DNA from: an uncultured Bacteroidales bacterium
Lineage (GTDB): Bacteria; Bacteroidota; Bacteroidia; Bacteroidales; P3
Length of the DNA: 64,000 bases
Assembly: GCA_900318275.1 (NCBI GenBank)
Contig: ONJY01000005.1
Location: 1-64,000 of the forward strand
Reading direction: 5' to 3'
Shown: piece after piece, positions 1-64,000 of the stretch
Numbering within the stretch: position 1 is the stretch's first letter
Layout: the number at the start of each line of letters is the position of its first letter
The notes under the pieces: generated by a model
Database searches by the model: none
Told to the model about the DNA's origin: nothing
What the model saw: only the letters and a program-made list of their open reading frames with translations
Made by a program: the position numbers and the translations under genes

Positions 1-1
1 G

Positions 2-1357
2 TCGCCGTGGTACGTGGTGGCCTACGGCATGATAGGGGCGTCGTTGAGCGGCGTGACCTTCATGTCGGTGCCTGGTGGCGTATACAACGGGGCGTGGACT
101 TATATGCCGCTGGTCTTCGGCTATGTGCTTGGCTACGCGGTGATAGCGTTGCTGCTGCTGCCGCTCTACTACAGACTCAACCTGACGTCGATATACACCT
201 ATCTGGAACAGCGCTTCGGCGCAAGGAGCGAGAAGACCGGCGCCCTATTCTTCATACTGAGCCGCCTGCTGGGTTCGGCGCTGAGGATGTATCTGGTTGT
301 CTTTGTGCTCTATGAGTTTGTGTTCCGCGCCTGGGGCATACCCTTCTGGGTGCCGGCGGTGGTGTTCATAGCCATCATACTGCTCTACACATTCCGTGGG
401 GGCATCAAGACTGTGGTGTGGACCGATACGCTGCAGACGACCTTCCTGTTGGCGGCGGCGGTGGCTACTGTGGTGGCGATACTCAATAACCTGGACATCA
501 GCTTTGGCGACCTGATGAAGGTGTCGGCGGATAAGGGCTACACGCGCATGTTCGACACCGACCCTACGGCGCCCAAGTTCTGGGTGAAGCAGGTGCTGGC
601 GGGCATGTTCATCACCATCACCATGACGGGCCTTGACCAGGATATGATGCAGAAGAACCTTACCTGCAAGAGCCTGCGCGACGCGCAGAAGAACGTGATG
701 ACCAGCAGCCTGCTGTTCGTGGTGGTCAACATACTGTTCCTCTCGCTCGGCGCTGCGTTGCTGGCCTACTCGGCCGAGACGGGCTTCGCGCTGCCTGTGA
801 ACGAGGTCGGCGCCGTGGTGCCCGACAAGATATTCCCCTCGATAGCCTTCTCGTTGAGCGGCTTCACCGCCGTGGTCTTTGTGCTGGGCATGGTTGCCGC
901 TGGCTACAGCAGCGCCGACGGCACGCTGACGGCGCTGACGACGACCTTCTGCTATGACTTCCTTGGCTTCGGCAAGGGCAAAGACAGAAACGAGAACAAA
1001 GAACTGAGGGTGCGCCGGCTGGTGCATGTGGGCTTCGCGTTTCTCTATCTGCTGGTGATCATCGCCTTCAGGCCCTTCCACCGCCAGTCGCTCATCGACA
1101 CGGTGTTCGACGTGGCCGGCTTCACATACGGGCCTCTGCTGGGCCTTTATGCCTTCGGCCTCTTCACTCGGAGGAATGCTCGCGACCGCTGGGTGCCGCT
1201 GATAGCTGTGGCGTCGCCGGTGGTATGCTATCTGCTGAAGGTATGGTCGCCGGTATGGTTCGGCTATGCCTTCGGGTTCGAGATACTGCTTGTCAACGGC
1301 CTGATAACCTTCGGCCTGTTGTGGCTGTCGTCGGTAGGGAAAGGAGGTAGGGCATGA
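2..1357 (+). CDS. Sodium/solute symporter (SSS family), 5' end outside window
   Basis: C-terminal 451 residues of an inner-membrane sodium:solute symporter. The reading frame is open to the window edge and enters with Ser-Pro-Trp-Tyr, followed by a GASLSGVTF-like segment typical of the SSS (SLC5-like) family, so the true start lies upstream. About eleven strongly hydrophobic segments are spread along the protein, and a conserved Gly-Tyr-Ser-Ser-Ala-Asp-Gly stretch lies near residue 300. The substrate cannot be told: bacterial members carry proline, sugars, sialic acid or carboxylates. The stop overlaps the start of the RNase Z gene by four bases (ATGA), so the two are probably co-transcribed. 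Confidence 0.85.
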   Translation, partial: SPWYVVAYGMIGASLSGVTFMSVPGGVYNGAWTYMPLVFGYVLGYAVIALLLLPLYYRLNLTSIYTYLEQRFGARSEKTGALFFILSRLLGSALRMYLVVFVLYEFVFRAWGIPFWVPAVVFIAIILLYTFRGGIKTVVWTDTLQTTFLLAAAVATVVAILNNLDISFGDLMKVSADKGYTRMFDTDPTAPKFWVKQVLAGMFITITMTGLDQDMMQKNLTCKSLRDAQKNVMTSSLLFVVVNILFLSLGAALLAYSAETGFALPVNEVGAVVPDKIFPSIAFSLSGFTAVVFVLGMVAAGYSSADGTLTALTTTFCYDFLGFGKGKDRNENKELRVRRLVHVGFAFLYLLVIIAFRPFHRQSLIDTVFDVAGFTYGPLLGLYAFGLFTRRNARDRWVPLIAVASPVVCYLLKVWSPVWFGYAFGFEILLVNGLITFGLLWLSSVGKGGRA

Positions 1358-2139
1358 ATTTTTACGTAACGGTATTGGGGTCGGGTGCAGCCCTGCCCAC
1401 GGGTGTGCGGCGCTGCAGCGCCCAGGTGCTCAATGCCAATGGCTTCAAGCTGCTCATCGACTGCGCCGAGGCTACGCAGGACCGCATACGCTACAACCAT
1501 CTGAAACTGCAGAGTATCGGGACGGTGATTATCTCGCACCTGCATGGCGACCATTTCTTCGGGTTGCCTGGGCTGCTGAGCACCATGCACCTCTGCGGTC
1601 GCACAGAGCCGGTGACGATAGTGGCTCCCAAGGGTGCGCGCGAGGTGATAGAGACTACCTTCGCCCTCACGGGCAACCATATAGAGTTTCCTATAGAGTG
1701 GCATGAGATGGACTTCGGCGAGGGTCTGCACAGGGTCTTTGAAGGCAAGCGCTGCACAGTGGATGCCTTCCCGCTGGTGCACTCGGTGCCCACCTACGGT
1801 TTCCGCATCACCGAGGTGCCGCGTGGCAGCAATGCTCCGCGCGTATACAGCTACTGCTGCGACACAGCCTACACGGAAGATATACTGCCTTATATCGAGG
1901 GCTCTAACCTGCTCTGTCTGGAGTGTACCTTCGCCGACGACCTGTTGGAGCTTGCCACGACCCGCTGCCACCTCACCGCAAGCCAGGCTGGGCGTCTGGC
2001 GGCGAAAGCCCATGTGGGGCAGCTGCTGCTGACGCACATCAGTGCCCGCTACCGTGAGCCTGACCAGCTGCTGGCGCAGGCCAGTGCGGAGTTTGCCAAC
2101 TGCATTGTGGCGAGCGACTCGATGCGTATAGATGTGTAG
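1354..2139 (+). CDS. rnz: Ribonuclease Z, short form
   Basis: tRNA 3'-processing endonuclease of the metallo-beta-lactamase fold, 261 residues. The zinc-binding HLHGDH motif is at residues 62-67, followed by FFGLPG. Further ligands are visible as His143 (HSVPTYGFR), Asp170 (CCDTAYT) and His228 (LLLTHIS). The N-terminus has the family's LGSGAALPT and DCAEATQ motifs. The family is usually just over 300 residues. Here the segment between His143 and Asp170 is only about 26 residues, where other members carry a much longer substrate-contact insert. Start at 1354 overlaps the symporter stop as ATGA. A strong hairpin terminator follows. Assignment is secure; the effect of the shortened segment is unknown. 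Confidence 0.9.
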   Translation: MNFYVTVLGSGAALPTGVRRCSAQVLNANGFKLLIDCAEATQDRIRYNHLKLQSIGTVIISHLHGDHFFGLPGLLSTMHLCGRTEPVTIVAPKGAREVIETTFALTGNHIEFPIEWHEMDFGEGLHRVFEGKRCTVDAFPLVHSVPTYGFRITEVPRGSNAPRVYSYCCDTAYTEDILPYIEGSNLLCLECTFADDLLELATTRCHLTASQAGRLAAKAHVGQLLLTHISARYREPDQLLAQASAEFANCIVASDSMRIDV

Positions 2140-2162
2140 CCGTGTGTAGGCGGATGAAAAGA

Positions 2163-2197
2163 AGCGCGGGCGTCTTGCTAAACTAGACGCCCGCGCT
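2163..2197. terminator. Bidirectional hairpin terminator
   Basis: Perfect 13-bp stem (agcgcgggcgtct at 2163-2175 with its complement at 2185-2197) around a 9-base loop, lying between the convergent rnz gene and the giant T9SS protein gene. A-rich sequence lies before it and TTTG after it, so it could serve both genes. Confidence 0.85.
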
Positions 2198-2215
2198 TTG
2201 TGTTGCGGATGTATG

Positions 2216-5200
2216 TTAACGCACAATGAGCTTGCGTACCACGGAGGCCTGTTCGCCGGTGAGGCGGACGAAGTAGGCGCCGCGTGCCAGTGTGCTGACG
2301 TCAAAGGTGGCGCTGCCGTTGACCATGGTGGCGGTCATGACTTTGCGCCCGTTGATGTCTATCAGTTCAGCCATACGCATGGCGTCGGCGCTGACGGTGA
2401 CGACGTTGGTGGCGGGGTTAGGGTTGATGGCCACAGTTAGGGCGTCGTTGTCGGAGATGCCGAGGGTGCCGGTATGCATAGTGCCAGTGATGGCAAAGCT
2501 GTTGCCACCGTCGCCGCAGACGGCGCGCACGGCAATGTCATTATCGGTGTCGGGCGTCAGGTCCGTGGCCGTGTAGTTGGTGACGTTGACGCGGTGCCAG
2601 CCGCTGTTGTTGATGTTGACATCCCAGGCTGTCTCGTTGCCGCCAGCGGACCAGCTGAAGCTGATGGTCGTGGCGGTAGCCTGTCCGTAGGTGAGGTCGG
2701 TGGGCGGTGTGCATGATTGACGTGCCACGGTGACGTTGTCGATGGCTGCCGGCGGGTTGGTGACCGTGAGGGCGTCGACCTTCCAGCAGAAGATGAGGGC
2801 GTAGTTGCCAGCGGCCTCAATGTTTGCCACGGTGTAGATGGTCTGCCAAGCCTCCTCCATGCTCAGCGGGTCGGTGAGGCTCTGCCATGAAGCGGGTATC
2901 TCGGTGATGTCTGATACCGGAGCCTCGGTCTCGGGGGCGATATAGGCGCGCAGATAGTCGCAGTCGATGGTGGTGGGCTCGCCCATGGCCTTCCAGTCGA
3001 AGCTGATGTCATAGTTGCCGCTGTCGGTGAGATTGAGGATGCGGTAGGCGTAAGAATGTGTCTCGTCGCTGATGTAGGTGTTGCTCATACCGCCGTCGGT
3101 GCTTATGTACAGCGAGCGGCTGCCACCGTTGTTGAGGGCGTTGCCTATATGCCATTGGTTGTTCTCGGCTTGCGCATAGTTCCAGAGGGTGTCGTGCGTG
3201 GCCTCAAAGCCGGTGCTGTAAGGCAGGTTGGCGGGCAGGGCGTGGGTGGTGAAGGTGACTGTACGCGGACGGCTGTAGACGTTGTCCTCGCATTCGCGGC
3301 GTACGGTGACGGTGTATGTGGTGTAGGGGGTGAGGTTGTCGACTGTGTAGTTTAACTGTTCGTACACAGAAGCTGAGTCCTCGTCAGTCCATTTGATGCT
3401 GAAGTCGCCCAGCGTGGTGCCGGCGCTCCAGTCGAAGTGTGCGTTGGTGGCATCCACCTGTGAGACTACTATGGGTGCGGGTTTCAGGCAGTTGCCGGTG
3501 ACGTAGACCTCCACATCGTCCATGTATCCGTTGACCACTCGGTTGTCGCCGGTGGTTACGAGCATGACGGCTATGCGGCTGTTCGTGCCATTGTAGCCTG
3601 ACAGGTTGACGTCATATTCGTGCCAGTTGGTGTTGGCAGGCGTGAATGTCGCCAGGCGGGTGAAGCCCACGGTGTCGTTTCCGTCGCCGGCGATACCTAC
3701 GATGATGCGGCTATTGTCAGCGTTGATGCTGACCTTGTAGCGGAACGAAAGGCTGAGGGTGTTGACGGCAGCGCTGAATTGCGGCAGCTTGGCCAGCGAG
3801 TAGCAGGCGGTATAGGCGCCCGAGCTGGCGAAGAAGTACAGCGACTTGTTGCCGTTGGTGTTCTCGGCATAGGGGTAAGGTGTGGTGGCGTCGGTGACGC
3901 TTATCCAGCAGGGGTTGTAGGTGCTGTCACCCGTGGCCCAGGTCTCAAAGTCCTCGCTCCAGGGCAGGTCGCTGACGGTCTCGCAGAGGGTGTGGAAGCT
4001 GACCACCTGGCTGTGGTCGGACATGCTGCTAGGTCCGCAGACCGTGCGTGCCGTGAGGGTGTGGATGGTGCCGGGGGTGAGGTTCTCTATGGTGTAAGTG
4101 TTGCCGTTCACTTCGATGCCGGTGGTGCTACCGTCAAGGTAGAGCATGTAGTGCGCCGTGTTGTGCACATCGTTGAGCGTCACGGTGACACCCTCGGTGG
4201 AGGTGTCACTCAGCGTGATGACAGGGGCGGTGCAGAGGCTCGTGACGTTCACCGTGATGGCGTCGATGTTCACCAGGCTGGTGCTACGGAAGGCTATGTT
4301 GCCTGTGGTGAAGCCAGCAAAGGTGATTGTGAACATATGCCAGGAGCCCGTGTTTGTAGGAGCGCAGGTCTGCACGTGCACAAAGGTGTTGGTGTCCATG
4401 TGGTTGCTCATCACACCCACTTCGATGTTGGCTTGGGCGTCGGTCCTGCGCACGGCGAAGGTGAGCTGCAGGTCGCTTAGGTTGTTGCTGAACCACGGCA
4501 GGGCAAAGACTGTAGGTGCCGCTGTGGTGCCGTAGCAGTAGAGGCTGTTGGCACCGTTGTAGTGTACGTCGTTTACATAGAGGGGGTAATAACTGGAGTA
4601 GCGGCAGGCCACCGTCCAGCAAGGTATGTTGAGGGCGTACTGTTCGGAAAGACCGCCAGTGGGGTAGGTGTCAAAGTTCTCGCTCCACGGCAGGTCGCTC
4701 TCAGCGATGCCGGCACACTGGGTGCGGAACTGCACGGTCACGGGGCTGTAGCTGCCGCCGTCGGGGCAGTTGGCCACCACCTCAACAGTGTAGACGGTGC
4801 CGGCGGTGAGGCCGGTGAGCGGTATCTCCGTGGTGGTGTATGTGGCGTTGTTGATCACCATTGTGCTGCCGTCGTTGACGCTCACCGTGTAGTTGGGGCT
4901 GTCGTTGCTGTCGGCCACGTGCAGGTGTGCCGAGGTGTTGGTGATGTCGCTCACCACCACTGTCGTGGGTTGCGGGCAGTTGGGGGCCACGCTCACCACG
5001 ATGTCGTCGACGACAACGTCCTGCCCAGTGCCGACAAACTTGATGGCCAGGTTGGTGGCTGTGGCAGGTACAGAGGGTACTGTGAGTTCAACATTGCTCC
5101 AGCCGTTGGCGCTGTAGGCGTAGACGGTGCCGACATACGTGGCCAGCGGCACAAATGTGTTGGCGCTGCTGCTGTTGGTGACATAGCCCAGCTGTATGCC

Positions 5201-7111
5201 GTCGGTCGAGGTGTTGGTGCGGAACCAGAGGTTTACAATCAGCTGGTCGAGCGGAACGTCGAAGCCGGGTAGCACGCACATGGTGTTCTGGTTGGTGTTG
5301 CCGCTCCAGAGCAGGCCGTTGCCGGCGCCGCTGCCGTGGTTGCGGTATGAGGCGTACTTGGGATATCCTCCGGTGGCGTTGAGGATTGTCCAGCAAGGCA
5401 TGGCTGCCTGGGCGTTATTGGTATAGCTGTCAAAGTTCTCGCTGAAGGGCATCGCCTCCTCGGGTATGAGGCCGCAGCCAGTGCGTATAGAGGCAGTGAC
5501 GGGTGCCGTGTAGCTGCCGTCGCTGCATTCGGCCTCGGCGCTGACGGTGTAAGCTGTGTTGGGCGTCAGGCCTGTGGCGTTGAAGTTGAGCACATTGATG
5601 TCGGTGAAGACTATAGGCTCGTCGCCGTTGTCGGGTGTGAAGGTGATGCGGTACGATACGTGGCTCGAGACTGCGGTGTCGCCGATGTGCACCATGGCGT
5701 CGTTGCCAGTGATGTTGTCGACGGTGACACCCGTCAGACGCGGACAGCTGGGGGTGACAAGCACATAAAGGTTATCGATGTAGAGCGTGCCGTTGGTGTT
5801 GGCTTGTGTGTTGTGGCAGCGGAAAGCGATGTAGTAGCCGTTGCCCGAATAGGTGCTCAGGTCGACGGTCTTCTCCACCCATGTGGCGTTCATGCCCGAG
5901 AAGGTCTGCACGGTGGTGAAGGTCGCCTGGTTGGTGGGATCGGTCATCACACCCACCTCCAGCACCTCGGTGTACAGGACGTCGCCGTTATAGTATACTC
6001 CGTTGTCCTTCACGTTGAAGACTACTGATTTGTCGTAGAGGCTCTCAAATTCGGGCAGTATGGCCAGCTCGTACTGCGATGTGCCGCGCACACGGAACAC
6101 CATAGCCTTGCTGTTCACACCGTCAACTCCATCGGTGACACCAATCTTCGGATAGTCAGTATTGCTGCTGTAGCCATAGTTGAGGCCCCTGTAGCATGGC
6201 AGGTCCGATACCGAGCCGTCGCTGTAGGAGTTGAAGTTGTCGCCCCACGGCATCTCGTCGTCGCCCACGATGCCACAGGTCGTATGTCCCGTCACCGACA
6301 CACGCGTCGAATACTGTCCGCTGCCGCAGCTGGCCACAACACCGAACGTGTATTCCGAGTTGCTCTCCAACCCTGTGACGACGTATGTCGTTCCGGTCAC
6401 ACTGTCGGCCATCACCGTCGTGTCGCTCATGTCAAAAACCGTGTAGGTCGTACCGCTACCATTCTGGTTGTCTGTCCAGCTCAGCTGCAGGCTTCCAATC
6501 GTCGACGAGATTACTTGCAGGTTGGTCACGGGCATGCAGCTGGCGTCGGCGGCCATCTCGATGTCGTCGATATAGAGATAGTTGGAAGTGCCGGTGCCCA
6601 GATAGCTGTCGTAGTTGATGGCTACATATTTTGTGCCGGCGGGCAGGTTGATGTCATAGTCGGTCCACACCGTGGTGTTTGAGCCCGAGTTGGTTGTAGT
6701 GTAGCCGAGCCATGTGAAACTGCTCACATCGGCCGTGGTGGCGGAGTAGCCCACGCGGAAGCGCTCGTTCACCCAGTTGCTGTGCTTCCTGTACTTGAAG
6801 TTCAGGTGCATACCGTTGGGGCAACTCAGCTCCGGACTTATCAGGTACTGGTTGTAGTTGCCGTTGGCGGCGGAGGCGTTCGATGAGAACTGGAAGCACC
6901 ATGAGCCGGTGTAGTGCTGCGACGTGGTGCGCATCATGTTGTTGGTGTTCTCGGTGTTCATGCTCTGCGTCGTCCATCTGTTCATCTCCGAGGCCTCTTC
7001 AAAGCCGTAGCTGTAGGGCAGCGACTGCTGGGCCTGGATTTCCCCAGTCAGGGCAAAAGGCACTACGAGAAGTGTGGCCATTACGAATCTACGTAGGTTC
7101 TTGGTCTTCAT
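2216..7111 (-). CDS. Giant T9SS-exported multidomain surface protein (FN3 and jelly-roll modules)
   Basis: A 1631-residue exported protein, assuming the start at 7111 (MKTKNLRRF), because a classic signal peptide ending near IQAQ follows at once; an upstream in-frame ATG at 7171 would add 20 unlikely residues. The mature part alternates two modules about six times: a jelly-roll 'cleaved adhesin'-like unit (LPYSYGFE / MPWGDNFNSY / LPWSENFDTY beginnings, YIDDIE or VDNVTV ends) and a fibronectin-III-like unit that begins with Cys-x-x-Pro and contains LTPNTAYTV-like strands. The last 80 residues form a type A T9SS sorting domain (NPNPATNVVTVS, GRKV, LARGAYFVRL, ending VRKLIVR). This predicts export across the outer membrane and surface attachment. 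Ligand unknown; adhesion or glycan binding is inferred from the domains. Confidence 0.85.
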   Translation of the reverse strand: MKTKNLRRFVMATLLVVPFALTGEIQAQQSLPYSYGFEEASEMNRWTTQSMNTENTNNMMRTTSQHYTGSWCFQFSSNASAANGNYNQYLISPELSCPNGMHLNFKYRKHSNWVNERFRVGYSATTADVSSFTWLGYTTTNSGSNTTVWTDYDINLPAGTKYVAINYDSYLGTGTSNYLYIDDIEMAADASCMPVTNLQVISSTIGSLQLSWTDNQNGSGTTYTVFDMSDTTVMADSVTGTTYVVTGLESNSEYTFGVVASCGSGQYSTRVSVTGHTTCGIVGDDEMPWGDNFNSYSDGSVSDLPCYRGLNYGYSSNTDYPKIGVTDGVDGVNSKAMVFRVRGTSQYELAILPEFESLYDKSVVFNVKDNGVYYNGDVLYTEVLEVGVMTDPTNQATFTTVQTFSGMNATWVEKTVDLSTYSGNGYYIAFRCHNTQANTNGTLYIDNLYVLVTPSCPRLTGVTVDNITGNDAMVHIGDTAVSSHVSYRITFTPDNGDEPIVFTDINVLNFNATGLTPNTAYTVSAEAECSDGSYTAPVTASIRTGCGLIPEEAMPFSENFDSYTNNAQAAMPCWTILNATGGYPKYASYRNHGSGAGNGLLWSGNTNQNTMCVLPGFDVPLDQLIVNLWFRTNTSTDGIQLGYVTNSSSANTFVPLATYVGTVYAYSANGWSNVELTVPSVPATATNLAIKFVGTGQDVVVDDIVVSVAPNCPQPTTVVVSDITNTSAHLHVADSNDSPNYTVSVNDGSTMVINNATYTTTEIPLTGLTAGTVYTVEVVANCPDGGSYSPVTVQFRTQCAGIAESDLPWSENFDTYPTGGLSEQYALNIPCWTVACRYSSYYPLYVNDVHYNGANSLYCYGTTAAPTVFALPWFSNNLSDLQLTFAVRRTDAQANIEVGVMSNHMDTNTFVHVQTCAPTNTGSWHMFTITFAGFTTGNIAFRSTSLVNIDAITVNVTSLCTAPVITLSDTSTEGVTVTLNDVHNTAHYMLYLDGSTTGIEVNGNTYTIENLTPGTIHTLTARTVCGPSSMSDHSQVVSFHTLCETVSDLPWSEDFETWATGDSTYNPCWISVTDATTPYPYAENTNGNKSLYFFASSGAYTACYSLAKLPQFSAAVNTLSLSFRYKVSINADNSRIIVGIAGDGNDTVGFTRLATFTPANTNWHEYDVNLSGYNGTNSRIAVMLVTTGDNRVVNGYMDDVEVYVTGNCLKPAPIVVSQVDATNAHFDWSAGTTLGDFSIKWTDEDSASVYEQLNYTVDNLTPYTTYTVTVRRECEDNVYSRPRTVTFTTHALPANLPYSTGFEATHDTLWNYAQAENNQWHIGNALNNGGSRSLYISTDGGMSNTYISDETHSYAYRILNLTDSGNYDISFDWKAMGEPTTIDCDYLRAYIAPETEAPVSDITEIPASWQSLTDPLSMEEAWQTIYTVANIEAAGNYALIFCWKVDALTVTNPPAAIDNVTVARQSCTPPTDLTYGQATATTISFSWSAGGNETAWDVNINNSGWHRVNVTNYTATDLTPDTDNDIAVRAVCGDGGNSFAITGTMHTGTLGISDNDALTVAINPNPATNVVTVSADAMRMAELIDINGRKVMTATMVNGSATFDVSTLARGAYFVRLTGEQASVVRKLIVR

Positions 7112-7175
7112 TCTGTATGTTTTATTAATTGTTAATCTTTGATTTACGTGTGTTCTATATAATAGATTCAATGTG

Positions 7176-7206
7176 CAAAATTAGTAATTCTGTTCAAAAT
7201 GGCAAA
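7176..7206 (-). promoter_or_regulatory. Bacteroidota-type promoter of the giant surface protein
   Basis: On the minus strand TAATTTTG (complement at 7176-7183) is preceded by TTTG (complement at 7203-7206) with a 19-base spacer, matching the -7/-33 consensus of Bacteroidota. It leaves a leader of about 60 bases before the start at 7111. Confidence 0.6.
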
Positions 7207-7255
7207 AATGTTAGTTAAATTTAACGTTTTCTGCACGATAACGGCTCCCCGACAG

Positions 7256-7356
7256 TTCCTCCCCGGCCCCTCCTCGGCCTTACTATCGCATCCGGTGCAT
7301 CGATGGCCGAAGCAAGGCCGAGGAGGGGCCGAAGGGGGCCGAAGGGGCTCCGAGCA
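7256..7356. repeat. GGCCGAAG palindromic element, copy A
   Basis: Intergenic element with an 18-bp perfect inverted repeat (cggcccctcctcggcctt at 7264-7281 and its complement at 7314-7331) around a 32-base loop. A GCCGAAGGGG motif is repeated after the right arm and the element ends GGGGCTCCG. The stretch from 7284 recurs nearly base for base at 55980, and the 3' end recurs at 22361, inside a gene. It fills most of the gap between the giant protein gene and the tRNA. No gene is supported in this gap. Confidence 0.75.
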
Positions 7357-7442
7357 AAAGCAGATAGGGTAAGGACTGAGAGAAATTCGATGTGTGTAAC
7401 GTGTTGTTACGTAGTGATTTGTGATATTGTCCAAAAATTAAT

Positions 7443-7473
7443 TTTGCCATGTCGGCAAAAAGTAGTATTTTTG
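7443..7473 (+). promoter_or_regulatory. Promoter of tRNA-Ser
   Basis: TTTG at 7443-7446 and TATTTTTG at 7466-7473 with a 19-base spacer, ending 17 bases before the tRNA 5' end. Confidence 0.65.
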
Positions 7474-7490
7474 CACCCTCAAAATCCTGA

Positions 7491-7577
7491 GGAGAGATGC
7501 CGGAGTGGTCGATCGGGGCGGTCTCGAAAACCGTTGACCAGCTTGCTGGTCCCAGGGTTCGAATCCCTGTCTCTCCG
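7491..7577 (+). tRNA. tRNA-Ser (anticodon CGA)
   Basis: Acceptor stem GGAGAGA (7491-7497) pairs with TCTCTCC (7570-7576), discriminator G at 7577. The anticodon stem CGGT/ACCG encloses loop CTCGAAA with anticodon CGA at 7525-7527, reading UCG. A long variable arm (TTGACCAGCTTGCTGGTCCC region) marks a class II tRNA and supports serine. The T arm is CAGGGTTCGAATCCCTG. CCA is not encoded. The 3' end is the integration target of the neighbouring element: bases 7563-7578 recur at 13926-13941. Confidence 0.95.
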
Positions 7578-7578
7578 C
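7563..7578. other. Left attachment site (attL) in tRNA-Ser
   Basis: The 16-bp sequence atccctgtctctccgc covers the 3' half of the T arm and the acceptor strand, and recurs exactly at 13926. The tRNA stays intact, as expected when a tyrosine integrase uses a tRNA 3' end. Confidence 0.85.
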
Positions 7579-7583
7579 CGAAG

Positions 7584-7630
7584 AATGCTGCAAATACCTG
7601 ATAATTATAGGTCTTGCAGCATTTTCTTTT
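7584..7630 (+). terminator. Terminator supplied to the tRNA by the element
   Basis: AATGCTGCAA (7584-7593) pairs with TTGCAGCATT (7614-7623), with an inner ACCT/AGGT pairing, followed by TTTCTTTTG. It lies 7 bases after the tRNA, inside the element, and so replaces the tRNA's own terminator now at 13950. Confidence 0.7.
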
Positions 7631-7657
7631 GTCTGTGTGCATGATAATGTGCATGTT

Positions 7658-8107
7658 TTAGTGCCAGTGAAGATCTTTGAACAGGTCAGGATTAGTGGAT
7701 AACGCCTCGGTCAGTTTCTTCTTGTTATAGTACTTCGTGTTGCCTATTTTGAACTGGACACCAGCCCTTTTCAGTATGCCGCTTTTGGCTATGGCGTTGG
7801 CTTTATTGATACCACAGTTTATAAAGTTTGCCAAGCCCCTTGTTCCTCTAATCACTTCTTCCTCGTCAGTATGGGGGACTTCCACTGCGTCAATGGTGGT
7901 ATTTGATGTGGTGGGAACTTGGATTGGGGCGAGTTGCAACTGCTTCTTCAACTCGGAGTAGAAGAGCATCTGAACATCGCAGAAGTTCTTTGCCATTGAT
8001 AGGAATGACGTGTTTGGGTTGCCGTCGCTTACATCCAGTAACCCATTGAAGGGTGGCTGTGCTACATTGCACTTGCCAATCTCATTAATACATACAATGC
8101 TTTTCAT
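7658..8107 (-). CDS. Putative DNA-binding protein (DUF3853/excisionase-like)
   Basis: A 149-residue protein. The C-terminal half (about residues 82-140) begins with Ile-Arg-Gly-Thr-Arg-Gly-Leu-Ala and resembles the small helix-turn-helix proteins (DUF3853-like) common in Bacteroides integrative elements, where such proteins act as excisionase-like or regulatory factors. The N-terminal half is not recognised. It has its own promoter (TATATTTG, complement at 8134-8141) and lies next to attL, a usual place for an excision factor. Family placement is by motif only; a role in excision is inference. Confidence 0.55.
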   Translation of the reverse strand: MKSIVCINEIGKCNVAQPPFNGLLDVSDGNPNTSFLSMAKNFCDVQMLFYSELKKQLQLAPIQVPTTSNTTIDAVEVPHTDEEEVIRGTRGLANFINCGINKANAIAKSGILKRAGVQFKIGNTKYYNKKKLTEALSTNPDLFKDLHWH

Positions 8108-8133
8108 ATCTAACTTTTTAATTGATTATACCT

Positions 8134-8155
8134 CAAATATACAACTTTTTTTCGG
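8134..8155 (-). promoter_or_regulatory. Promoter with GAAAAAAAGTTGTATATTTG motif
   Basis: Minus-strand TATATTTG (complement of 8134-8141) is immediately preceded by an A-tract and GTTG. The same A-tract/GTTGTATAT block recurs upstream of the primase-like gene (about 10750) and the integrase (about 13746), so three element operons share this promoter form. Confidence 0.55.
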
Positions 8156-8170
8156 ATATGTGAAAAGGAA

Positions 8171-8788
8171 TCACACGAAAATTTGCAATTTTCTTAATGT
8201 GTTGACGCTCGTACCTGTGAGTTTGCTGACGTTTCGGAGACTATAGGACTTCCTCAGTAACTTGATTTCTTCGCTGTACTGGGCTTTCATGTCCTCGTCA
8301 CTCTTGCGGTAGCCCTCTCTGCGTCCTACCTTGCCGCCCTCGCTGCGGTAGTGATTGTAGCCGCTTTCCATGCGTGAGCGTATCAGTCCACGCTCCATAG
8401 AGTTGAACTGTGCCATGATACCCAAGACCAGTTGTGCTATTGGATTGACCGTGCCGTCGGGTTGTAAGGTTTCAAGCCCATTCTGCAAGATATAAAGGCT
8501 TACCTTGAGTTCGTTCAACTGCTCGACGATGGAGAGAAAGTCCACAATACGGCGGCTCAAACGGCTGCACTCGTATATCAGAACCTTATCAACCTTGTGC
8601 GTCTGTATGTAGTCCATCAACTCGCTCAACTGCTCACGCTCGGCTACTTTCTTGGCTCCGCTGACCTTTTCGCTGAATTCCTTAACCACCTCATAACCCA
8701 TTTTGCTGGCGTATTCCCGAAGGTCGGCAATCTGGCGTTCATAATCCTGTGTGCTGGTGCTAACTCTTGCGTAAATTATTGCTTTCAT
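8171..8788 (-). CDS. Serine recombinase (resolvase/invertase family)
   Basis: 205 residues. N-terminal resolvase domain with catalytic Ser10 in the YARVST motif, the conserved Glu-Cys-Ser-Arg-Leu-Ser-Arg segment near residue 75, and the MAQFNSMERGLIRSRMESG helix. A short C-terminal helix-turn-helix (about residues 170-205, with LRKSYSLRNVSKLTGTS) should bind the crossover site. The size fits resolvases and invertases rather than large serine integrases. It is divergent from the XRE gene. Likely roles are dimer resolution of the excised circle or inversion of a DNA segment; no inverted crossover sites were identified. Confidence 0.9.
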   Translation of the reverse strand: MKAIIYARVSTSTQDYERQIADLREYASKMGYEVVKEFSEKVSGAKKVAEREQLSELMDYIQTHKVDKVLIYECSRLSRRIVDFLSIVEQLNELKVSLYILQNGLETLQPDGTVNPIAQLVLGIMAQFNSMERGLIRSRMESGYNHYRSEGGKVGRREGYRKSDEDMKAQYSEEIKLLRKSYSLRNVSKLTGTSVNTLRKLQIFV

Positions 8789-8819
8789 ATTGCTAACTTT
8801 TTATATCATTTTCTGATTG

Positions 8820-8918
8820 CAAAATTACATAAAATTATCAACATAGCAAAATATAAATGATAACTTTAGTTATTTTTAACTTTAGTTGATGCTATTTTAA
8901 ATCATTTTCTTATATTTG
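8820..8918. promoter_or_regulatory. Divergent promoters between recombinase and XRE gene
   Basis: Minus-strand TAATTTTG (complement of 8820-8827) faces the recombinase. Plus-strand TATATTTG (8911-8918) faces the regulator, whose ATG follows 19 bases later. The AT-rich centre, with repeated AACTTTAGTT, is a plausible operator for the XRE protein. Confidence 0.55.
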
Positions 8919-8937
8919 CACTTTAAACCGCAGCACC

Positions 8938-9225
8938 ATGAGTGATAATATCAGCCACAAAGTGAAAGAGTTATGCCGTGAGAAAGGCATGACCATCAAG
9001 CAACTTGCCGAGAAGATGGATATTGCGCCTGAAAGCCTGTCAAGAGCCATCAACGGCAACCCACAACTATCAACCATTCGCAAAATAGCCGAGACTTTGG
9101 GCGTTTCGGTCACGAATTTGTTCGACCGCGACGAGGATGAACTGTTGGCGATAGTCGTTTATGCTGGCAAAACAAAAACTGCAACCACCAAGGCTGAACT
9201 GAAGAAGATAGTCGATGCACTTTAA
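8938..9225 (+). CDS. XRE-family transcriptional regulator
   Basis: 95 residues. A helix-turn-helix of the XRE/Cro type spans about residues 8-62: KGMTIKQLAEKMDI, then PESLSRAINGNPQLSTIRKIAETLGV. An acidic stretch and a short tail follow. The start lies 19 bases after a TATATTTG box, giving a very short leader. Transcribed away from the serine recombinase, it is the likely repressor or switch controlling the element. No inducer domain or protease-cleavage motif is visible. Confidence 0.85.
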   Translation: MSDNISHKVKELCREKGMTIKQLAEKMDIAPESLSRAINGNPQLSTIRKIAETLGVSVTNLFDRDEDELLAIVVYAGKTKTATTKAELKKIVDAL

Positions 9226-9239
9226 TCTTTTAAATTAGA

Positions 9240-9438
9240 TTGACACAAAAACAAGTGTGTCAAACCACCCCAACAAAGATTAAATTGACACATCGGTCAA
9301 AATGATACACCGACGAGGGGTTCCTGGTTAGTTGGGCCGTGGCCAGGCGTATCCCCGCTTATCGTAGTAGGGGTGGTATTGAAATGTAATGGGCTATCCA
9401 TTGCCCGTGTGAGTACCTGTCCCCCCACAAAAAAAATT
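9240..9438. other. Structured non-coding segment with TTGACACA repeats
   Basis: No gene fits. TTGACACA at 9240-9247 forms an 8-bp inverted repeat with TGTGTCAA at 9256-9263, and a third TTGACACA stands at 9285-9292. Next come GGCCGTGGCC, a CCCC...GGGG hairpin around 9352-9373 and a GGGC...GCCC hairpin around 9393. It lies between the convergent XRE gene and the replication gene. Possible roles are origin iterons, an oriT or a structured RNA; none is proven. Confidence 0.4.
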
Positions 9439-10725
9439 TCATGTCCTATCGCGATATTTAACAATGCCGTGTCTCTTTCTCCAGCGTTTCAACGTAGAGA
9501 CGCTGACCTTCACCCCGTATTCAGCCATCACTTTGACGTTCTCCTTGTCGGTCAGTTGTAAGTCGTAGAGTTTGCCTATACGCTCGTCGTTCCACACTCC
9601 TTTTGCCTTTGCCACCGCAGCCTTGGTTGATATACCTTGGCTCTTCCAGTACGCCACATCCACCTTGTACTTGCGTTTGTCGTGTCCCTTGATGGTTATA
9701 TCGTCGATGGGCTTTTCCAATGCTGCTTTCGCCACTCGCAGTATGAGCGACTGGTTTAGTACTCCGTCGATGTTGCAGTAGTTGTGTACAACCTCGTAGG
9801 CAAGGCAGTATATTAGATGTTCGGCGGTAATGTCGGGCTTAATTTTGCGGATGATGAGTGCTGCGGTGGCAAGTTTCTTTCTACGCCCCTCGCCATCCTG
9901 CCACTTGTGTACGCGCCGTGTATTCACGTCCCATTTGCGATAGATACGTAGATAGTTCTCGTCTATTGGTGCATAGCCATTGCTGTATATCAGTTCGCTC
10001 TCCTCAATGTGAGGGTATTCGCTACTGTAGGTCGATACAAACTTTCTCAAAGACATACCCTCAAAGTCTTGTCTGAAAGTATCATTGCTAATAATATCGC
10101 ACTCTCTTTTTTTTATTTTTATATGCTTTGACACTTTCTCTTTCTTCTCGGTTGTCGTACTGGCTGCGGTAGGTAGGTGGTAGACGTTGTAGGTACACAC
10201 CATCCGACAAGTGGGTAAGGCGTTACCAAAGAAAGCCTGTGCAGGGCTGTGTGTGCAGTTGTCAAGGTCACCGATACCACTCTCATCTTTCAATGTGTCA
10301 AACAATGCCTGATACCTTCCTACCCCCTTTATCTTACCATCAAAACAGTATATCAACCTATATCGGTTGCCCTTGATGCCGTCGCTTGTTGTGGTGTAGG
10401 CAATGGTTGGCTGATAGGTCAACATTGTCAAGTATTCTTCCATCGGCAAGTTGTTATTGTCGATGTCGTAGGGGATGAATGAGGTGTAGCGGAAGCTTGC
10501 CTGTGTTTTTGTGCTGTTGGTGAATGTCTCGTCGTTGTCGTCGTAGCAATGGCAGAACGAGTGACCCTCTTTGATGAGTTGGCAGAGAGTGTCGATGTTC
10601 GCTGACTGCTTCTGATATACTAATGACTTTGATACCGCCTCGAAGTCCGCTTTGTCCTTGTGTGTGGTCGTTGACACGCTCACGTTGAACGTGTAGCCAC
10701 TTTGTGCTGTGCTGTATGTTATCAT
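9439..10725 (-). CDS. Primase-like replication protein of the element
   Basis: 428 residues from the preferred start at 10725 (MITYSTAQ). An in-frame ATG at 10770 would add 15 residues, but it lies upstream of the predicted promoter box. The N-terminal half has a Tyr-Asp-Ile-Asp acidic pair (about residue 75), a YTTTSDG turn, Arg-Tyr-Arg-Leu-Ile-Tyr and QAFFGN, a pattern like archaeo-eukaryotic primases or VirE/BT4734-type proteins of Bacteroides elements. The C-terminal end (TLKRWRKRHG) looks like a helix-turn-helix. The gene would allow replication of the excised element. Motif-level assignment only. Confidence 0.6.
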   Translation of the reverse strand: MITYSTAQSGYTFNVSVSTTTHKDKADFEAVSKSLVYQKQSANIDTLCQLIKEGHSFCHCYDDNDETFTNSTKTQASFRYTSFIPYDIDNNNLPMEEYLTMLTYQPTIAYTTTSDGIKGNRYRLIYCFDGKIKGVGRYQALFDTLKDESGIGDLDNCTHSPAQAFFGNALPTCRMVCTYNVYHLPTAASTTTEKKEKVSKHIKIKKRECDIISNDTFRQDFEGMSLRKFVSTYSSEYPHIEESELIYSNGYAPIDENYLRIYRKWDVNTRRVHKWQDGEGRRKKLATAALIIRKIKPDITAEHLIYCLAYEVVHNYCNIDGVLNQSLILRVAKAALEKPIDDITIKGHDKRKYKVDVAYWKSQGISTKAAVAKAKGVWNDERIGKLYDLQLTDKENVKVMAEYGVKVSVSTLKRWRKRHGIVKYRDRT

Positions 10726-10837
10726 GTCGTTTTGTCTTTTTCTACTAATATACAACTTTTTTCCGAACATATTAAAAGTTTCGACTATTTATAAATAAAT
10801 ATCAATATAGTTCAATAAGTATCAAAAATCAAACACT

Positions 10838-11005
10838 ATGGCAAAACGAATAACACGCAAGGTCTCCGATGAGACGAGACGTAAGATGTCAGTCGCCCAC
10901 AAAGGCAGAAAAAACGGAATGTGGAAACGCAAACACTCCGTAACTACTAAGTTGATGATAAGCGAAGCATTGAGACGCTACTGGCAGCACCTACCCAAGA
11001 TTTAA
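10838..11005 (+). CDS. NUMOD3-type small DNA-binding protein, 55 residues
   Basis: A short reading frame starting ATGGCAAAACG and ending TAA at 11003. The product is very basic and contains two copies of the NUMOD3-like pattern: (S)DETRRKMSVAHKGRKNGMW, then KHSVTTKLMISEALRRYW. In homing endonucleases this module contacts DNA beside a GIY-YIG or HNH nuclease. Here no nuclease domain is attached and none is encoded next to it. It lies divergent from the replication gene, with a leader of about 110 bases. The conserved module argues for a real gene; its function is unknown. Confidence 0.65.
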   Translation: MAKRITRKVSDETRRKMSVAHKGRKNGMWKRKHSVTTKLMISEALRRYWQHLPKI

Positions 11006-11194
11006 CCTCTACCTATGTACGTGCATGGAACTTTCAGTAGCAATTCCAACCGTGTATAAACATAACGCATTGTGACTAATGGAATAGCCACACATATACA
11101 ATGTAAGACAATCCGTGGAAAACACCTTTTTTAACGAAGGTGTGAGTTTAATTGCATTTTATTCTGTAATTTTCCTTAGGCAGCGGACACATTA

Positions 11195-11220
11195 AAGGGC
11201 GGCCGGCAACGGTCGCCCTT
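11195..11220. terminator. Hairpin terminator between convergent genes
   Basis: AAGGGCGGCC (11195-11204) pairs with GGTCGCCCTT (11211-11220) through nine Watson-Crick pairs and one G-U pair around a 6-base loop, between the NUMOD3 gene and the leftward dispanin gene. A weaker CACCTT/AAGGTG hairpin lies at 11123-11142. Confidence 0.55.
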
Positions 11221-11240
11221 CTATGTTTTAATAAGACAAC

Positions 11241-11471
11241 TTATGCGTTGGATAAATGGACAATAATTATTATTTCAACAACAGCAATAACATAGGTAAG
11301 TATAGTACAGACCATAGCCCATTTTGAATACTTCTTTGCCATTTCAATGTTGCCATCATCCCACACGGAGTTCACTTGAAGACTGAAAACTAATGCAAGT
11401 AACGCAGTCGGCAAGAAAAGGAACAATCCTATAATACCCGTGACAAAAAAGGTTTGCGGTTTCTTTTGCAT
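11241..11471 (-). CDS. CD225/dispanin-like small membrane protein
   Basis: 76 residues with two hydrophobic segments (about 8-31 and 49-72) around a polar loop. The pattern LALVFSLQVNSVWDDGN followed by AKKYSKWA is the conserved re-entrant/loop signature of the CD225/dispanin family, to which eukaryotic IFITM antiviral proteins also belong. Only 3 bases separate it from the upstream zinc-ribbon gene, so the pair is surely one operon. Bacterial dispanins are usually of unknown function; a membrane-associated role, possibly defence or stress, is inference from family only. Confidence 0.65.
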   Translation of the reverse strand: MQKKPQTFFVTGIIGLFLFLPTALLALVFSLQVNSVWDDGNIEMAKKYSKWAMVCTILTYVIAVVEIIIIVHLSNA

Positions 11472-11474
11472 GAC

Positions 11475-12011
11475 CTAACAGGCTAATGGAAGAAGTAGAA
11501 GCAGAATGATAATAATTATTATCCAAAAGATACGTTTTTTATCCTTCTCCTTTTTGTTTATCGAATCCTGTGCATAGGTCTCTTCGGTGGTGGTGGTAGC
11601 ACTTAAAGCACCTGTTGTTCGGTTGAACGATAGCATTATCTGCTCTTTTTGTCCGACTTTAACAGCGTGGCTGGTTGTACGAACGCTACAACTAAAGTTT
11701 ATAATACAATCATGGTCAATTTCAACAATAGTTGTTCCACCTTTCTCAACAGTACCCACTTGACGACCTTCAATAGAAATTTTCACAGGTGGGTTCATGG
11801 CAAATGGCTCTTTGTAGCCGTGAATCGTAATTTTGGTTGTTCTGGGGGTCTTATACCCACATTTAGGACAGGTTGCTATTTCTGAACTGTACTGATGTCC
11901 ACATTCGGGACATATCACAGGTTTTGCATTGGGGTCATGCCCACAGTGAGGACATTGAGCCACAGTGTCGCTGAATTGTTTTCCACATTCTGAGCAGGTA
12001 ATAAGTGCCAT
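11475..12011 (-). CDS. Double zinc-ribbon protein with C-terminal membrane anchor
   Basis: 178 residues from the start at 12011 (MALITCSECG). Two tandem zinc ribbons occupy about residues 5-55 as four CxxC knuckles (CSEC, CPHC, CPEC, CPKC). A beta-rich PEGA-like middle follows (PPVKISIEGRQVG, GTTIVEIDHDC), then a Thr-rich linker and a basic KKEKDKKR stretch. A single hydrophobic helix ends the protein (IIIIILLLLLP). The topology suggests a tail-anchored cytoplasmic sensor or scaffold. It is paired with the dispanin-like gene. No enzymatic motif is seen. Confidence 0.65.
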   Translation of the reverse strand: MALITCSECGKQFSDTVAQCPHCGHDPNAKPVICPECGHQYSSEIATCPKCGYKTPRTTKITIHGYKEPFAMNPPVKISIEGRQVGTVEKGGTTIVEIDHDCIINFSCSVRTTSHAVKVGQKEQIMLSFNRTTGALSATTTTEETYAQDSINKKEKDKKRIFWIIIIIILLLLLPLAC

Positions 12012-12400
12012 AAACCAATCCCTAATTTGTGTCGGGCGCAACTTTTATCCTCGGCTCGGAAGAATTAAACTTAACGAAGAAAGTGGAGCCATCCATCTTA
12101 CCCTATCCCGATTGGTAGGGTTTGGACTCCCTGTCGTATAAAGTGGATAAGGTTGTTTGAATTTCTCCACTTGGTGTATATCGTAGGAATACGAATACAA
12201 TCCAAGTGAAAACTCATTTCCTTTTCTGACTTTATACTGTGTGAAGTGTCCAAGTTCACCAATCGCAGAATTAAGCGAAAATGCGCTTTCTCTCGGTAAA
12301 CCATTGCTTGCGGTTTACGAGTGCAAAGATATGCATTTTGAATGAACTGGCAAAAATTTTTTAATAATGTATAGCATGTTTCTTTTTAAGTTTCTGAACT
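12012..12400. other. Intergenic stretch without a supported gene
   Basis: Gap between the integrase stop and the zinc-ribbon start. A 68-codon minus-strand frame (12098-12304) exists but has no recognisable family and no good start context. A minus-strand promoter for the zinc-ribbon/dispanin pair must lie here, but no clear TAnnTTTG box was found. I see no RNA gene or repeat. Confidence 0.4.
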
Positions 12401-13699
12401 TTAGACGTTTCTTTGGGTTGTCTGGTATGCCTCATCAATGGCATTCGTGACCTTGACAGCGCCGTTTTGACTTAATCCAATGTATGGAGCCATCTCTTTG
12501 AGGTCGGAATGGCTTGTGATGAGTGCAATGAGTTCGGGTGATACACCCTCGTTGATGGCGGTGGAAATGAATGTGCGCCGTGCAACGTGAGTACCGAGGT
12601 CTTTCTTAGGATGACGCACTACGATTTCTTTGTCTAACCGCCATTGATGGTCAACCCATTCTCCTGTTAGTCCTGCTCTCTCGCCAAGTGTCTTCAGGTG
12701 GTCGTTGTACTTTTGGTTGCTAATGACAGGGAACGCTACATTGTTTGGATATGGAATGTCCTTGTGTTTCATGTAGATTTCAAGAGCCACTTTCGTTAGA
12801 GGGAATTCCACTCGCTTCTTGTTCTTCTGTGTGACCATTTTGATGTAGTATCTCCCGTCGTCGTGCATGGTGATGTCGCCCTTTGTCAGTCGCTTCAAGT
12901 CGCTATATCTTAATGATGTGCCACATTGAAACAAGAAGAAGTCCCTGACCATATCAAGAGAACAGGATTGTGACAAGTCTAAATCCATAATCTGCTTCAC
13001 TTCGTTCACTGTAAGAAAGCGAGGGTCAATGATGGCAGGTCGTAGTTTGGGTCTGAAGGCAAAGAACTCTTCATTGACAAGGCAGTTCTTCGATTTCGCC
13101 CAAGTCACGAATGTGCGAAAGTTTGACAAATTATCGGAAATGTGGTCGTTGTACGTTCCGTGACCATCCAACCCCTTCGACCACGTCTCCAGTATCTTTT
13201 GCATCATATTGATGGAAAGGTCGCTGAATTTCAGTTTGGGGTGGCTCTGTTGCAGTCCCTTTTCGATTCGTTTGTGCTTGTCAATCATGCTTTGATTCCA
13301 TGCACGTGACTTGGATTGTACCTCGATAAACTGGTCGAAGTAGTAGTAGAACTCTTCACCGCCTCTGCTGTTCCTGCTGTTGAACTTGTCGTTAAACCTC
13401 TTCTTCAGTTCGGTAAACGAAGGCTCGACCTCCTTAAACATACAACTATCGAAGTAGTCGATGATAAACTGCTCTTCGTCCTTCAGTCGGTTGTTGAGTT
13501 CTGTGTATGATATGTTATCAACCCGACAACCCTGCTTCACGCATTCCTTTTGCTCGTTCCATTGGGAATCCAGAACCGATATACCGCTGTAGAGCCGATT
13601 AAGCGTGTTGCGATAGTGAATGTTGAAAATAACTGACGAATACCCGTTCTTCCTTGGGGTCGTTCTTCTGATGTGCATTTTGTACTTTAACTTTAACAT
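12401..13699 (-). CDS. Tyrosine recombinase / integrase of the element
   Basis: 432 residues, the usual length of Bacteroides-type phage-integrase-family recombinases. The N-terminal arm-binding region covers about 1-90 and the SAM-like core-binding domain about 115-215. In the catalytic domain the visible residues are Arg264 (GTSLRYSDL), a lysine near 292-295, His371 and Arg374 (HVARRTF), His397 (ITSHSDL) and Tyr406 (PYIGLS), a full R-K-H-R-H-Y set. It lies next to attR, as expected for the enzyme that inserted the element into tRNA-Ser. Confidence 0.92.
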   Translation of the reverse strand: MLKLKYKMHIRRTTPRKNGYSSVIFNIHYRNTLNRLYSGISVLDSQWNEQKECVKQGCRVDNISYTELNNRLKDEEQFIIDYFDSCMFKEVEPSFTELKKRFNDKFNSRNSRGGEEFYYYFDQFIEVQSKSRAWNQSMIDKHKRIEKGLQQSHPKLKFSDLSINMMQKILETWSKGLDGHGTYNDHISDNLSNFRTFVTWAKSKNCLVNEEFFAFRPKLRPAIIDPRFLTVNEVKQIMDLDLSQSCSLDMVRDFFLFQCGTSLRYSDLKRLTKGDITMHDDGRYYIKMVTQKNKKRVEFPLTKVALEIYMKHKDIPYPNNVAFPVISNQKYNDHLKTLGERAGLTGEWVDHQWRLDKEIVVRHPKKDLGTHVARRTFISTAINEGVSPELIALITSHSDLKEMAPYIGLSQNGAVKVTNAIDEAYQTTQRNV

Positions 13700-13744
13700 A
13701 TTATATGAGTTTTATTGTTATCAAAAATCTACCGTATAACCATT

Positions 13745-13760
13745 ATATACAACTTTTTTC
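13745..13760 (-). promoter_or_regulatory. Promoter of the integrase gene
   Basis: Minus strand reads GGAAAAAAGTTGTATATAATG across this site, the third copy of the element's GGAAAAAAGTTGTATAT block, about 45 bases before the integrase ATG. Confidence 0.5.
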
Positions 13761-13925
13761 CATAAAACATAAAAAAAAGTGTAGATTGCACACAGAAAAA
13801 TGCAAGAAAATGTGCAGGTTTTCGCCAAAACGGTAGGTGAAACGCAGCCAAAACAGGTTTACATATAATATGATAATACCACTGTTGCCCAATCGTTTAG
13901 ATATAGGTAGGCAATAGTATTTCTC

Positions 13926-13941
13926 ATCCCTGTCTCTCCGC
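13926..13941. other. Right attachment site (attR)
   Basis: Exact 16-bp copy of atccctgtctctccgc from the tRNA-Ser 3' end (7563-7578). It lies outside any gene and directly before the ancestral tRNA terminator. Confidence 0.85.
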
Positions 13942-13949
13942 AAAAGAAA

Positions 13950-13974
13950 AGGAGCCTGTTCGGCTCCTTTTTTT
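13950..13974. terminator. Ancestral tRNA terminator, also end of pigment cluster
   Basis: GGAGCC (13951-13956) and GGCTCC (13962-13967) around TGTTC, with T7 on the plus strand and TTTTCTTTTG on the minus strand. It follows attR at the distance expected for the tRNA before insertion. It can also end the leftward pigment operon, whose last gene stops at 13998. Confidence 0.8.
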
Positions 13975-13997
13975 GTGTTTTGCGTCCATCTTTCACT

Positions 13998-15104
13998 TTA
14001 TATCAGTGCCGGGTATTGCTGCTCGACGGGGTTGGAGTAGATGTCGAGGAGAATGGTCTTCTCGGCGTCAGGGATGCTGTCGAGGCGCTGCTGGAACTGC
14101 TGCCGGATGGCCGGCGAGTAGTGGTCGGCGAAGTGCGTGGTGTGGTGCACGAGGTCGTAGGCCAGGTAGTTGGTGGGGTGCAGGCAGTAGCCGGTGACGA
14201 TGCGTCGGTCAATGAGTGCGGCGAGGTTCTCGAAGGGGCTGTCGGTGGCTGAGCAGCGGTCTATCTCCTCGTCGGTGAGCGGTGCGGTGATGCTCAGGTG
14301 CACATGCCCTTTGGGTTGTATGATGCCGGTGAGGACGCTGTTCATGTCTTCGCCTTTGGCTTTGCGATAGGGGCCGAGGGCTCGCATGTGCAGCTCGTGG
14401 GCTTTGAGCAGGTCGCAGGGCTCCCATTCGTAGCTGATGCTTACGGGCACTATGTTGAGCGCTTTGAGAGGCAGGAGCGGAGCCTCGCGAGTGGCGCGGC
14501 CGCTGAGGGCCAGCATCTTGAGGAGTGACACCTCGGTGCGGTCGAGGCCGTCTTTGGTGCGGCCGTTGCGCTGGGCTATCCACACCGAGTGCTGGTCGCC
14601 TAAGGTGACCTGCCGGATGTATTGCGACACCTGCAACATGTTGCGGTAGAACTCCTTGGGTGTGCCGCCGCGCTCGACGCGGAACATTCGGTTTGCGCGC
14701 CCTATGAGTGTGATGACGGGGTCCTGCATGAGGTTGGCGCCGAAGGTTATGTAGAGCTCGTTGTACTCGAAGAGGAGATACTGTAGAAGAAAGGCGTCGA
14801 GGGTGATGTCGCGGTGGTTGGAAATGAAGAGGTAGGGGCGGCCCGGGACGAGGAGGTCGGTGCCGGTGTGGGTGAAGTCGGTGATGGTCTGTCCGACGAT
14901 GCGGCCTATGGCGTCGCGCATGACGGTGTCCTGCATGGTGTGTATGTCGCCGATGGAGCGCAGCTGGCGTGCAAAGTCCTCGGGGTCTGCGTCGGGGTGT
15001 ATGAAGCGCGCTATGGGTGCCATCAGCGGCGAGGCGGCTATCGTGTCGAGTGCCTGGGGCAGCTCGGCGTCGGTCAGGGGGCGTATGTTGTCGAACATTG
15101 TCAA
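13998..15104 (-). CDS. Glycerol/lyso-lipid acyltransferase-like protein
   Basis: 368 residues related to PlsC-type acyltransferases. The region FISNHRDITLD (about residues 93-103) is the NHx-type acyl-transfer motif in the form seen in Bacteroidota homologues. A later VERGG and a WIAQRNGRTKDG segment sit where the FPEGTR-type motif is expected. No signal peptide; probably a peripheral cytoplasmic-membrane enzyme. It is the last gene of the long leftward cluster, 20 bases after the ligase gene. In the pathway it may attach the polyene acyl chain to a lipid acceptor, but a general phospholipid role is possible. Confidence 0.65.
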   Translation of the reverse strand: MTMFDNIRPLTDAELPQALDTIAASPLMAPIARFIHPDADPEDFARQLRSIGDIHTMQDTVMRDAIGRIVGQTITDFTHTGTDLLVPGRPYLFISNHRDITLDAFLLQYLLFEYNELYITFGANLMQDPVITLIGRANRMFRVERGGTPKEFYRNMLQVSQYIRQVTLGDQHSVWIAQRNGRTKDGLDRTEVSLLKMLALSGRATREAPLLPLKALNIVPVSISYEWEPCDLLKAHELHMRALGPYRKAKGEDMNSVLTGIIQPKGHVHLSITAPLTDEEIDRCSATDSPFENLAALIDRRIVTGYCLHPTNYLAYDLVHHTTHFADHYSPAIRQQFQQRLDSIPDAEKTILLDIYSNPVEQQYPALI

Positions 15105-15124
15105 TGCGTTAATGTGTTATTGTG

Positions 15125-16420
15125 TCAGTGTTTTGCCCGCAGGTCGATGAACTTGATGGGCTTGCGGCTCTTGGCGGGGAAGTTGATGCGCTGTATCTCC
15201 TCGACGGGCATCACTTCGACCTCGGGGGCCACACGGATGCGCGAGCGGAAGGAGTCTTTGAGCTCTTTGACGACGGCATCGGTGTAGCCTTCGCGCAGGC
15301 CGATCTTCACCTTCACGTCGTCGGTGCCGGCGTTGTTGGTCGACACCTCGATGACGTAGTTGGCCACGTAGTCGGTGTTGTCGAGCACGTCGTTGATTGC
15401 TGGCGGGTAGAGGGTTGTGCCTTTGAGCTTTATCATGTTGTTCTTGCGGCCGATGAGCGGCGTGAGGCGGTAGCTGTAGCGGCCGCACTGGCAGCGGTCG
15501 GTGATCCTGGACGCTATGTCGCCTGTGCGGAAGCGCAGCAGGGGCATGCCTTCAACGCCGAGGGTGGTGACCACTATCTCGCCGGGTTGACCGTCAGGCA
15601 CGGGGAGGTCGTCGTCGCCGATTATCTCGACGATGATGAGCTCGGGGTGCACATGGCCTCCGCAGCCGTAAGGACATTCGCTGAAGGTGGCTCCCATCTC
15701 GGTGGAGGAGTAGGTGGCGAAAAGGTCGACGTCCCACTTCTCCTTGATGCGGCGACCGAGGAGGTTGAGGCTGAAGTCCTGCTCGCGGAGGCCTTCGCCG
15801 ATGCCTATGATGCGGCGTATTGAGGATGCGCGGTAGTCGATGCCGTGCTGCTCGGCATAGTCGATGAGCTTGAGGATGAATGACGGCACGCACATGATGG
15901 TGTCGGGGTGTATGCGTCGGATGGTGTCCCACTGCAGTTCGGGGATGCCGTTGCCCACACGTATCACCGAAGCGCCCATCTCGCGGATGCCGAGGAAGTA
16001 GGCCAGACCTGCCATGAAACGTTTGTCCATGGTGGTCATGAGCTGCACGATGTTGCCGGGCTTGAGGCCAGCGCACTCGAAGCTCTTCTTCTCGTTGTAG
16101 GCCAGGCGCTGCAGGTCTTTCTCGGTGCAGCCGAAGGTGACGGGGTCGCCGAGGGTGCCGCTGGTGGTGATGTAGTCTATCACCTTCTCTCGCGGGCAGC
16201 AGAGGAAGTCGTCGTTGAAGAGTTGCAGGTCCTTTTTCTCGGTGAAGGGTATCTTGACCATGTCCTCAAGATGCTGTATTTTGTCGATGTCGATGCCGTA
16301 GCTGGCAAACATGCGCTGGTAGTACGGCGAGTGCTGCTTGAGGTATTGCAGCGCCTCGTGGAGCTTGCCTTCCTGGAAGGCTTTTATCTCTTCAGGTTTC
16401 TGGTATTCAATATCTGTCAT
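15125..16420 (-). CDS. PaaK-like AMP-forming aryl/acyl ligase
   Basis: 431 residues from the ATG at 16420, which overlaps the previous stop as ATGA; MAKNNTM at 16438 is an alternative. It resembles phenylacetate-CoA ligases in length and motifs: TTSGTLGDPV for the phosphate-binding loop, YSSTEMGATF for the adenylate motif, RTGDI, and a C-terminal KLKGTTLYPPAI segment. Paired cysteines (CPYGCGGH, CQCGR) suggest a zinc site as in other members. In this cluster it most likely activates p-coumarate, or another aryl acid, for loading onto CoA or an acyl carrier protein. The substrate is inferred from the tyrosine ammonia-lyase upstream. Confidence 0.8.
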   Translation of the reverse strand: MTDIEYQKPEEIKAFQEGKLHEALQYLKQHSPYYQRMFASYGIDIDKIQHLEDMVKIPFTEKKDLQLFNDDFLCCPREKVIDYITTSGTLGDPVTFGCTEKDLQRLAYNEKKSFECAGLKPGNIVQLMTTMDKRFMAGLAYFLGIREMGASVIRVGNGIPELQWDTIRRIHPDTIMCVPSFILKLIDYAEQHGIDYRASSIRRIIGIGEGLREQDFSLNLLGRRIKEKWDVDLFATYSSTEMGATFSECPYGCGGHVHPELIIVEIIGDDDLPVPDGQPGEIVVTTLGVEGMPLLRFRTGDIASRITDRCQCGRYSYRLTPLIGRKNNMIKLKGTTLYPPAINDVLDNTDYVANYVIEVSTNNAGTDDVKVKIGLREGYTDAVVKELKDSFRSRIRVAPEVEVMPVEEIQRINFPAKSRKPIKFIDLRAKH

Positions 16421-17235
16421 AGTATTGTTTTTAGCCATTTGAGGAATTCTTCTTTCCAAGGGCGGCACTCCGGGGTTCCTTTGGTATCGCTCATGCCGAA
16501 GCCGTGGCCGCCGGTGCGGTATTGTATGTAGCGGTGGGGGATGCGGTTGGCGGTGAGGGCGCTGTCGAGAAGCACGGAGTTGCGGTAGTCCACTATGGGG
16601 TCGTCGACGCAGTTGACGAGGAACACCGGCGGGCAGTCGGGCCGCACATGCACTTCGAGCGACAGGGAGTCGCGCATTGCCTGTTTGCATTGGCCGTATT
16701 CGCCCAGCAGGGCACGGCGCGAGCGCGTGTGGCAGCAGTCCTGGCGCATGGTGACGACGGGATAGATGGGTGCCACGAAGGCTGGCTTGCGGGTATAGGT
16801 GCTTAGCATCGACAGGTGTCCACCGGCCGAGAAGCCCATGATGCCTATGCGTGTGGCGTCAATACCGAGGCTGTCGGCATGGGTGTGGAGCCAGTCGAGG
16901 GCAGCCTCGGCGTCGCGCAGCGGGTCAGGGTAGCGGTTGCCACGGAAAATGAGGCGGTAGTGCGTGGCCCATGCCCACCAGCCCTGTACGCGGTAGCGCA
17001 ACACGTAGGCCGCGATGTCGTGGGCTTGCAGCCATTGTGCCACCTCGACGCCCTCCACCTTGTAGTCAAGCCAACTGTAGCTGCCGCCGGGACATACCAC
17101 TATGGTGGCCAAAGGCTTGGTCGTTGTGCCGTAGCACTCCAGTGTCGCCTTGGTACCAGGCAGCTGCACGATGGCTTGTCCCTCGGCGGTGATGCAGAGG
17201 CACAAGGCAAACAGTATGGTCAGAAAGCGTCGCAT
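16417..17235 (-). CDS. Exported alpha/beta-hydrolase (esterase/lipase-like)
   Basis: 272 residues with an N-terminal signal peptide (MRRFLTILFALCLCITAEGQ). Catalytic triad candidates are Ser136 in GFSAGG, Asp near 222 (CVDDPIVD) and His near 254 (GGHGFG). The early VVCPGGSYS corresponds to the oxyanion HGGG-type motif. The family includes BD-FAE-like carbohydrate esterases and acetylxylan esterase-like enzymes. It overlaps the previous gene by one base (TGATG) and the next as ATGA, so it is translationally coupled inside the pigment operon. A periplasmic step such as acyl transfer or release is inference. Confidence 0.75.
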   Translation of the reverse strand: MRRFLTILFALCLCITAEGQAIVQLPGTKATLECYGTTTKPLATIVVCPGGSYSWLDYKVEGVEVAQWLQAHDIAAYVLRYRVQGWWAWATHYRLIFRGNRYPDPLRDAEAALDWLHTHADSLGIDATRIGIMGFSAGGHLSMLSTYTRKPAFVAPIYPVVTMRQDCCHTRSRRALLGEYGQCKQAMRDSLSLEVHVRPDCPPVFLVNCVDDPIVDYRNSVLLDSALTANRIPHRYIQYRTGGHGFGMSDTKGTPECRPWKEEFLKWLKTIL

Positions 17236-17594
17236 CAGTCAACGATATGCTTTATCTCTTCCTTGCTGAGCTGGCGGTAGCGGTGCTGCGGGTCGGCGCT
17301 GAAGTCCACCTCAAAGTATTCTTCGTCATAGAACGAGAGCTTTGAGTTGGTGTCGGGGTTGCACTCAAGGTATACGACATCTGCAGGGTCGAGTCTTTTA
17401 GCCTCGCAGATCTGGTCGCGGAGCGACTGTCCGGCGTATGTCACCGATGTGCCGGGGTTCTCCTGGTACAGTTCGGTGACGATGACGTAGGTCTTGCCGT
17501 CTACCTTGCGTATTTTCAGGCCGCAGAGGGATTCCATGTCCCACTGGCCGCGGAATGGGAATTGTTCGTCGTAGTATGTTGGTGATACTTTCAT
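17235..17594 (-). CDS. Unknown 119-residue cytoplasmic protein in pigment operon
   Basis: No recognised family. The protein is acidic, without signal peptide or membrane segment, with a beta-rich middle (KTYVIVTELYQENPGTSVT) and a charged C-terminus (QLSKEEIKHIVD). It starts 2 bases after the radical SAM stop and is coupled to the esterase gene by a TGATG overlap. It must therefore be made in step with them. A small accessory or binding partner of the radical SAM enzyme is possible but unproven. Confidence 0.6.
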   Translation of the reverse strand: MKVSPTYYDEQFPFRGQWDMESLCGLKIRKVDGKTYVIVTELYQENPGTSVTYAGQSLRDQICEAKRLDPADVVYLECNPDTNSKLSFYDEEYFEVDFSADPQHRYRQLSKEEIKHIVD

Positions 17595-17596
17595 AG

Positions 17597-18898
17597 TTAG
17601 AAGGCGTTTTGGTGAGTCTTTATGCTGCGGTCCACATCTTTGCCGAAGCTCTTGTTGGCCAGTGCACGGTTGCGTGGGCGGTAGGTGCCCTCGTTCATCT
17701 CGCGCAAAGCGACGTTGCAGAACAGGCGGAACATCTTGGATTCCTGTGTCTCGTCGGCGTAGAAGGTCTGCCAGGCGTATTCGTAAACGCCCTGCAGCTC
17801 ATCGGGAGTCATCTTGGCGGGCTTGAAGACCACCTGTCCGGCGTTGTAGTGATTCCAGTCAAAGTCGAAGATACGGCCCTGGCGCAGGTAGTCGTCGTAG
17901 GCTTTTGTGTGAGGGAACGGTGTCATGATGGTGAACTCGGCTAGGTCGAGGTCGATGGTGAGGAGGAAGTCAATGAGGCGTTTGCAGTCGTCGACGGTCT
18001 GATTGTCGAGGCCCAGCAGGATTGTACCCTCGACGCCGATGCCGTTGTCGTGGTACCTCTTCACGCGTTCTTTAATATAGTCAGAGGTGTCATATACGGC
18101 TTGGTAGACGTACCATGCACCCGCTTTGCCGGCAAGGTCAAGCACCTCCGGATCATCCTCTATGGTGTGGCTTATCCACTTCTTCTTCAGAGGCGCTATG
18201 GCGCGGAAGAGTTCTTTCTCCCACTCCTTGTCCTGGGCCAGCGAGTTGTCGACGATGAAGAGGCGGTTGTTGTCGATGGCTGCCATGTCTTCCACCACCT
18301 TGTCGATGGGGCGAGGACGGAACTTGCGACCGCCGAGGTAGCTCACCGCGCAGGGGTAGCACGAAAAGCGGCATCCGCGTGAGGCATGGAAGAGATCCAC
18401 CATCTGCACGCCCTTGTGGTTGTACAACTCACGTTTGTAGAGGTCGCGGCGGCAGGGGCCGACACTTTCTATCGGGGGCTGTTTGCCGAGGAAGTTGTAC
18501 ACCTTCTTCAGTTTACCTTCTTTCCAGTCAAGCAGCACCTGCTCCGAGCGTCCCTCGCTCTCGCCAAGGAAGAGGCTGTCCACATGGTTGACAAACTCTT
18601 CGGCGTGCAGCATGGCGCTGATGCCGCCGGCAAGCACCGTCTTGCCGCGTTTGTGGTATTCGGCAGCTATCTCCCAGGCACGCTTCACCTGTGTGGAAAG
18701 CATGGTGGAGAGAGCCACAATGTCGCATGGGTCGTCAAAGTTCAGCTCCTCGACGTTCTCATCCACGAAGTCAATGTCCACATATTCGGGCAATGTGGCG
18801 GCGAAGGCTACCGGACCGTGAGGCGGCAGGTTGAAGGTCGTCTGTCCCGGAAGTTTCTTCCACTTTGGGTAGATGAGTTTCATCTTGATTGTTTCCAT
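17597..18898 (-). CDS. Radical SAM protein with N-terminal B12-binding-like domain
   Basis: 433 residues. A Rossmann-like N-terminal region (about 1-125) resembles the cobalamin-binding domain of BchE/HpnJ-type enzymes, but no DxHxxG motif is seen. The radical SAM core begins with SRGCRFSCYPC, giving the [4Fe-4S] ligands Cys176, Cys180 and Cys183. The core continues to a KTHQNAF tail. Such enzymes methylate, cyclise or rearrange unreactive carbons. Within the pigment cluster it would tailor the ring or polyene; the substrate is unknown. The start at 18898 is taken; MKLIYP at 18883 is possible. Confidence 0.8.
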   Translation of the reverse strand: METIKMKLIYPKWKKLPGQTTFNLPPHGPVAFAATLPEYVDIDFVDENVEELNFDDPCDIVALSTMLSTQVKRAWEIAAEYHKRGKTVLAGGISAMLHAEEFVNHVDSLFLGESEGRSEQVLLDWKEGKLKKVYNFLGKQPPIESVGPCRRDLYKRELYNHKGVQMVDLFHASRGCRFSCYPCAVSYLGGRKFRPRPIDKVVEDMAAIDNNRLFIVDNSLAQDKEWEKELFRAIAPLKKKWISHTIEDDPEVLDLAGKAGAWYVYQAVYDTSDYIKERVKRYHDNGIGVEGTILLGLDNQTVDDCKRLIDFLLTIDLDLAEFTIMTPFPHTKAYDDYLRQGRIFDFDWNHYNAGQVVFKPAKMTPDELQGVYEYAWQTFYADETQESKMFRLFCNVALREMNEGTYRPRNRALANKSFGKDVDRSIKTHQNAF

Positions 18899-18920
18899 AT
18901 CGTTATATCGTTGTTTTTTG

Positions 18921-20417
18921 TTATTCTTTGTTTATTTGGTCCACTATGACATTGCGTCCCACGAGGGCCTCAGCGGTGAGTATGGCGGTGAGCGAGGTGC
19001 CCACCATGCCGTGGAAGTTGACGTCCTGGCCAGTGAGTAGTAGGTTGCTGAGGCGCGTATGTGGCGACAGAGACGACTGCAGCGGGTTGTCGCTGCTGCG
19101 GTGTATGCCGTACATGGCGCCGCCTGGTGTGCCGTAGTAGTCGCGTATTGTCAGCGGTGTGCCGGCGTCGATGAAGGCTATGGCGTCTTTCAGCGGCACC
19201 TCGAAGCCGATGGGCTCTATCAGTCTAAGGGCCTGCTGTGTCATACGTTTTTTCCAACGGTAGTATTTTTCCGGTCTCTTGCCAGTGCGGCTATCCTCCC
19301 ACTGCCTCACGTATTCGTAGCTCATGGGGCAGATGGCAGTGATAGTGTTGGCGAAACCGGGGTTTTCTTTGTCCTCGCTGGGCAGAGCAAACACCATGTT
19401 GGGCCAGTCAGCCTCGTTGCAGCGGTCGGCCTGCCAGGGGTTCATTGTCGTCAGACCAGAGAAGTAGGCCTCTCGGTTATAACACAGGGTGCGAGGCTTG
19501 AGGCCGATGAACAGGGTCATTGCCGACATTGAGTATGGCACCGACTCTATGCGGTGGCGGAATGCCGGCGAGAAGGCGTCGGTTGGCATCAGTTCCAGCA
19601 GGCGTGCTATCGGCATGTCGTTTATGTAGTGGTCGGCTGTATAGCAGCCTGCCGTCGTGTACACTGCTGCCACGCTCCGCCCGTCTGTCTTTATGGCTGT
19701 CACCTCTTCGCCGCAGCGCACCTCGCCGCCACTGGCTTTGATGACATCCGCCAGCAGTTTGGCAAAGCCTACGCTTCCGTTGCGGAAGGTGTATGTGCCG
19801 TCGATGTGTGCGCAACTGATGAGGGCGTGCAGCAGTGCTGGGCTGTCTTCGCGCCCGCCGTAGAACAGTGATAGGTAGGCTACGGCTGTACGCAGCAAGG
19901 TGTTGCTTATGCTGTCGTCCATCAGATGTTTTGCTGTCAGACTTGTGTCGGGCAGCGTATAGTCGTCCGTCGTCGGCAGCAGGCTGTAGAGCGGCTCCTG
20001 TCGCGCTATGTCGTACAGCTTGTCGAGGTAGTCGCTGATCTCTTGGCTTATGTTGACGTTGGGCATCACAGGCTTAAGGCAGCGGCTCCATTTGTAGGTC
20101 CACGCCTTGCGACCGAATGGCAGTGTGACGCGCAGTCCGTTTTTGGCGTCCATAAGTGTGTCGTAGCACGGCTCTATCTCCAATCTGTTTTCTATGCCCA
20201 GATGACGGCAGATGCGCCGCACCTGTCCGTCGGTACCCATGCCACCGAACACATGCATGCCGGTGTCGAAAGTGTATGGCCCGCGGCGGAAACTCTGCAA
20301 TCCACCGCCTATGATGCGGTTCTTTTCCAGCACTGTGACGCGGTAACCCTCCTTTGCCAGCAGGGCTCCTGTCATCAGACCGCCCAGACCGCCGCCCATG
20401 ATGCACACCGTCTTCAT
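18921..20417 (-). CDS. Phytoene-desaturase-like FAD oxidoreductase
   Basis: 498 residues from the start at 20417, overlapping the exporter stop as ATGA. The N-terminal dinucleotide-binding motif GGGLGGLMTGALLAKEG leads a CrtI/CrtO-type flavoprotein fold. The C-terminus has the second FAD contact (LLLTGQDVNFHGMVGTSLTAILTAE). Relatives desaturate or isomerise carotenoids and other polyenes, and members occur in pigment clusters of Bacteroidota. It may oxidise the polyene chain or ring. No signal peptide; probably membrane-associated. Confidence 0.8.
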   Translation of the reverse strand: MKTVCIMGGGLGGLMTGALLAKEGYRVTVLEKNRIIGGGLQSFRRGPYTFDTGMHVFGGMGTDGQVRRICRHLGIENRLEIEPCYDTLMDAKNGLRVTLPFGRKAWTYKWSRCLKPVMPNVNISQEISDYLDKLYDIARQEPLYSLLPTTDDYTLPDTSLTAKHLMDDSISNTLLRTAVAYLSLFYGGREDSPALLHALISCAHIDGTYTFRNGSVGFAKLLADVIKASGGEVRCGEEVTAIKTDGRSVAAVYTTAGCYTADHYINDMPIARLLELMPTDAFSPAFRHRIESVPYSMSAMTLFIGLKPRTLCYNREAYFSGLTTMNPWQADRCNEADWPNMVFALPSEDKENPGFANTITAICPMSYEYVRQWEDSRTGKRPEKYYRWKKRMTQQALRLIEPIGFEVPLKDAIAFIDAGTPLTIRDYYGTPGGAMYGIHRSSDNPLQSSLSPHTRLSNLLLTGQDVNFHGMVGTSLTAILTAEALVGRNVIVDQINKE

Positions 20418-23400
20418 TCCAGCCCTCCTTTCCGTGGTCTTGTGTGCCACACCTCGCGCCCCTTGTATAGGTATTGGTAACGCTCCATGCGCTGCCTGTA
20501 CTCGGCTGTCTCTATGCGTAGACTCATGGCTTCGAGCTTGTCGATGAACATCTTGCGTGCCTCGTGGTTGTCGGTATGGCAACGCTGCCCCAAGGCCACA
20601 GTCACCGTTCCTTCGCGCAGCAGCGTCTCGTGACGTGGCCACACATTGTAGGCGCCGTGGATGTATACTGGCAGTATGGGCAGCCCCAGCTCGTCGGCAA
20701 GCATGAAGGCGCCTTTGTGGAAGCGGCCTACATTGCCGTCGTGAGTGCGTGTACCCTCGGGGAATATCATCACCGAATAGCCTCGTGCCACCAAGTCTTT
20801 CAGCTTGGGCATCAGCTTGTCGTATCCAGCCTCGGCGGGCAGATATTCGGCGTAGCGTATTATGTGGGCGTATATCGGGTTGCGCCACACCCAGTTCTTG
20901 GTCATGATGACGAGTTTCGGCGTCAGCGCCAGCATGCACAGCAGGTCGAGGTGCGACGCATGGTTGGCCACTATCACCGCCGGCTTGCTGAAATCTTCGC
21001 CGTTCGGGTTCTCGGTCTTGAAGTCCACACGCGGCATCAGCCGTGCGCCGAGGCGCGCCACACCGCAGATGAAGCAGTGGAAGGCGTCGCGCTTGCGGTT
21101 ACGCGGTGCAGGTGTGATGAATGACAGCAGTGTCACCGGTGTGGCCACGAGCAGTGCAAAGAGGGCGAAGACCAGCAGCGGCACCATGGTGATGACGATG
21201 CGGCCGAGGGTTATGGGCACCTCGCGCTTCACGCCGCGCCGCATGGTGAGCCAGCGGAACACCATCGGCGGCACCACACAGGCCATTAGCACCACGCAGC
21301 CCATGCCTATCATGGCCACCTCGGCCAGGCTTCGCATGGCGGGGTGGCGCGCCACTATCAGGGTGCCGATGCCTACGAACATCAGTGCGGCGGATATTAT
21401 CACGCTGCGGCGGTATTCTTTCAGGCGCCGCCGTCCTGTGGCGTTCTCGTAGAGCAGTCCCTCGGTGATGAATATCGTGTAGTCGTCGCCCTGACCGAAG
21501 ATAAATGTGGCCAGTATGATGTTGACAATGTTGAACTTGATGCCCGTCAAGGCCATGATGCCGAGTATCCACAGCCACCCCATGGCCATGGGCAGGAAGG
21601 CAAGCACCGCCAGCTCGAAGCGCCCGAGGGCGAGCCACAGGAAGGCGAAGACCACGAAGGAACATACATAGAGTATGTAGTTGAAGTCGGCGTTGAGGGC
21701 ACCCACCAGGCCGCTGCCTACGTCGCTCTGTGTGAAGGCATAGGTGTGAGCTACATCGGGGACGGTAGTCTCTCCGTGTACGAAGTTGACGATGCTTACA
21801 CCGGTGTCAGACGTCAGTATGTAGTTGGTTGCCAGCTGTCCCAACGCACCGTCGAGAGTGCAGGGTGCAGGGGTGTAGGTGGCCTCAATGCGGTCGGTAA
21901 AGGGGCGGAAGGCCTCGTCGGCAAAGCCGGCACGGCGTGCCTCGCGGCGCACCTCGTCGGCTAGTGAAGGGTGCTTGGCCAATAGGCTATGCCACTGAGT
22001 TAAAGCCTTTTCCTGCCGTGCCAGCGACGGCATGAGTGACGCTACACCGTCGAGGCCGAGCGAGTCGTTGCGCTGCAGGGCCTCCTCGAGAGTTGCGCCT
22101 TCGGCCACCACGTATGTGAGACCGACCTCGTCGACGCTTGCTGCCAGCAGGTCTAGGTCAGCCAGCTGCTGGGCGGTCATGTAGTTGATATTGTGCAAGT
22201 CGGCGTCGAATTCTACGAGGGTGCTGAAGTATCCGAGGACGACGGTTGCCAGCATCATCACCCAGAATGCCACGGACCCCCAACGGCCCCTCTTCGGCAT
22301 CCCAACGGCCTCCGGACGGCCTTCCACTGAAGAAATGCCGAAGGGGGGCCGAAGGGGGGCCGAAGGGGCTCCGTCTGAAGGCTGGTTTTGATGTAATTTT
22401 GTAGTGTGTTTGTTTTCAGTGCGTTGGCTTTTTTTGCGGCCGGCCTTGGCCCAGAGGGGCAGAAAGACGAGGGTGAAGCCTATGGTGCCGACGAGCATTA
22501 GTGAGCCGAAGAGACCCAGGTCGCGCATGGCTTCGGCTTTGACGAAGACGAGGCAAGCGAAGGCGGCGACGGTGGTGATGTTGCCTGTGACTAACGGTTC
22601 GGTCATCTCGCGCAGGGTCTCGCGGCGGTCGGGGTGGTTCTTCAGATGTTCGAGGTAGTGGAGCGGGTAATTGACGGCAATACCTACGAGCACCGAGCCG
22701 ATGCCTACGACGATGATGGAAATCTCTGATTTGAAGATGGCTATCACCGCAAGGGCGAAGAGCCATCCAGCGGCTACCGAGAAGCCCATCCACAGTATGT
22801 TGCGTTTGCGTCCCATGGTGCGCCACAGGATGATGGCTATGAGCACCACGGCGAGGGCTATGGCCAGTAGGCTGTCGTGCTTTATCTGCGAGGCGTTGGT
22901 GACGGCGATGAGTGGCGCGCCGACGGCGGTGATGCCTACTTTGGGGCTCTGCACGCTGTCGATAGCTTCGTCTATTGCTTTGGCTACGAGACTGTTGTTG
23001 CGGGTGTCGCTGGCAGCGTAGGAGCTGGTGATGAAGGCGAAGCCGTTGCCGTCATCGTCGAAGATGTAGTCGTCGACCATGCGGTAGCGGCTGCTTGGGC
23101 TGAGGGCCTGCAGACGTTGCAAGGCGGGGGAGAAGAGGCCGAGTGGGTCGGCGGCAATCATGTCGGTGGCCATAGGTGGCAGGGGCATGGCGAGGGTCTG
23201 TCGGGCCGAGGCCATGCTGCGTGCAATATAGGTGGGGTCGGCCAGCAGGGAGTCTATGCGTCGGTAGTCGGCGGCGGTGAGGTATAGCGGGATGTTGCTG
23301 TTCACTAGGCTGATTGCCTGCATGACGTCGCTACCGTCTGCGCGTGCCTGTACTGGCAAGGCGGTGAAGGCTTCGGCAAAGGCGTCGATAGCGTCCATGA

Positions 23401-23650
23401 CGTCGTCGTCGGTGGCCTCTTCCGCCGGGCGGAAGATGACGGTGATCTGGCCTTGGTCGCCGAGGCTGTTGTATATGTCGGCCTGTTTGGCGTTCTCGGC
23501 GGTGCGTGGCAGGAAGTCGGCTATGTTCTCCTGGTAGTGCAGCTGCAAGGCAAGGAGTGCTCCCGCGGCAAGCAGCACGACGAGTAGTACCACGGCGAAG
23601 GGGCGGTGGCTGGCAAGGTAGTCGTGCAGGCGTAGCAGGAGGCGGGACAT
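20414..23650 (-). CDS. RND/MMPL-type exporter fused to a PlsC acyltransferase
   Basis: 1078 residues. Residues 1 to about 800 form an MMPL-type RND transporter: TM1 (AVVLLVVLLAAGALLAL), a periplasmic loop, a TM2-6 bundle, a cytoplasmic loop, TM7, a second periplasmic loop and TM8-12 (including IFGQGDDYTIF). The C-terminal 200 residues are a PlsC domain with NHASHLD near 896 and FPEGTR near 962. The natural substrate would be the lipid-linked pigment, moved to the outer layers and perhaps acylated. The loop between TM6 and TM7 (about residues 426-460) is encoded by a palindromic repeat element that other copies show as intergenic DNA. Confidence 0.85.
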   Translation of the reverse strand: MSRLLLRLHDYLASHRPFAVVLLVVLLAAGALLALQLHYQENIADFLPRTAENAKQADIYNSLGDQGQITVIFRPAEEATDDDVMDAIDAFAEAFTALPVQARADGSDVMQAISLVNSNIPLYLTAADYRRIDSLLADPTYIARSMASARQTLAMPLPPMATDMIAADPLGLFSPALQRLQALSPSSRYRMVDDYIFDDDGNGFAFITSSYAASDTRNNSLVAKAIDEAIDSVQSPKVGITAVGAPLIAVTNASQIKHDSLLAIALAVVLIAIILWRTMGRKRNILWMGFSVAAGWLFALAVIAIFKSEISIIVVGIGSVLVGIAVNYPLHYLEHLKNHPDRRETLREMTEPLVTGNITTVAAFACLVFVKAEAMRDLGLFGSLMLVGTIGFTLVFLPLWAKAGRKKSQRTENKHTTKLHQNQPSDGAPSAPLRPPFGISSVEGRPEAVGMPKRGRWGSVAFWVMMLATVVLGYFSTLVEFDADLHNINYMTAQQLADLDLLAASVDEVGLTYVVAEGATLEEALQRNDSLGLDGVASLMPSLARQEKALTQWHSLLAKHPSLADEVRREARRAGFADEAFRPFTDRIEATYTPAPCTLDGALGQLATNYILTSDTGVSIVNFVHGETTVPDVAHTYAFTQSDVGSGLVGALNADFNYILYVCSFVVFAFLWLALGRFELAVLAFLPMAMGWLWILGIMALTGIKFNIVNIILATFIFGQGDDYTIFITEGLLYENATGRRRLKEYRRSVIISAALMFVGIGTLIVARHPAMRSLAEVAMIGMGCVVLMACVVPPMVFRWLTMRRGVKREVPITLGRIVITMVPLLVFALFALLVATPVTLLSFITPAPRNRKRDAFHCFICGVARLGARLMPRVDFKTENPNGEDFSKPAVIVANHASHLDLLCMLALTPKLVIMTKNWVWRNPIYAHIIRYAEYLPAEAGYDKLMPKLKDLVARGYSVMIFPEGTRTHDGNVGRFHKGAFMLADELGLPILPVYIHGAYNVWPRHETLLREGTVTVALGQRCHTDNHEARKMFIDKLEAMSLRIETAEYRQRMERYQYLYKGREVWHTRPRKGGLE
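22272..22374. repeat. GGCCGAAG palindromic element, copy inside the exporter gene
   Basis: Arms cggcccctcttcggcat (22284-22300) and atgccgaaggggggccg (22335-22351) pair with one mismatch. The right side repeats GCCGAAGGGGG and ends GGGGCTCCG like copy A. The centre holds ACTGAAGAAAT, shared with the copies at 36755 and 49621. It is in frame and translated (Gly-Ala-Pro-Ser-Ala-Pro and following) in the loop between TM6 and TM7 of the exporter. Confidence 0.8.
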
Positions 23651-23657
23651 GGTTCAG

Positions 23658-24416
23658 TTATGAATTATGAGTTATGAGTTTTGTCAAAAGGAGGCGGGGA
23701 TAGCCGTAGACGATGGCCAGCAGGCATAGGATGGTGTTTAGCAGCGATATGCGGAAGAAGTCGCGGAAGGGGCGGAAGTGGCTGACGCGGTCGTCGGGGT
23801 AGCTGACGCTGACGGGTACTGGCTTTATGTTCACACCTCGCCAGGCCGAGAAGACGAGGAGTTCGAGTTCGCTCTCGTAGCGGTAGGTGAGCAGGCTGAG
23901 GCATGGGAGGTGGTGCAGTGGGTAGACGCGGAAGCCTGTCTGTGTGTCGGGCAGACTGATGCCGGTCTGCACACGGAACCAGAAGTTGCTGAAGCTGTTG
24001 GCGAAGGTGTTGCCTGCCGGCATACCTTGTGGTAGGTTGTCGGCGTTGCCGACGTCCTGCCAGCGGCTGCCGACGATAAGAGTGGGACGTGGGGCGTCGT
24101 CGGTTGGCAGTGCGTTGACGAGCGATGGTATCTCTTCCGGGCTGTGCTGGCCGTCGCTGTCGATTGTGACGGCATAGTCGTAGCCTGCCTTGCGTGCCGC
24201 CTCCATGCCGCGATGTAGGGCGTAGCCTTTGCCGCGGTTGCGGCTGTAGCTGATGAGAGTTATGGTGTTGCCGAAATGCTGTAGTTCTCTCAGTGTGTTG
24301 TCGGTGCTACCGTCGTTGACCACTATGACGCCACCGCATACCGCCTTGGTGCGCCGCACGATGTCGGCCACAGTGCGGGCGTTGTTGTAGGTGGGTATGA
24401 CGGTGCAGTAGATCAT
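23658..24416 (-). CDS. Family 2 glycosyltransferase
   Basis: 252 residues with a GT-A fold. VIPTYNNARTV starts the nucleotide-binding part, VVNDGSTDNT gives the first acidic pair, and TIDSDGQH is the DxD-type metal site near residue 90. The C-terminal part (YESELELLVFSAWRG) matches dolichyl-phosphate mannosyltransferase-like enzymes, and one hydrophobic segment near the end may anchor it in the membrane. In this cluster it may add a sugar to the pigment or to its lipid carrier. It lies 7 bases before the exporter gene. Confidence 0.8.
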   Translation of the reverse strand: MIYCTVIPTYNNARTVADIVRRTKAVCGGVIVVNDGSTDNTLRELQHFGNTITLISYSRNRGKGYALHRGMEAARKAGYDYAVTIDSDGQHSPEEIPSLVNALPTDDAPRPTLIVGSRWQDVGNADNLPQGMPAGNTFANSFSNFWFRVQTGISLPDTQTGFRVYPLHHLPCLSLLTYRYESELELLVFSAWRGVNIKPVPVSVSYPDDRVSHFRPFRDFFRISLLNTILCLLAIVYGYPRLLLTKLITHNS

Positions 24417-24437
24417 TGTCAGTTGGAAAGTTGTGGA

Positions 24438-24806
24438 TTATGAGTTGCGTAGTGTTAGTTTCATCTTGGCGTATATGGTGTCGCCTTTGGTGAAGGTGGC
24501 GGTGGTCGTGTCGCCGTCAAGTGTTGCGGCGAGGGTGGCGCCGTCGATGTCGTCGGGCGTCATCATGGCGAGGTACTTCGTGTTGTTGACCTTGGCGAGC
24601 CGCAGGGTGTGGCCTGTCGCCTGTGAGAGCAGCTCTACCACGGCACCTATCATGCAGACCCCTGGCGTGATGGGGTTGCCGGGAAAGTGGCCGGCGTAGA
24701 CGGTGCTGTCGCGGCGCGATGCAAGTGTGGCCGCCACACGTAGTGTGCCGTCGGTGTGTTCCCAGGCGGCACGCTCCACCTTGATTATCTCTTCCAGTAC
24801 TTTCAT
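24438..24806 (-). CDS. FabZ-like 3-hydroxyacyl-ACP dehydratase
   Basis: 122-residue hot-dog fold protein. The active-site region GHFPGNPITPGV matches FabZ, and the catalytic Glu appears in ELLSQATG, four residues further from the histidine than in FabZ itself. It would remove water from the 3-hydroxyacyl intermediate in each polyene extension cycle, leaving trans double bonds. Overlap with the LolA-like gene is ATGA. A second hot-dog dehydratase lies at 30168, so the two may serve different cycles or dimerise. Confidence 0.8.
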   Translation of the reverse strand: MKVLEEIIKVERAAWEHTDGTLRVAATLASRRDSTVYAGHFPGNPITPGVCMIGAVVELLSQATGHTLRLAKVNNTKYLAMMTPDDIDGATLAATLDGDTTTATFTKGDTIYAKMKLTLRNS

Positions 24807-25396
24807 TTGGCGCGGAATTCGATGAGAGTGTAACTGTCTTTTTTCTCCATGAGGCGGACGGTGTTGACGCGGTAGCTCTTTTTGTCGAAGGTGACAATGA
24901 CCTGCTGCATCATGCGTCGCATGTCGCGGCGTTTTGGGGTGAGCACGGCGCGGTAGGCCGAGGGCTCTTCTGTGAGTTCCACGGCGAAGAGTTTCTCGTC
25001 GGCTAGGGCGTTGCCGCTGGCGAGGGTCATCATTGTCTGCGCCATGCCTCGTGTGGCTGCACCTGCTGCTCCTGAGAGGGCTTTGCGTGCGCCTGCGCTG
25101 ACGGTGTATATGCTGTCGCCGTCGACGACAAGGGCCAGGTCGGTGGGGTCGCTATACTGCCAGCGCATCTGGCGTTCACCGCTGAGGGTGAGGACGCCGT
25201 GCGACACGGCGTCTTGGGCCAGCATAGGACTGTGCTTGGTCTGCGTGAAAGCGTAAGTCTGGCTCTTGCCTGGCTGCGGCTTCTGTGCTGCGGCAATGCG
25301 TGCTAGCACGGCGTCGCGGTCGGCCACAGGGCTTTGCGCTGTGGCACAAAAAACCAGGCTGAGGGTGAGGAGCAGTGTTGTCAGTAGTCTTGTCAT
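24803..25396 (-). CDS. LolA-like outer-membrane lipoprotein carrier
   Basis: 197 residues from the start at 25396 (MTRLLTTLLLTLSLVFCATAQ), a clear signal peptide. The mature protein resembles LolA: YAFTQTKHSPML, a GVLTLSGERQMRWQYSDP strand pair and a DGDSIYT hairpin. It is a periplasmic carrier for lipid-like cargo. Aryl polyene clusters commonly encode LolA-type proteins, and it probably ferries the acylated pigment from the inner to the outer membrane with the neighbouring exporter. Confidence 0.75.
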   Translation of the reverse strand: MTRLLTTLLLTLSLVFCATAQSPVADRDAVLARIAAAQKPQPGKSQTYAFTQTKHSPMLAQDAVSHGVLTLSGERQMRWQYSDPTDLALVVDGDSIYTVSAGARKALSGAAGAATRGMAQTMMTLASGNALADEKLFAVELTEEPSAYRAVLTPKRRDMRRMMQQVIVTFDKKSYRVNTVRLMEKKDSYTLIEFRAK

Positions 25397-25401
25397 GGGT
25401 A

Positions 25402-25755
25402 TTATCGCATTATGAACATGCAGCCTGCCACGATGAGCACCACGCCTATCCAGCGTGTGAGCGGGACGCTCTCGCCGAAGACGATGATTGCCGCCACCAT
25501 GCCGAAGATGTAGCCGAGGGCTGTGAGAGGGTAGGCCTGCGAGAATGGGAAGTGCTTGAGGATGTAGAGCCAGAGTACTGTGGCAGCACCGAAGCTGACA
25601 CCGCAGGCCAGCAGCCACCAGTCGGTGGCTACGGCTTTGAAATAGCTCCACGACCAGCTGAACTTGGGCAGCTGGGCCATGGCCAGTTTGAGGAGCACTT
25701 GTCCGCCGCTGAGGAAGGCGGTCTGTATGCAGACTAATATCAGCAGTCGCCACAT
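25402..25755 (-). CDS. Small EmrE/EamA-like four-helix membrane protein
   Basis: 117 residues forming four hydrophobic helices (about 3-22, 42-62, 70-90, 96-115), the size and layout of the small multidrug resistance/EamA half-transporters. A conserved LKHFPFSQAYPLTALGYIFG stretch resembles the ArnE/F and EmrE type. It overlaps the preceding ketosynthase gene by 16 bases. It may flip an undecaprenyl- or lipid-linked intermediate, as ArnE/F do; the partner subunit is not evident. Confidence 0.65.
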   Translation of the reverse strand: MWRLLILVCIQTAFLSGGQVLLKLAMAQLPKFSWSWSYFKAVATDWWLLACGVSFGAATVLWLYILKHFPFSQAYPLTALGYIFGMVAAIIVFGESVPLTRWIGVVLIVAGCMFIMR

Positions 25756-27854
25756 GGTTTGAGGAGTATTAATGAATAATGTGTGTCGTCGCTATACCGT
25801 ACCACCACAGGAGTGTTGCCCATGAGGTGTGCCTCGGCGTATAGGTCAAGGGCCGGTGCCGTGTATGAGGTGCCGAAGAGGTCGGTATGGTCGGTGGAGA
25901 GTGTGTATTGTGAGGTGTGAGTATCGGCAAGGAGGCTGTCGAGGGCTTGCTGCTTCTCGGCCTCGGTGGGACGGTGGAGTATACGCATGCCGGCAACCTC
26001 ACAGAGGGGCTTGTGCCCATGTTGCAAGGTTGTGGCTAGGATCATGCTCACGGCGCACTCTGCGGCATGCTTGCTTTTGAGGTATCCGCCTTTGCAGAGC
26101 AGGGCGTGATAGGAGGGCGTCATCTCGTCGTGGGCGCAGACCATGGCGTTGGCAATCTTGCCGCGGCGCAGCTGCAGTACGGCGTCCATCAACGCGCTCT
26201 GGAACGAGACGGTGTTGTGGGCATAGGTGGTGTTGTAGCCATGGGCTTTGAGGTTGATGGCGACGATGGAGGAAATGGTGTTGTGGGTGGACTGCATGAA
26301 GCGTGTAGGCATCATCTGGTCTTCGCCTTCGCGGCAGAGGGCGTCAAGGAATATCTCGGTGTTTTCTATGCAACCAAGGCCTGTGCCTGTGATGATGGCT
26401 TCTGGAATGTCTATTCCTGCATGCTCGGCTGCAGTTTTGGCTGTGGCTATGGCACGCTTGAGTATACGGCCCATGCGGCGTGCCTCCAGCGGAGGTATAA
26501 ACTGCTTGTAGTCGGCCTCACGGCTTCGGGTGAGCTGTTCGCTTAAAGGCTCCGGACTATCTTTCCATGCCTCCGAGAGCGGCTTTTGTGCCGATATCTG
26601 TGCGGCGGAGAGCAGGTAGATGTGCTTGTCGTTGTCATCTGTTTCTACCGCTGCGGTCTTCGCTTCATCTATCCCGGCAAAGACCAAGGCGCTGTCGTTG
26701 CCGCCGAAGCCGAAAGCATTGCTCAGCACGTAGCGCAGGTTTTTTGTAGTGGGCTCGTGGACGGGAGTCAGGCATTCGCCTGCACTGTGGAACCGCAGGT
26801 TGACAGGTAGGAAGCTGTGCTGCATTGCCAACAGGCAGATAACAGCCTCTATTGTTCCCGAGGCGCTGGTGGTATGACCTGTGAATGCTTTGGTGGATGA
26901 CACTGGTGGTACATGCTCGCCGAAAAGACGTCGGATGGCGGTGCTCTCACTGATGTCGTTGTTGCCGGTGCCGGTGCCGTGGGCGTTGATGTAGTCTACT
27001 TGCTCAGGGTCTATGCCTGCCATGGTCACGGCTTGCTGCATGGCCAGATAGGGTCCTTCGCCGTCAGGCGAAGTGGCAGTCTGATGGAAGGCGTCGCAGG
27101 CGTTGCCGTAACCTGCCAAGCGCGCAAGCGGAGTGGCCTTGCGGTGAGTGGCATGCTCGGCACTCTCAAGTACCAGCCAGGCAGCTCCTTCGCCAAGGTT
27201 GAGGCCGGAGCGGCTCTCGTCGAAGGGGCGGCAGGGCTCGTGGTCGAGAATCATCAGGGAATTGAAGCCGTTGAGGTGGAACTTAGTGATGCACTCGCTG
27301 CCGCCTACGACAACGCAATCGGCATGTCCGGCACGTATCAGCTCAGCACCTGTTATGACAGCGTTGGCTGCAGAGGAACATGCTGTCGACAGGGTTGTCA
27401 GCATACGGAAGCGGCCGAAGTGTCCGGCAATCATCTCGGTGCAGGCACCGCAGTCGTGGGTGCGTATGTACTCGTTGTGGCTGTCGTTCTCCAAGAAGTC
27501 AAGGTAGTAGAGCTCGCTCTTGTCCATGCCGCCGACGGTGGTGCCGGAAATAAGGGGTATCTGTGGCATCATGTCGGCAGATATGCCAGCCTGTTGCAGG
27601 GCTTCCTGCAACGCTACCATGCCCATGAGGGCTGTGCGAGTGGTCGGTTGTGTGGCTGGGTCAATGCCGAGCATTGTGCACATCTCGTCGTTGCTCAACT
27701 GTACTTCGCCAACAGGGAACTCGTGATGCTCTGTTTTGAGGTAACGCAACGGACGTATGCCACTACGCTGTTCTTGCAGAGATGTGAGGGTCTCGGCTTT
27801 GCCTACGCCGATAGCCGACACAATGCCAGCGCCTGTTATGAGGATGTCAGTCAT
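25740..27854 (-). CDS. Ketosynthase fused to a cysteine-less ketosynthase-like half
   Basis: 704 residues in two parts. Residues 1-395 are a FabF-type beta-ketoacyl-ACP synthase with Cys159 (STACSSA), His292 (NAHGTGT) and His327 (FTGHTTSASG). Residues about 410-704 repeat a degenerate ketosynthase fold (PEAIITGTGLGCIENTE, AECAVSMILA), but the nucleophile position reads Asn-Thr-Val-Ser (547-550) without cysteine. This is the arrangement of a ketosynthase with its chain-length/initiation factor, as in type II polyketide and aryl polyene systems, here on one chain. It should set the polyene chain length. Four bases separate it from the upstream ACP gene. Confidence 0.85.
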   Translation of the reverse strand: MTDILITGAGIVSAIGVGKAETLTSLQEQRSGIRPLRYLKTEHHEFPVGEVQLSNDEMCTMLGIDPATQPTTRTALMGMVALQEALQQAGISADMMPQIPLISGTTVGGMDKSELYYLDFLENDSHNEYIRTHDCGACTEMIAGHFGRFRMLTTLSTACSSAANAVITGAELIRAGHADCVVVGGSECITKFHLNGFNSLMILDHEPCRPFDESRSGLNLGEGAAWLVLESAEHATHRKATPLARLAGYGNACDAFHQTATSPDGEGPYLAMQQAVTMAGIDPEQVDYINAHGTGTGNNDISESTAIRRLFGEHVPPVSSTKAFTGHTTSASGTIEAVICLLAMQHSFLPVNLRFHSAGECLTPVHEPTTKNLRYVLSNAFGFGGNDSALVFAGIDEAKTAAVETDDNDKHIYLLSAAQISAQKPLSEAWKDSPEPLSEQLTRSREADYKQFIPPLEARRMGRILKRAIATAKTAAEHAGIDIPEAIITGTGLGCIENTEIFLDALCREGEDQMMPTRFMQSTHNTISSIVAINLKAHGYNTTYAHNTVSFQSALMDAVLQLRRGKIANAMVCAHDEMTPSYHALLCKGGYLKSKHAAECAVSMILATTLQHGHKPLCEVAGMRILHRPTEAEKQQALDSLLADTHTSQYTLSTDHTDLFGTSYTAPALDLYAEAHLMGNTPVVVRYSDDTHYSLILLKPCGDC

Positions 27855-27857
27855 CCT

Positions 27858-28118
27858 TTATTTGGTGCGGTTCTTGCTGATGTAGTCGGCCATCACATTG
27901 ATGGACTTGAAAATCTCTTTGCCCTGGTTGGGGTCTTGCAGCTTGATGCCGTAGTTCTTCTCCATGAGTACGATGAGTTCGAGGGCGTCGATGCTGTCGA
28001 GGCCAAGGCCTTCACCACCGAACAGAGGGGCGTTCTCGTCAATGTCTTCAGGTTTGATGTCTTCAAGGTTAAGTACCTCGATAATCTCTTTCTTCAGTTT
28101 GAGGATGAGTTCTTCCAT
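27858..28118 (-). CDS. Acyl carrier protein 2
   Basis: 86 residues from the start at 28118 (MEELILKLKK). A helical acidic protein with the phosphopantetheine site Ser42 in GLGLDSIDALEL. It carries the growing polyene chain in the cytoplasm between ketosynthases, reductase and dehydratases. It lies between two ketosynthase genes. Longer in-frame starts upstream run through the end of the preceding gene and are not credible. Confidence 0.9.
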   Translation of the reverse strand: MEELILKLKKEIIEVLNLEDIKPEDIDENAPLFGGEGLGLDSIDALELIVLMEKNYGIKLQDPNQGKEIFKSINVMADYISKNRTK

Positions 28119-28126
28119 ATTTCCTT

Positions 28127-29785
28127 TTATTTTAATGTTTTTGATAATTCTTGTTCTATGATGTTTTTGCTTGTGTGCTGCGGTACAGCTAATAGTGCAG
28201 CTATATTGTTGCCGTTGGCATCGACCTCGCACCAGCCTGCTATCTGTGGCCCACGGCTTGCCGCGATGGCAATCTGTTCTGCCATGACGTCGACACGTGG
28301 GGCGTCAAGTACCATGAAGTTGGTCTCGGTCTGGAAGTGATTGCGTATGGATATCTCGCCGGTGACTATGTTCGGCAGCGTGTACACGAACAAGGCAGGG
28401 GAGGGGAACCAGTTGCTACGGTCTTGTATGGTGGCTTGGAAGGCTGTGTCGTCTGCCATCGATGAACTGCGGTTGAACAGTAGTACGCCATATTCGGCTT
28501 TGGGGCATTCTTGCAGCAATAATTCACTCGCCACAAAGCCTAAGCGGCTCAGCGGGTCCATCTTGAAGAACTTGGGATAGTCGCCGATATGGGTACGATA
28601 GAGCTCCACTAGTTCGTCTGCTGTAGGTGTAAGGCGGATGGAGTGTATGGCGCCCATAGCAGGTGTGGCTTGGATAGGTGTTGTGGCATTGGCAGTATTG
28701 TGGCTGAACTTCATGGCAGCGTTGCAGCCGCCGAAGCCGGATAACAGCTTTACGAAGCTGTGCTTGTCGGTGGTGCGGGGTTCGGCGCAGACGTTGACCT
28801 GACGGCTTACGCCAAGGTTCTCGAAGCCGCGGGTGCCATACACAATGCCGTGCTCCACGGCCTGCATCGACAGTATGGTTTCCAGCACACCGGCGGCACC
28901 CATGGTGTGGCCATAGATACCTTTGAGGCTGAACAATGGCACGTCGGCAAGGCCGGCGCGGTCTACCGCTATACTCTCCATCTCGTCATTGTAGAGCGTT
29001 GATGTGCCATGTACGCTGATGAAGGCGAGCTCGTCTTTGTTGATATTGAGGGCCTCCAGGCAGCGGTATGACCCCTCGCCGGTGCGCGACGGACCGCTGA
29101 TGTGGTTGGCGTCGTTGCACATGGCCCCTCCTTCGGCTACCCATTCTCCTTTGCCGCTATTGCTGTAAATGATGGTTGCAGCCGCCTCACCGAGGTTAAG
29201 GCCGCAACGGTCGCGGTCAAAGGGTCGGCATTGGTCGGGTGAGAGTGCATGGAGGCACTGGAAACCACTGATGATGAACTCGCTCTGCATGTCACAGCCT
29301 ATCACTACGGCAGTGTCACAGAGCCCAGCTTCTATGCTGCGCATGGCCACAATTTGGGCGCTGAGGCCGCTGATGCATGCGTTGCTTACCACCAATGGCG
29401 GGTTGGGGTTGCCGAAATGACGGCTGATGAGGTTGGCCGAGGTGCCCAGCAGGGCTCTCTCGGTATCCCCTTTGGCTAATAGGTGTACGTTGCCTTTGGT
29501 CGTGGAGAGGAAGAATCGGCAGCGAGGTGATGTCGGGTCTATACCGGCACGGGCAATGGCGTCGCTTGCCGACGCTATGCATAACTGCTCAAAGAAGGTA
29601 TACTTCTCGTCGTCTTGTCGTTCTTCTTCGGGGAACAGCGAGGCAGTGTAGAGCGAGCCGTCAGGCAGGCTGTATTGCTTCAAAGCATACTGACCGCCTA
29701 CCACAGCGTCGTAGTTGGCGCGTGTCGTAGCCCCGAGAGGGGAGTATATGTTGTCAGCTAGTTTTATAACCATCGTTTCTTCCAT
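28127..29785 (-). CDS. Beta-ketoacyl synthase with C-terminal extension
   Basis: 552 residues. The first 365 form a ketosynthase with Cys137 (SNACISG), His259 (VHGTST) and His293 (YGHTMGAAG). About 180 further residues (370-552) follow, which look like a shortened second ketosynthase-type fold (LSRLGFVASELLLQECPKAE, PSPALFVYTLPNIVTGEISI). An alternative start at 29773 (MVIKLAD) is possible, as the first codons overlap the thioesterase gene. It is the second of three ketosynthase genes and may prime or finish the polyene chain. Confidence 0.8.
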   Translation of the reverse strand: MEETMVIKLADNIYSPLGATTRANYDAVVGGQYALKQYSLPDGSLYTASLFPEEERQDDEKYTFFEQLCIASASDAIARAGIDPTSPRCRFFLSTTKGNVHLLAKGDTERALLGTSANLISRHFGNPNPPLVVSNACISGLSAQIVAMRSIEAGLCDTAVVIGCDMQSEFIISGFQCLHALSPDQCRPFDRDRCGLNLGEAAATIIYSNSGKGEWVAEGGAMCNDANHISGPSRTGEGSYRCLEALNINKDELAFISVHGTSTLYNDEMESIAVDRAGLADVPLFSLKGIYGHTMGAAGVLETILSMQAVEHGIVYGTRGFENLGVSRQVNVCAEPRTTDKHSFVKLLSGFGGCNAAMKFSHNTANATTPIQATPAMGAIHSIRLTPTADELVELYRTHIGDYPKFFKMDPLSRLGFVASELLLQECPKAEYGVLLFNRSSSMADDTAFQATIQDRSNWFPSPALFVYTLPNIVTGEISIRNHFQTETNFMVLDAPRVDVMAEQIAIAASRGPQIAGWCEVDANGNNIAALLAVPQHTSKNIIEQELSKTLK

Positions 29786-30171
29786 TCTTCAAAGAACGGC
29801 GGGTTGCCCAGCACCAGTTTGTACTCCTTGTCCATGAATACTTGCACCGTGTGTGCGGTCGCCAGCAGCTTGTCGCCGTCCGTAATCTTATAGTCGAACA
29901 CTATCTTCGCCGCCTCTGTGGGTATGTATGTAATCTCAATTTCCGGGTGCATCCCGTAGATTATGGGCTGCTTGTATTTCAGCTGTACGTCTACCAGCGG
30001 AGCGTAGTAGCCCTCGCCGAAGAAACGCAGGTAACCCAGGTCGTATTTCTCGCCAAAGGCTTCACGTGCGTCTTCGAGGTACATCATATAGCTCCCATGC
30101 CAGGCCACTCCCATCGAGTCAACCTCGCTGAAGCGTATGTCGAGTTTCTTCTTTATGCTTAAGGTGTTCAC
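29764..30171 (-). CDS. 4-hydroxybenzoyl-CoA-type thioesterase
   Basis: 135-residue single hot-dog protein. RFSEVDSMGVAWHGSYMMYLEDARE near the N-terminus carries the catalytic Asp of the 4HBT/YbgC group (VDSMG). Its ATG overlaps the preceding stop (ATGA). In aryl polyene clusters such thioesterases probably release or proofread acyl intermediates on the carrier proteins. No membrane or export signal. Confidence 0.8.
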   Translation of the reverse strand: MNTLSIKKKLDIRFSEVDSMGVAWHGSYMMYLEDAREAFGEKYDLGYLRFFGEGYYAPLVDVQLKYKQPIIYGMHPEIEITYIPTEAAKIVFDYKITDGDKLLATAHTVQVFMDKEYKLVLGNPPFFEEWKKRWL

Positions 30172-30593
30172 AGTAATGCTATCTTTATCGTTCCTGAGAC
30201 CAGAATGGTGTCGCCGCAGCGGCTTTCGGCCTGTGCCAATGTCATGCCGAACACTTCGTCACTTACCTCAATCCTTGTCGTTATCGTGCTTCCTACTTTA
30301 GGTCTGGCGTGAATCTCCATGTCGCGCAGGGCGCCAATCACTCCCACACGCACCTCTTTGCCGCTGCTGAGGTTTATGTACCCCATGCGTGCAGCACAGG
30401 TCTGGGCCACATTCTCCAGCAGACCAATTTCTGCCAGATGCCCGTCTTCCACCATTATGTTGTCGGGACGTATCGTCAGTTCCGTCTCCGTCAGCACGGG
30501 GTCGCAATGCAGCAGGCGGTCCACCATAACCATCGGTGGCCGCTGTGGCAGCAGCGTCATTATGTCATATTCATTCTCCATCCCAGAATTCAT
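30168..30593 (-). CDS. ApeP-like hot-dog dehydratase
   Basis: 141 residues. LLPQRPPMVMVDRLL at residues 14-28 and EIGLLENVAQTCAARMGY (Glu near 61) match the predicted 3-hydroxyacyl-ACP dehydratases found in aryl polyene clusters. It should act with the FabZ-like protein encoded at 24438. The start at 30593 lies inside the end of the upstream acyltransferase gene; MENEYD at 30581 is an alternative. Confidence 0.75.
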   Translation of the reverse strand: MNSGMENEYDIMTLLPQRPPMVMVDRLLHCDPVLTETELTIRPDNIMVEDGHLAEIGLLENVAQTCAARMGYINLSSGKEVRVGVIGALRDMEIHARPKVGSTITTRIEVSDEVFGMTLAQAESRCGDTILVSGTIKIALL

Positions 30594-31464
30594 AGTAGTT
30601 GTACCATTGGTGCGGGTAACGGCGCACTATTTCTTCCAGCGTCGTGGCGAAGTCTTGCGCCAGTGCCGCCATCTGTTTCCTACTTGGCTGCGAGGGGTCT
30701 GCCTTTAGGGGTCGCACATAAGCCTTGTAGCTCCGGCCACCTGTCTTCATCACCATCACCGCCAGCGCAGGCACCTCTTTCTGCACCGCCGTGGCGAAAG
30801 GTCCCAGAGGGAACTGTGCTGTGGCACCGAAGAACGTGCATCCCACACTCTTCTGTGAACCGAAGCAGCGGTCGGCAGGCATGCTGACGATGTTGCCCTC
30901 GTCGAGGGTCTTGTTGATGAGGAACAGGTGCGACATGTCGGCCTGCACGGGAATCATGTGGATGTTGCTGTCGGAAAACTGCTTGCTTCGTTCGTTCATC
31001 ACCGTCGCCGACTCGCCGGCATATACCAGTGCGTTGAAGCTCTTGCGGTCCGAGCGCAACATGTAACCTGCCTGCTCATAGTTGCCTACGTGCGACGACA
31101 GCATGACAAATCCTTTCTCTCCTTCGCAGAGCCGCATGAAGTGCTCGTTGCCGTCAATCTCCAGCTTGAAACGTCGTCCGGCGTAGGTGGCGAAGCGGTC
31201 GAGCACCACTTGCCCGAAGGCATAGTGGTTGCGGTAGACGTGCCAGAATGCGCTCAGCGGCTTCTTGCCCAGCCGTTGGCTGAAGAAGTGGTACATTGCC
31301 ATGTAGCCCTTGTGGTTGAACAGCATGTAGAACGGCACCACCAAGGCCATCACTCCGTAGATGACCTCTATTGGTACCACCTTGAACAACACTATCAGCG
31401 CCTTCTGCATGAAGGGTGTGCCGTCGGTACGGCCGCTCCATTCGCTATGTTCGGGCTCCTGCAC
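30571..31464 (-). CDS. LpxL/HtrB-type acyltransferase
   Basis: 297 residues with a GTG start at 31464, directly abutting the ACP stop. A hydrophobic N-terminal helix (ALIVLFKVVPIEVIYGVMALVVPF) anchors it to the inner membrane. The HxxxxE motif is in SSHVGNYE near residue 120, and a PADRCFGSQKSVGCTFFG region matches the lipid A late acyltransferase family. In this setting it probably moves the finished polyene acyl chain from the ACP to a lipid acceptor, as proposed for acyltransferases in aryl polyene clusters. Confidence 0.8.
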   Translation of the reverse strand: MQEPEHSEWSGRTDGTPFMQKALIVLFKVVPIEVIYGVMALVVPFYMLFNHKGYMAMYHFFSQRLGKKPLSAFWHVYRNHYAFGQVVLDRFATYAGRRFKLEIDGNEHFMRLCEGEKGFVMLSSHVGNYEQAGYMLRSDRKSFNALVYAGESATVMNERSKQFSDSNIHMIPVQADMSHLFLINKTLDEGNIVSMPADRCFGSQKSVGCTFFGATAQFPLGPFATAVQKEVPALAVMVMKTGGRSYKAYVRPLKADPSQPSRKQMAALAQDFATTLEEIVRRYPHQWYNYYEFWDGE

Positions 31465-31707
31465 TTACTTGATTTTCTCTTCTATGTAGTCGCAGAACTG
31501 GCCGAAAGTCTTTATGGTCTTCATGTCTTCGGCCACTATCTTGAAGCCGAAGGTCTTTTCCACAATCACCACGATGTCCACGAAGTCGAGGCTATCCACG
31601 CCGATGTCTTCTTTCAGGCGTGCTTCGGGTTTGATTTTCTCTTCGTCAAACTCCAGCTCCTCAACGAGGAAGTTCTTTACTTTCTCTTCAATTTCTTGTC
31701 TATTCAT
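31465..31707 (-). CDS. Acyl carrier protein 1
   Basis: 80 residues from the start at 31707 (MNRQEIEEK). Acidic and helical with Ser39 in IGVDSLDFVD as the phosphopantetheine site. Its stop abuts the GTG of the acyltransferase gene. The DSLD site, against DSID in the other carrier protein, suggests two carriers with different partners, for example one for the aryl starter and one for elongation. Confidence 0.9.
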   Translation of the reverse strand: MNRQEIEEKVKNFLVEELEFDEEKIKPEARLKEDIGVDSLDFVDIVVIVEKTFGFKIVAEDMKTIKTFGQFCDYIEEKIK

Positions 31708-31733
31708 GCTTTTTGTTATCTTTTGTCTATTTG

Positions 31734-32831
31734 TTATTTTCTCTTGCATACCATGATGCTGTGTCCCTGACCCAGGTTGTCGTGTATGGTCTCCACCTCC
31801 AGGCCCGCCTGCTTCACCAGACGCTCCATGTCCTCGCTATGGTACATCTTGCTGTTGCCGTTGGCTATGGCTGTGAAGTAGAGGCTAGTCATGGTGAGGC
31901 AGAATGCTGCCGGCTCGAAGCGCTGGCGGTCCCAGAAGGTCTCCATGATATACAGGCGGCTGTCAGCATCCATGATTTTGGCTGCACGGCTCACGATACT
32001 CACTATCTCCTCTTCGCCGAAGCAGTCTAGGAACTGGCTCATCCAGATGGCGTCGTAGTGCTTGTCCGTCGGGAATGCCTGGCTGTCGTCCAGCAGGTTC
32101 ATGCCGTAGCCGTCTATGCGCTCGGCGCCGGGCTTGCCCTTGGTGTCGCGGCGCATCATCTCCAGCTGCTGCGGCAGGTCGACGATGGTGACGTTCACAT
32201 CCTGGTCGTGCCCCACGCATTGCAGGGCCCAGCGGCCGGTGTTGCCACCCACGTCGAGCAGCGTCCGCGGCTTGGCGGCGAAGACTATCTCCAGCGCCTG
32301 CTGGAACGAACTGTCGCTGTAGAAGTGGTCAAAGCCGAACCAGCTCTTCTGCACCTGCGGCGGCAGTTGCGACAGCCCTTCGTACACCGTGGGCCACGGA
32401 CCGAAGTGCTCCAGACCTGCGGGACGCCCTTCCTTGAGGCTCTCCTCCAAGCGGAACCATCCCTCGTAGTTCACGTCGTGGTTAAAGTCTATATTCACGT
32501 TGGTGGCGGGGTCGGTGATGAAGCACCAGCCTGTCTTGCTCAGCGTGTAGCGGTCGGTGTCGGGATCTATGAGCACGGTGCCTATGCAGAGGCTCGCCTC
32601 AAGCATCACCTTGGCGGCATAGCGGCTCAGGCCTGTGGCTTCGGCTACCTCGGCTTCAGTCATGCCGTTGTCGCTGTTGCGCAGCATCTCCAGTATGCCG
32701 AACTTCTTCATCAGGCGGCTCACCTGGAACACTATCGGTCCCCAGGCAATCCATTCTGCCTTCTCCTGTGCCTCGCGGGCGCTGAGGTGCTCCTTGCTGT
32801 AGGCTTCTTTCAGTTTTGGGTTTAGGTACAT
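31734..32831 (-). CDS. SAM-dependent O-methyltransferase-like enzyme
   Basis: 365 residues from the start at 32831 (MYLNPKLK). The N-terminal winged-helix dimerisation part (about 35-110, AEVAEATGLSRYAAKVMLEA) and the SAM-binding LLDVGGNTGRW (191-201) match the class I O-methyltransferase family used in plant and polyketide pathways. The later VDLPQQLE and MSQFLDCF segments fit too. It probably methylates the ring hydroxyl or another position of the pigment; the site is unknown. Confidence 0.8.
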   Translation of the reverse strand: MYLNPKLKEAYSKEHLSAREAQEKAEWIAWGPIVFQVSRLMKKFGILEMLRNSDNGMTEAEVAEATGLSRYAAKVMLEASLCIGTVLIDPDTDRYTLSKTGWCFITDPATNVNIDFNHDVNYEGWFRLEESLKEGRPAGLEHFGPWPTVYEGLSQLPPQVQKSWFGFDHFYSDSSFQQALEIVFAAKPRTLLDVGGNTGRWALQCVGHDQDVNVTIVDLPQQLEMMRRDTKGKPGAERIDGYGMNLLDDSQAFPTDKHYDAIWMSQFLDCFGEEEIVSIVSRAAKIMDADSRLYIMETFWDRQRFEPAAFCLTMTSLYFTAIANGNSKMYHSEDMERLVKQAGLEVETIHDNLGQGHSIMVCKRK

Positions 32832-32848
32832 ATCTCTATTATCAATTC

Positions 32849-34072
32849 TCAATTGTCAATTCTGCGAAGCACCAGCGCCGAGTTGGTGCCGCCGAAACCG
32901 AAGCTGTTGCTCAGCACGGTATCCACGCGCGTCTCAATGGTCTTGGTGGCCAGCTTCAGATGGGCGCTGGCCTCGTCGGGGTTCTCGAAGTTTATGTTCG
33001 GCGCCACGAATCCGCCGTGCATCATCAGCAGGCTGTATACCGCCTCGCTGGCGCCGGCCATCCAGCATTCGTGTCCCGTCATGCTCTTGGTCGAGCTTAT
33101 CCATGCGCGGTGTCCTTCGAAGAGGCGCCCGAGGGCCTTGGCCTCGTAGAGGTCGCCTTGCGGCGTCGAGGTGGCGTGGGCGTTCACGTAGTCGATGTCG
33201 TCCACCGTCAGCCCTGCGTCCTGCAGCGCGCGGTGCATGGCGAGGGCGCTGCCGTCGTCGCTGGCCTGCGATATGCCGCCGCCGTTGCTCGAGAATCCGT
33301 AGCCGCACACTTCGCCCAGTATTTGGGCACCGCGCTTCACGGCGTGCTCATACTCTTCCAGCACCAGCGCAGCAGCGCCACCGCTGGGTATCAGGCCGTC
33401 GCGGTCGCGGTCGAAGGGCCGCGAGGCCTTCGTGGGCTCGTCCATGCGTTTGCTGAAGGCTCCCAGCGCGTCGAACGAGGCCATGCTGTAGAGGTTGGTC
33501 TCCTGGGCACCGCCGCAGAGCACCATGTCCTGCAGCCCCTGGCGGATGAACATCGCACCGAGACCTATCGCGTGGCTTCCGCTGGCGCAGGCGGCGCTGA
33601 CGCTGAAGTTGATGCCGCGCAGGTGGAAGATGGTGCTCATGTTCATGTTCACCGTCGAGTTCATGCTCTGGAATATCCAGCCGCTGCCCAGCAGCGCCGA
33701 GTCGTGCTTCTCGAGCATCAGCGTGTGGCTCTCAACGGTGGCCTTGGCCGACGAGTCGTTGCCCATCAGCACGCCCACCTCGTTCTGCAGCAGGTAGTCG
33801 TCGTCGATGCCTGCCATCGCGAACGCCTCTTTCGAGGCCATGAAGGCGTATTCGGCCTCCTCGCTCATGCCTGCGCGTAGACGGCGGTCGAGCAGCCCTT
33901 TGAGCACGGGTTTCTCCACGATGCCTGTCAGCGTGCTCTGGTAGCCGTATTCCTTGCGGGCCTCGTCGATGCCTATGCCCGAGCGGCCCTCATATAGCGA
34001 CTGGCGCACCTCGTCGACATTCTTGCCGAGACACGACCAGATTCCTATTCCTGTAATTACTACTCGTCTCAT
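32849..34072 (-). CDS. FabF-type beta-ketoacyl-ACP synthase
   Basis: 407 residues from the start at 34072 (MRRVVITGIG). Complete catalytic set: Cys162 (SAACASGSH), His in NAHATSTPQGD near residue 300 and His in MTGHECWMAG near 340, plus the FGFGGTN turn at the end. It is the first ketosynthase gene of the cluster, directly after the ketoreductase, and is probably the main elongating enzyme using malonyl-ACP. The in-frame ATG at 34093 adds seven residues with a poor fit to the family's N-terminus. Confidence 0.9.
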   Translation of the reverse strand: MRRVVITGIGIWSCLGKNVDEVRQSLYEGRSGIGIDEARKEYGYQSTLTGIVEKPVLKGLLDRRLRAGMSEEAEYAFMASKEAFAMAGIDDDYLLQNEVGVLMGNDSSAKATVESHTLMLEKHDSALLGSGWIFQSMNSTVNMNMSTIFHLRGINFSVSAACASGSHAIGLGAMFIRQGLQDMVLCGGAQETNLYSMASFDALGAFSKRMDEPTKASRPFDRDRDGLIPSGGAAALVLEEYEHAVKRGAQILGEVCGYGFSSNGGGISQASDDGSALAMHRALQDAGLTVDDIDYVNAHATSTPQGDLYEAKALGRLFEGHRAWISSTKSMTGHECWMAGASEAVYSLLMMHGGFVAPNINFENPDEASAHLKLATKTIETRVDTVLSNSFGFGGTNSALVLRRIDN

Positions 34073-34117
34073 AACTCTTGACTCTTGACTCATAACTCTT
34101 AACTCTTAACTCATAAC

Positions 34118-34846
34118 TCAAGTGTACAGCCCTCCGTTGATGTTCACCACCTCGCCGGTGATGTAGGCGGCCTCCTTCGAGGCGAGGAAGGCCACGAGTG
34201 CGGCCACCTCTTCGGGCTTGCCGAAGCGTCCTGCGGGTATCAGCTTCTTCAGCTCTCCTTCGTCGAGGTCCTTGGTCATGTCGGTGGCCACGAATCCCGG
34301 CGCCACAGCGTTCACCGTAACCTTGCGGGGTGCCACCTCCTGCGCCAGCGCCTTGGTGGCGCCTATCACAGCCGCCTTGGCAGCGCTGTAGTTCGTCTGG
34401 CCAGGCATGCCCTTGATGCCGCTCAGCGACACTACGTTGACAATCCTGCCATAGCGCTTGGTCATCATGCCCTTCACCACACGGCGCGTCAGGTAGAAGA
34501 AGCCGTTGAGCGTGGTGTCGAGCACCGAGTGCCATTGCTCGTCGGTCATGAACACCATGATGTTGTCCTGCCTGATGCCGGCGTTGTTCACCAGCACGGC
34601 TATGTAGTCGTCCGTGTGCTGAGCCTCCCATTGCTCCATGGCGGCCTCTATGGCCTTGGGGTCGGCGGTGTCGAAGGGCAGCAGCTCGCACACTCCGCCG
34701 GCGGCCTCGATGGCGGCCTTCGTCTCCTCGGCCGCTGCGGTGTTGCTCTTATAGTTGATGATTACGGGCATCCCGCCGGCAGCGAGCCGCATGGCCACAG
34801 CCCTGCCTATCCCTCGGGAACCTCCCGTAACAAGTGCGTATTCCAT
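34118..34846 (-). CDS. FabG-type 3-oxoacyl-ACP reductase
   Basis: 242 residues from the start at 34846 (MEYALVTGG); 30 extra upstream codons have no family match. Short-chain dehydrogenase with NADPH motif TGGSRGIGRA, NNAG at about 85-88, catalytic Ser (VSLSGIKGMPGQTNYSAAKAA) and the YSAAK Tyr/Lys pair. It reduces the 3-keto group in each extension cycle. A 179-base gap with AATTCG repeats separates it from the tyrosine ammonia-lyase gene; it is the second gene of the cluster. Confidence 0.9.
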   Translation of the reverse strand: MEYALVTGGSRGIGRAVAMRLAAGGMPVIINYKSNTAAAEETKAAIEAAGGVCELLPFDTADPKAIEAAMEQWEAQHTDDYIAVLVNNAGIRQDNIMVFMTDEQWHSVLDTTLNGFFYLTRRVVKGMMTKRYGRIVNVVSLSGIKGMPGQTNYSAAKAAVIGATKALAQEVAPRKVTVNAVAPGFVATDMTKDLDEGELKKLIPAGRFGKPEEVAALVAFLASKEAAYITGEVVNINGGLYT

Positions 34847-34913
34847 ATCTTGTTCTGTTCTTTTTACGGCTAATTTTGCGAATTTAACGAAGCTGCGCAG
34901 GTCAATTGCTGGG

Positions 34914-35009
34914 CGAATTACTCGAATTGTAGACATTGTCGACCATTGAATTAGAGTAATTCGACGATAATCCCAATCCCGACAATTTGTTTAATTCGTG
35001 TAATTCGCC
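34914..35009. repeat. AATTCG-rich repeat between tyrosine ammonia-lyase and fabG
   Basis: Perfect 10-bp inverted repeat CGAATTACTC (34914-34923) / GAGTAATTCG (34954-34963). Further TAATTCG units lie near 34992 and 35002, and GACAAT/ATTGTC pairs lie inside. There is no T-tract, so it is not an obvious terminator. It may be an internal regulatory or processing site within the operon. Confidence 0.45.
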
Positions 35010-35025
35010 GTTCATGTCTAATGTT

Positions 35026-36534
35026 TTAACTTCTCAGCATCTCCTCCACCTTGGCAATCTCGTCATAGAACGGCGTGTCGTCGACGAAGGCCGGCACTAT
35101 GGCGTTCACCTTGTCGTACATGGCCCGTGTGGCGGGGCTCAGCTTGTCGGCCTTCTTCAGTATGTCCGTCGCCTGGCGAAGGGCTATCATGTGGATGGCC
35201 ATCACCTGGTAGGCGTTGTCTATCACCTTGCGGCACAGCAGGGCGCTGTTGGTGCCCATGCTCACGATGTCCTGGTTGTCGTTGTTGTTGGGAATGGTGT
35301 GCACATAGTTGGGCATCGACAGCGTCTGGCACTCGGCTGTGGTGCTCGTCGCCGTGAACTGGCAGGCCTGCATGCCGTAGTTCAGGCCCAGGGTGCCCAT
35401 GTTCAGGAACGGCGGCAGGATGCCGTTGATGCGGTCGTGGAACAGGTAGTTCATCTGCCGCTCGGCTGTCTGCGCCAGACGCGTGACGGCTATCTTCACC
35501 TTGTCGGCCTCCAGCGATATGTAGTCGCCGTGGAAGTTGCCGCCGTGATACACGTTCTTGCTGTCGGGATCCACTATCGGGTTGTCGCTGGCCGAGTTGA
35601 ACTCCTCCTCTATCACGCGGCGGCTGTTCTGCAGCGTCTCCCACACCGGACCCAGTATCTGCGGCGTGCAGCGCAGCGAGTAGTAGGCCTGCACCTTGTG
35701 CTCGAAATAGCTCTTACCCTTCTGCTCCTCGCTGTAGAGGTGGTGCTCGCGTTTGCTCAGGCATTGGCTGCCTTTGGCCAGCTCGCGCATGCGCTGCGCC
35801 GTGTAGCGCTGCCCCTCGTGGCGGCGCACGCTGTTCAGCTCGTCGGCCATCCAGTCGTCGTAGCTTGCCGCCACCTCGTTCATCCACACCGCCGTCAGCA
35901 GGCTCAGCTCGAGCAGCCGCTCGGCATAGTGCTGGTTCACGGCCGAGATGCCCGTCATCACCGACGTGCCGTTGGTGATGCTCAAGCCCTCGCGGATGTA
36001 CATCTTCAACGGCTCAAGGCCGCACTCGCGCATCACATCCTTCGTCTCGCGCCACTCGCCGCGATAGTGCACCTTGCCCTCGCCGATGAGCGTCAGCGCT
36101 ATGTGCGCCAGCTGCACCAGGTCGCCGCTCGCGCCCACCGAGCCGTGCTCGGGGATGTAGGGATGGATGCCTCGGTTGATGAACTCCTGCAGCAACAGCG
36201 CCACGCTCGGATGCACGCCGCTGCGCCCCTGCAGCAGGTTCGTCAGGCGCGCTATCATTGCCCCCTTCACATACAGGTCGCCCAGCGGTTCGCCGGCACC
36301 CGTGGAGTGGCTGCGGATGATGTTGTATTGCAAATCGCTCAGGTAGCGGTCGTCCACGCGCCATTGCGCCATCGGGCCGAAACCCGTGTTGATGCCGTAG
36401 ATGACCTTCTCGGCGGCGAACTCCTTCAGGAACTCGTAGCATCGCTCCATGCCTGCCAATTGTTCCTTGCTCACCTGCATCTTGGCACCGCCAAAGAGCA
36501 TTTTCTCTATCTCACCAAAGGTGATATTCTTCAT
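35026..36534 (-). CDS. Tyrosine ammonia-lyase (aromatic amino acid lyase)
   Basis: 502 residues. The MIO cofactor triad Ala-Ser-Gly is at 135-137 (GSVGASGDLVQLAH), and the catalytic Tyr46 lies in VIYGINTGFGPMAQ. The substrate-switch region is IIRSHSTGAGEP (Ser75-His76). The whole protein, notably QFTATSTTAE, SIPNNNDNQDIVSMGT-like and YHGGNFHGDYISLE stretches, resembles the characterised Flavobacterium johnsoniae tyrosine ammonia-lyase as I recall it. It should make p-coumarate, the aryl head group of flexirubin-like pigments, rather than urocanate. It is the first gene behind the cluster promoter at 36588. Confidence 0.85.
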   Translation of the reverse strand: MKNITFGEIEKMLFGGAKMQVSKEQLAGMERCYEFLKEFAAEKVIYGINTGFGPMAQWRVDDRYLSDLQYNIIRSHSTGAGEPLGDLYVKGAMIARLTNLLQGRSGVHPSVALLLQEFINRGIHPYIPEHGSVGASGDLVQLAHIALTLIGEGKVHYRGEWRETKDVMRECGLEPLKMYIREGLSITNGTSVMTGISAVNQHYAERLLELSLLTAVWMNEVAASYDDWMADELNSVRRHEGQRYTAQRMRELAKGSQCLSKREHHLYSEEQKGKSYFEHKVQAYYSLRCTPQILGPVWETLQNSRRVIEEEFNSASDNPIVDPDSKNVYHGGNFHGDYISLEADKVKIAVTRLAQTAERQMNYLFHDRINGILPPFLNMGTLGLNYGMQACQFTATSTTAECQTLSMPNYVHTIPNNNDNQDIVSMGTNSALLCRKVIDNAYQVMAIHMIALRQATDILKKADKLSPATRAMYDKVNAIVPAFVDDTPFYDEIAKVEEMLRS

Positions 36535-36587
36535 AGTTAGTTGTTTTTCAGTTCGTTGTTGGTGGTCGGCGCTTTTTTACGCCAATG

Positions 36588-36595
36588 CAAAGGTA
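36588..36595 (-). promoter_or_regulatory. Promoter of the pigment cluster
   Basis: Minus-strand TACCTTTG (complement CAAAGGTA at 36588-36595) followed by CAT, with a very AT-rich upstream run (36600-36640). It is about 55 bases before the tyrosine ammonia-lyase ATG. No other strong box is seen before genes of the cluster. Confidence 0.6.
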
Positions 36596-36641
36596 ATAAA
36601 TATTTCTATATATATAATTATATTTTTCAGTATTTTTCTTA

Positions 36642-36753
36642 TTCCCGCCTAAATCCCGCCTAATTCCCACCAAAATCCCGCCATAATCCTCCCCGCTTCC
36701 ATCCTGCTTCCGCCCCTCAGCACCCGCGCCATTCCCACGCCATTCCCACGCCA
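36642..36753. repeat. Cytosine-rich short direct repeats
   Basis: Degenerate about 11-base units of ATTCCCGCCTA/AATCCCGCC type repeat four times at 36642-36692, then CGCCATTCCCAC is repeated in tandem at 36728-36751. They lie between the divergent pigment and secA promoters. No coding potential. Confidence 0.5.
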
Positions 36754-36754
36754 T

Positions 36755-36832
36755 TTCGACCATCCTTCGACCATCGTTTAACTATCGTTCTTCAGTTCTG
36801 TACTGAAGAAATATGGTCGAAGGATGGTCGAA
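36755..36832. repeat. GGTCGAAGG palindromic element, copy B
   Basis: 20-bp perfect inverted repeat: 36755-36774 (t plus tcgaccatccttcgaccat) with 36813-36832. A nested perfect hairpin TTCTTCAGT (36788-36796) / ACTGAAGAA (36802-36810) lies in its loop. The right arm reads ATGGTCGAAGG and a further GGTTGAAG follows. It shares ACTGAAGAAAT with the copy inside the exporter gene. Confidence 0.75.
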
Positions 36833-36950
36833 GGATGGTTGAAGTGACGTTCCTACTACGGAAGGAAATGGTGGCGTCGGTGGATAAAGATGGCATTAAA
36901 ACATGATATGACGAGGTGCGGAAGGTTGTCGGTTGGCTTTTGGCACGCTT

Positions 36951-36996
36951 TTTGTTGAAAATAGATTACGCATGTGCAGGATTTTTTGTATCTTTG
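36951..36996 (+). promoter_or_regulatory. Promoter of secA
   Basis: TATCTTTG at 36989-36996 preceded by T-rich DNA; TTTG at 36951-36954 is a looser -33 candidate with wide spacing. The leader to the secA ATG is about 75 bases. Confidence 0.55.
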
Positions 36997-37073
36997 CGGT
37001 GCGTCGTGTGGTGCGTCGTGCGCCGCAAGATGCTGTGTGTTATTATATTGGAAACAAAATAGAAATTTAGAAT

Positions 37074-40000
37074 ATGGCAAATTTTTTGACCAAGATTTTC
37101 GGAGACAAGAGTCAGCGCGACCTGAAGACGGTGAAACCGTTCCTCGACGCCACCCTTGCCGCCTATCCCGCCATACAGGCCCTCGACAACGACGGCCTGC
37201 GTGCCAAGACCGTTGAGTTTAAGGAGCGTATAGCCAAGACCATAGAGGCTGAGGAGAACGAGCTGAAGCAGATGCGCGACCGCATCGACGCCGAGTACGA
37301 CATGCCGGTGGACGAGAAGGAACAGCTCTACAAGCGTATCGATGAGCTGGAGAAGCAGAGCTACGACAAGACGCAGAAGGTGCTCGACGAGATACTGCCC
37401 GAGGCTTTCGCCGTGGTGAAGGAGACCGCGCGCCGCTTTGCGCAGAACGAGACGGTGACGGTCACCGCCACCGACCACGACCGCGACCTGGCGGCTACGC
37501 ACGCCTCGATAACCATCGAGGGCGACAAGGCCGTGTACCAGAACCATTGGATGGCCGGCGGCAACGAGATCACTTGGGACATGGTGCACTACGACGTGCA
37601 GATCATCGGCGGCGTGGTGCTGCACAGCGGCAAGATTGCCGAGATGGCCACGGGCGAGGGTAAGACGCTGGTGGCCACGTTGCCCGTCTACCTCAACGCC
37701 TTGCCCGGAAAGGGTGTGCATGTGGTCACGGTGAACGACTACCTGGCCAAGCGTGACTCCGAGTGGATGGGCATGCTCTTCGAGTTCCACGGCCTCAGCG
37801 TCGACTGCATCGACAAGTGGGAGCCCCACAGCGACGAGCGCAAGCGCGCCTACAACAGCGACATCACTTACGGCACGAACAATGAGTTCGGCTTTGACTA
37901 CCTGCGCGACAACATGAGCCGCAACCCCGAGGAGCTGGTGCAGCGCGGCCACAACTACGCCATCGTCGACGAGGTGGACTCGGTGCTCATCGACGACGCC
38001 CGTACGCCTCTCATCATCAGCGGCCCTACGGGCAAGGATGACGATGAGCAGGAGTTCTACCGCTTCAAGCCCACCATTGAGAAACTCTACAACGCCCAGC
38101 GCCAGCTGGTGACCAACATACTGGCCGAGGCCAAGAAAGGTATAGCCGCCAACCCCGACCCCAAGCCCGAGGACGAGTGCGCCAAGCAGCTGCTCCGCGC
38201 CTATCGCGGCCTGCCCAAGAACAACGCCCTCATCAAGTACCTCTCCGAGAGCGGTATCAAGAGCATCCTGCTCAAGACGGAGAACTTCTACATGCAGGAG
38301 CAGAACAAGTACATGCACATCATCGACGATGAGCTCTTCTTCGTCATCGACGAGAAGAACCGCCAGGTGGAGCTCACCGACAAGGGCATGGAATACCTCA
38401 CCTCGCTGGGTGAGGACCCCAACTTCTACCAGCTGCCCGACATAGGGTCGGCCATCGCCGAGGTGGAGAACAACGCCAGCCTGACGCCCGAGCAGAAGGC
38501 CGAGGCCAAGGACAAGATATACTCTGACTTCGCCGTGCAGAGCGAGCGCGTGCACACCGTTGACCAGCTGCTGAAGGCCTACACGCTGTTCGTGCGCGAT
38601 GTTGACTACATCCTCACCGAGGACAACCAGGTGAAGATTGTCGACGAGCAGACGGGCCGTATCATGGAGGGCCGCCGTTGGAGCGACGGTCTGCATCAGG
38701 CTGTCGAGGCCAAGGAAAACGCCAAGGTGGAGGCTGCCACGCAGACCTACGCCACCATCACGTTGCAGAACTACTTCCGCATGTACAAGAAGTTGGCCGG
38801 CATGACGGGTACAGCCTCGACCGAGGCCGGCGAGTTCTGGAACATCTACAAGCTCGACGTGGTGGAGATACCCACCAACAAGCCTGTGGCGCGCAACGAC
38901 ATGGACGACATGATCTACAAGACCAAGCGCGAGAAGTTCAAGGCTGTCATCGACGAGGTGGAGCGCCTGATAGGCGAGGGTAGGCCTGTGCTGGTGGGTA
39001 CCACGAGTGTGGAGACATCCGAGTTGCTCTCGAAGATGCTCAAGATGAAGAAGATACCGCATAATGTGCTGAATGCCAAGCTTCACCAGAAGGAGGCCGA
39101 CATTGTGGCGCAGGCCGGTGAGCCGGGACGCGTGACCATAGCCACCAACATGGCTGGTCGTGGTACGGATATAAAGCTCAAGGGCGACGTGAAGGAGCGC
39201 GGCGGTTTGGCCATCATAGGCACCGAGCGTCATGAGAGCCGTCGCGTTGACCGTCAGCTTCGCGGTCGTGCCGGTCGTCAGGGCGATCCGGGTTCGAGCC
39301 TCTTCTTCGTCTCGCTCGAGGACGACCTGATGCGCCTCTTCGGCAGCGAACGCATAGCCTCGGTCATGGACCGCATGGGTCTGCAGGAAGGCGAGGTGAT
39401 ACAGCACTCCATGATTACCAAGCAGATTGAGCGCGCCCAGAAGAAGGTCGAGGAGAACAACTTCGGCATGCGTAAGCGCCTGCTGGAGTATGACGACGTG
39501 ATGAACAACCAGCGTACCGTCATCTACAACAAGCGTCGCAATGCCCTCTACGGCGACCGTCTGTCGATAGACATCAGCAACATGTTCTTCGACACCTGCG
39601 AGCTGCTCTATACCGAAGGCAGCGACTGGGATGACTTCAAGCTTGAAGTCATCAAGGTCTTCGCCCACGAGGTGCCGATGAGCGAGAAGGAATTCCTTTC
39701 TCTGCACCGCAAGGACGCCATACAGCTGCTCTACGACCAGTGCTTCACGGCCTACAAGGAGCGCATGCAGAAACTTTGCGAAAACGCCTGGCCATTCATC
39801 AAGAACATCGCCGAGAACACGCGTTACATAAATGTCGCCTTCCCCATCTCCGACGGCAAGAAAGTGCTCAACGTTGTGGTGCCTGTGAAGAAGGCCTACG
39901 ATACCCACGGCCGTGAGCTGCAGCTGAGCATCGAGAAGGGTATCACTCTGGCTATCATCGACGACTTATGGAAAGAGCACCTGCGCCAGCTCGACGACCT

Positions 40001-40388
40001 GCGCCAGAGCGTGCAGAACGCAGCCTACGAGCAGAAAGACCCGTTGCTTATATATAAGTTTGAGAGTTTCAAGCTCTTCGAGCAGATGCTGCTGAATATC
40101 AACCGCGAGATCACCAGCTTCCTGAGCCGTGCCTCTCTGCCGTTGCCGGACGAGAGTCAGGTGCGCGAGGCGCGTCAGCCGCAAGCTCCGCAGCGCGGAC
40201 TGCGCGCCGGACGCGACAACCAGTTTGACCGTGCCGCCCAGCAGCAACAGCAGGCCATCGACAACAGCCGCCAGCAGCCCCAGAAAGTGATGCCGGTGCA
40301 CGTGGAGAAGAAAGTCGGCCGCAACGACCCATGCCCCTGCGGAAGCGGAAAGAAATACAAAAACTGCCACGGCCGCGACGCCGAATAA
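37074..40388 (+). CDS. secA: Preprotein translocase ATPase SecA
   Basis: 1104 residues, long as in Bacteroidota. The motor drives unfolded preproteins through SecYEG at the inner membrane. Visible parts: Walker [10 protein letters not shown] near residue 190, the [15 protein letters not shown]alker B region near 298, the helicase-type GRGTDIKL near 694 and [14 protein letters not shown], the scaffold and wing region, and the C-terminal zinc finger ([12 protein letters not shown]) near 1085, preceded by a Gln-rich linker. The long insert around 330-440 is a Bacteroidota trait. Own promoter and terminator; a single-gene unit. Confidence 0.97.
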
Positions 40389-40412
40389 TCCACAAAGCAG
40401 CCAGTGTTTTAC

Positions 40413-40452
40413 CAGACTGGAAAAAAATTTATTTTGCCAGTCTGTTTTTTTT
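40413..40452 (+). terminator. secA terminator
   Basis: CAGACTGG (40413-40420) pairs with CCAGTCTG (40437-40444), followed by eight T. Confidence 0.8.
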
Positions 40453-40463
40453 ATGTACTTTTG
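40433..40463 (+). promoter_or_regulatory. Promoter embedded in the secA terminator
   Basis: TTTG at 40433-40436 lies in the terminator loop and TACTTTTG at 40456-40463 right after the T-tract, with a 19-base spacer. It drives the lipoprotein gene at 40711 with a leader of about 240 bases. Confidence 0.6.
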
Positions 40464-40486
40464 CACTTGATTTCGGAGAAGGAATC

Positions 40487-40543
40487 ATGAAGCGTTATGC
40501 TCGATCTGCTGATGAGAACCTAGGAAACTTTCAACAGCAATAA
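40487..40543 (+). CDS. Possible 18-codon leader ORF
   Basis: ATG at 40487 follows a purine-rich GGAGAAGG and reads MKRYARSADENLGNFQQQ to a TAA at 40541. It is the first start after the promoter at 40456. Its end overlaps one arm of a 9-bp inverted repeat (CCTAGGAAA at 40519-40527 with TTTCCTAGG at 40609-40617). It may be a leader peptide or upstream ORF of the lipoprotein gene. The rest of the leader (to 40710) holds nothing else I can name. Weak evidence. Confidence 0.3.
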   Translation: MKRYARSADENLGNFQQQ

Positions 40544-40710
40544 ACAGGGTCGGTATAATGGTTCGCGCGTATGGCGTGGACTGTCAATCCATCTTTGTTT
40601 ATTATGGTTTTCCTAGGACCTTCATCAGCGAGAGGAACATACAGTGCCACGCTTTTGTTATTGATTGCCTGTTGCGGTACGGACGGGAGAATAAAAAACA
40701 AACAAACAAA

Positions 40711-41481
40711 ATGTTCAAAAGCATCAAAACAATGACATTGCTGCTTGCAGCGACAACCCTGCTTGCTGTTTCTTGTGGCAAGGACAACACCGAACCGGAA
40801 GCTAATGGCGGTGGCTCTGCCGGGGGCACAGCCACACCAGCCATCACTGAATCCAGTATTATTGGAACATGGGGTTACAAAAGTACCCATGCGTTGACTG
40901 GCAATGAGTTGGTGATTAAGGGCGACCATACGGTTACATTCGATGGGAAGACCTACAACTGGACTCTCACAGACAATCAGTTTGTCGCCAATGCAGGAAA
41001 CTATTTCAAGATTGAGTTTACTATTAACGCCATCAACGAGAAGAGCATGGATATAAGCGGAGGAGCCAAGCGCTATAACGGCAGCAGTCAAGAATGGTAC
41101 ACAGAAAAGAATATGACGGGAACAGTTGTCAAAACAGTGACGGAGGTCCTCTCAGGTTTGCCGGATGACCTTGTTGTAGGAGACTGGGTGTTTTCCGGCA
41201 CTCTTGGAAGCGGATGGCCGTTGCAAGTGTCAGACGACCATACCTGCGTTTGGAATTACAACTATACCAGCAATTGGAATACCGTGGGACCGGTCTTTAA
41301 GGCTCGTGGTACAGGCAACTTTCCGCGTTTTAAGATGCAGTTCACTGTAGATAGTGTAACCACATCGGCGACAAATGCTATAATGTATGTCACCGGAGAA
41401 TACAGAGATAGCGTATACCGCATATCTGGTTGGGAGGAAACAGGCAATGAACTTGTCGGTATGTTTACCAAGAGTTTCTAA
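40711..41481 (+). CDS. Lipoprotein of unknown function
   Basis: 256 residues from the start at 40711 (MFKSIKTMTLLLAATTLLAVSCGKDN), a lipoprotein signal with the acceptor cysteine at 22 and no recognised export box beyond KDNTEP. A Gly/Ala-rich linker is followed by two similar beta-sandwich-like repeats: ITESSIIGTWGYKS...HTVTFDGKTYNWTL, and VVGDWVFSGTLG...DHTCVWNYNYT. Each opens with GTW or GDW, resembling the lipocalin-like or DUF-type repeats of Bacteroidales lipoproteins. Followed by a strong terminator. Function unknown. Confidence 0.8.
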   Translation: MFKSIKTMTLLLAATTLLAVSCGKDNTEPEANGGGSAGGTATPAITESSIIGTWGYKSTHALTGNELVIKGDHTVTFDGKTYNWTLTDNQFVANAGNYFKIEFTINAINEKSMDISGGAKRYNGSSQEWYTEKNMTGTVVKTVTEVLSGLPDDLVVGDWVFSGTLGSGWPLQVSDDHTCVWNYNYTSNWNTVGPVFKARGTGNFPRFKMQFTVDSVTTSATNAIMYVTGEYRDSVYRISGWEETGNELVGMFTKSF

Positions 41482-41494
41482 CACACAAATAAGC

Positions 41495-41523
41495 AGAGGC
41501 CCCACGCTGAACGTGGGGCCTCT
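41495..41523. terminator. Bidirectional terminator
   Basis: Perfect 12-bp stem AGAGGCCCCACG (41495-41506) with CGTGGGGCCTCT (41512-41523), loop CTGAA, followed by CTTATTT, between convergent genes. Confidence 0.9.
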
Positions 41524-41544
41524 CTTATTTACAGGAGTTGTCGC

Positions 41545-42012
41545 TTATTCGCCGATGTAGTTGCCGTCCACCTCCCAGTTGATGGTCTTGACGTCGACTT
41601 CTTTCTTCCACCAGAGGAAGCCTTTCTTGAGGGCTATGCGGGCCTGGTAGGTCATCTTTCCGCGCATCTTGCGCACCCACACGTCGGTGATGTCGTAGCC
41701 TTTGAAGAGGTGGCTGACGCTGTCGCGCACGGCGGCGGGGTAGTACTCTTTGTCGATGTAGTAGTGCGTCTCTGTGCCTTTGTTGCTGAAGACCATGGCC
41801 TGGCGGCTCTTCTCGGCATCGAGGTAGATGACCTTGAAGGCGTTTTCGTCAACCTGGTACCACTCAACATTGGTGGCGTCTTTCACTTGGCGTTGGAAGT
41901 CTTTAACATAGTTCACCTTGACGTCTTTTTCGGGCACAGGCTTCATGTTCTGTGCAAAGAGTGCTCCCTGAAAGAGCATAAGTGCTGCTGCGAAAGCGAG
42001 TATCTTTTTCAT
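41545..42012 (-). CDS. Exported PepSY-like (DUF2874-type) protein
   Basis: 155 residues with signal peptide MKKILAFAAALMLFQGALFAQ. The mature part (VKVNYVKDFQRQVKDATNVEWYQVDENAFKV) has the NVEW and repeated beta-alpha pattern of the PepSY-like putative beta-lactamase-inhibitor-like proteins of Bacteroidales periplasm. A later ALKKGFLWWKKEVDVK segment ends the fold. Role unknown; a periplasmic binding or inhibitory function is inferred from family. It is alone in its transcription unit, convergent with the lipoprotein gene. Confidence 0.7.
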   Translation of the reverse strand: MKKILAFAAALMLFQGALFAQNMKPVPEKDVKVNYVKDFQRQVKDATNVEWYQVDENAFKVIYLDAEKSRQAMVFSNKGTETHYYIDKEYYPAAVRDSVSHLFKGYDITDVWVRKMRGKMTYQARIALKKGFLWWKKEVDVKTINWEVDGNYIGE

Positions 42013-42079
42013 ATTGTGTATATTAATATGTTAGTACGGTTGTTTTCTTCAGGATGCAAATATACGAAAATATTTTATA

Positions 42080-42790
42080 TTACATATTCTGCATGAGATT
42101 TTGCACCACTTTTTCGCCGTCGCGGATAGCCTGCATAGCCCAATGGAGCTTGAGGTCGAGGAGGTCGTCGTCGGAGAGTTGCCAGTGGAGCGACGGGTCA
42201 CGGCGCATGCGCTCGGTGAGCGAGAAGAGCGAGAGGGCGGCGCAGACGCTGATGTTGAAGCTTTCGGTGAAGCCGTACATGGGTATCTTGACATAGGCGT
42301 CGGCACCGTCGATGGCTTCCTGTGTCAGACCTGTGAGCTCGGTGCCGAAGACCAGTGCCGTTGGCTGGCTGATGTCGATGTCGCCAATCATGGTGTCGTT
42401 CTCGTGCGGCAGTGTGGCGACGATGCGGTAGCCTTTGGTGCGGAGGTGTTTGTATACGTCGCCAATGCTGTTATAGCGGTAGTAGTCGACCCACTTGGAA
42501 GAGCCCACGGCGACATCGCCGGCAGGATTGAAGGGGTTGTTGGCCTCTACAACATGCACGTCTTGTACACCGAAACAGTCGCACGAGCGCAATACGGCGG
42601 CGGCGTTGTGGCTCTGGTATATGTCTTCAAGTACCACGCTGATATGGCGTGTGCGCAGTGGCGCAAGGCGGTCGAAGAGTGCACGTTTGTTGTCGCTGAA
42701 GAGTTCGGCGGCGCGGCTGTAGAGTACCGCTTTCTGCTCGGTATTGAGGGCAGAGAATATCGATTTTATGTCGGGTTGTCGTTCTGGCAT
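42080..42790 (-). CDS. TrmH-family tRNA/rRNA 2'-O-methyltransferase
   Basis: 236 residues from the start at 42790 (MPERQPDIK); 18 further upstream codons run through the promoter. SPOUT-class methyltransferase with motif 1 SHNAAAVLRSCD near 60, motif 2 LVFGTELTGL near 147 and motif 3 IPMYGFTESFNISVCAAL near 172, which form the trefoil knot binding SAM. The N- and C-terminal helices fit TrmH, which modifies G18 of tRNA; related RNA targets are possible. It shares a symmetric promoter with the divergent glycosyltransferase-like gene. Confidence 0.85.
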   Translation of the reverse strand: MPERQPDIKSIFSALNTEQKAVLYSRAAELFSDNKRALFDRLAPLRTRHISVVLEDIYQSHNAAAVLRSCDCFGVQDVHVVEANNPFNPAGDVAVGSSKWVDYYRYNSIGDVYKHLRTKGYRIVATLPHENDTMIGDIDISQPTALVFGTELTGLTQEAIDGADAYVKIPMYGFTESFNISVCAALSLFSLTERMRRDPSLHWQLSDDDLLDLKLHWAMQAIRDGEKVVQNLMQNM

Positions 42791-42811
42791 AATATTGTTG
42801 TTAATTTTTTT

Positions 42812-42842
42812 GCAAAGATACGATTTTTTTGCGTATCTTTGC
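42812..42842. promoter_or_regulatory. Symmetric divergent promoter
   Basis: GCAAAGATACG (42812-42822) and CGTATCTTTGC (42832-42842) form a perfect 11-bp inverted repeat with a 9-base T-rich centre. Each arm contains TATCTTTG on its own strand, so one box faces trmH and the other the glycosyltransferase-like gene. Confidence 0.65.
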
Positions 42843-42904
42843 ACATGAACTAAGATTGTTTATTAACAGAGTAACATATCGTCATATCAATAAGATAGAT
42901 AACA

Positions 42905-43495
42905 ATGTTAGTAGGATACGAGGCTAATAATGTACTGCGCAACAGTCACGAGATAGGTGAATTCGGCCGAAATCTGATTGAGCGTCTTGCCACGGGGCGT
43001 ATCAACAGCTACCGTGCACTGCTTTTTGCTTCACGCATCAAGAAGGACTACCGTTCATATTTCAGCAGTTTCTCCAATGTCGGCACATTCGTGCCCTTCG
43101 GTTTGTCGCGCCTCATGCCGTCGCTGTGGCTACGTTATAGGCTCAACCCATGGCTGAAGCTTGAGAAAGTTAAGATATTCCATGGCCTCAACGAGGAACT
43201 GCCATACCATATAGACCGTGACATCAAGACCGTTATCACCTGCTATGGAGCGAATGAGCACCACCGCACGTCGATTATGGACTCGCTGACATGGAAGAAG
43301 CGTATGGAGTATTCTTTCAGTGCCGCCGATGTTATTGTGGCTGTGAGCCAGAAGGTGAAGGACGACTTGGTGGCAATGGGTGTCACGGCCGAGAAGATAG
43401 TCATCATAGGAGGCAAGACCCCGTATGAACTCACTGACCGCATGGTGGAGCAGTATTTCGAGCTCTACCAGACACTGGCAGGAATGAGACGCTGA
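42905..43495 (+). CDS. Glycosyltransferase N-terminal half-domain protein
   Basis: 196 residues. It opens MLVGYEANNVLRNSHEIGEFGRNLI and continues FHGLNEELPYHI, VITCYGANEH and ADVIVAVSQKVKDDLVAMGV, aligning with the N-terminal domain of the GT4 enzyme at 45366 (VIGYDAK, YHGLSHELPLFL, VVTMHDLI, ADIVLAISEQTKRDLI). The nucleotide-sugar-binding C-terminal domain with the E-x7-E region is missing. The protein stops cleanly one base from the convergent neighbour gene. Either a truncated remnant or a non-catalytic partner domain. Confidence 0.65.
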   Translation: MLVGYEANNVLRNSHEIGEFGRNLIERLATGRINSYRALLFASRIKKDYRSYFSSFSNVGTFVPFGLSRLMPSLWLRYRLNPWLKLEKVKIFHGLNEELPYHIDRDIKTVITCYGANEHHRTSIMDSLTWKKRMEYSFSAADVIVAVSQKVKDDLVAMGVTAEKIVIIGGKTPYELTDRMVEQYFELYQTLAGMRR

Positions 43496-44536
43496 TTATT
43501 TAGTTGTATAGATAGACCAATACTGCCGCATGTGGCTCTCGTAGCTGTATGCGGCAGCATATTTTTGCTCCGCGCCAGCCGCTGCTGCATCGAAGGCGGC
43601 AAGACCTTGTCTGACCACGCCAGCCATGTTTTCTGGCTCGAAGTCCGTGAAGTAGAAGGCGTGGGTGGAGCCTATCTCAGGCAGGCTGGTACGGTTGGAG
43701 CAGAACACTGGTTTTCCCCACTGCATGGCTTCTATTACCGGCAAGCCGAAACCCTCGGACAGCGAGGGGAACAACAGGGCTGTGCAATGGGCGTAGAGCC
43801 ATCGTCGCTGCTCGTCGCTGACGGTGCCGACAATGCTCACGTTGGGGTGCTGTGGCAACTGTTCGCGTAGCTGCTGCGCATAAGCGTCGCTGTCGTCACC
43901 GGCTATGATGAGGCGGTATTCGGGCAGCAGGTCCATCATCGGTAACAGAGCGTGCAGGTTCTTCTTAGCCTTGAGCACACCGATGCTGAGCATGAATGGC
44001 CTGCCGTCCAAGGCTTGCTCAACAGGCTCCTGCTGCCCCTCTGTCAGAGTGGCCACGCCGTTATAGATGACATGCTGTGGCTTGCCGCCGATGTTTATAT
44101 ATTGGGCTGTATCTTTCTGCGCAAAGCGTGAGATGAAGCACAGCTCGTCGGCACTGTCGCATTCGCGTTGCAGACGCCGTATGTACTTCTGTCGCTTGGC
44201 ACCCTGCTTCTCGTAGATGAAATTAACGTCGTGTATGGTGAGTATGCGGCGCGTAGAATGGCTGCATGGCCTGAACGGCGACATCTGATGTATGGAGTGC
44301 CACAAGTCATAGTGTGGCATAAGGCATGGCAGCAAGCGGTATATGTCGCGGGCTTCAAGGTAACGCACCTTCTTGCCGAAAGCGCCGACAAAAGCCTTTG
44401 GCACCAGCAGCGTGACCTCACAGCCACCGACTATTGTCTCTGGGTGCGTGGCATACCACTTCCCATAGCCCATGGCTATCTGGCCCAGTCCGCACCAAGG
44501 GTGCCGTAATATGCTGAGGTCAATGAGTATTTTCAC
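43496..44536 (-). CDS. Family 4 glycosyltransferase
   Basis: 346 residues, GT-B fold. N-terminal ILIDLSILRHPWCGLGQIAMGY; TIHDVNF near 120; C-terminal FMLSIGVLKAKKNLHALLP; and the donor-site FPSLSEGFGLPVIEAMQWG near 260, containing the E-x7-E pair. It probably acts at the cytoplasmic face on a lipid-linked glycan such as LPS core or O-unit. It overlaps the upstream GT2 gene by 17 bases, so they form an operon. Confidence 0.88.
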   Translation of the reverse strand: MKILIDLSILRHPWCGLGQIAMGYGKWYATHPETIVGGCEVTLLVPKAFVGAFGKKVRYLEARDIYRLLPCLMPHYDLWHSIHQMSPFRPCSHSTRRILTIHDVNFIYEKQGAKRQKYIRRLQRECDSADELCFISRFAQKDTAQYINIGGKPQHVIYNGVATLTEGQQEPVEQALDGRPFMLSIGVLKAKKNLHALLPMMDLLPEYRLIIAGDDSDAYAQQLREQLPQHPNVSIVGTVSDEQRRWLYAHCTALLFPSLSEGFGLPVIEAMQWGKPVFCSNRTSLPEIGSTHAFYFTDFEPENMAGVVRQGLAAFDAAAAGAEQKYAAAYSYESHMRQYWSIYTTK

Positions 44537-45278
44537 TTAATTCCCTTAGTTTAGCATATTTTATCAGCGTGTAGAACGCCGACATCTTGCATACCACATA
44601 GCCTGTGCGGCCATCCAGGAAGCCCAGTCGGAAGATGTAGTTGCGCAGGAATGTCCACGCCACCTTCATGCCGATTCCACCGTGGTAACGCCGTCCTTGT
44701 CCGTAGGCTTTTTCGCCAGCCATGGTAGCGTATTTCACTGTGCGGCGCGCATGCTCGTCAACGCTATAGTATGAGTAGTGCCACATGTCGCCTTCAACTA
44801 CGGTATGCTTGACCTCCTTGGAGTACCGTAGTTCCTCATGCACGAGGCCGTCCCACGTGGCGACACCGACATGCCAAAGTCTCACGCACCTGTCCGGGTA
44901 CCAACCGCTGTGGTGAATCCAGCGGCCGCAGTAGTTGGCCAGACGGTTGAACGAGTACGCGGTATCTTCGTCGAAGCCTTCCTCCTTCATGTGTTGCAGA
45001 CGTGTGCGCAGTTCGGGCGACAGAGCCTCGTCGGCGTCTATGCTCAGCAGCCACGGATGTGAGGCTAGGCTGTTGGCATAGTTCTTCTGTCCCGAATAGC
45101 CAGCCCAGTTGTGATGCTCGAAACGCACGTCCGCGGTGCGGCATATCTCCTCCGTCTTGTCGGTGGAGCCGCTGTCTACCACCACCACCTCGTCGGCCAC
45201 TCCGCGCAACGACTCAAGGCAACGTCCTATGTTGCGTTCCTCGTCCTGTGTGATGATTACCGCTGTTATCTTGTCCAT
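44520..45278 (-). CDS. Family 2 glycosyltransferase (LPS core-type)
   Basis: 252 residues from the start at 45278 (MDKITAVIIT). GT-A fold with VVVDSGSTDKTEEI at 33-46 and LLSIDADEAL (DAD metal site) near 80. The WIHHSGWYPDRCVRLW and GLVHEEL segments match the WaaE/KdtX-type LPS core glucosyl/heptosyl transferase group. A basic, hydrophobic C-terminus may bind the membrane. First gene of a two-gene operon; the promoter is TACCTTTG, complement at 45300-45307. Confidence 0.85.
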   Translation of the reverse strand: MDKITAVIITQDEERNIGRCLESLRGVADEVVVVDSGSTDKTEEICRTADVRFEHHNWAGYSGQKNYANSLASHPWLLSIDADEALSPELRTRLQHMKEEGFDEDTAYSFNRLANYCGRWIHHSGWYPDRCVRLWHVGVATWDGLVHEELRYSKEVKHTVVEGDMWHYSYYSVDEHARRTVKYATMAGEKAYGQGRRYHGGIGMKVAWTFLRNYIFRLGFLDGRTGYVVCKMSAFYTLIKYAKLRELSENTH

Positions 45279-45299
45279 GTCCAGTAGTCTTTCGGGGTG

Positions 45300-45347
45300 C
45301 AAAGGTACACATTTTTTTCCATTATTGCGGAAAAAGTTGTATTTTTG
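45300..45347. promoter_or_regulatory. Divergent promoters of the glycosyltransferase genes
   Basis: Minus-strand TACCTTTG (complement 45300-45307) faces the GT2/GT4 operon. Plus-strand TATTTTTG (45340-45347), preceded by GCGGAAAAAGTTG, faces the GT4 gene whose ATG is 19 bases on. Confidence 0.6.
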
Positions 45348-45365
45348 CATCCTGAAATGTCTGAT

Positions 45366-46487
45366 ATGGTCATAGGATACGATGCCAAACGTGCCTTCTG
45401 CAACCGCACAGGATTAGGCAACTACAGCCGCGGCGTCATCGCCGGAGTGTTGCGTGCCGCGCGCGATAAAGGCACGCGAGCCATGCTCTACACTCCTCGT
45501 ACCGACCCCGCTTTCGCCAATTATTTCGACGATGTGCCGCAGGCCGAGGTGCGGATGCCGCAGGGTCTCTGGCGCTGCATGCCCAACCTCTGGCGCTCGC
45601 TGGCACCAGCCCAGCATGTCCACCTCGCCGACGTACAGCTCTACCACGGCCTCAGCCACGAGCTGCCGCTCTTCCTGCCAGCTGACGTGCGTAAGGTGGT
45701 CACCATGCATGACCTCATCGTGCACCGCTATCCGCATTATTTCTCCCTCTTCGACCGTATCGTGCACCGCATCAAGCAGCGTCACGCTTGCCGTGTGGCC
45801 GACATCGTGCTGGCCATCAGCGAACAGACCAAGCGCGACCTCATAGACCTCATGCATGTGCCCGAAGAGAAGATACGCGTCCTCTACCAGTCGTGCGAGC
45901 CGCAGTTCTGGCAGCCCGTCAACGACGCCCAGGTGGACGCCGTGCGAGAGAAGTATGGTCTGCCTAGGCGCTACATCGTCAGCATAGGCACTGTGGAAGA
46001 GCGCAAGAACCAGTTCTGCGCCATCGAAGCCATGAAGCATTTGCCCGACGACGTGGCTCTCATCATCGTCGGCCGTCCCCGCGGAGCCTATGGTCGCCGC
46101 GTCGCTGTTGCCGCCGACGGCCGCCGTGTGCGTCTGCTCAGCGGTGTCGCTTTTGCCGACTTCCCTGCACTCTACGCGGGTGCTGTGGCGTCGGTCTACA
46201 TGTCGCGCTTTGAGGGCTTCGGCATACCTGTGCTCGAGAGCCTCTGCTGTGACTGCCCGGTGGTGACGTCCAACGTATCCTCCATGCCCGAGGCCGGTGG
46301 CGATGCCGCCCTCTATGCCACCCCAGACGACCACGCCGTCGTGGCCGCACACCTGCTGCACCTGCTCGACGACGATGCTTTCCGTCAGGAGTGCATAAAG
46401 AAGGGGAGAACCTGGCGCATCAGATTCTCCCCCGAAGTCCTTGCCCAGCAGATGCTGGAGCTCTACAAAGAGTTACTTCACAATTAA
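45366..46487 (+). CDS. Family 4 glycosyltransferase
   Basis: 373 residues from the start at 45366 (MVIGYDAKR), chosen because the paralogue at 42905 begins the same way; MSD at 45357 is an alternative. GT-B fold with YHGLSHELPLFL, VVTMHDLIVHRYP near 110, YIVSIGTVEERKNQFCAIEAM near 200 and the donor-site MSRFEGFGIPVLESLCC near 280. Probably adds mannose- or glucose-type sugars to a surface glycan. Its 3' end overlaps the convergent deiminase-like gene by 15 bases. Confidence 0.88.
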   Translation: MVIGYDAKRAFCNRTGLGNYSRGVIAGVLRAARDKGTRAMLYTPRTDPAFANYFDDVPQAEVRMPQGLWRCMPNLWRSLAPAQHVHLADVQLYHGLSHELPLFLPADVRKVVTMHDLIVHRYPHYFSLFDRIVHRIKQRHACRVADIVLAISEQTKRDLIDLMHVPEEKIRVLYQSCEPQFWQPVNDAQVDAVREKYGLPRRYIVSIGTVEERKNQFCAIEAMKHLPDDVALIIVGRPRGAYGRRVAVAADGRRVRLLSGVAFADFPALYAGAVASVYMSRFEGFGIPVLESLCCDCPVVTSNVSSMPEAGGDAALYATPDDHAVVAAHLLHLLDDDAFRQECIKKGRTWRIRFSPEVLAQQMLELYKELLHN

Positions 46488-48656
46488 CTTGCGTGCCACG
46501 CGCTCGCTGCCGTTGGTGAACACCACGGTGTACTGGCCGCTGGCCATACGGGCAGCGTTGATGCTGTACACTATCGTGCCCTGAGCCTGCAGGCTGCTGC
46601 GGTGCACCTCGCGGCCGCTGAGGTCGTAGATGCTCACGCTGTAGTTCTTGCCGCCCGGCAAGTCGATGACCATGTCGGCCTTTTCGGTGGCGGGGTTGGG
46701 GAAGAACTGCCCGAAATTCTCCTCGGCATTGTCGGCGTTGGCTATGCCAAGAGTGCCATAGGAGTAGATGAAGTAGGCACCATTGCCGGCAGTGAAGGGT
46801 TTGGTGATGGTTTTGCCGCCGTTGCTTGAGGCTGTGATGTAGTATTCCACCATGGCGTTGGCGTCATATGGTATCTCTGCGCTGTACGTGCTGTCGGCAC
46901 CGGCGGTCATGGTCACCGTCTGCCATTCGCCGCCGTTGAAACGATACTTCACCTGGGCCTGTGCTATGCCTGTGTTGTTGGTGATGTATGCGCTGATGGC
47001 GGTAGGCATGGCGCTTGTGGTCAGCAGGCTGCCAACCGTAGGGCTGTGCAGTATGCGTATGGGGCTCTCGGCGGGTATCTGCTTGGTAATGCAGTGTATG
47101 GCTCCACCGTAGCCGTCGAAGCTGCGTATGTCGATGGGGTAGATGGTATAGCCGGGGTAGGCGGCACGCAGGCTGTCCATGTATGCAAGGTCCCAAGCAG
47201 CTGTTGGCTGCCAGTTCACCACTTCCGAGAAGCAGGGCTGCACGATGATGTTGTTGATGAGTGTGTGGTTGCTGTAGCTGCGGGTGTAGCCCATTGTCGA
47301 CGATGTGCCGTTGTATTCTTCCTGGCTGACGAAGTAACTGCCGTCGTCCTTGCGCGGGAAGGGAATATAGGCTGCGGTGTAGTTGACGTTGGCGAAACTC
47401 TGCCAGCTCGTCAGGCTGTCGATGTTGCGTGCTGCCACACCGTAGTCGTACCAGCTGCTGTAGTTCGTCGGGAACTTGGAGAAGACGAACTGGTTCTCGT
47501 CAATCATGTCGGCATAGAGGTCGATGTGGCCAGTGCCGCCGTCGTAGCGGAAGCGTGGCAGGATGCTCGTGCTGCCAATCATGCGGTTCATGGAGTCGAG
47601 CACGGCGGCATGCGACAGCGGGGTCTTGTAGCGGTAGCCTATGGGGTTGTTGACGTCGCCGGTAAAGTAGACCTGTCCAACGGTGTCGGCGTTCTCGTCA
47701 TAGGTGGCGTCGCTTGTGAAGAGCCTGCCCACGCCGTCCACCAGGCAGTTGCCGCCTTCCCACTTGATGCCCGTTGTGTAGTTCGGTATGCCCATCTGGC
47801 TGCTGATGGAGTCGGGCAACAGGTCGTCGCAGGCGCGTCCGTTGTACTCGAAGTTCAGCATGGCTATGCTGTCCTGCGGGCCATAGTAGAAGCAGATGGG
47901 GCCGCAGTCGCGGTACCAGAAGGCGTTGGTGTAGTTCTCGATGAAACGGTAGTTGGTCAGCGGCTTGCCCTCGGCGGTCATCACGTCTTTGATGAGCGTG
48001 GAGTCAGACAGGCTCGGCACTGTGATCCAAACCTGCGCGCCATGCTGTATGGCGTCGATGAGGTTGACGAACACGTTGCGGAAGTCCCACAGACCCTGGT
48101 AGTATTCCAAATAGCTTTGGTATGTGGCGGCATAACTCGGGTAGTTTGTGATAACCCAGTTTATGTAGTCAATCATGCCTTCATAGTCCACCGTGTCGGG
48201 CACACCCACCACGGGGCCCCAGCCAATGTAGGCCCAGCGGTTGGTGCTGTTGTTCCACTGGTATTGTGCGCCGTATCCGGGTATGTATATGTCGGCTTGG
48301 TAGTCTTCGTCGCCGACGTGGCCTGCGGGGTAGTAGGTGTAGGGCCAGGTGACGACGATGGCCTGCACCTCTTCCCATTCGCCCGGGAACCAGCGGTCGG
48401 CAGGCATCTGCGACGCCCACACGGTGTCGCCTGCCGCCTTGGTGCTCTTCACTGCGGACATCTGCAGGGTTGCGGTGCCATCGTGCATGAACTTGGCGGC
48501 GTCTGGTTTCGGAGCCTGGCGCTGGCGCTGATGCTTCTGCATCTCGGCGCGCGAGGTCAGTTTCTGCAGGCGGTCGGTGCTGAATTTGCTGTCATTCTGA
48601 GCCATGGCGGCCATGCTCATCAGAGCTGCCATAGCTATAGTCAATACCTTTTTCAT
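46473..48656 (-). CDS. T9SS-exported peptidylarginine/agmatine deiminase-like protein
   Basis: 727 residues with signal peptide MKKVLTIAMAALMSMAAMAQ. The guanidino-group-modifying fold spans about 85-530: Asp250 (FWYRDCGP), a KWEGGNCL segment at 299, His377 and Asp379 (GTGHIDLYAD) and the nucleophile Cys522 (GGAIHCITKQ), which match the Asp/His/Asp/Cys set of Porphyromonas PPAD and agmatine deiminases. A beta-sandwich module (about 530-635) and a type A T9SS sorting domain (FFPNPATEKADMVI, GREVHRSS, ending VARKLIVK) follow. It would convert arginine-like substrates to citrulline-like products at the cell surface. Peptide or agmatine as substrate is open. It lies 15 bases after kce. Confidence 0.82.
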   Translation of the reverse strand: MKKVLTIAMAALMSMAAMAQNDSKFSTDRLQKLTSRAEMQKHQRQRQAPKPDAAKFMHDGTATLQMSAVKSTKAAGDTVWASQMPADRWFPGEWEEVQAIVVTWPYTYYPAGHVGDEDYQADIYIPGYGAQYQWNNSTNRWAYIGWGPVVGVPDTVDYEGMIDYINWVITNYPSYAATYQSYLEYYQGLWDFRNVFVNLIDAIQHGAQVWITVPSLSDSTLIKDVMTAEGKPLTNYRFIENYTNAFWYRDCGPICFYYGPQDSIAMLNFEYNGRACDDLLPDSISSQMGIPNYTTGIKWEGGNCLVDGVGRLFTSDATYDENADTVGQVYFTGDVNNPIGYRYKTPLSHAAVLDSMNRMIGSTSILPRFRYDGGTGHIDLYADMIDENQFVFSKFPTNYSSWYDYGVAARNIDSLTSWQSFANVNYTAAYIPFPRKDDGSYFVSQEEYNGTSSTMGYTRSYSNHTLINNIIVQPCFSEVVNWQPTAAWDLAYMDSLRAAYPGYTIYPIDIRSFDGYGGAIHCITKQIPAESPIRILHSPTVGSLLTTSAMPTAISAYITNNTGIAQAQVKYRFNGGEWQTVTMTAGADSTYSAEIPYDANAMVEYYITASSNGGKTITKPFTAGNGAYFIYSYGTLGIANADNAEENFGQFFPNPATEKADMVIDLPGGKNYSVSIYDLSGREVHRSSLQAQGTIVYSINAARMASGQYTVVFTNGSERVARKLIVK

Positions 48657-48671
48657 TCTGTGTCGGTGCTT

Positions 48672-49502
48672 TTATCTTTTCTTGAGGCTGAGGATTTCAC
48701 GGGCCTCGTCGCTGGTGGCCACCTGGCGGCCCAGCAGTTTGGCCATGCGGACCACCTTGTCCACCAACTCGCCGTTGCTCTTGGCCAGCACGCCGCGCTC
48801 CAGATACAGGTTGTCCTCGAAGCCCACGCGTACATTGCCGCCCATGACGATAGCGGGGGCTGCCAGCGTGAAGGCGTGGCGGCCGATGCCGGTGGCGGTC
48901 CAGGTGCTGCCGGCGGGAATCTTGTTCACCAGCCAGCACAGGTTGTCGACGGTGGCGGGGGTGCAGCCGGGAACGCCGAGTACGAAGTTGAACTGCATGG
49001 GGGCACCGGGTACCTCGCCTTTGCGGGCCATGGTGAGGATGGTGTCGAGGTGACCCATCTCGAAGCACTCGTACTCGGGTTTGATACCATTCTCGATCAT
49101 GCGTTTGCCGAAGGCGCGCATGGTGGGCATGGAGTTGTCGAAGATGTCGTCGCCGAAGTTGCAGGTGCCGCAGTCGAGGGTGGCCATCTCGGGCACTGGG
49201 GTGGTGTTGGTCGAGTCAAGACGCTCGTCGGGGGTCATGCCCACGGCGCCGCCGGTGCTCGGTATCAGTATCACGTTGGGGCAAGCCTTCAGGATGGCCT
49301 CGGTGCACTCCTGGAAGCGCACGTGGCTCTGGGTCGGCGTGCCGTCGTCCTCGCGCACGTGCAGGTGCACGATGGCGGCACCGGCGTCGACGGCGCTCTT
49401 TGCCTCGCGCACTATCTCCTCAACGGTGTAAGGCACATTGGGGTTCTGCTCTTTCGTTACTTCTGCGCCGCAGATGGCGGCGGTGATTATCAGTTTCTCC
49501 AT
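48672..49502 (-). CDS. kce: 3-keto-5-aminohexanoate cleavage enzyme
   Basis: 276 residues from the start at 49502 (MEKLIITAAICGAEV). BKACE/DUF849-type TIM barrel with zinc ligands His46 and His48 (VHLHVRED). TPAxPxGAEV-type start, STGGAVGMTPDER near 80 and ECFEMGHLDTI near 145 are family hallmarks. It condenses 3-keto-5-aminohexanoate with acetyl-CoA to give 3-aminobutyryl-CoA and acetoacetate in lysine fermentation. The kamDE genes of the same pathway lie 12 kb away; here the only co-transcribed gene appears to be the deiminase-like gene. Confidence 0.88.
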   Translation of the reverse strand: MEKLIITAAICGAEVTKEQNPNVPYTVEEIVREAKSAVDAGAAIVHLHVREDDGTPTQSHVRFQECTEAILKACPNVILIPSTGGAVGMTPDERLDSTNTTPVPEMATLDCGTCNFGDDIFDNSMPTMRAFGKRMIENGIKPEYECFEMGHLDTILTMARKGEVPGAPMQFNFVLGVPGCTPATVDNLCWLVNKIPAGSTWTATGIGRHAFTLAAPAIVMGGNVRVGFEDNLYLERGVLAKSNGELVDKVVRMAKLLGRQVATSDEAREILSLKKR

Positions 49503-49552
49503 GTTGTTTGTTTTTTGATTGTTACTTATTCCAAGTATGGTTTCCAAAACTG

Positions 49553-49585
49553 CAAAGATACAAAATAAATCTTATTCGCGACAAA
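49553..49585 (-). promoter_or_regulatory. Promoter of kce
   Basis: Minus-strand TATCTTTG (complement 49553-49560) with TTTG (complement 49582-49585) and a 21-base spacer. Confidence 0.6.
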
Positions 49586-49620
49586 AAATCTTTTGTCCGG
49601 AGGCGCAATCGGTATGGTGC

Positions 49621-49725
49621 CCCTACGGACCCGGTACGGCATTTCTTCAGTATAGCACAGAAGAACTACTGAAGGACGATGGTCGAACGGCCGTACCAAC
49701 TCCCTGTCGGAGAGGTGGGGAAGAG
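49621..49725. repeat. Palindromic element, copy E
   Basis: GGTACGGC (49633-49640) and GCCGTACC (49690-49697) enclose ATTTCTTCAGTA (49641-49652) and TACTGAAGGACGATGGTCGAA. These are the core words ACTGAAGAAAT and GGTCGAA of the copies at 36755 and 22272. It fills the gap between kce and the unknown exported protein gene. Confidence 0.6.
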
Positions 49726-49753
49726 GGGTTGACGCCCCCTTTTTTTGAGCTTT

Positions 49754-49786
49754 TTTGCTCTATATTGTTTTTTTTGTGTACATTTG
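49754..49786 (+). promoter_or_regulatory. Promoter of the exported protein / panB unit
   Basis: TTTG at 49754-49757 and TACATTTG at 49779-49786 with a 21-base spacer; the start follows at 49811. Confidence 0.6.
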
Positions 49787-49810
49787 CATCTTAATTATCA
49801 AGGCATTGAT

Positions 49811-51100
49811 ATGTCTGTAGGTATGGTTAAGTTGTTGAGATGTAGGGTTGTGGCGCTTGTTGTGGTGCTTGTGGCTCTGTTTGCAGCACCTTGTGCGGTG
49901 GCGCAGACGGGGCTCTATGTGCCTGCCAAGGGGCCTGTGCGCAACATGCAGAAGGCGTTGCACAACCCCGAGGTGTTCTACCTGCTGCTGTGCTATGAGG
50001 GCAGCGCGCCGACCTACAGCGTGGGTGACCTCGACCTGCTTGACTCGGCCTACCGCATTGCTTTCGACATCGACAACCCGATGTACTACACCATGGCCGT
50101 CGAGGCTTACGGCGACGGCAACGAGGCTCTCGGCAAGGAGCGCGTCGACGGCGTGTACCGCTACTTCGCCATGCGTGGCGGGCAGCTGTTCCCTGTGCGT
50201 GTGGCTCACAACAATATCCATTGCTCGTGCAAGGGCGACACCGTGGAGACGCTGCGCTTCGAGGTGCCGGTGACGACGGCTGTGTACAACGCCGCCGAGC
50301 TACCGGAGAGCCGCCGCCTGCTCAACAAGAGCATAGTGCTGCAGAACTGCGTGCTCGTCACCTTCCGCAACGACCCTGATGAGTGTGTGGGCTCGGCCCG
50401 CGGCTGCTATGTGCCCGCCGAGGACAGCATCGTACGCGGCTACTACGCCTCGCTGTCGCTGGCCAAAGGGTCGGTGCGCGCCGTGGACAACACCAAGGAC
50501 ACCTGCCCATCGGGGCTTGAGATAGTCGTCGAGGATCATCTCGACTACCGCAAAGTGGTTGAGCAATACAGCCTTGTGCCTCACCGCAAACAGATTATAG
50601 TGCAGGCCGGTTATATTGTCGTCAAGAGCAACTGGGCGCAGGCGATGGACAGTTGCACGCAGCCGCAGAAGGACAGCATCTTTGTGCGCATACCCGCCAC
50701 ACCGGAGCAGGTGGCTGCCAAGCTCAAGTTCTTCGCCAAGGTGAAGGGTTCGCGCGGGGTGGAATACAAGCAGCTGCCCACACGCAAGCTCTCCGGACGG
50801 GCGGAGCTGACGCTGCAGGCACCAATAAATGTGACGCAGTTTGACACCATCTATGTAGGCAAACGCATACAGGAGGGTGAGCTGGGCAAGTACTTCTACA
50901 GCGTTGACGGCCCCACCGAGGCCGCCGCTTTCAAGGTCGGCGACCGCTACTGGGTGGCCTACCGGGTGGTCAAGGGTGGCCAGTATGAGCTGAAGAAACC
51001 CCTCATGCAGATGTTCCGCATAGTGCCCGAGCAAGAGGAGGAAGAGCTGCCGGATGCTTTCAATGACAAGAAAATCAATCCTGAAGAGATAATTGACTAA
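49811..51100 (+). CDS. Exported protein of unknown function (DUF4831-like)
   Basis: 429 residues from the start at 49811 ([11 protein letters not shown]), chosen because it begins a signal peptide ending AVAQ and lies 24 bases after the promoter box; an upstream ATG at 49745 precedes that box. The mature protein begins [23 protein letters not shown], with strand-rich sequence, several cysteines ([16 protein letters not shown]) and an acidic tail ([15 protein letters not shown]). The layout recalls DUF4831-type Bacteroidales proteins, without certainty. Only 4 bases separate it from panB. Confidence 0.7.
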
Positions 51101-51104
51101 TACA

Positions 51105-51923
51105 ATGGCTTATTTACAGACTGACGTGACCAAGGTCACTACGCGCGTATTGCAGAACATGAAACTGCATGGTGAGAAGATTGCCATGCTCACTGCCTAC
51201 GACTACTCCATGGCATCGCTGCTCGAAAGCACCAAGATAGACGTGGTGCTGGTGGGCGACAGCGCCGCCAACGTCATGGAAGGCCATAAAACGACCCTCC
51301 CCATCACACTCGACGAGATGATCGTCTACGCCACCAGCGTGGTGCGTGCCATCAAGCGCGCCCTTGTGGTGGTGGATATGCCTTTCGGCACCTACCAGGG
51401 CAACTCCAAGCAGGCATTGGCCAGCGCCATCCGCATCATGAAGGAGACCGGCGCCGACGCCATTAAGATGGAGGGTGGCGAGGAAATTCTGGAGAGCATA
51501 CAGCGCATCCTTTCGGCAGGTATCCCCGTGATGGGGCACCTCGGACTGACGCCGCAGAGCATCAACAAATTTGGCACGTACGCCGTGCGTGCCACAGAGC
51601 AGGAGGAGGCCGACCGCCTGAAGAAGGACGCCATGCTGCTGCAGGAAACGGGCTGCTTCGCCATAGTGCTTGAGAAGATTCCGGCCAAGCTCGCCGGCGA
51701 GGTCTCGGCGGAGCTGAAGATACCCACTATCGGTATCGGCGCTGGCCAGCACACCGACGGACAGGTGCTCGTGCTGCAGGACATGCTGGGCATCACACGC
51801 CAGTTCCAGCCGCGCTACCTGCGCACCTACGGCAACATCGGCGAGGATATCGCCAACGCCATACGCCACTACATACAGGATGTGAAGAGCGGCGATTTCC
51901 CCAACGAGAAGGAACAGTACTGA
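51105..51923 (+). CDS. panB: Ketopantoate hydroxymethyltransferase
   Basis: 272 residues from ATG 51105. TIM-barrel enzyme adding a hydroxymethyl group from methylene-tetrahydrofolate to 2-ketoisovalerate, the first committed step of pantothenate synthesis. Visible signatures: [28 protein letters not shown] with metal-ligand Asp, [30 protein letters not shown], and the catalytic Glu in [17 protein letters not shown] closes the barrel. Usual length. It probably depends on the upstream promoter at 49754. Confidence 0.96.
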
Positions 51924-51944
51924 GCAGGGACGACGATAAAAAAA

Positions 51945-51980
51945 AAGAAGCGGTGCCGGTGTGGCATCGCTTCTTTTTGT
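51945..51980. terminator. Terminator after panB
   Basis: AAGAAGCGGTGCC (51945-51957) pairs with GGCATCGCTTCTT (51963-51975), one G-U pair, followed by TTTGT. A-tract upstream makes it usable from both sides. Confidence 0.85.
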
Positions 51981-51985
51981 CTGTC

Positions 51986-53182
51986 TTAGTCGGCGCAGTT
52001 GTAAGGCTGGCGGTAACGCGTTGACGACTGGCCGAAGTTGTGTATGTAGCCGACCGTCACCGTCGGCAGACCGACACCGTAAATGCTGCCTGAAGGGCCG
52101 GCGCTGCCACCTATGCGGGGAGCCATCATGATGTACTTGAGGTCCACGAAGAGGTCGCCCTCGCGGCTGATATAGCGGCGGAGGAACAGACCGAAGTCGG
52201 CGGCCATGTCGAACCTGACGTTGTCGTAGCGCCAGATGGCACCGGCGCCGAGGTAGGGCATGATGCTCCAGTAGGCGCCGCGCTTGAAGTCGAAGAGGTG
52301 ACTGAGGTTGGTCATCAGGTCGGCATGCACCATGGTGAAGGTGTAGCCTTTGCCAGGCTCGCCGAGCACGGTGTCGTATATCTCATGTGCCGTCAGGCCG
52401 GTGGCCTCGAAGCGGATGGTCCAGAAGTTGCTGAAGTTGCGGCCGAACATTATCTCCGGCGCCACGCCGAGCATGGAGAGCCCGCCGTGGTGGGGGTTGG
52501 TGAAGAGGTCGAACGACGAATAGTTGGCGCCGAGGCCAAAGCCTGCGAACCAGTCCTCATCAGTGCCGCGCGACTCGTGCTCTGTGCGGCGGTGGAACGG
52601 TGTCTCCGTGAAGTTGTAGGTGAAGCCGCCGGTGATTGAGTGCATAGTGGCGACCTCGCTCTCCAGATAACCGTAAGTGGGCAGGAAATAGCACTTGTAC
52701 TGTGCAAAGGCGCTCCAGCCACCGCTGATGCGCACAGGCACATGGAGGCCAAGGAGGCCGTGCACTTCACGGTCGGTACCGTAGGTATGGCCGTCAATGA
52801 CATGCGCCGTACGCAGGAACACGCCGAGGCCTATCATGGGGTAGACGTTGATGCGCCAGTTGCGGATGCGCATGAAGGTGGATGTGAAATCCCACAGGAA
52901 CTCTACGCCGGTGGAGGCAAAAGCGGCGTTGGCGTCAAGGTCTTCAGTCTTCGACAGCGTCTGGAAGTCGAGGGTGATGCGTGCCGCCAGGGGGCTGAGT
53001 ATCCATTTGCCCACACTGATGCCGCCGGAAAATCCCGTATGTAGCGGGTTGTCGGCATATTGATACATGCTCACACCGCCGCCCATGTTCATGAACATGT
53101 TGACGCCGAAGTCTGTGCCTATCTGGGCACGTCCGGTGAAACAGGCGGCTATCAGCAGTAATGATATGATTATTTTCTTCAT
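51986..53182 (-). CDS. Outer-membrane beta-barrel protein (paralogue 1)
   Basis: 398 residues with signal peptide MKKIIISLLLIAACFTGRAQ. Alternating hydrophobic/aromatic strands through the length fit a barrel of about 14-16 strands: ISVGKWILSPLAARITLDFQ, VPVRISGGWSAFAQYKCYFLP, VTVGYIHNFGQS. It is a paralogue of the gene upstream: both share the layout GVxxGxWIxxPLAxxxxxxF, two aligned domains and a C-terminal NFGxSxxRYRxPxNxxD. OmpA-like porin type without a peptidoglycan-binding domain. Function unknown. Confidence 0.75.
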   Translation of the reverse strand: MKKIIISLLLIAACFTGRAQIGTDFGVNMFMNMGGGVSMYQYADNPLHTGFSGGISVGKWILSPLAARITLDFQTLSKTEDLDANAAFASTGVEFLWDFTSTFMRIRNWRINVYPMIGLGVFLRTAHVIDGHTYGTDREVHGLLGLHVPVRISGGWSAFAQYKCYFLPTYGYLESEVATMHSITGGFTYNFTETPFHRRTEHESRGTDEDWFAGFGLGANYSSFDLFTNPHHGGLSMLGVAPEIMFGRNFSNFWTIRFEATGLTAHEIYDTVLGEPGKGYTFTMVHADLMTNLSHLFDFKRGAYWSIMPYLGAGAIWRYDNVRFDMAADFGLFLRRYISREGDLFVDLKYIMMAPRIGGSAGPSGSIYGVGLPTVTVGYIHNFGQSSTRYRQPYNCAD

Positions 53183-53203
53183 AACGTCGATATTAAATGA
53201 GCA

Positions 53204-54421
53204 TTAATCGGTGCAATGGTTCACAGGCATGCGGTAGCGCACCGTGGAGTGACCGAAGTTGTGTATGTAGCCGACCGTCAGCGTCAGGTAGCCGACACCG
53301 AGGATGTTGCCAGAAGGACCGTAGCCTCCGGCGACACGCGGCGGCACCATCATGTATTTGGCATCGAAGAAGACGTCGCCGGCGTTGTCTATGTAGTAGC
53401 GGGCCATCAGACCGAAGTCGGCACCGACGTCGAAACGCGGGTGCTTGTAGGTCCATACGGGACCGGCGCCAAGGTAAGGCAGGATGCTGAGGCGGTCGCC
53501 GCGCTTGAAGCTGAAGAGGTGGGCCAGATTGACCATGAAGTCGGTGTGCAGCATGTTGAAGGGGTACCAGTTGCCTGCCTGCTGCTTCTCAGCGTTGTAG
53601 CGGTGGCGTGCGAAGAAGCCCGACAGCTCGAAGCGGATGGTCCAGATGTCGCTGTAGTTGCGGCCCACCATCATATCGCCAGTGACGTTCCACAGTTTGC
53701 TCTTCGCGTTGTCGCCTAAGAATGCCTCGAACTCGAACGAGTTGAAGAGGGCACCGACACCGTAGCCAACGAACCAGTCTTCGCTGGTGTTGCGGGCCTC
53801 GAAGGCGGTTTTGCGGTGGTAGGGATCGTCTGTGGCGCGCCACATAAGGCCCAGGCCAAGCATGTGCATGTAGTTGTCGCCGACCGAGCCATCAAAGCCC
53901 TGCGGCATGAAGAAGCATTTATAGTCGAGCTTGGCGCTGAGTCTGTCGGTGAGCCTTACGGGGAACTGCAGACCGAGCATGGCGTGGAACTCGTTATCTG
54001 TAGAATGTGTAACGCCGTTGACGCTGATTTGGTTGCGCATCAACAGGCCGAGACCTATCATCGGGTAGACCGGCAGCGGGTACTGGATAGTCTTGTTGTA
54101 GACGTGGAAGAAGGTGGCGTTGAAGTCCCACTTGAACTCCGCGCTGAGGAAGGAGAAGAGCGCATTGCCGCCCGTCTCGCTTTGGTAGAAGCTCGGAGCC
54201 ATAGCCCCTTCGTAAGCCAGCTGGAAGGCCAGCGGCTTCATTATCCAGCTGCCAATCTCCACACCGAACGATGGGGCGCCCATGTTCATGCCGCTGATAT
54301 GCTTGTAGGCGAAGCCGCCGGCATTGATTGAGGCATAGAGTGAGCCCGGCATCACCACCGGCTGGGCTTTGGCACCCAAGCAGCATAGGGCAAGCAGCAG
54401 CGTCAATGCTATCTTCTTCAT
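53204..54421 (-). CDS. Outer-membrane beta-barrel protein (paralogue 2)
   Basis: 405 residues with signal peptide MKKIALTLLLALCCLGAKAQ. Same predicted barrel as its downstream neighbour: SFGVEIGSWIMKPLAFQLAYEG, VYPMIGLGLLMRN, LPYLGAGPVWTYKHPRFDVGADFGL, and the end NFGHSTVRYRMPVN. The two genes are 21 bases apart and 20 bases after tig, giving the order tig, paralogue 2, paralogue 1. The pair looks like an old tandem duplication. Confidence 0.75.
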   Translation of the reverse strand: MKKIALTLLLALCCLGAKAQPVVMPGSLYASINAGGFAYKHISGMNMGAPSFGVEIGSWIMKPLAFQLAYEGAMAPSFYQSETGGNALFSFLSAEFKWDFNATFFHVYNKTIQYPLPVYPMIGLGLLMRNQISVNGVTHSTDNEFHAMLGLQFPVRLTDRLSAKLDYKCFFMPQGFDGSVGDNYMHMLGLGLMWRATDDPYHRKTAFEARNTSEDWFVGYGVGALFNSFEFEAFLGDNAKSKLWNVTGDMMVGRNYSDIWTIRFELSGFFARHRYNAEKQQAGNWYPFNMLHTDFMVNLAHLFSFKRGDRLSILPYLGAGPVWTYKHPRFDVGADFGLMARYYIDNAGDVFFDAKYMMVPPRVAGGYGPSGNILGVGYLTLTVGYIHNFGHSTVRYRMPVNHCTD

Positions 54422-54441
54422 ATCATAACAGTTTGTTTGTC

Positions 54442-55797
54442 TTAAGCTTTTGCGCGCTCGCCAAATTCTTTGGCAGAGACCTTCTCGACCTCGGGTTTCA
54501 CTTGGTCCTTGAAGATCTTGGCCAGGTTGTCGGCATAGAGACGGTCCACAATCTGGCGGGTATTCTGGCGGTCGGCGGCGATGCTGCGGGCGGCCTGCTC
54601 TAGGCGCTCCTCTGCCTTCTCCTTGGTCTCGCCATCAACCTTCTGGTCGTTGCGGCGCAGTATGTCTTTGATGTAGTCCACTATCTGGTTGCTGGTGGGC
54701 TCCACGGGCTGTATCTCCTCGAGCTTAGCCTCGATGAGCTCCCACTTGAGTGAGGGGACGTATTTCTCCTGCCAGTCGGACTCGATGCTTTCGGGGGTCA
54801 TATCTTTCTCACCACGGCTTGCGAACCAGCGTTTCAGGAAGTCCTCGGGTAGGGGTGCGGTGAACTGGTCGAGAAGGGCTTTGCGCACCTGGTTGACGAA
54901 GAGGTAGTCGCTCTGTTCGCCGTTGGCCTTTTCGATCTCTTTCTTCATGGCTTTGCTGAAGGCGTCGGCGTCTTTGATCTTCTGGCCGGGGAATATCTTC
55001 TCGAAGAGTTCGTTGTTGATTTCGTGGGGGATGATGCGCGAGATGCCGCTGAGTGTCATCTCCACGTCGGCCTTGAACTTCTTGGCGGTGGCGTTGTCCA
55101 TGTGCAGGGCTCGCTCGATGTCGGCCACGGGGAAGGCTTTTGCCATGTTGAAGACTATCTTGTCCTCGGCTTTCTTGCCTTCGAAGAGGGGCAGTAGTTC
55201 CTCGTCTTTGATGTTGAGCAGGTTGAGGCTCACGAAGGTGCTTACGCCACCTTCCTTGACAGCGCCTTTCTTGTCAAGCTCGACGACTTTGCCGTACATG
55301 ATGTCGCCTTTGCCGACGGTCTCGGGGGTCTCGAACTTGCCGTAGCGGTTGACGGCGTTGTTTATCTCGGCCTCCACGTCTTTGGCGGTGACCTTTATCT
55401 GGTTGTATTTCACATCAACCTTGCTCCAGTCGATGTCGAACTCGGGGGCGAGGGCGACGTTGAAGTAGAAGGTGAAGTCCTGCTGTTTGCCGAAGTCTAT
55501 GGCGCCGGTTTTCTCGTCGTCGCTCATGGGCATGCCGAGGATGTGCAGTTTCTCGTCGTCGATGTACTTGAAGAGGCTTGTATTCAGGGTGTTTTGCACG
55601 GCGTCGCCGACGATGGCGGCTTTGTACATGCGCTGGATGAGACCCATGGGGGCCATGCCTTTGCGGAAACCGGGGACGGTGGCCTTCTTCTGGTAGTCTT
55701 TGAGCTCCTTAGTTACGTTTTCGTTGTAGTCTTTTTCCTCAATATCAACCTTGATACGGAGTTCCAAATCGCTCAATTTCTCTCTTGTAATGTTCAT
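54442..55797 (-). CDS. tig: Trigger factor (ribosome-bound chaperone)
   Basis: 451 residues. The ribosome-binding N-terminal domain carries the signature GFRKGMAP at 43-50. A PPIase-like middle (about 155-245, KGDIMYGKVVELD) and a long helical C-terminal chaperone domain follow. The middle domain is divergent, as usual in Bacteroidota. Promoter TAACTTTG (complement at 55851) lies 54 bases upstream. It is co-directional with two outer-membrane protein genes, which fits a role in secretory-protein handling. Confidence 0.93.
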   Translation of the reverse strand: MNITREKLSDLELRIKVDIEEKDYNENVTKELKDYQKKATVPGFRKGMAPMGLIQRMYKAAIVGDAVQNTLNTSLFKYIDDEKLHILGMPMSDDEKTGAIDFGKQQDFTFYFNVALAPEFDIDWSKVDVKYNQIKVTAKDVEAEINNAVNRYGKFETPETVGKGDIMYGKVVELDKKGAVKEGGVSTFVSLNLLNIKDEELLPLFEGKKAEDKIVFNMAKAFPVADIERALHMDNATAKKFKADVEMTLSGISRIIPHEINNELFEKIFPGQKIKDADAFSKAMKKEIEKANGEQSDYLFVNQVRKALLDQFTAPLPEDFLKRWFASRGEKDMTPESIESDWQEKYVPSLKWELIEAKLEEIQPVEPTSNQIVDYIKDILRRNDQKVDGETKEKAEERLEQAARSIAADRQNTRQIVDRLYADNLAKIFKDQVKPEVEKVSAKEFGERAKA

Positions 55798-55850
55798 CTG
55801 ATTGGTTTATTTTATTGATTTTTAATTTGTTTATATTTCAAACCGTTCTG

Positions 55851-55858
55851 CAAAGTTA
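55851..55858 (-). promoter_or_regulatory. Promoter of tig
   Basis: Minus-strand TAACTTTG followed by CAG (complement CAAAGTTA at 55851-55858). Confidence 0.55.
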
Positions 55859-55939
55859 CACATTTTTCTTAAATCGGAGCATATTTTTTTATATGTTAAC
55901 ACATATTAGCGAAAAATGCACTGTCTCAGAGTCTAATCG

Positions 55940-56034
55940 GACCGCCTTCGCACCCCCTGCGGTTTTTCTACGGCCGTGGTATCGCATCCGGGGCATCGAC
56001 GGCCGAAGGAAGGCCGAGGAGGGGCCGAATGGGT
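55940..56034. repeat. GGCCGAAG palindromic element, copy D
   Basis: From 55980, tatcgcatccgg, then GGCCGAAGG, AAGGCCGAGGAGGGGCCGAA: about 50 bases nearly identical to copy A from 7284. The left arm is degraded (cccctgcggtttttctacggccg), so the full palindrome is lost. It occupies the gap between the tig promoter and the DUF4249-like gene. Confidence 0.7.
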
Positions 56035-56092
56035 TCACTAAAAAAGGCTGCAACACAGCGTGTTATAGTCTTATAATTGTGCTAACTGCCTG

Positions 56093-57115
56093 TTAGAAAC
56101 CTATTTGCAGTTGCTTGAGTTGGTAGGCGAGGCCCGGGGGAGTGGGGAGGATGGAACTGTCGGCCGGGAACCAGCGATTGAGCTTTGTGCGACGGGCAGC
56201 GAAGACGCCACGGCCACCTTCGATGTTGGAGTACAGTTCGCGGCTCTGGTCGAGGTTGCCGGCGGCGGCGATGTTCGACATGTAGGCGTTGAAGTCTTCA
56301 CTGCAGGCTGTCAGGTAAAGCTCCACTTGCGGAACGAGTCTCTTTGGGCGTTGGTCGTCTTTGAGTTGCGCCTTTATGTTGGAGAGAAAGCTTGAGGCGG
56401 GGTAGGATAGGGTGTAGCGGTCGTATTTGTCGCGCGCCATTACGGATGGTGTGCGGATGTCGATGTGCGTGGTGTCGCCCCCGACGGAGTAGTAGAAGCG
56501 TACAATAGGTTGGTAGAGACGGGCGTTTTTGAGTGCAGGCCACTCCATGGTGCAGGTGTTGTTGGCTTCCTTGAACTGGAAGATGGTGCCTGTGTATCGG
56601 TTGAGTATCTGGTTGTATGTGTAGCTGGGACGTGTGAAGACCTTTGCTTCAGGATCTTTGATTATGAGTGATATGGGCTGTTTGTTGCGGGCTATGACTG
56701 TGCCGTCCGAGGTGCGGCGTACACGTATGTCGTAGGTGCAGTTTTCGTCGAAGTGTGATTGTCCGGCGAGGTAGTATATCGGCTGGCCACTGCTGGCGAA
56801 GTCGCCGCTTTGGCGGTCGATGGTGGTGGTCTGGAAGGTGTATACCGCCTGCTCTTCGCCGTTGTACAGTTTCACGAGCTGCACCTCGATGGATCCTGCC
56901 GGATAGTTGATGGAGTCGGTGTTGCCGCTGTAGCTGTATATGCTGCCTTCGCCGAGGTAGCAGCGCTCGACGCGTGCCCACGTGGTGTCATCGTCCTGGT
57001 CGAGGAGACAGTATACCACAGGTATTTCTTTCCATTCGGCGTTGGGGGAGAATTCCACTTCACACGAGGTGAGCAGCAACATGGCTGCCGCAATTATGAT
57101 TCTGGTTGGTTTCAT
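56093..57115 (-). CDS. DUF4249-like lipoprotein
   Basis: 340 residues from the start at 57115, which overlaps the upstream stop (ATGA). Lipoprotein signal MKPTRIIIAAAMLLLTSCEVEF with the acceptor Cys at 18. The mature protein has the CLLDQDDDTTWARVERCYLG start and beta-sandwich repeats of Bacteroidales DUF4249-type surface lipoproteins, often seen next to TonB-dependent receptors; here none is adjacent. It is the last gene of a leftward run headed by lysine-fermentation genes. Confidence 0.7.
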   Translation of the reverse strand: MKPTRIIIAAAMLLLTSCEVEFSPNAEWKEIPVVYCLLDQDDDTTWARVERCYLGEGSIYSYSGNTDSINYPAGSIEVQLVKLYNGEEQAVYTFQTTTIDRQSGDFASSGQPIYYLAGQSHFDENCTYDIRVRRTSDGTVIARNKQPISLIIKDPEAKVFTRPSYTYNQILNRYTGTIFQFKEANNTCTMEWPALKNARLYQPIVRFYYSVGGDTTHIDIRTPSVMARDKYDRYTLSYPASSFLSNIKAQLKDDQRPKRLVPQVELYLTACSEDFNAYMSNIAAAGNLDQSRELYSNIEGGRGVFAARRTKLNRWFPADSSILPTPPGLAYQLKQLQIGF

Positions 57116-60100
57116 AGTCTTTCGCTGATTTCTATCTCGTCCATCATGAGCCACGGTTTGAGACCTTTGGCGCGGTGCCATGCCGGTATGCGGCCGATGT
57201 CCTCGGGCTCTATGCGGATGAAGCCTACTCCGCTGCGGTCGACCGGTATGCGGAGCTCGATGAGTTGGTCGGTGTCGTTCTCCTGCGCGGCGGGGTCGAA
57301 GGGGAGGGCGAAGGTGACGGTGTCGCCCCACGTGGTGCCGTCGGTCGAGAAGGTGACGGTGACGTTGCGCGGCGCGAAGGCCCACACTGTCGGGGCATGG
57401 GCGTAGCGCAGGGTTATGTAGTCTATGTCGACGGCTTTGGCGAGTGTGACGGTGATGGCCGGGGCCTTGCCCGAGAAGCCGAGCCATCCACGTGCAAGGT
57501 CGTCTACCGAGGCGTGTTCGCCGTCGTAGAGTATGGTGTCGGTGCCTGCGTTGTAGGGCGTGTTCGCATGGCGTGAGAAGGCCGTCTTGATAATATAGTC
57601 GTAGTTGAACTTGCGCGTGGCTGTGAACGATGGCGGCATACCGTCGCTGAAGACGCGTGCTTTGACCACCGTGGTGGTGGTTATCGTGATGGGAGCGGTG
57701 TATATCGGCGATGTCTCGGTGGGCTCGCTGCCGTCGAGGGTGTAGCGTATGACGGGGGCTGCGGGGTCCTGTGTCTTGCCTTTGCGTGTGGGTTTCGCCT
57801 TGTCGGCAGGCTTGTCGGGCACCACGTCTGGCGATGTGATTGTGACGGTGAGGGGTTGCGAGAAGCGTGCTTCTGAGGCAGAGATTGTAGGTGGCTCGAG
57901 GATGCCAGAGGTTATGGCCGGGCAGGTCACGGCGTGGCAGTCTTCGGGTTGGCGGCCGGTGTCGTAGGTGCCGAGGCGCAGGCTTATGTGCTGCGTGGGT
58001 TTCTGCGGTGCAAGGCTCAATGTGCCGTTGGCAAGGGTGAGGCGGGCGAGTGTACCCGGCAGTTGGCAGAAGAGGCCGTGGTCGGTACCTATGGCACACC
58101 AGCGCACGTCGTTGCGGCTGCCTTTGAAGGCTGTGACGGGTTGGCGGTTGACGCCGATGATACCCGCTGAGCGGTGCAGTGCGGTCTCGCGGTCGGTACC
58201 GAACCACTGCATGGTGTCGCCGCTGCTGCACGAGGGGTTGACGATGAACACGGGTGTGAGGGTGCCTCGCACACGGTCGGTGGGTGACACATGGCATTCG
58301 GCCACGATGTCGCCGGTGGCGTGTATGGTGTATGAGAGCCGCACGTCGCACATGGGTGTGCCGGTCAGCGAACGGTATTGCCGCAGGGCGTCGATGCATA
58401 GCGTGCGGCTGTCGGGTTGGCGGCTTGCCACGGCGAGTGTCGATGTCTGCCATTCACTGTGACCGTCGAAGACCACGGTGGGGGCAGCCAGTGTGTTGCC
58501 GAGGGTGTCGGTGAGAAGCAGGACGCCATCGGGGGCAGTGAAGCGTAACTTCAGGGGAGTCCCGCGGAGTGTTGTCGCCATGACGGTGTCGGTGCCGCTG
58601 CCGTTCACGGTGAGACGGGTGCCTGCGGTGTCAAGTTGGCGGAGCGGTGCGCTGTGGGACTGCAGCGGGAAGACTACCGAGCCGACGGCACGGTCGGCCT
58701 TGCTGTTGCCTATCCATGACTGCCGGTTGCCTGCGCGGCGGTTGACATCGAAGCGGACGAATAGTTCTTCGCCGGGCTGCAGGTCAAGGTTAGGTATGCG
58801 CATGCTCACCTTGTCGCTCTCGCCGCCGCCCATAGCCACGGGTAGGTCGCCGGCGACGATGTTGGAGCGCAGGTTGGTGTATATGGTGTATTCGAGGGAG
58901 TAGGCCCCGAAAGATGTGAAGTCGTTGTTATTGTGCACAAGGAACTCGCCTTCGTCGCGTGTCACCTTTGACGGGCTGATTGAGAATGGGCTGTATAGCT
59001 GCTTGATGTCGGCACGTGGGGTGCTGCCCAGCGGCCAGATGTCGACAAAGCCGCCTTGTAGCTGTCGTTGCGATAATGTAAGCTGCCATAGGTCGGCAAG
59101 AGTGGCGAAGGTCTCGGCGTTGGCCGAAGGGAGCATCAGGAACGGACGCTCGCTGCTTTTGGTCAGGGTCTGGCGCATGGCAGTGGGTGTGGGCAAGCTT
59201 GGGGCCACGATGTCGGTAACGTCGGCGAAGTCGGCCCCGGGGAAGATGACGGGCCGGTTCTTCTCTATGGCCTTGAGGCGGCGGTAGGCAGCGGCCATGC
59301 AGACGCCGTTGTCGCGGGTGTTGCCGAGACACCATGCTATGATGCTGGTGTGGTTCTTGTATTTGCCATAGAGGTTCTCTACACGTCGCTCAAAGAGTGG
59401 GGCGTAGTCTTGGTCGGTGGCCACGGCCTGGTGCTGCGATGAGGCAGGCATGAGGTTGGCGTCGGCCACAACATAGAGACCGTAGCTGTCACAAAGCTCG
59501 TAGAAGAAGGGGTCCATGGGCGAGAAGCGTGAGGTGCGCACAGCGTTGATGTTGGTGCGCTTCATGGCGATGATGTCTTGCCGCATCTGCTCGCGCGAGG
59601 CATATCCCTCTGTATGCTCAATGCCGTAGGTGATGCCTTTGATTGTGATGGCTTTGCCGTTGACTGTCAGCAGTCCTTCCTTTATCTCCACTCGGCGGAA
59701 GCCGATACGTGCGCCGACCATCTCTTCCTCCTCCATGTTTTCGTTACGGAGGCGCACTATGACGGTGTATAGCGATGGACTTTCGGCGCTCCACGGCTCG
59801 ATGTTGGACCATGAACGGCTGATTTCGGCGGACTCTTCGCTGTTCTTGTCGAAGACCACCCAGCGGCCCATGCGGTCAAGCTGTCGGCCTTGCGGCGTCC
59901 ACAGCTCTACCTCTACGTAGTAGCGGCCGCGGCATCGGCTGTTGAAGATGCGGGTGTCGACGCTGAGGGTGCCGGTAGAGGTGAAAGCGTCGAAGTCGGC
60001 AGCCAGAGCCATGTCGGCCACACAGGGATCGGTCTTGAAGAGGATATATGGCTCGCCGTTGAGCCCTACGGCTATGGCTGTGTCTTCAAGCAGGGCTCCT

Positions 60101-60510
60101 TGCGGATGCTTGATGGCCTCGATGGCGAGGGTGTTGAATTTGCCGTACTTGAGGTGCTTGTTGAGCAGAAACTCGTTCCAGTGGCGCGAGTCGTCGGCAT
60201 AGCCAACCTCTTTGTTGTTGACGTACACGCGGCAGGCACGGCCACAGCGCACGTTGAGCAGGACAAGATAGTCTTTCCAGACGCGGTCTGCTTCTATCTG
60301 GCGCGTGTAGATGATAGATGTGTCGGTACGCCGTTGCTTCCAGCTGCCAGTAAGCTCCAGGAAATAGGGTGACTCGCGGTAGGCAAGTTTCTCTATTGTG
60401 CCGTCATCGTCGTAGGCCACCATGTTGGCCCGAGGGGATGTCGGCAGCTGTGCCACTGCTGCAAATGGCGGCGACAGGAGAATAAAGAGCAACGCTACAA
60501 GCCGACGCAT
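57112..60510 (-). CDS. GH2-family-like protein lacking catalytic glutamates
   Basis: 1132 residues with signal peptide MRRLVALLFILLSPPFAAVA. Residues about 40-290 form LacZ-like jelly-roll and immunoglobulin-like domains and 290-500 the barrel: INAVRTSRFSPMDPFFYELCDSYGLYVVADAN. The acid/base motif usually W-S-L-G-N-E reads WCLGNT (Thr398). The nucleophile region usually C-E-Y-A-H-A reads LPSANA (Pro461). The C-terminus has a chitobiase-type domain (APVIRYTLDGSEPTETSPIYTAPI, about 925-985) and a discoidin-like domain (from about 1010). Probably a glycan-binding pseudo-enzyme. Coupled to the next gene by ATGA. Confidence 0.75.
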   Translation of the reverse strand: MRRLVALLFILLSPPFAAVAQLPTSPRANMVAYDDDGTIEKLAYRESPYFLELTGSWKQRRTDTSIIYTRQIEADRVWKDYLVLLNVRCGRACRVYVNNKEVGYADDSRHWNEFLLNKHLKYGKFNTLAIEAIKHPQGALLEDTAIAVGLNGEPYILFKTDPCVADMALAADFDAFTSTGTLSVDTRIFNSRCRGRYYVEVELWTPQGRQLDRMGRWVVFDKNSEESAEISRSWSNIEPWSAESPSLYTVIVRLRNENMEEEEMVGARIGFRRVEIKEGLLTVNGKAITIKGITYGIEHTEGYASREQMRQDIIAMKRTNINAVRTSRFSPMDPFFYELCDSYGLYVVADANLMPASSQHQAVATDQDYAPLFERRVENLYGKYKNHTSIIAWCLGNTRDNGVCMAAAYRRLKAIEKNRPVIFPGADFADVTDIVAPSLPTPTAMRQTLTKSSERPFLMLPSANAETFATLADLWQLTLSQRQLQGGFVDIWPLGSTPRADIKQLYSPFSISPSKVTRDEGEFLVHNNNDFTSFGAYSLEYTIYTNLRSNIVAGDLPVAMGGGESDKVSMRIPNLDLQPGEELFVRFDVNRRAGNRQSWIGNSKADRAVGSVVFPLQSHSAPLRQLDTAGTRLTVNGSGTDTVMATTLRGTPLKLRFTAPDGVLLLTDTLGNTLAAPTVVFDGHSEWQTSTLAVASRQPDSRTLCIDALRQYRSLTGTPMCDVRLSYTIHATGDIVAECHVSPTDRVRGTLTPVFIVNPSCSSGDTMQWFGTDRETALHRSAGIIGVNRQPVTAFKGSRNDVRWCAIGTDHGLFCQLPGTLARLTLANGTLSLAPQKPTQHISLRLGTYDTGRQPEDCHAVTCPAITSGILEPPTISASEARFSQPLTVTITSPDVVPDKPADKAKPTRKGKTQDPAAPVIRYTLDGSEPTETSPIYTAPITITTTTVVKARVFSDGMPPSFTATRKFNYDYIIKTAFSRHANTPYNAGTDTILYDGEHASVDDLARGWLGFSGKAPAITVTLAKAVDIDYITLRYAHAPTVWAFAPRNVTVTFSTDGTTWGDTVTFALPFDPAAQENDTDQLIELRIPVDRSGVGFIRIEPEDIGRIPAWHRAKGLKPWLMMDEIEISERL

Positions 60511-60522
60511 GGCACTGTCTAA

Positions 60523-61116
60523 CTAAAAGTGTAGCGTCAGGCCACCTTCAAAGACGTGCAGAGTGCGCACATCGGCAAGAAGGGCATTGTGGTTTGCGTC
60601 GAAGCGCGACACCTCGGCCATGTTCAGCAGTTTGTAGCCAACATGCAGGCCTATGGCAAAGCCACGGTCTATGGCAAAACGGCCACCGGCCTGAGCACCG
60701 AAGTAGATGCCGCCAGTCTCTATCTTAGTGGTGGGGCTCGATGCTCCAAGGGGTAGGGTATAGCCCAGCTGAAGGACGGCGAAAGGTGTGAGGCGTGAGC
60801 GCATGAAGTGGCTGCGTAACTCCACGAAGATAGGCATCTGTGTGAAAGCACCCGTGGGGTCATACAGATAGGTGACACCAAGGCCTACGCCGGCTTCCTT
60901 GCGGAACTGGAAGCCTCCGGAGAAGCCAAGACCGAAGCCCGACAGAGTGTCGGCTATTGCATCGCGGGCGGCGCTGGGGGTGCGGTTGAAGTTCATGACG
61001 TAGGAGGCGTCTACTATGGCATAGAAACCACGCCACTTGTATTCAATGTGCCGCTGTGCAGCTGCTGTGCCACAAAGGCACAGCAGCGATACAGCGACGA
61101 TGACAATCTTTTTCAT
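60523..61116 (-). CDS. Small outer-membrane beta-barrel protein
   Basis: 197 residues from the start at 61116 (MKKIVIVAVSLLCLCGTAAAQ), a signal peptide. Mature sequence with paired amphipathic strands (FGLGFSGGFQFRKEAGVGLGVTYLY, FAVLQLGYTLPLG, GIYFGAQAGGRFAIDRGFAIGLHVGYKL) and a terminal LTLHF, as expected for an outer-membrane barrel of about eight strands. Gap to the CoA-transferase gene is 16 bases and to the GH2-like gene 12 bases. Role unknown; perhaps the channel or anchor of the neighbouring exported proteins. Confidence 0.75.
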   Translation of the reverse strand: MKKIVIVAVSLLCLCGTAAAQRHIEYKWRGFYAIVDASYVMNFNRTPSAARDAIADTLSGFGLGFSGGFQFRKEAGVGLGVTYLYDPTGAFTQMPIFVELRSHFMRSRLTPFAVLQLGYTLPLGASSPTTKIETGGIYFGAQAGGRFAIDRGFAIGLHVGYKLLNMAEVSRFDANHNALLADVRTLHVFEGGLTLHF

Positions 61117-61132
61117 AATTATCATTTGTGCA

Positions 61133-61792
61133 TTATGCATTCATCGGCTTGAGGTCGGGGCTCACGATAAGGGTGGCCTCGGTGGCAGCCTGAATCTGCT
61201 CGACGGTGAACTCGGGGTTGATCTCTGTCAGGACGATGCCCTTGGGGGTTATCTCCATGACACCCATCTCGGTGATAATCATGTTCACCTGACCCTTGGC
61301 GGTGAGCGGCAGGGTGCACTTCTTCAGAATCTTGGGGTTGCCTTTGGCTGTGTGCTCCATAGCGAGGATAACCTTCTTGGCACCAACCAGGAGGTCCATG
61401 GCGCCGCCCATGCCGGGGGTTTTCTTGCCGGGGATCATCCAGTTGGCCAAGTCGCCTTCCTCGTCCACCTGCATGGCGCCGAGGACGCTGACATCAACAT
61501 GTCCACCACGGATGATGCCGAAGGAAGTGGCGCTGTCAAAGGTGCAGGCACCCTTGACGGGGGTCACGAAGCCACCGCCGGCGTTGATGAACCACGGGTC
61601 TTCCTTACCTTCTTCGGGGGTGGGGCCCATGCCAATCATACCGTTCTCACTCTGCAGGATGACGTGTACGCCATCGGGCAGGAAGTTAGGAATCAGGGTC
61701 GGCAGACCGATACCAAGGTTGACGACATCGCCGTCGTGCAGCTCCTGGGCAGCGCGTTTGGCGATAAAGGGTTTAATCTGTTCTTTTTCCAT
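61133..61792 (-). CDS. atoA: Acetoacetate/butyrate CoA-transferase subunit B
   Basis: 219 residues. The catalytic Glu49 is in LQSENGMIGMGP. NLGIGLPTLIPNFLP and GGHVDVSVLGAMQVDEEGDLANW are hallmarks of the beta subunit of 3-oxoacid CoA-transferases. In lysine fermentation it moves CoA between acetoacetate and butyryl- or acetyl-CoA. The alpha subunit is not in the window; it may lie upstream of kamD. It follows kamE by 23 bases. Confidence 0.88.
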   Translation of the reverse strand: MEKEQIKPFIAKRAAQELHDGDVVNLGIGLPTLIPNFLPDGVHVILQSENGMIGMGPTPEEGKEDPWFINAGGGFVTPVKGACTFDSATSFGIIRGGHVDVSVLGAMQVDEEGDLANWMIPGKKTPGMGGAMDLLVGAKKVILAMEHTAKGNPKILKKCTLPLTAKGQVNMIITEMGVMEITPKGIVLTEINPEFTVEQIQAATEATLIVSPDLKPMNA

Positions 61793-61815
61793 TGTTATAG
61801 TTTTTTAGTTTTTGT

Positions 61816-62604
61816 TTACTTCCATCCTCTGGCCACCATCTCCTGGGCTATGTACGAGGCCTCGTCGTCGGCATAGGTGTTGGGACCAAAGCCGGCGTCG
61901 TAGCCGAGCTCCTTGGCCAGCTCGTGGCTGATACGAGGACCGCCGCATATAAGTATCACCTTGTCGCGTAGTCCTTCGGCCTCAAGCATCTCTACGAGCT
62001 CAGTGAGGTTCTTGATGTGTACGTCTTTCTGGGTGACCGTCTGACTCACGATGAGAGCGTCAGCGTGAAGCTCAATGCCTTTGGCAATGAACTCCTCGTT
62101 GGGCACCTGGCTGCCGAGGTTGTAGGCGTCAATCATGTCGTAGCGCTCTAGGCCGTAGTGGCCGGCGTACCCTTTCATGTTCATGATGGCGTCAATACCC
62201 ACGGTGTGGGCGTCAGTACCCGTCGAGGCACCGACGATGACAATCTTGCGGCCAATATGTTCTCGGATATACTCGTCGCATTCGTGCATGTCCATTGTGG
62301 TACTCTCCACCTTGGGCACATGGATGCTGGTGTAGTCCACCGTGTGTGTCAGCGAGCCGTAGCAGTTCATGAAGCAGAAACCTTCAGTCAGTTCCTTCTG
62401 GTAGACTACCAGGGGGTTCTCGAAGCCCATCTTCTTCAGCAGCTGCTTGGCAGCCTCTTCGGCCTCGGCGCCGGCAGGCACCGGCAGGGTGAAGCTCAGC
62501 TGCACCTTTCCGTCGTTCATCGTGTCGCCGTAGGGCTTTATCTTGGTGAGGTCAAGGGTTTTGTCGTAATCCTTTGCCTCCATCGAATACAATCCTTCGC
62601 TCAT
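61816..62604 (-). CDS. kamE: Lysine 5,6-aminomutase beta subunit
   Basis: 262 residues. Cobalamin-binding Rossmann domain with the base-off motif Asp131-x-His133-x-x-Gly136 (GTDAHTVG) and Lys144 (NMKGYAGHYG), the residue that holds pyridoxal phosphate in the characterised enzyme. Together with KamD it moves the terminal amino group of beta-lysine or D-lysine to the neighbouring carbon, step two of lysine fermentation. Separated from kamD by a single base. Confidence 0.93.
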   Translation of the reverse strand: MSEGLYSMEAKDYDKTLDLTKIKPYGDTMNDGKVQLSFTLPVPAGAEAEEAAKQLLKKMGFENPLVVYQKELTEGFCFMNCYGSLTHTVDYTSIHVPKVESTTMDMHECDEYIREHIGRKIVIVGASTGTDAHTVGIDAIMNMKGYAGHYGLERYDMIDAYNLGSQVPNEEFIAKGIELHADALIVSQTVTQKDVHIKNLTELVEMLEAEGLRDKVILICGGPRISHELAKELGYDAGFGPNTYADDEASYIAQEMVARGWK

Positions 62605-62605
62605 A

Positions 62606-64000
62606 TTATTTCTTTCCTTTCATTAATTCAACAAACGGGTTAAAATAGTGCTCGCCCTTGAGGGTCACACCGTCAAGTCCCTTGCCGCCGTTCTTCGGAC
62701 GCTTCACGTTGGCGAAGATTCCCTTCTCAAGTGCGGTGAAGAGTCCTTCGCTCTCCATGGCTTCAAGCAACTTGGTGGCGTCGTGCAACACTTTCTGGGC
62801 ACGGCTTTTGATGATACCGCCGTCCTTGAACTCCACCTCTTCGCCGATATCCTTCATGTTGTTGAAGATATACTTGGCGTTCTCGATACTCAGGTAACGG
62901 TCGCTCATGAAGGGGGTGTGGATGGCCTCCGTGGGCATACCTAGCAGCTGCAGTCCCTGGTGGGTCCACTGGCCGATGACGTTGAACAGAGCGTCCTGTA
63001 TGTGGCCACGGAAGATGTTGCCGGTCATGAACTTGGTGGGAGGCATGTACTTCAGCGGTGCGTTGGGGAATATCTCGCGCAGCATCTGAGCTTGTGCCAA
63101 CTCGTAGAGGAAGCCGTTCTCAAGCATGGGGTCCATCTCAAAGGCGTGGCCGAGACCTTGCTGTTCGCTGGGCAGACCGGCCATGAAGGCCAGCTGTTCG
63201 TTGATGAAGTCTGATGCCAGTACGGTGTGGGCCTCTTCGTATGCGTCGGCGGTGGTGAGGTAGTTATCCTCGCCAGTGTTGATGATGACACCTGCGAAAC
63301 CATTGATGATGCGGCTGAAATACTGGTCAATCAGCGTACGCTGCATGTTGATGTCGCGGAACAGGATGCCGTAGAGTGCATCGTTGAGCATCACGTCGAG
63401 GCCTTCGAGGGCGCCCATGGCAGCAATCTCCGGCATGCATAGGCCCGAGCAGTAGTTGCAGAGGCGTATGTAGCGGCCCACTTCCTCGCCGACCTCGTCA
63501 AGCGCTTTGCGCATGATGCGGAAGTTCTCCTGCGTGGCGAAGGTGCCGCCGAAGCCTTCTGTCGTAGCGCCATAAGGCACGTAGTCAAGCAGTGACTGGC
63601 CTGTGGTACGGATGACGGCGATGATGTCGGCACCCTGGCGGGCACCGGCCTGGGCCTGCACCACATCCTCGTAGATGTTGCCGGTGGCGACGATGATGTA
63701 CAGATAGGGCTTGCTGCCCTCGCCGATGGTCTCTATGTATTTCTCGCGGCGCAGACGGTTGCCTCGCACTTTCTCAATGGTCTTGTTGATGACGGGCTCC
63801 AAGGCCTTGTCGATCTCGGCTTTCGTGTGCACAGGCATCTGGGTGATGTCGAGCTTGCCTTCGCTGATGGCCTCGGCAATCTCCTGCGGGTTCTTGCCGG
63901 TCTCCACCATGGCGTTGCCCATATAGAACATCACACCCTGGCCGAGCACGCCTTTGCTCTTCAGTTCTTCCACCACCACGTTGGGCATGGGCACATCGTT
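62606..64000 (-). CDS. kamD: Lysine 5,6-aminomutase alpha subunit, N-terminus outside window
   Basis: C-terminal 464 codons; the frame is open to the window edge (Asn-Asp-Val-Pro before the first Met), and the family is about 510-520 residues, so roughly 50 residues are missing. PLP-binding TIM barrel with IIVATGNIYEDVVQAQAGARQGADIIAVIRTTGQS, a PYGATTEGFGGTFATQENFRIMRKALDE stretch and YMPPTKFMTGNIFRGH. The CxxCSGLCMPE region lies near the middle. Works with KamE. It heads a leftward run within the window. Confidence 0.93.
   Translation of the reverse strand, partial: NDVPMPNVVVEELKSKGVLGQGVMFYMGNAMVETGKNPQEIAEAISEGKLDITQMPVHTKAEIDKALEPVINKTIEKVRGNRLRREKYIETIGEGSKPYLYIIVATGNIYEDVVQAQAGARQGADIIAVIRTTGQSLLDYVPYGATTEGFGGTFATQENFRIMRKALDEVGEEVGRYIRLCNYCSGLCMPEIAAMGALEGLDVMLNDALYGILFRDINMQRTLIDQYFSRIINGFAGVIINTGEDNYLTTADAYEEAHTVLASDFINEQLAFMAGLPSEQQGLGHAFEMDPMLENGFLYELAQAQMLREIFPNAPLKYMPPTKFMTGNIFRGHIQDALFNVIGQWTHQGLQLLGMPTEAIHTPFMSDRYLSIENAKYIFNNMKDIGEEVEFKDGGIIKSRAQKVLHDATKLLEAMESEGLFTALEKGIFANVKRPKNGGKGLDGVTLKGEHYFNPFVELMKGKK

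Follow-up and report, generated by a model that had tools for sequence, protein, structure and literature searches.

A hairpin repeat, intergenic elsewhere, carried in frame within an exporter gene of three related Bacteroidales

Results

The exporter gene and its repeat-bearing loop

The stretch of DNA analysed here (the window; 64,000 nucleotides from the genome of an uncultured Bacteroidales bacterium, positions 1 to 64,000 of contig ONJY01000005.1) contains on its reverse strand a reading frame of 1078 codons without a stop, whose product matches the Pfam families MMPL (E 6.8e-08) and Acyltransferase (E 1.7e-21). Its neighbours in the gene row match FAD oxidoreductase, GT2, FabA-like, LolA and ketosynthase families, and we take the row to resemble an aryl-polyene-type cluster. 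Within this exporter gene lies a copy of a hairpin repeat, and relatives of the repeat occur in intergenic DNA of the same window:

20414..23650, minus strand: exporter gene, an MMPL/RND protein with a C-terminal acyltransferase domain, 1078 aa
22272..22376, minus strand: the hairpin repeat in frame, encoding residues 426-459 (from family matches, fold and pLDDT)
22335..22376, minus strand: left arm as read along the gene, built of roughly 11-nt units, CGGAGCCCCTT CGGCCCCCCTT CGG... (from copies aligned on the tip)
22322..22334, minus strand: tip of the hairpin, TTCTTCAGTGGAA, which marks family A (from pattern matches and copies aligned on the tip)
22272..22321, minus strand: right arm (gene sense), 92% identical to the exporter copy of genome RUG061 (from copy comparison)
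7256..7352, no strand assigned: intergenic relative that shares the arm units and has another tip, upstream of a tRNA gene
55940..56033, no strand assigned: intergenic relative that shares the arm units and has another tip
49620..49651, no strand assigned: intergenic relative L151, a partial match of 84% over 32 bases

The first-pass annotation of this DNA had described a palindrome translated in frame within the exporter, and this is borne out: the frame is open throughout its 1078 codons, and positions 22272-22376 encode residues 426-459. In gene sense, the repeat consists of CGGAGCCCCTT-type units, then the tip TTCTTCAGTGGAA, then a largely complementary arm, and when extended by 10 bases at either end (22262-22386) it folds into a single long hairpin (-75.4 kcal/mol, z -4.84) whose stability was reached by none of 200 shuffles. 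The same annotation had likened the repeat to the palindromes at 7256 and 55940. That likeness holds for the arm units, which the three copies have in common (89% identity over 63 and over 45 bases), and fails at the tip, which is GCATCCGG in both intergenic copies versus TTCTTCAGTGGAA in the exporter. At Rfam gathering scores, the repeat has no match, and the window as a whole has just one, a tRNA.

An AlphaFold2 model of the exporter (36 sequences, mean pLDDT 80, pTM 0.64) places helices at residues 373-395 and 454-478 and gives residues 406-454, between them, a pLDDT below 50. The helices fit the position between TM6 and TM7 that had been proposed for the repeat, and the loop that bears it is predicted to be disordered. 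By the general topology of RND proteins, this loop is on the cytoplasmic side. In three exporters without the insert (L158, L159 and L162), the loop contains short tandem repeats of GAAGAGTC, GATTCA and GGAGTT types, and it therefore seems to gather repeats of several kinds.

A hairpin family abundant in three genomes

Family A is abundant in three of the 99 genomes of the genus that were examined. The element is matched in the window's own genome (G000), in RUG061 (G022), in RGIG6226 (G108) and, by a single weak match, in RUG12227 (G088). A 261-base query around the exporter copy has at least 59 matches in the window's own genome, where 40 of 81 similarity candidates were scored (40 of 126 in RUG061 and 9 of 132 in RGIG6226). 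A pattern of the 18-base core allowing up to two mismatches, which adds core-bearing copies only, yielded 32 matches in the window's genome, 49 in RUG061 and 47 in RGIG6226 (128 in total). Thirteen other genomes gave 0 or 1 match apiece, and so did every genome when the pattern was reversed as a control. The plasmid and phage records searched for the element contained no match.

When aligned on the tip, copies of family A are about 100-105 bp long. Many related elements of the window's genome (loci L020, L023, L053 and L145-L152) have extended tips of TTCTTCAGTAGT-like units, so that tips and arms seem to be modular in combination. Loci L098, L118, L120, L127, L132 and L140 have in common a further stretch like CCCTTGCTGGCACTGGGTTTGT upstream of the left arm, and the full repeat unit may for this reason exceed 105 bases. 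The only family-A tip found in RUG12227 (L092) occupies the same site as copy L125 of RUG061 and has different arms.

Placement of the copies

Among the copies examined, family A is nearly absent from genes other than the exporter. Placement was determined for 115 copies consisting of the core and its flanks (24 in the window's genome, 46 in RUG061 and 45 in RGIG6226; core-less copies are left out of this set): 108 are intergenic, 4 could not be placed, and 3 lie inside coding sequence, these being the exporter orthologues of the three genomes. Because 88.7% of the window is called coding, about 102 of the 115 would be expected within genes under random insertion that is tolerated. The intergenic copies lie between tandem (56), divergent (44) and convergent (8) genes, and those beside gene ends follow closely after stop codons (median distances by genome: 19, 32 and 62 bases). 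In a set of 151 loci, 140 are intergenic, 8 overlap a gene end within a nominal 100 bases, and 3 are inside a gene. The frame used in the exporter is free of stops in 69 of the 115 copies, the three exporter copies included, and at least one of the six frames is open in 106.

Because genes were called by a home-made codon-usage script trained on 23 reading frames of the window, short genes can go uncalled. A reading-frame check of the 115 copies found 3 inside a frame, 105 touching no called frame and 7 (L002, L093, L120, L124, L138, L244 and L263) that could be read through at a protein's N-terminus if translation started upstream; the nominal element also contains the stop codons of three called genes. 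L093, L263 and L012 represent one shared site; there, and at L120, L124, L138, L244 and L002, the open frame of a neighbouring gene runs upstream through the hairpin, which would encode an N-terminal extension if the start lay there. A translated search of RUG061 detected peptides resembling the element in open frames, outside called genes, that span as many as 744 codons from stop to stop. These peptides and the seven possible read-throughs mean that the claim of a single genic site is not airtight; no genic copy besides the exporter's was found among the family-A and sister-family copies examined. Further copies within genes had been suggested as something to look for in the window's own genome, and among the copies examined there none was found beyond the exporter's, apart from a possible N-terminal read-through at L002.

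Distribution of the insert among exporter orthologues

We compared the loop across 79 loci of exporter relatives, 78 of which cover it. The loop is 96 residues long in the window, 96 in RUG061 and 100 in RGIG6226, as against 61-82 in the other 76 loci; the insert is thus absent from most orthologues, in support of the in-frame insertion that the first-pass annotation had proposed. Its suggestion of a recent insertion does not stand, because three species carry the insert, with 84-90% identity between their exporters and that of the window. A database search with residues 385-500 matched 141 proteins, of which 120 were listed, and the loop was measured in 118 of 121 (query included): the family-A insert is present in the query and in at least nine database proteins among the matches listed, with loops of 95-100 residues. 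Loop lengths of 110 for P0046 and P0058 were rejected as an anchor artefact; read directly, these loops are like the short ones.

In a tree built without the loop, the three carrier genomes form one clade (100/100). In a tree of 39 rows, P0016 and P0021, two proteins that lack the insert, nest among carriers, and grouping every carrier in a single clade is rejected (p-AU 9.5e-06); their placement would be accounted for by loss, recombination or chimeric contigs.

A sister family in the same loop

Among the 76 shorter loops, those of L156, L160 and L209 (73 residues each) contain a hairpin of another family. In RUG12227, this sister family has arm units like CTCCGTACCCG, the tip GTTTAACGG and at least 45 matches (40 of 136 candidates scored). 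Thirty of its copies were examined there: 28 are intergenic, one is unplaced, and the sole genic copy (L335:1500-1616) lies in the same exporter, in the same loop and in frame. Used as a query, this genic copy has at least 50 matches in RUG649 (G018; 40 of 127 candidates scored), at least 46 in RUG12227 (40 of 159 scored), 5 in RUG061 and 55 in RGIG6226, where those listed are short and centred around the tip; it has no match in G000, G010, G012, G013, G001 or G002. Nine copies in RUG649 were examined, of which 4 are intergenic and 5, near contig ends, are unplaced. By eye, sister-type loops occur in at least six database proteins among those listed, and P0011 combines the family-A tip peptide with other flanks. 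Folding z-scores of the loops are -6.5 (L156), -4.2 (L160) and -3.4 (L209); because the carrier RGIG6226 scores -1.6 while two non-carriers score -3.1 (L162) and -2.6 (L158), folding alone is no test for carriers.

The sister family, in a neighbouring lineage, came to share this loop either through one ancestral insertion with later sequence replacement, or through a second insertion. Two separate events, in which family A and the sister family entered the same permissive loop independently, are a serious possibility, though one that we would not favour. The arms and tips of the two families differ, the loop also houses the short tandem repeats noted above, and a first tree groups four loci without the insert (L155, L157, L158 and L159) with the family-A carriers (88/83). 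There is also a precedent, in that two Xanthomonas species are reported to have different REPs at about the same site in recB (PMC3733652). Against independent arrivals, holding the six genome carriers of either family together as one clade in a smaller set is not rejected (p-AU 0.327), a pattern of 11-nt units is common to both sets of arms (by eye), and the insert peptides are similar (GAPTEPLRSP versus GASPTPLRTP). Moreover, the one family-A copy of RUG12227 shares its site with a RUG061 copy and has different arms.

Weak constraint on the insert

In the three pairwise comparisons of carriers, the insert has dS of 0.18, 0.17 and 0.15 and dN of 0.13, 0.33 and 0.17, compared with dS of 0.38, 0.47 and 0.33 and dN of 0.05, 0.09 and 0.07 elsewhere in the gene. 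For the 30 residues that precede the insert, dS is 0.56, 1.05 and 0.85 and dN is 0.22, 0.73 and 0.77. The resulting dN/dS ratios are 0.70-1.93 for the insert, 0.39-0.91 for the preceding 30 residues and 0.13-0.22 for the rest of the gene. Because the preceding residues also evolve fast, weak constraint is a property of the whole loop; and since the insert's ratio so exceeds that of the rest of the gene, probably only its open frame is maintained.

If the hairpin were instead kept in the exporter for a job at the DNA or RNA level, such as processing or stability of mRNA within the operon, its translation would be incidental. The reduced dS of the insert relative to the rest of the gene would fit such a role, as would the very stable fold of the window's copy and the position of intergenic copies close after stop codons, which resembles that of REPs (PMC3733652). 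The low dS is weak evidence because it derives from only 28-29 synonymous sites per pair, and exchange between copies would likewise reduce it; furthermore, the hairpin is less clear in RGIG6226, where z falls to -1.6. We consider such a role unlikely.

Exchange between copies

Many copies occupy sites that are shared between genomes: 19 of 53 loci in the window's genome have partners in both RUG061 and RGIG6226. Across 29 site pairs of RUG061 and RGIG6226, left arms have a mean identity of 0.881, close to the level among copies of a single genome (0.862 and 0.891) and slightly above that of unmatched copies between these two genomes (0.843). Right arms average 0.736, where unmatched copies average 0.668, and six of the 29 pairs have right-arm identities of at least 0.92. 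At one pair (L120/L258), the flanks and right arm agree, and the left arm is of the RGIG6226 type. Left-arm profiles assigned 95 of 115 copies to the genome from which they came. Copies at shared intergenic sites thus often have genome-specific arms, which suggests exchange between copies, and the arm identities together with the profile assignments make homogenisation of the intergenic family likely.

Left-arm profiles assign only one of the three exporter copies to its own genome (that of the window's genome fits RUG061 best, and that of RUG061 fits RGIG6226 best), yet at columns -7, -2 and -1, which were picked post hoc, the exporter copies have the majority base of their own genome in 9 of 9 cells. 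Overwriting of the exporter copy by the genome's own repeats is therefore suggestive only. A bolder reading, which we put forward tentatively and think rather doubtful, is that this single exporter loop is the only coding refuge of a hairpin superfamily (two sister families of neighbouring lineages, both in frame), and that its coding copy would be repeatedly overwritten by the current version of the repeat, in concerted evolution with the intergenic copies. If this is true, part of a membrane protein's amino-acid sequence is continually being rewritten by selfish DNA from between genes.

Discussion

The reading that we consider quite probable is that a hairpin of about 105 bases, intergenic elsewhere, was inserted, likely once, in an ancestor of three related Bacteroidales; that its in-frame position in the exporter would lengthen a loop predicted to be disordered by about 34 residues; and that it has been carried as tolerated, near-neutral sequence. 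The repeat would have been mobilised or copied into a permissive loop of the ancestral exporter, and since this loop accepts extra length and the frame used is free of stops in many copies, the insertion was probably tolerated. Thereafter the insert would have evolved as near-neutral protein sequence in which the open frame alone was probably maintained, and ongoing exchange between repeat copies likely renews the arms of the repeats. The insert in the exporter is therefore likely to be a tolerated insertion of selfish DNA.

We infer that the hairpin family is mobile; neither a transposase nor a clean empty site could be tied to it. A search of 12 genomes for PF01797 (RAYT) gave one match each in RUG061, RGIG6226 and RUG12227 and none in the window's genome, which is 88.6% complete. 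The hairpins directly flanking RAYT in RUG061 and RUG12227 belong to other types. In RUG12227, the RAYT gene has a sister-family copy some 1 kb away, and in RGIG6226 a family-A copy lies about 1.1 kb from it, beyond another reading frame; with some 47-132 copies in 2.3 Mb, such proximities are not telling. No RAYT gene is flanked by the family, and RAYT was not adopted as the mobiliser. RAYT loci L291, L292, L293 and L301 (in RUG061, RGIG6226 and G010) have short hairpins of their own, such as CGACCCCTACGGGGTCG in RUG061, that differ between genomes. The one usable comparison of a filled with an unfilled site, made for an empty site or target-site duplication, showed no clean junction: the window's genome has what resembles a deletion remnant, and RUG061 has another element.

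Two further explanations can be dealt with briefly. That the intergenic repeats derive from exporter coding sequence, rather than the reverse, might be suspected because all three carriers have the exporter copy, and is very improbable given that most orthologues outside the carriers have no insert, that the copies are hairpins with tip variants of their own, and that a sister family has the same architecture. An artefact of repeat-rich metagenome assemblies is hardly credible, despite the named relatives being metagenome-assembled or uncultured genomes, because the same in-frame insert recurs in separately assembled genomes and in at least nine further database proteins.

The significance of these findings is that repeats becoming protein, as known from other bacteria, gain an example from Bacteroidales for which relatives of differing depth are available, and that hairpin families having 11-nt arm units and genome-specific arms are described. 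Because carriers, non-carriers and a sister family all occur in one loop, mere tolerance, loss, and rewriting of coding sequence by intergenic copies become testable. In the open-licence literature searched, neither such 11-nt-unit hairpins nor a Bacteroidales coding copy were found described. BrickBuilt elements are made of short repeated units. These MITEs of Porphyromonas gingivalis (PMC5771137) and the PINSR repeats of Prevotella intermedia (PMC4755523) are likewise dispersed, non-coding repeats of Bacteroidales; compared by description, no in-frame coding copy is reported for either in the parts of those two sources available to us.

The first-pass annotation held that protein-coding palindromes are known mainly from Rickettsia, a view that the literature contradicts: cases have been published for Wolbachia, enterobacteria, Neisseria and REPs (PMC2229807, PMC3733652, PMC10969869). 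Because such inserts are on record from Rickettsia, Wolbachia, enterobacteria and REP-rich genomes, the in-frame palindromic insert is of a kind already known. The exporter insert has the general traits of protein-coding palindromic repeats, namely a dispersed, mostly intergenic family with an in-frame copy in a conserved gene that is absent from orthologues in genomes without the family.

The comparisons that follow are by description. Rickettsial palindromic elements (RPEs) are long stem-loops of 105-146 bp, located between genes and in frame inside them, and an RPE-bearing guanylate kinase is active (PMC2229807, PMC10969869). They have been described in 19 reading frames by one source (PMC2229807) and as 44 insertions in genes of R. 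conorii by another (PMC10969869). The Bacteroidales hairpins resemble RPEs in being long and in occurring both intergenically and in frame. They differ in that RPEs occupy many genes, whereas insertion into many different genes was not found here: 3 of 115 copies are in coding sequence, all in one orthologous gene, with the seven possible N-terminal read-throughs besides. ERIC, YPAL and the 107-bp Correia MITEs are, like the exporter insert, small repeats that form hairpins and have open frames joined to those of genes (PMC2229807). Most MITEs of this type have terminal inverted repeats and target-site duplications; for family A, the one site comparison gave no clean junction. REPs with a GTAG or CGTC foot are 20-40 bp long, the GTAG ones often beside a RAYT gene, and CGTC repeats also occur in Bacteroidetes (PMC3733652). 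Unlike them, the present hairpins are about 105 bp long, have arms of 11-nt units and have no linked RAYT that we could find. In placement, however, the two are alike: GTAG and CGTC REPs are mostly intergenic and close to 3' ends, some lie entirely inside reading frames, and some species have only a single REP-modified reading frame (PMC3733652).
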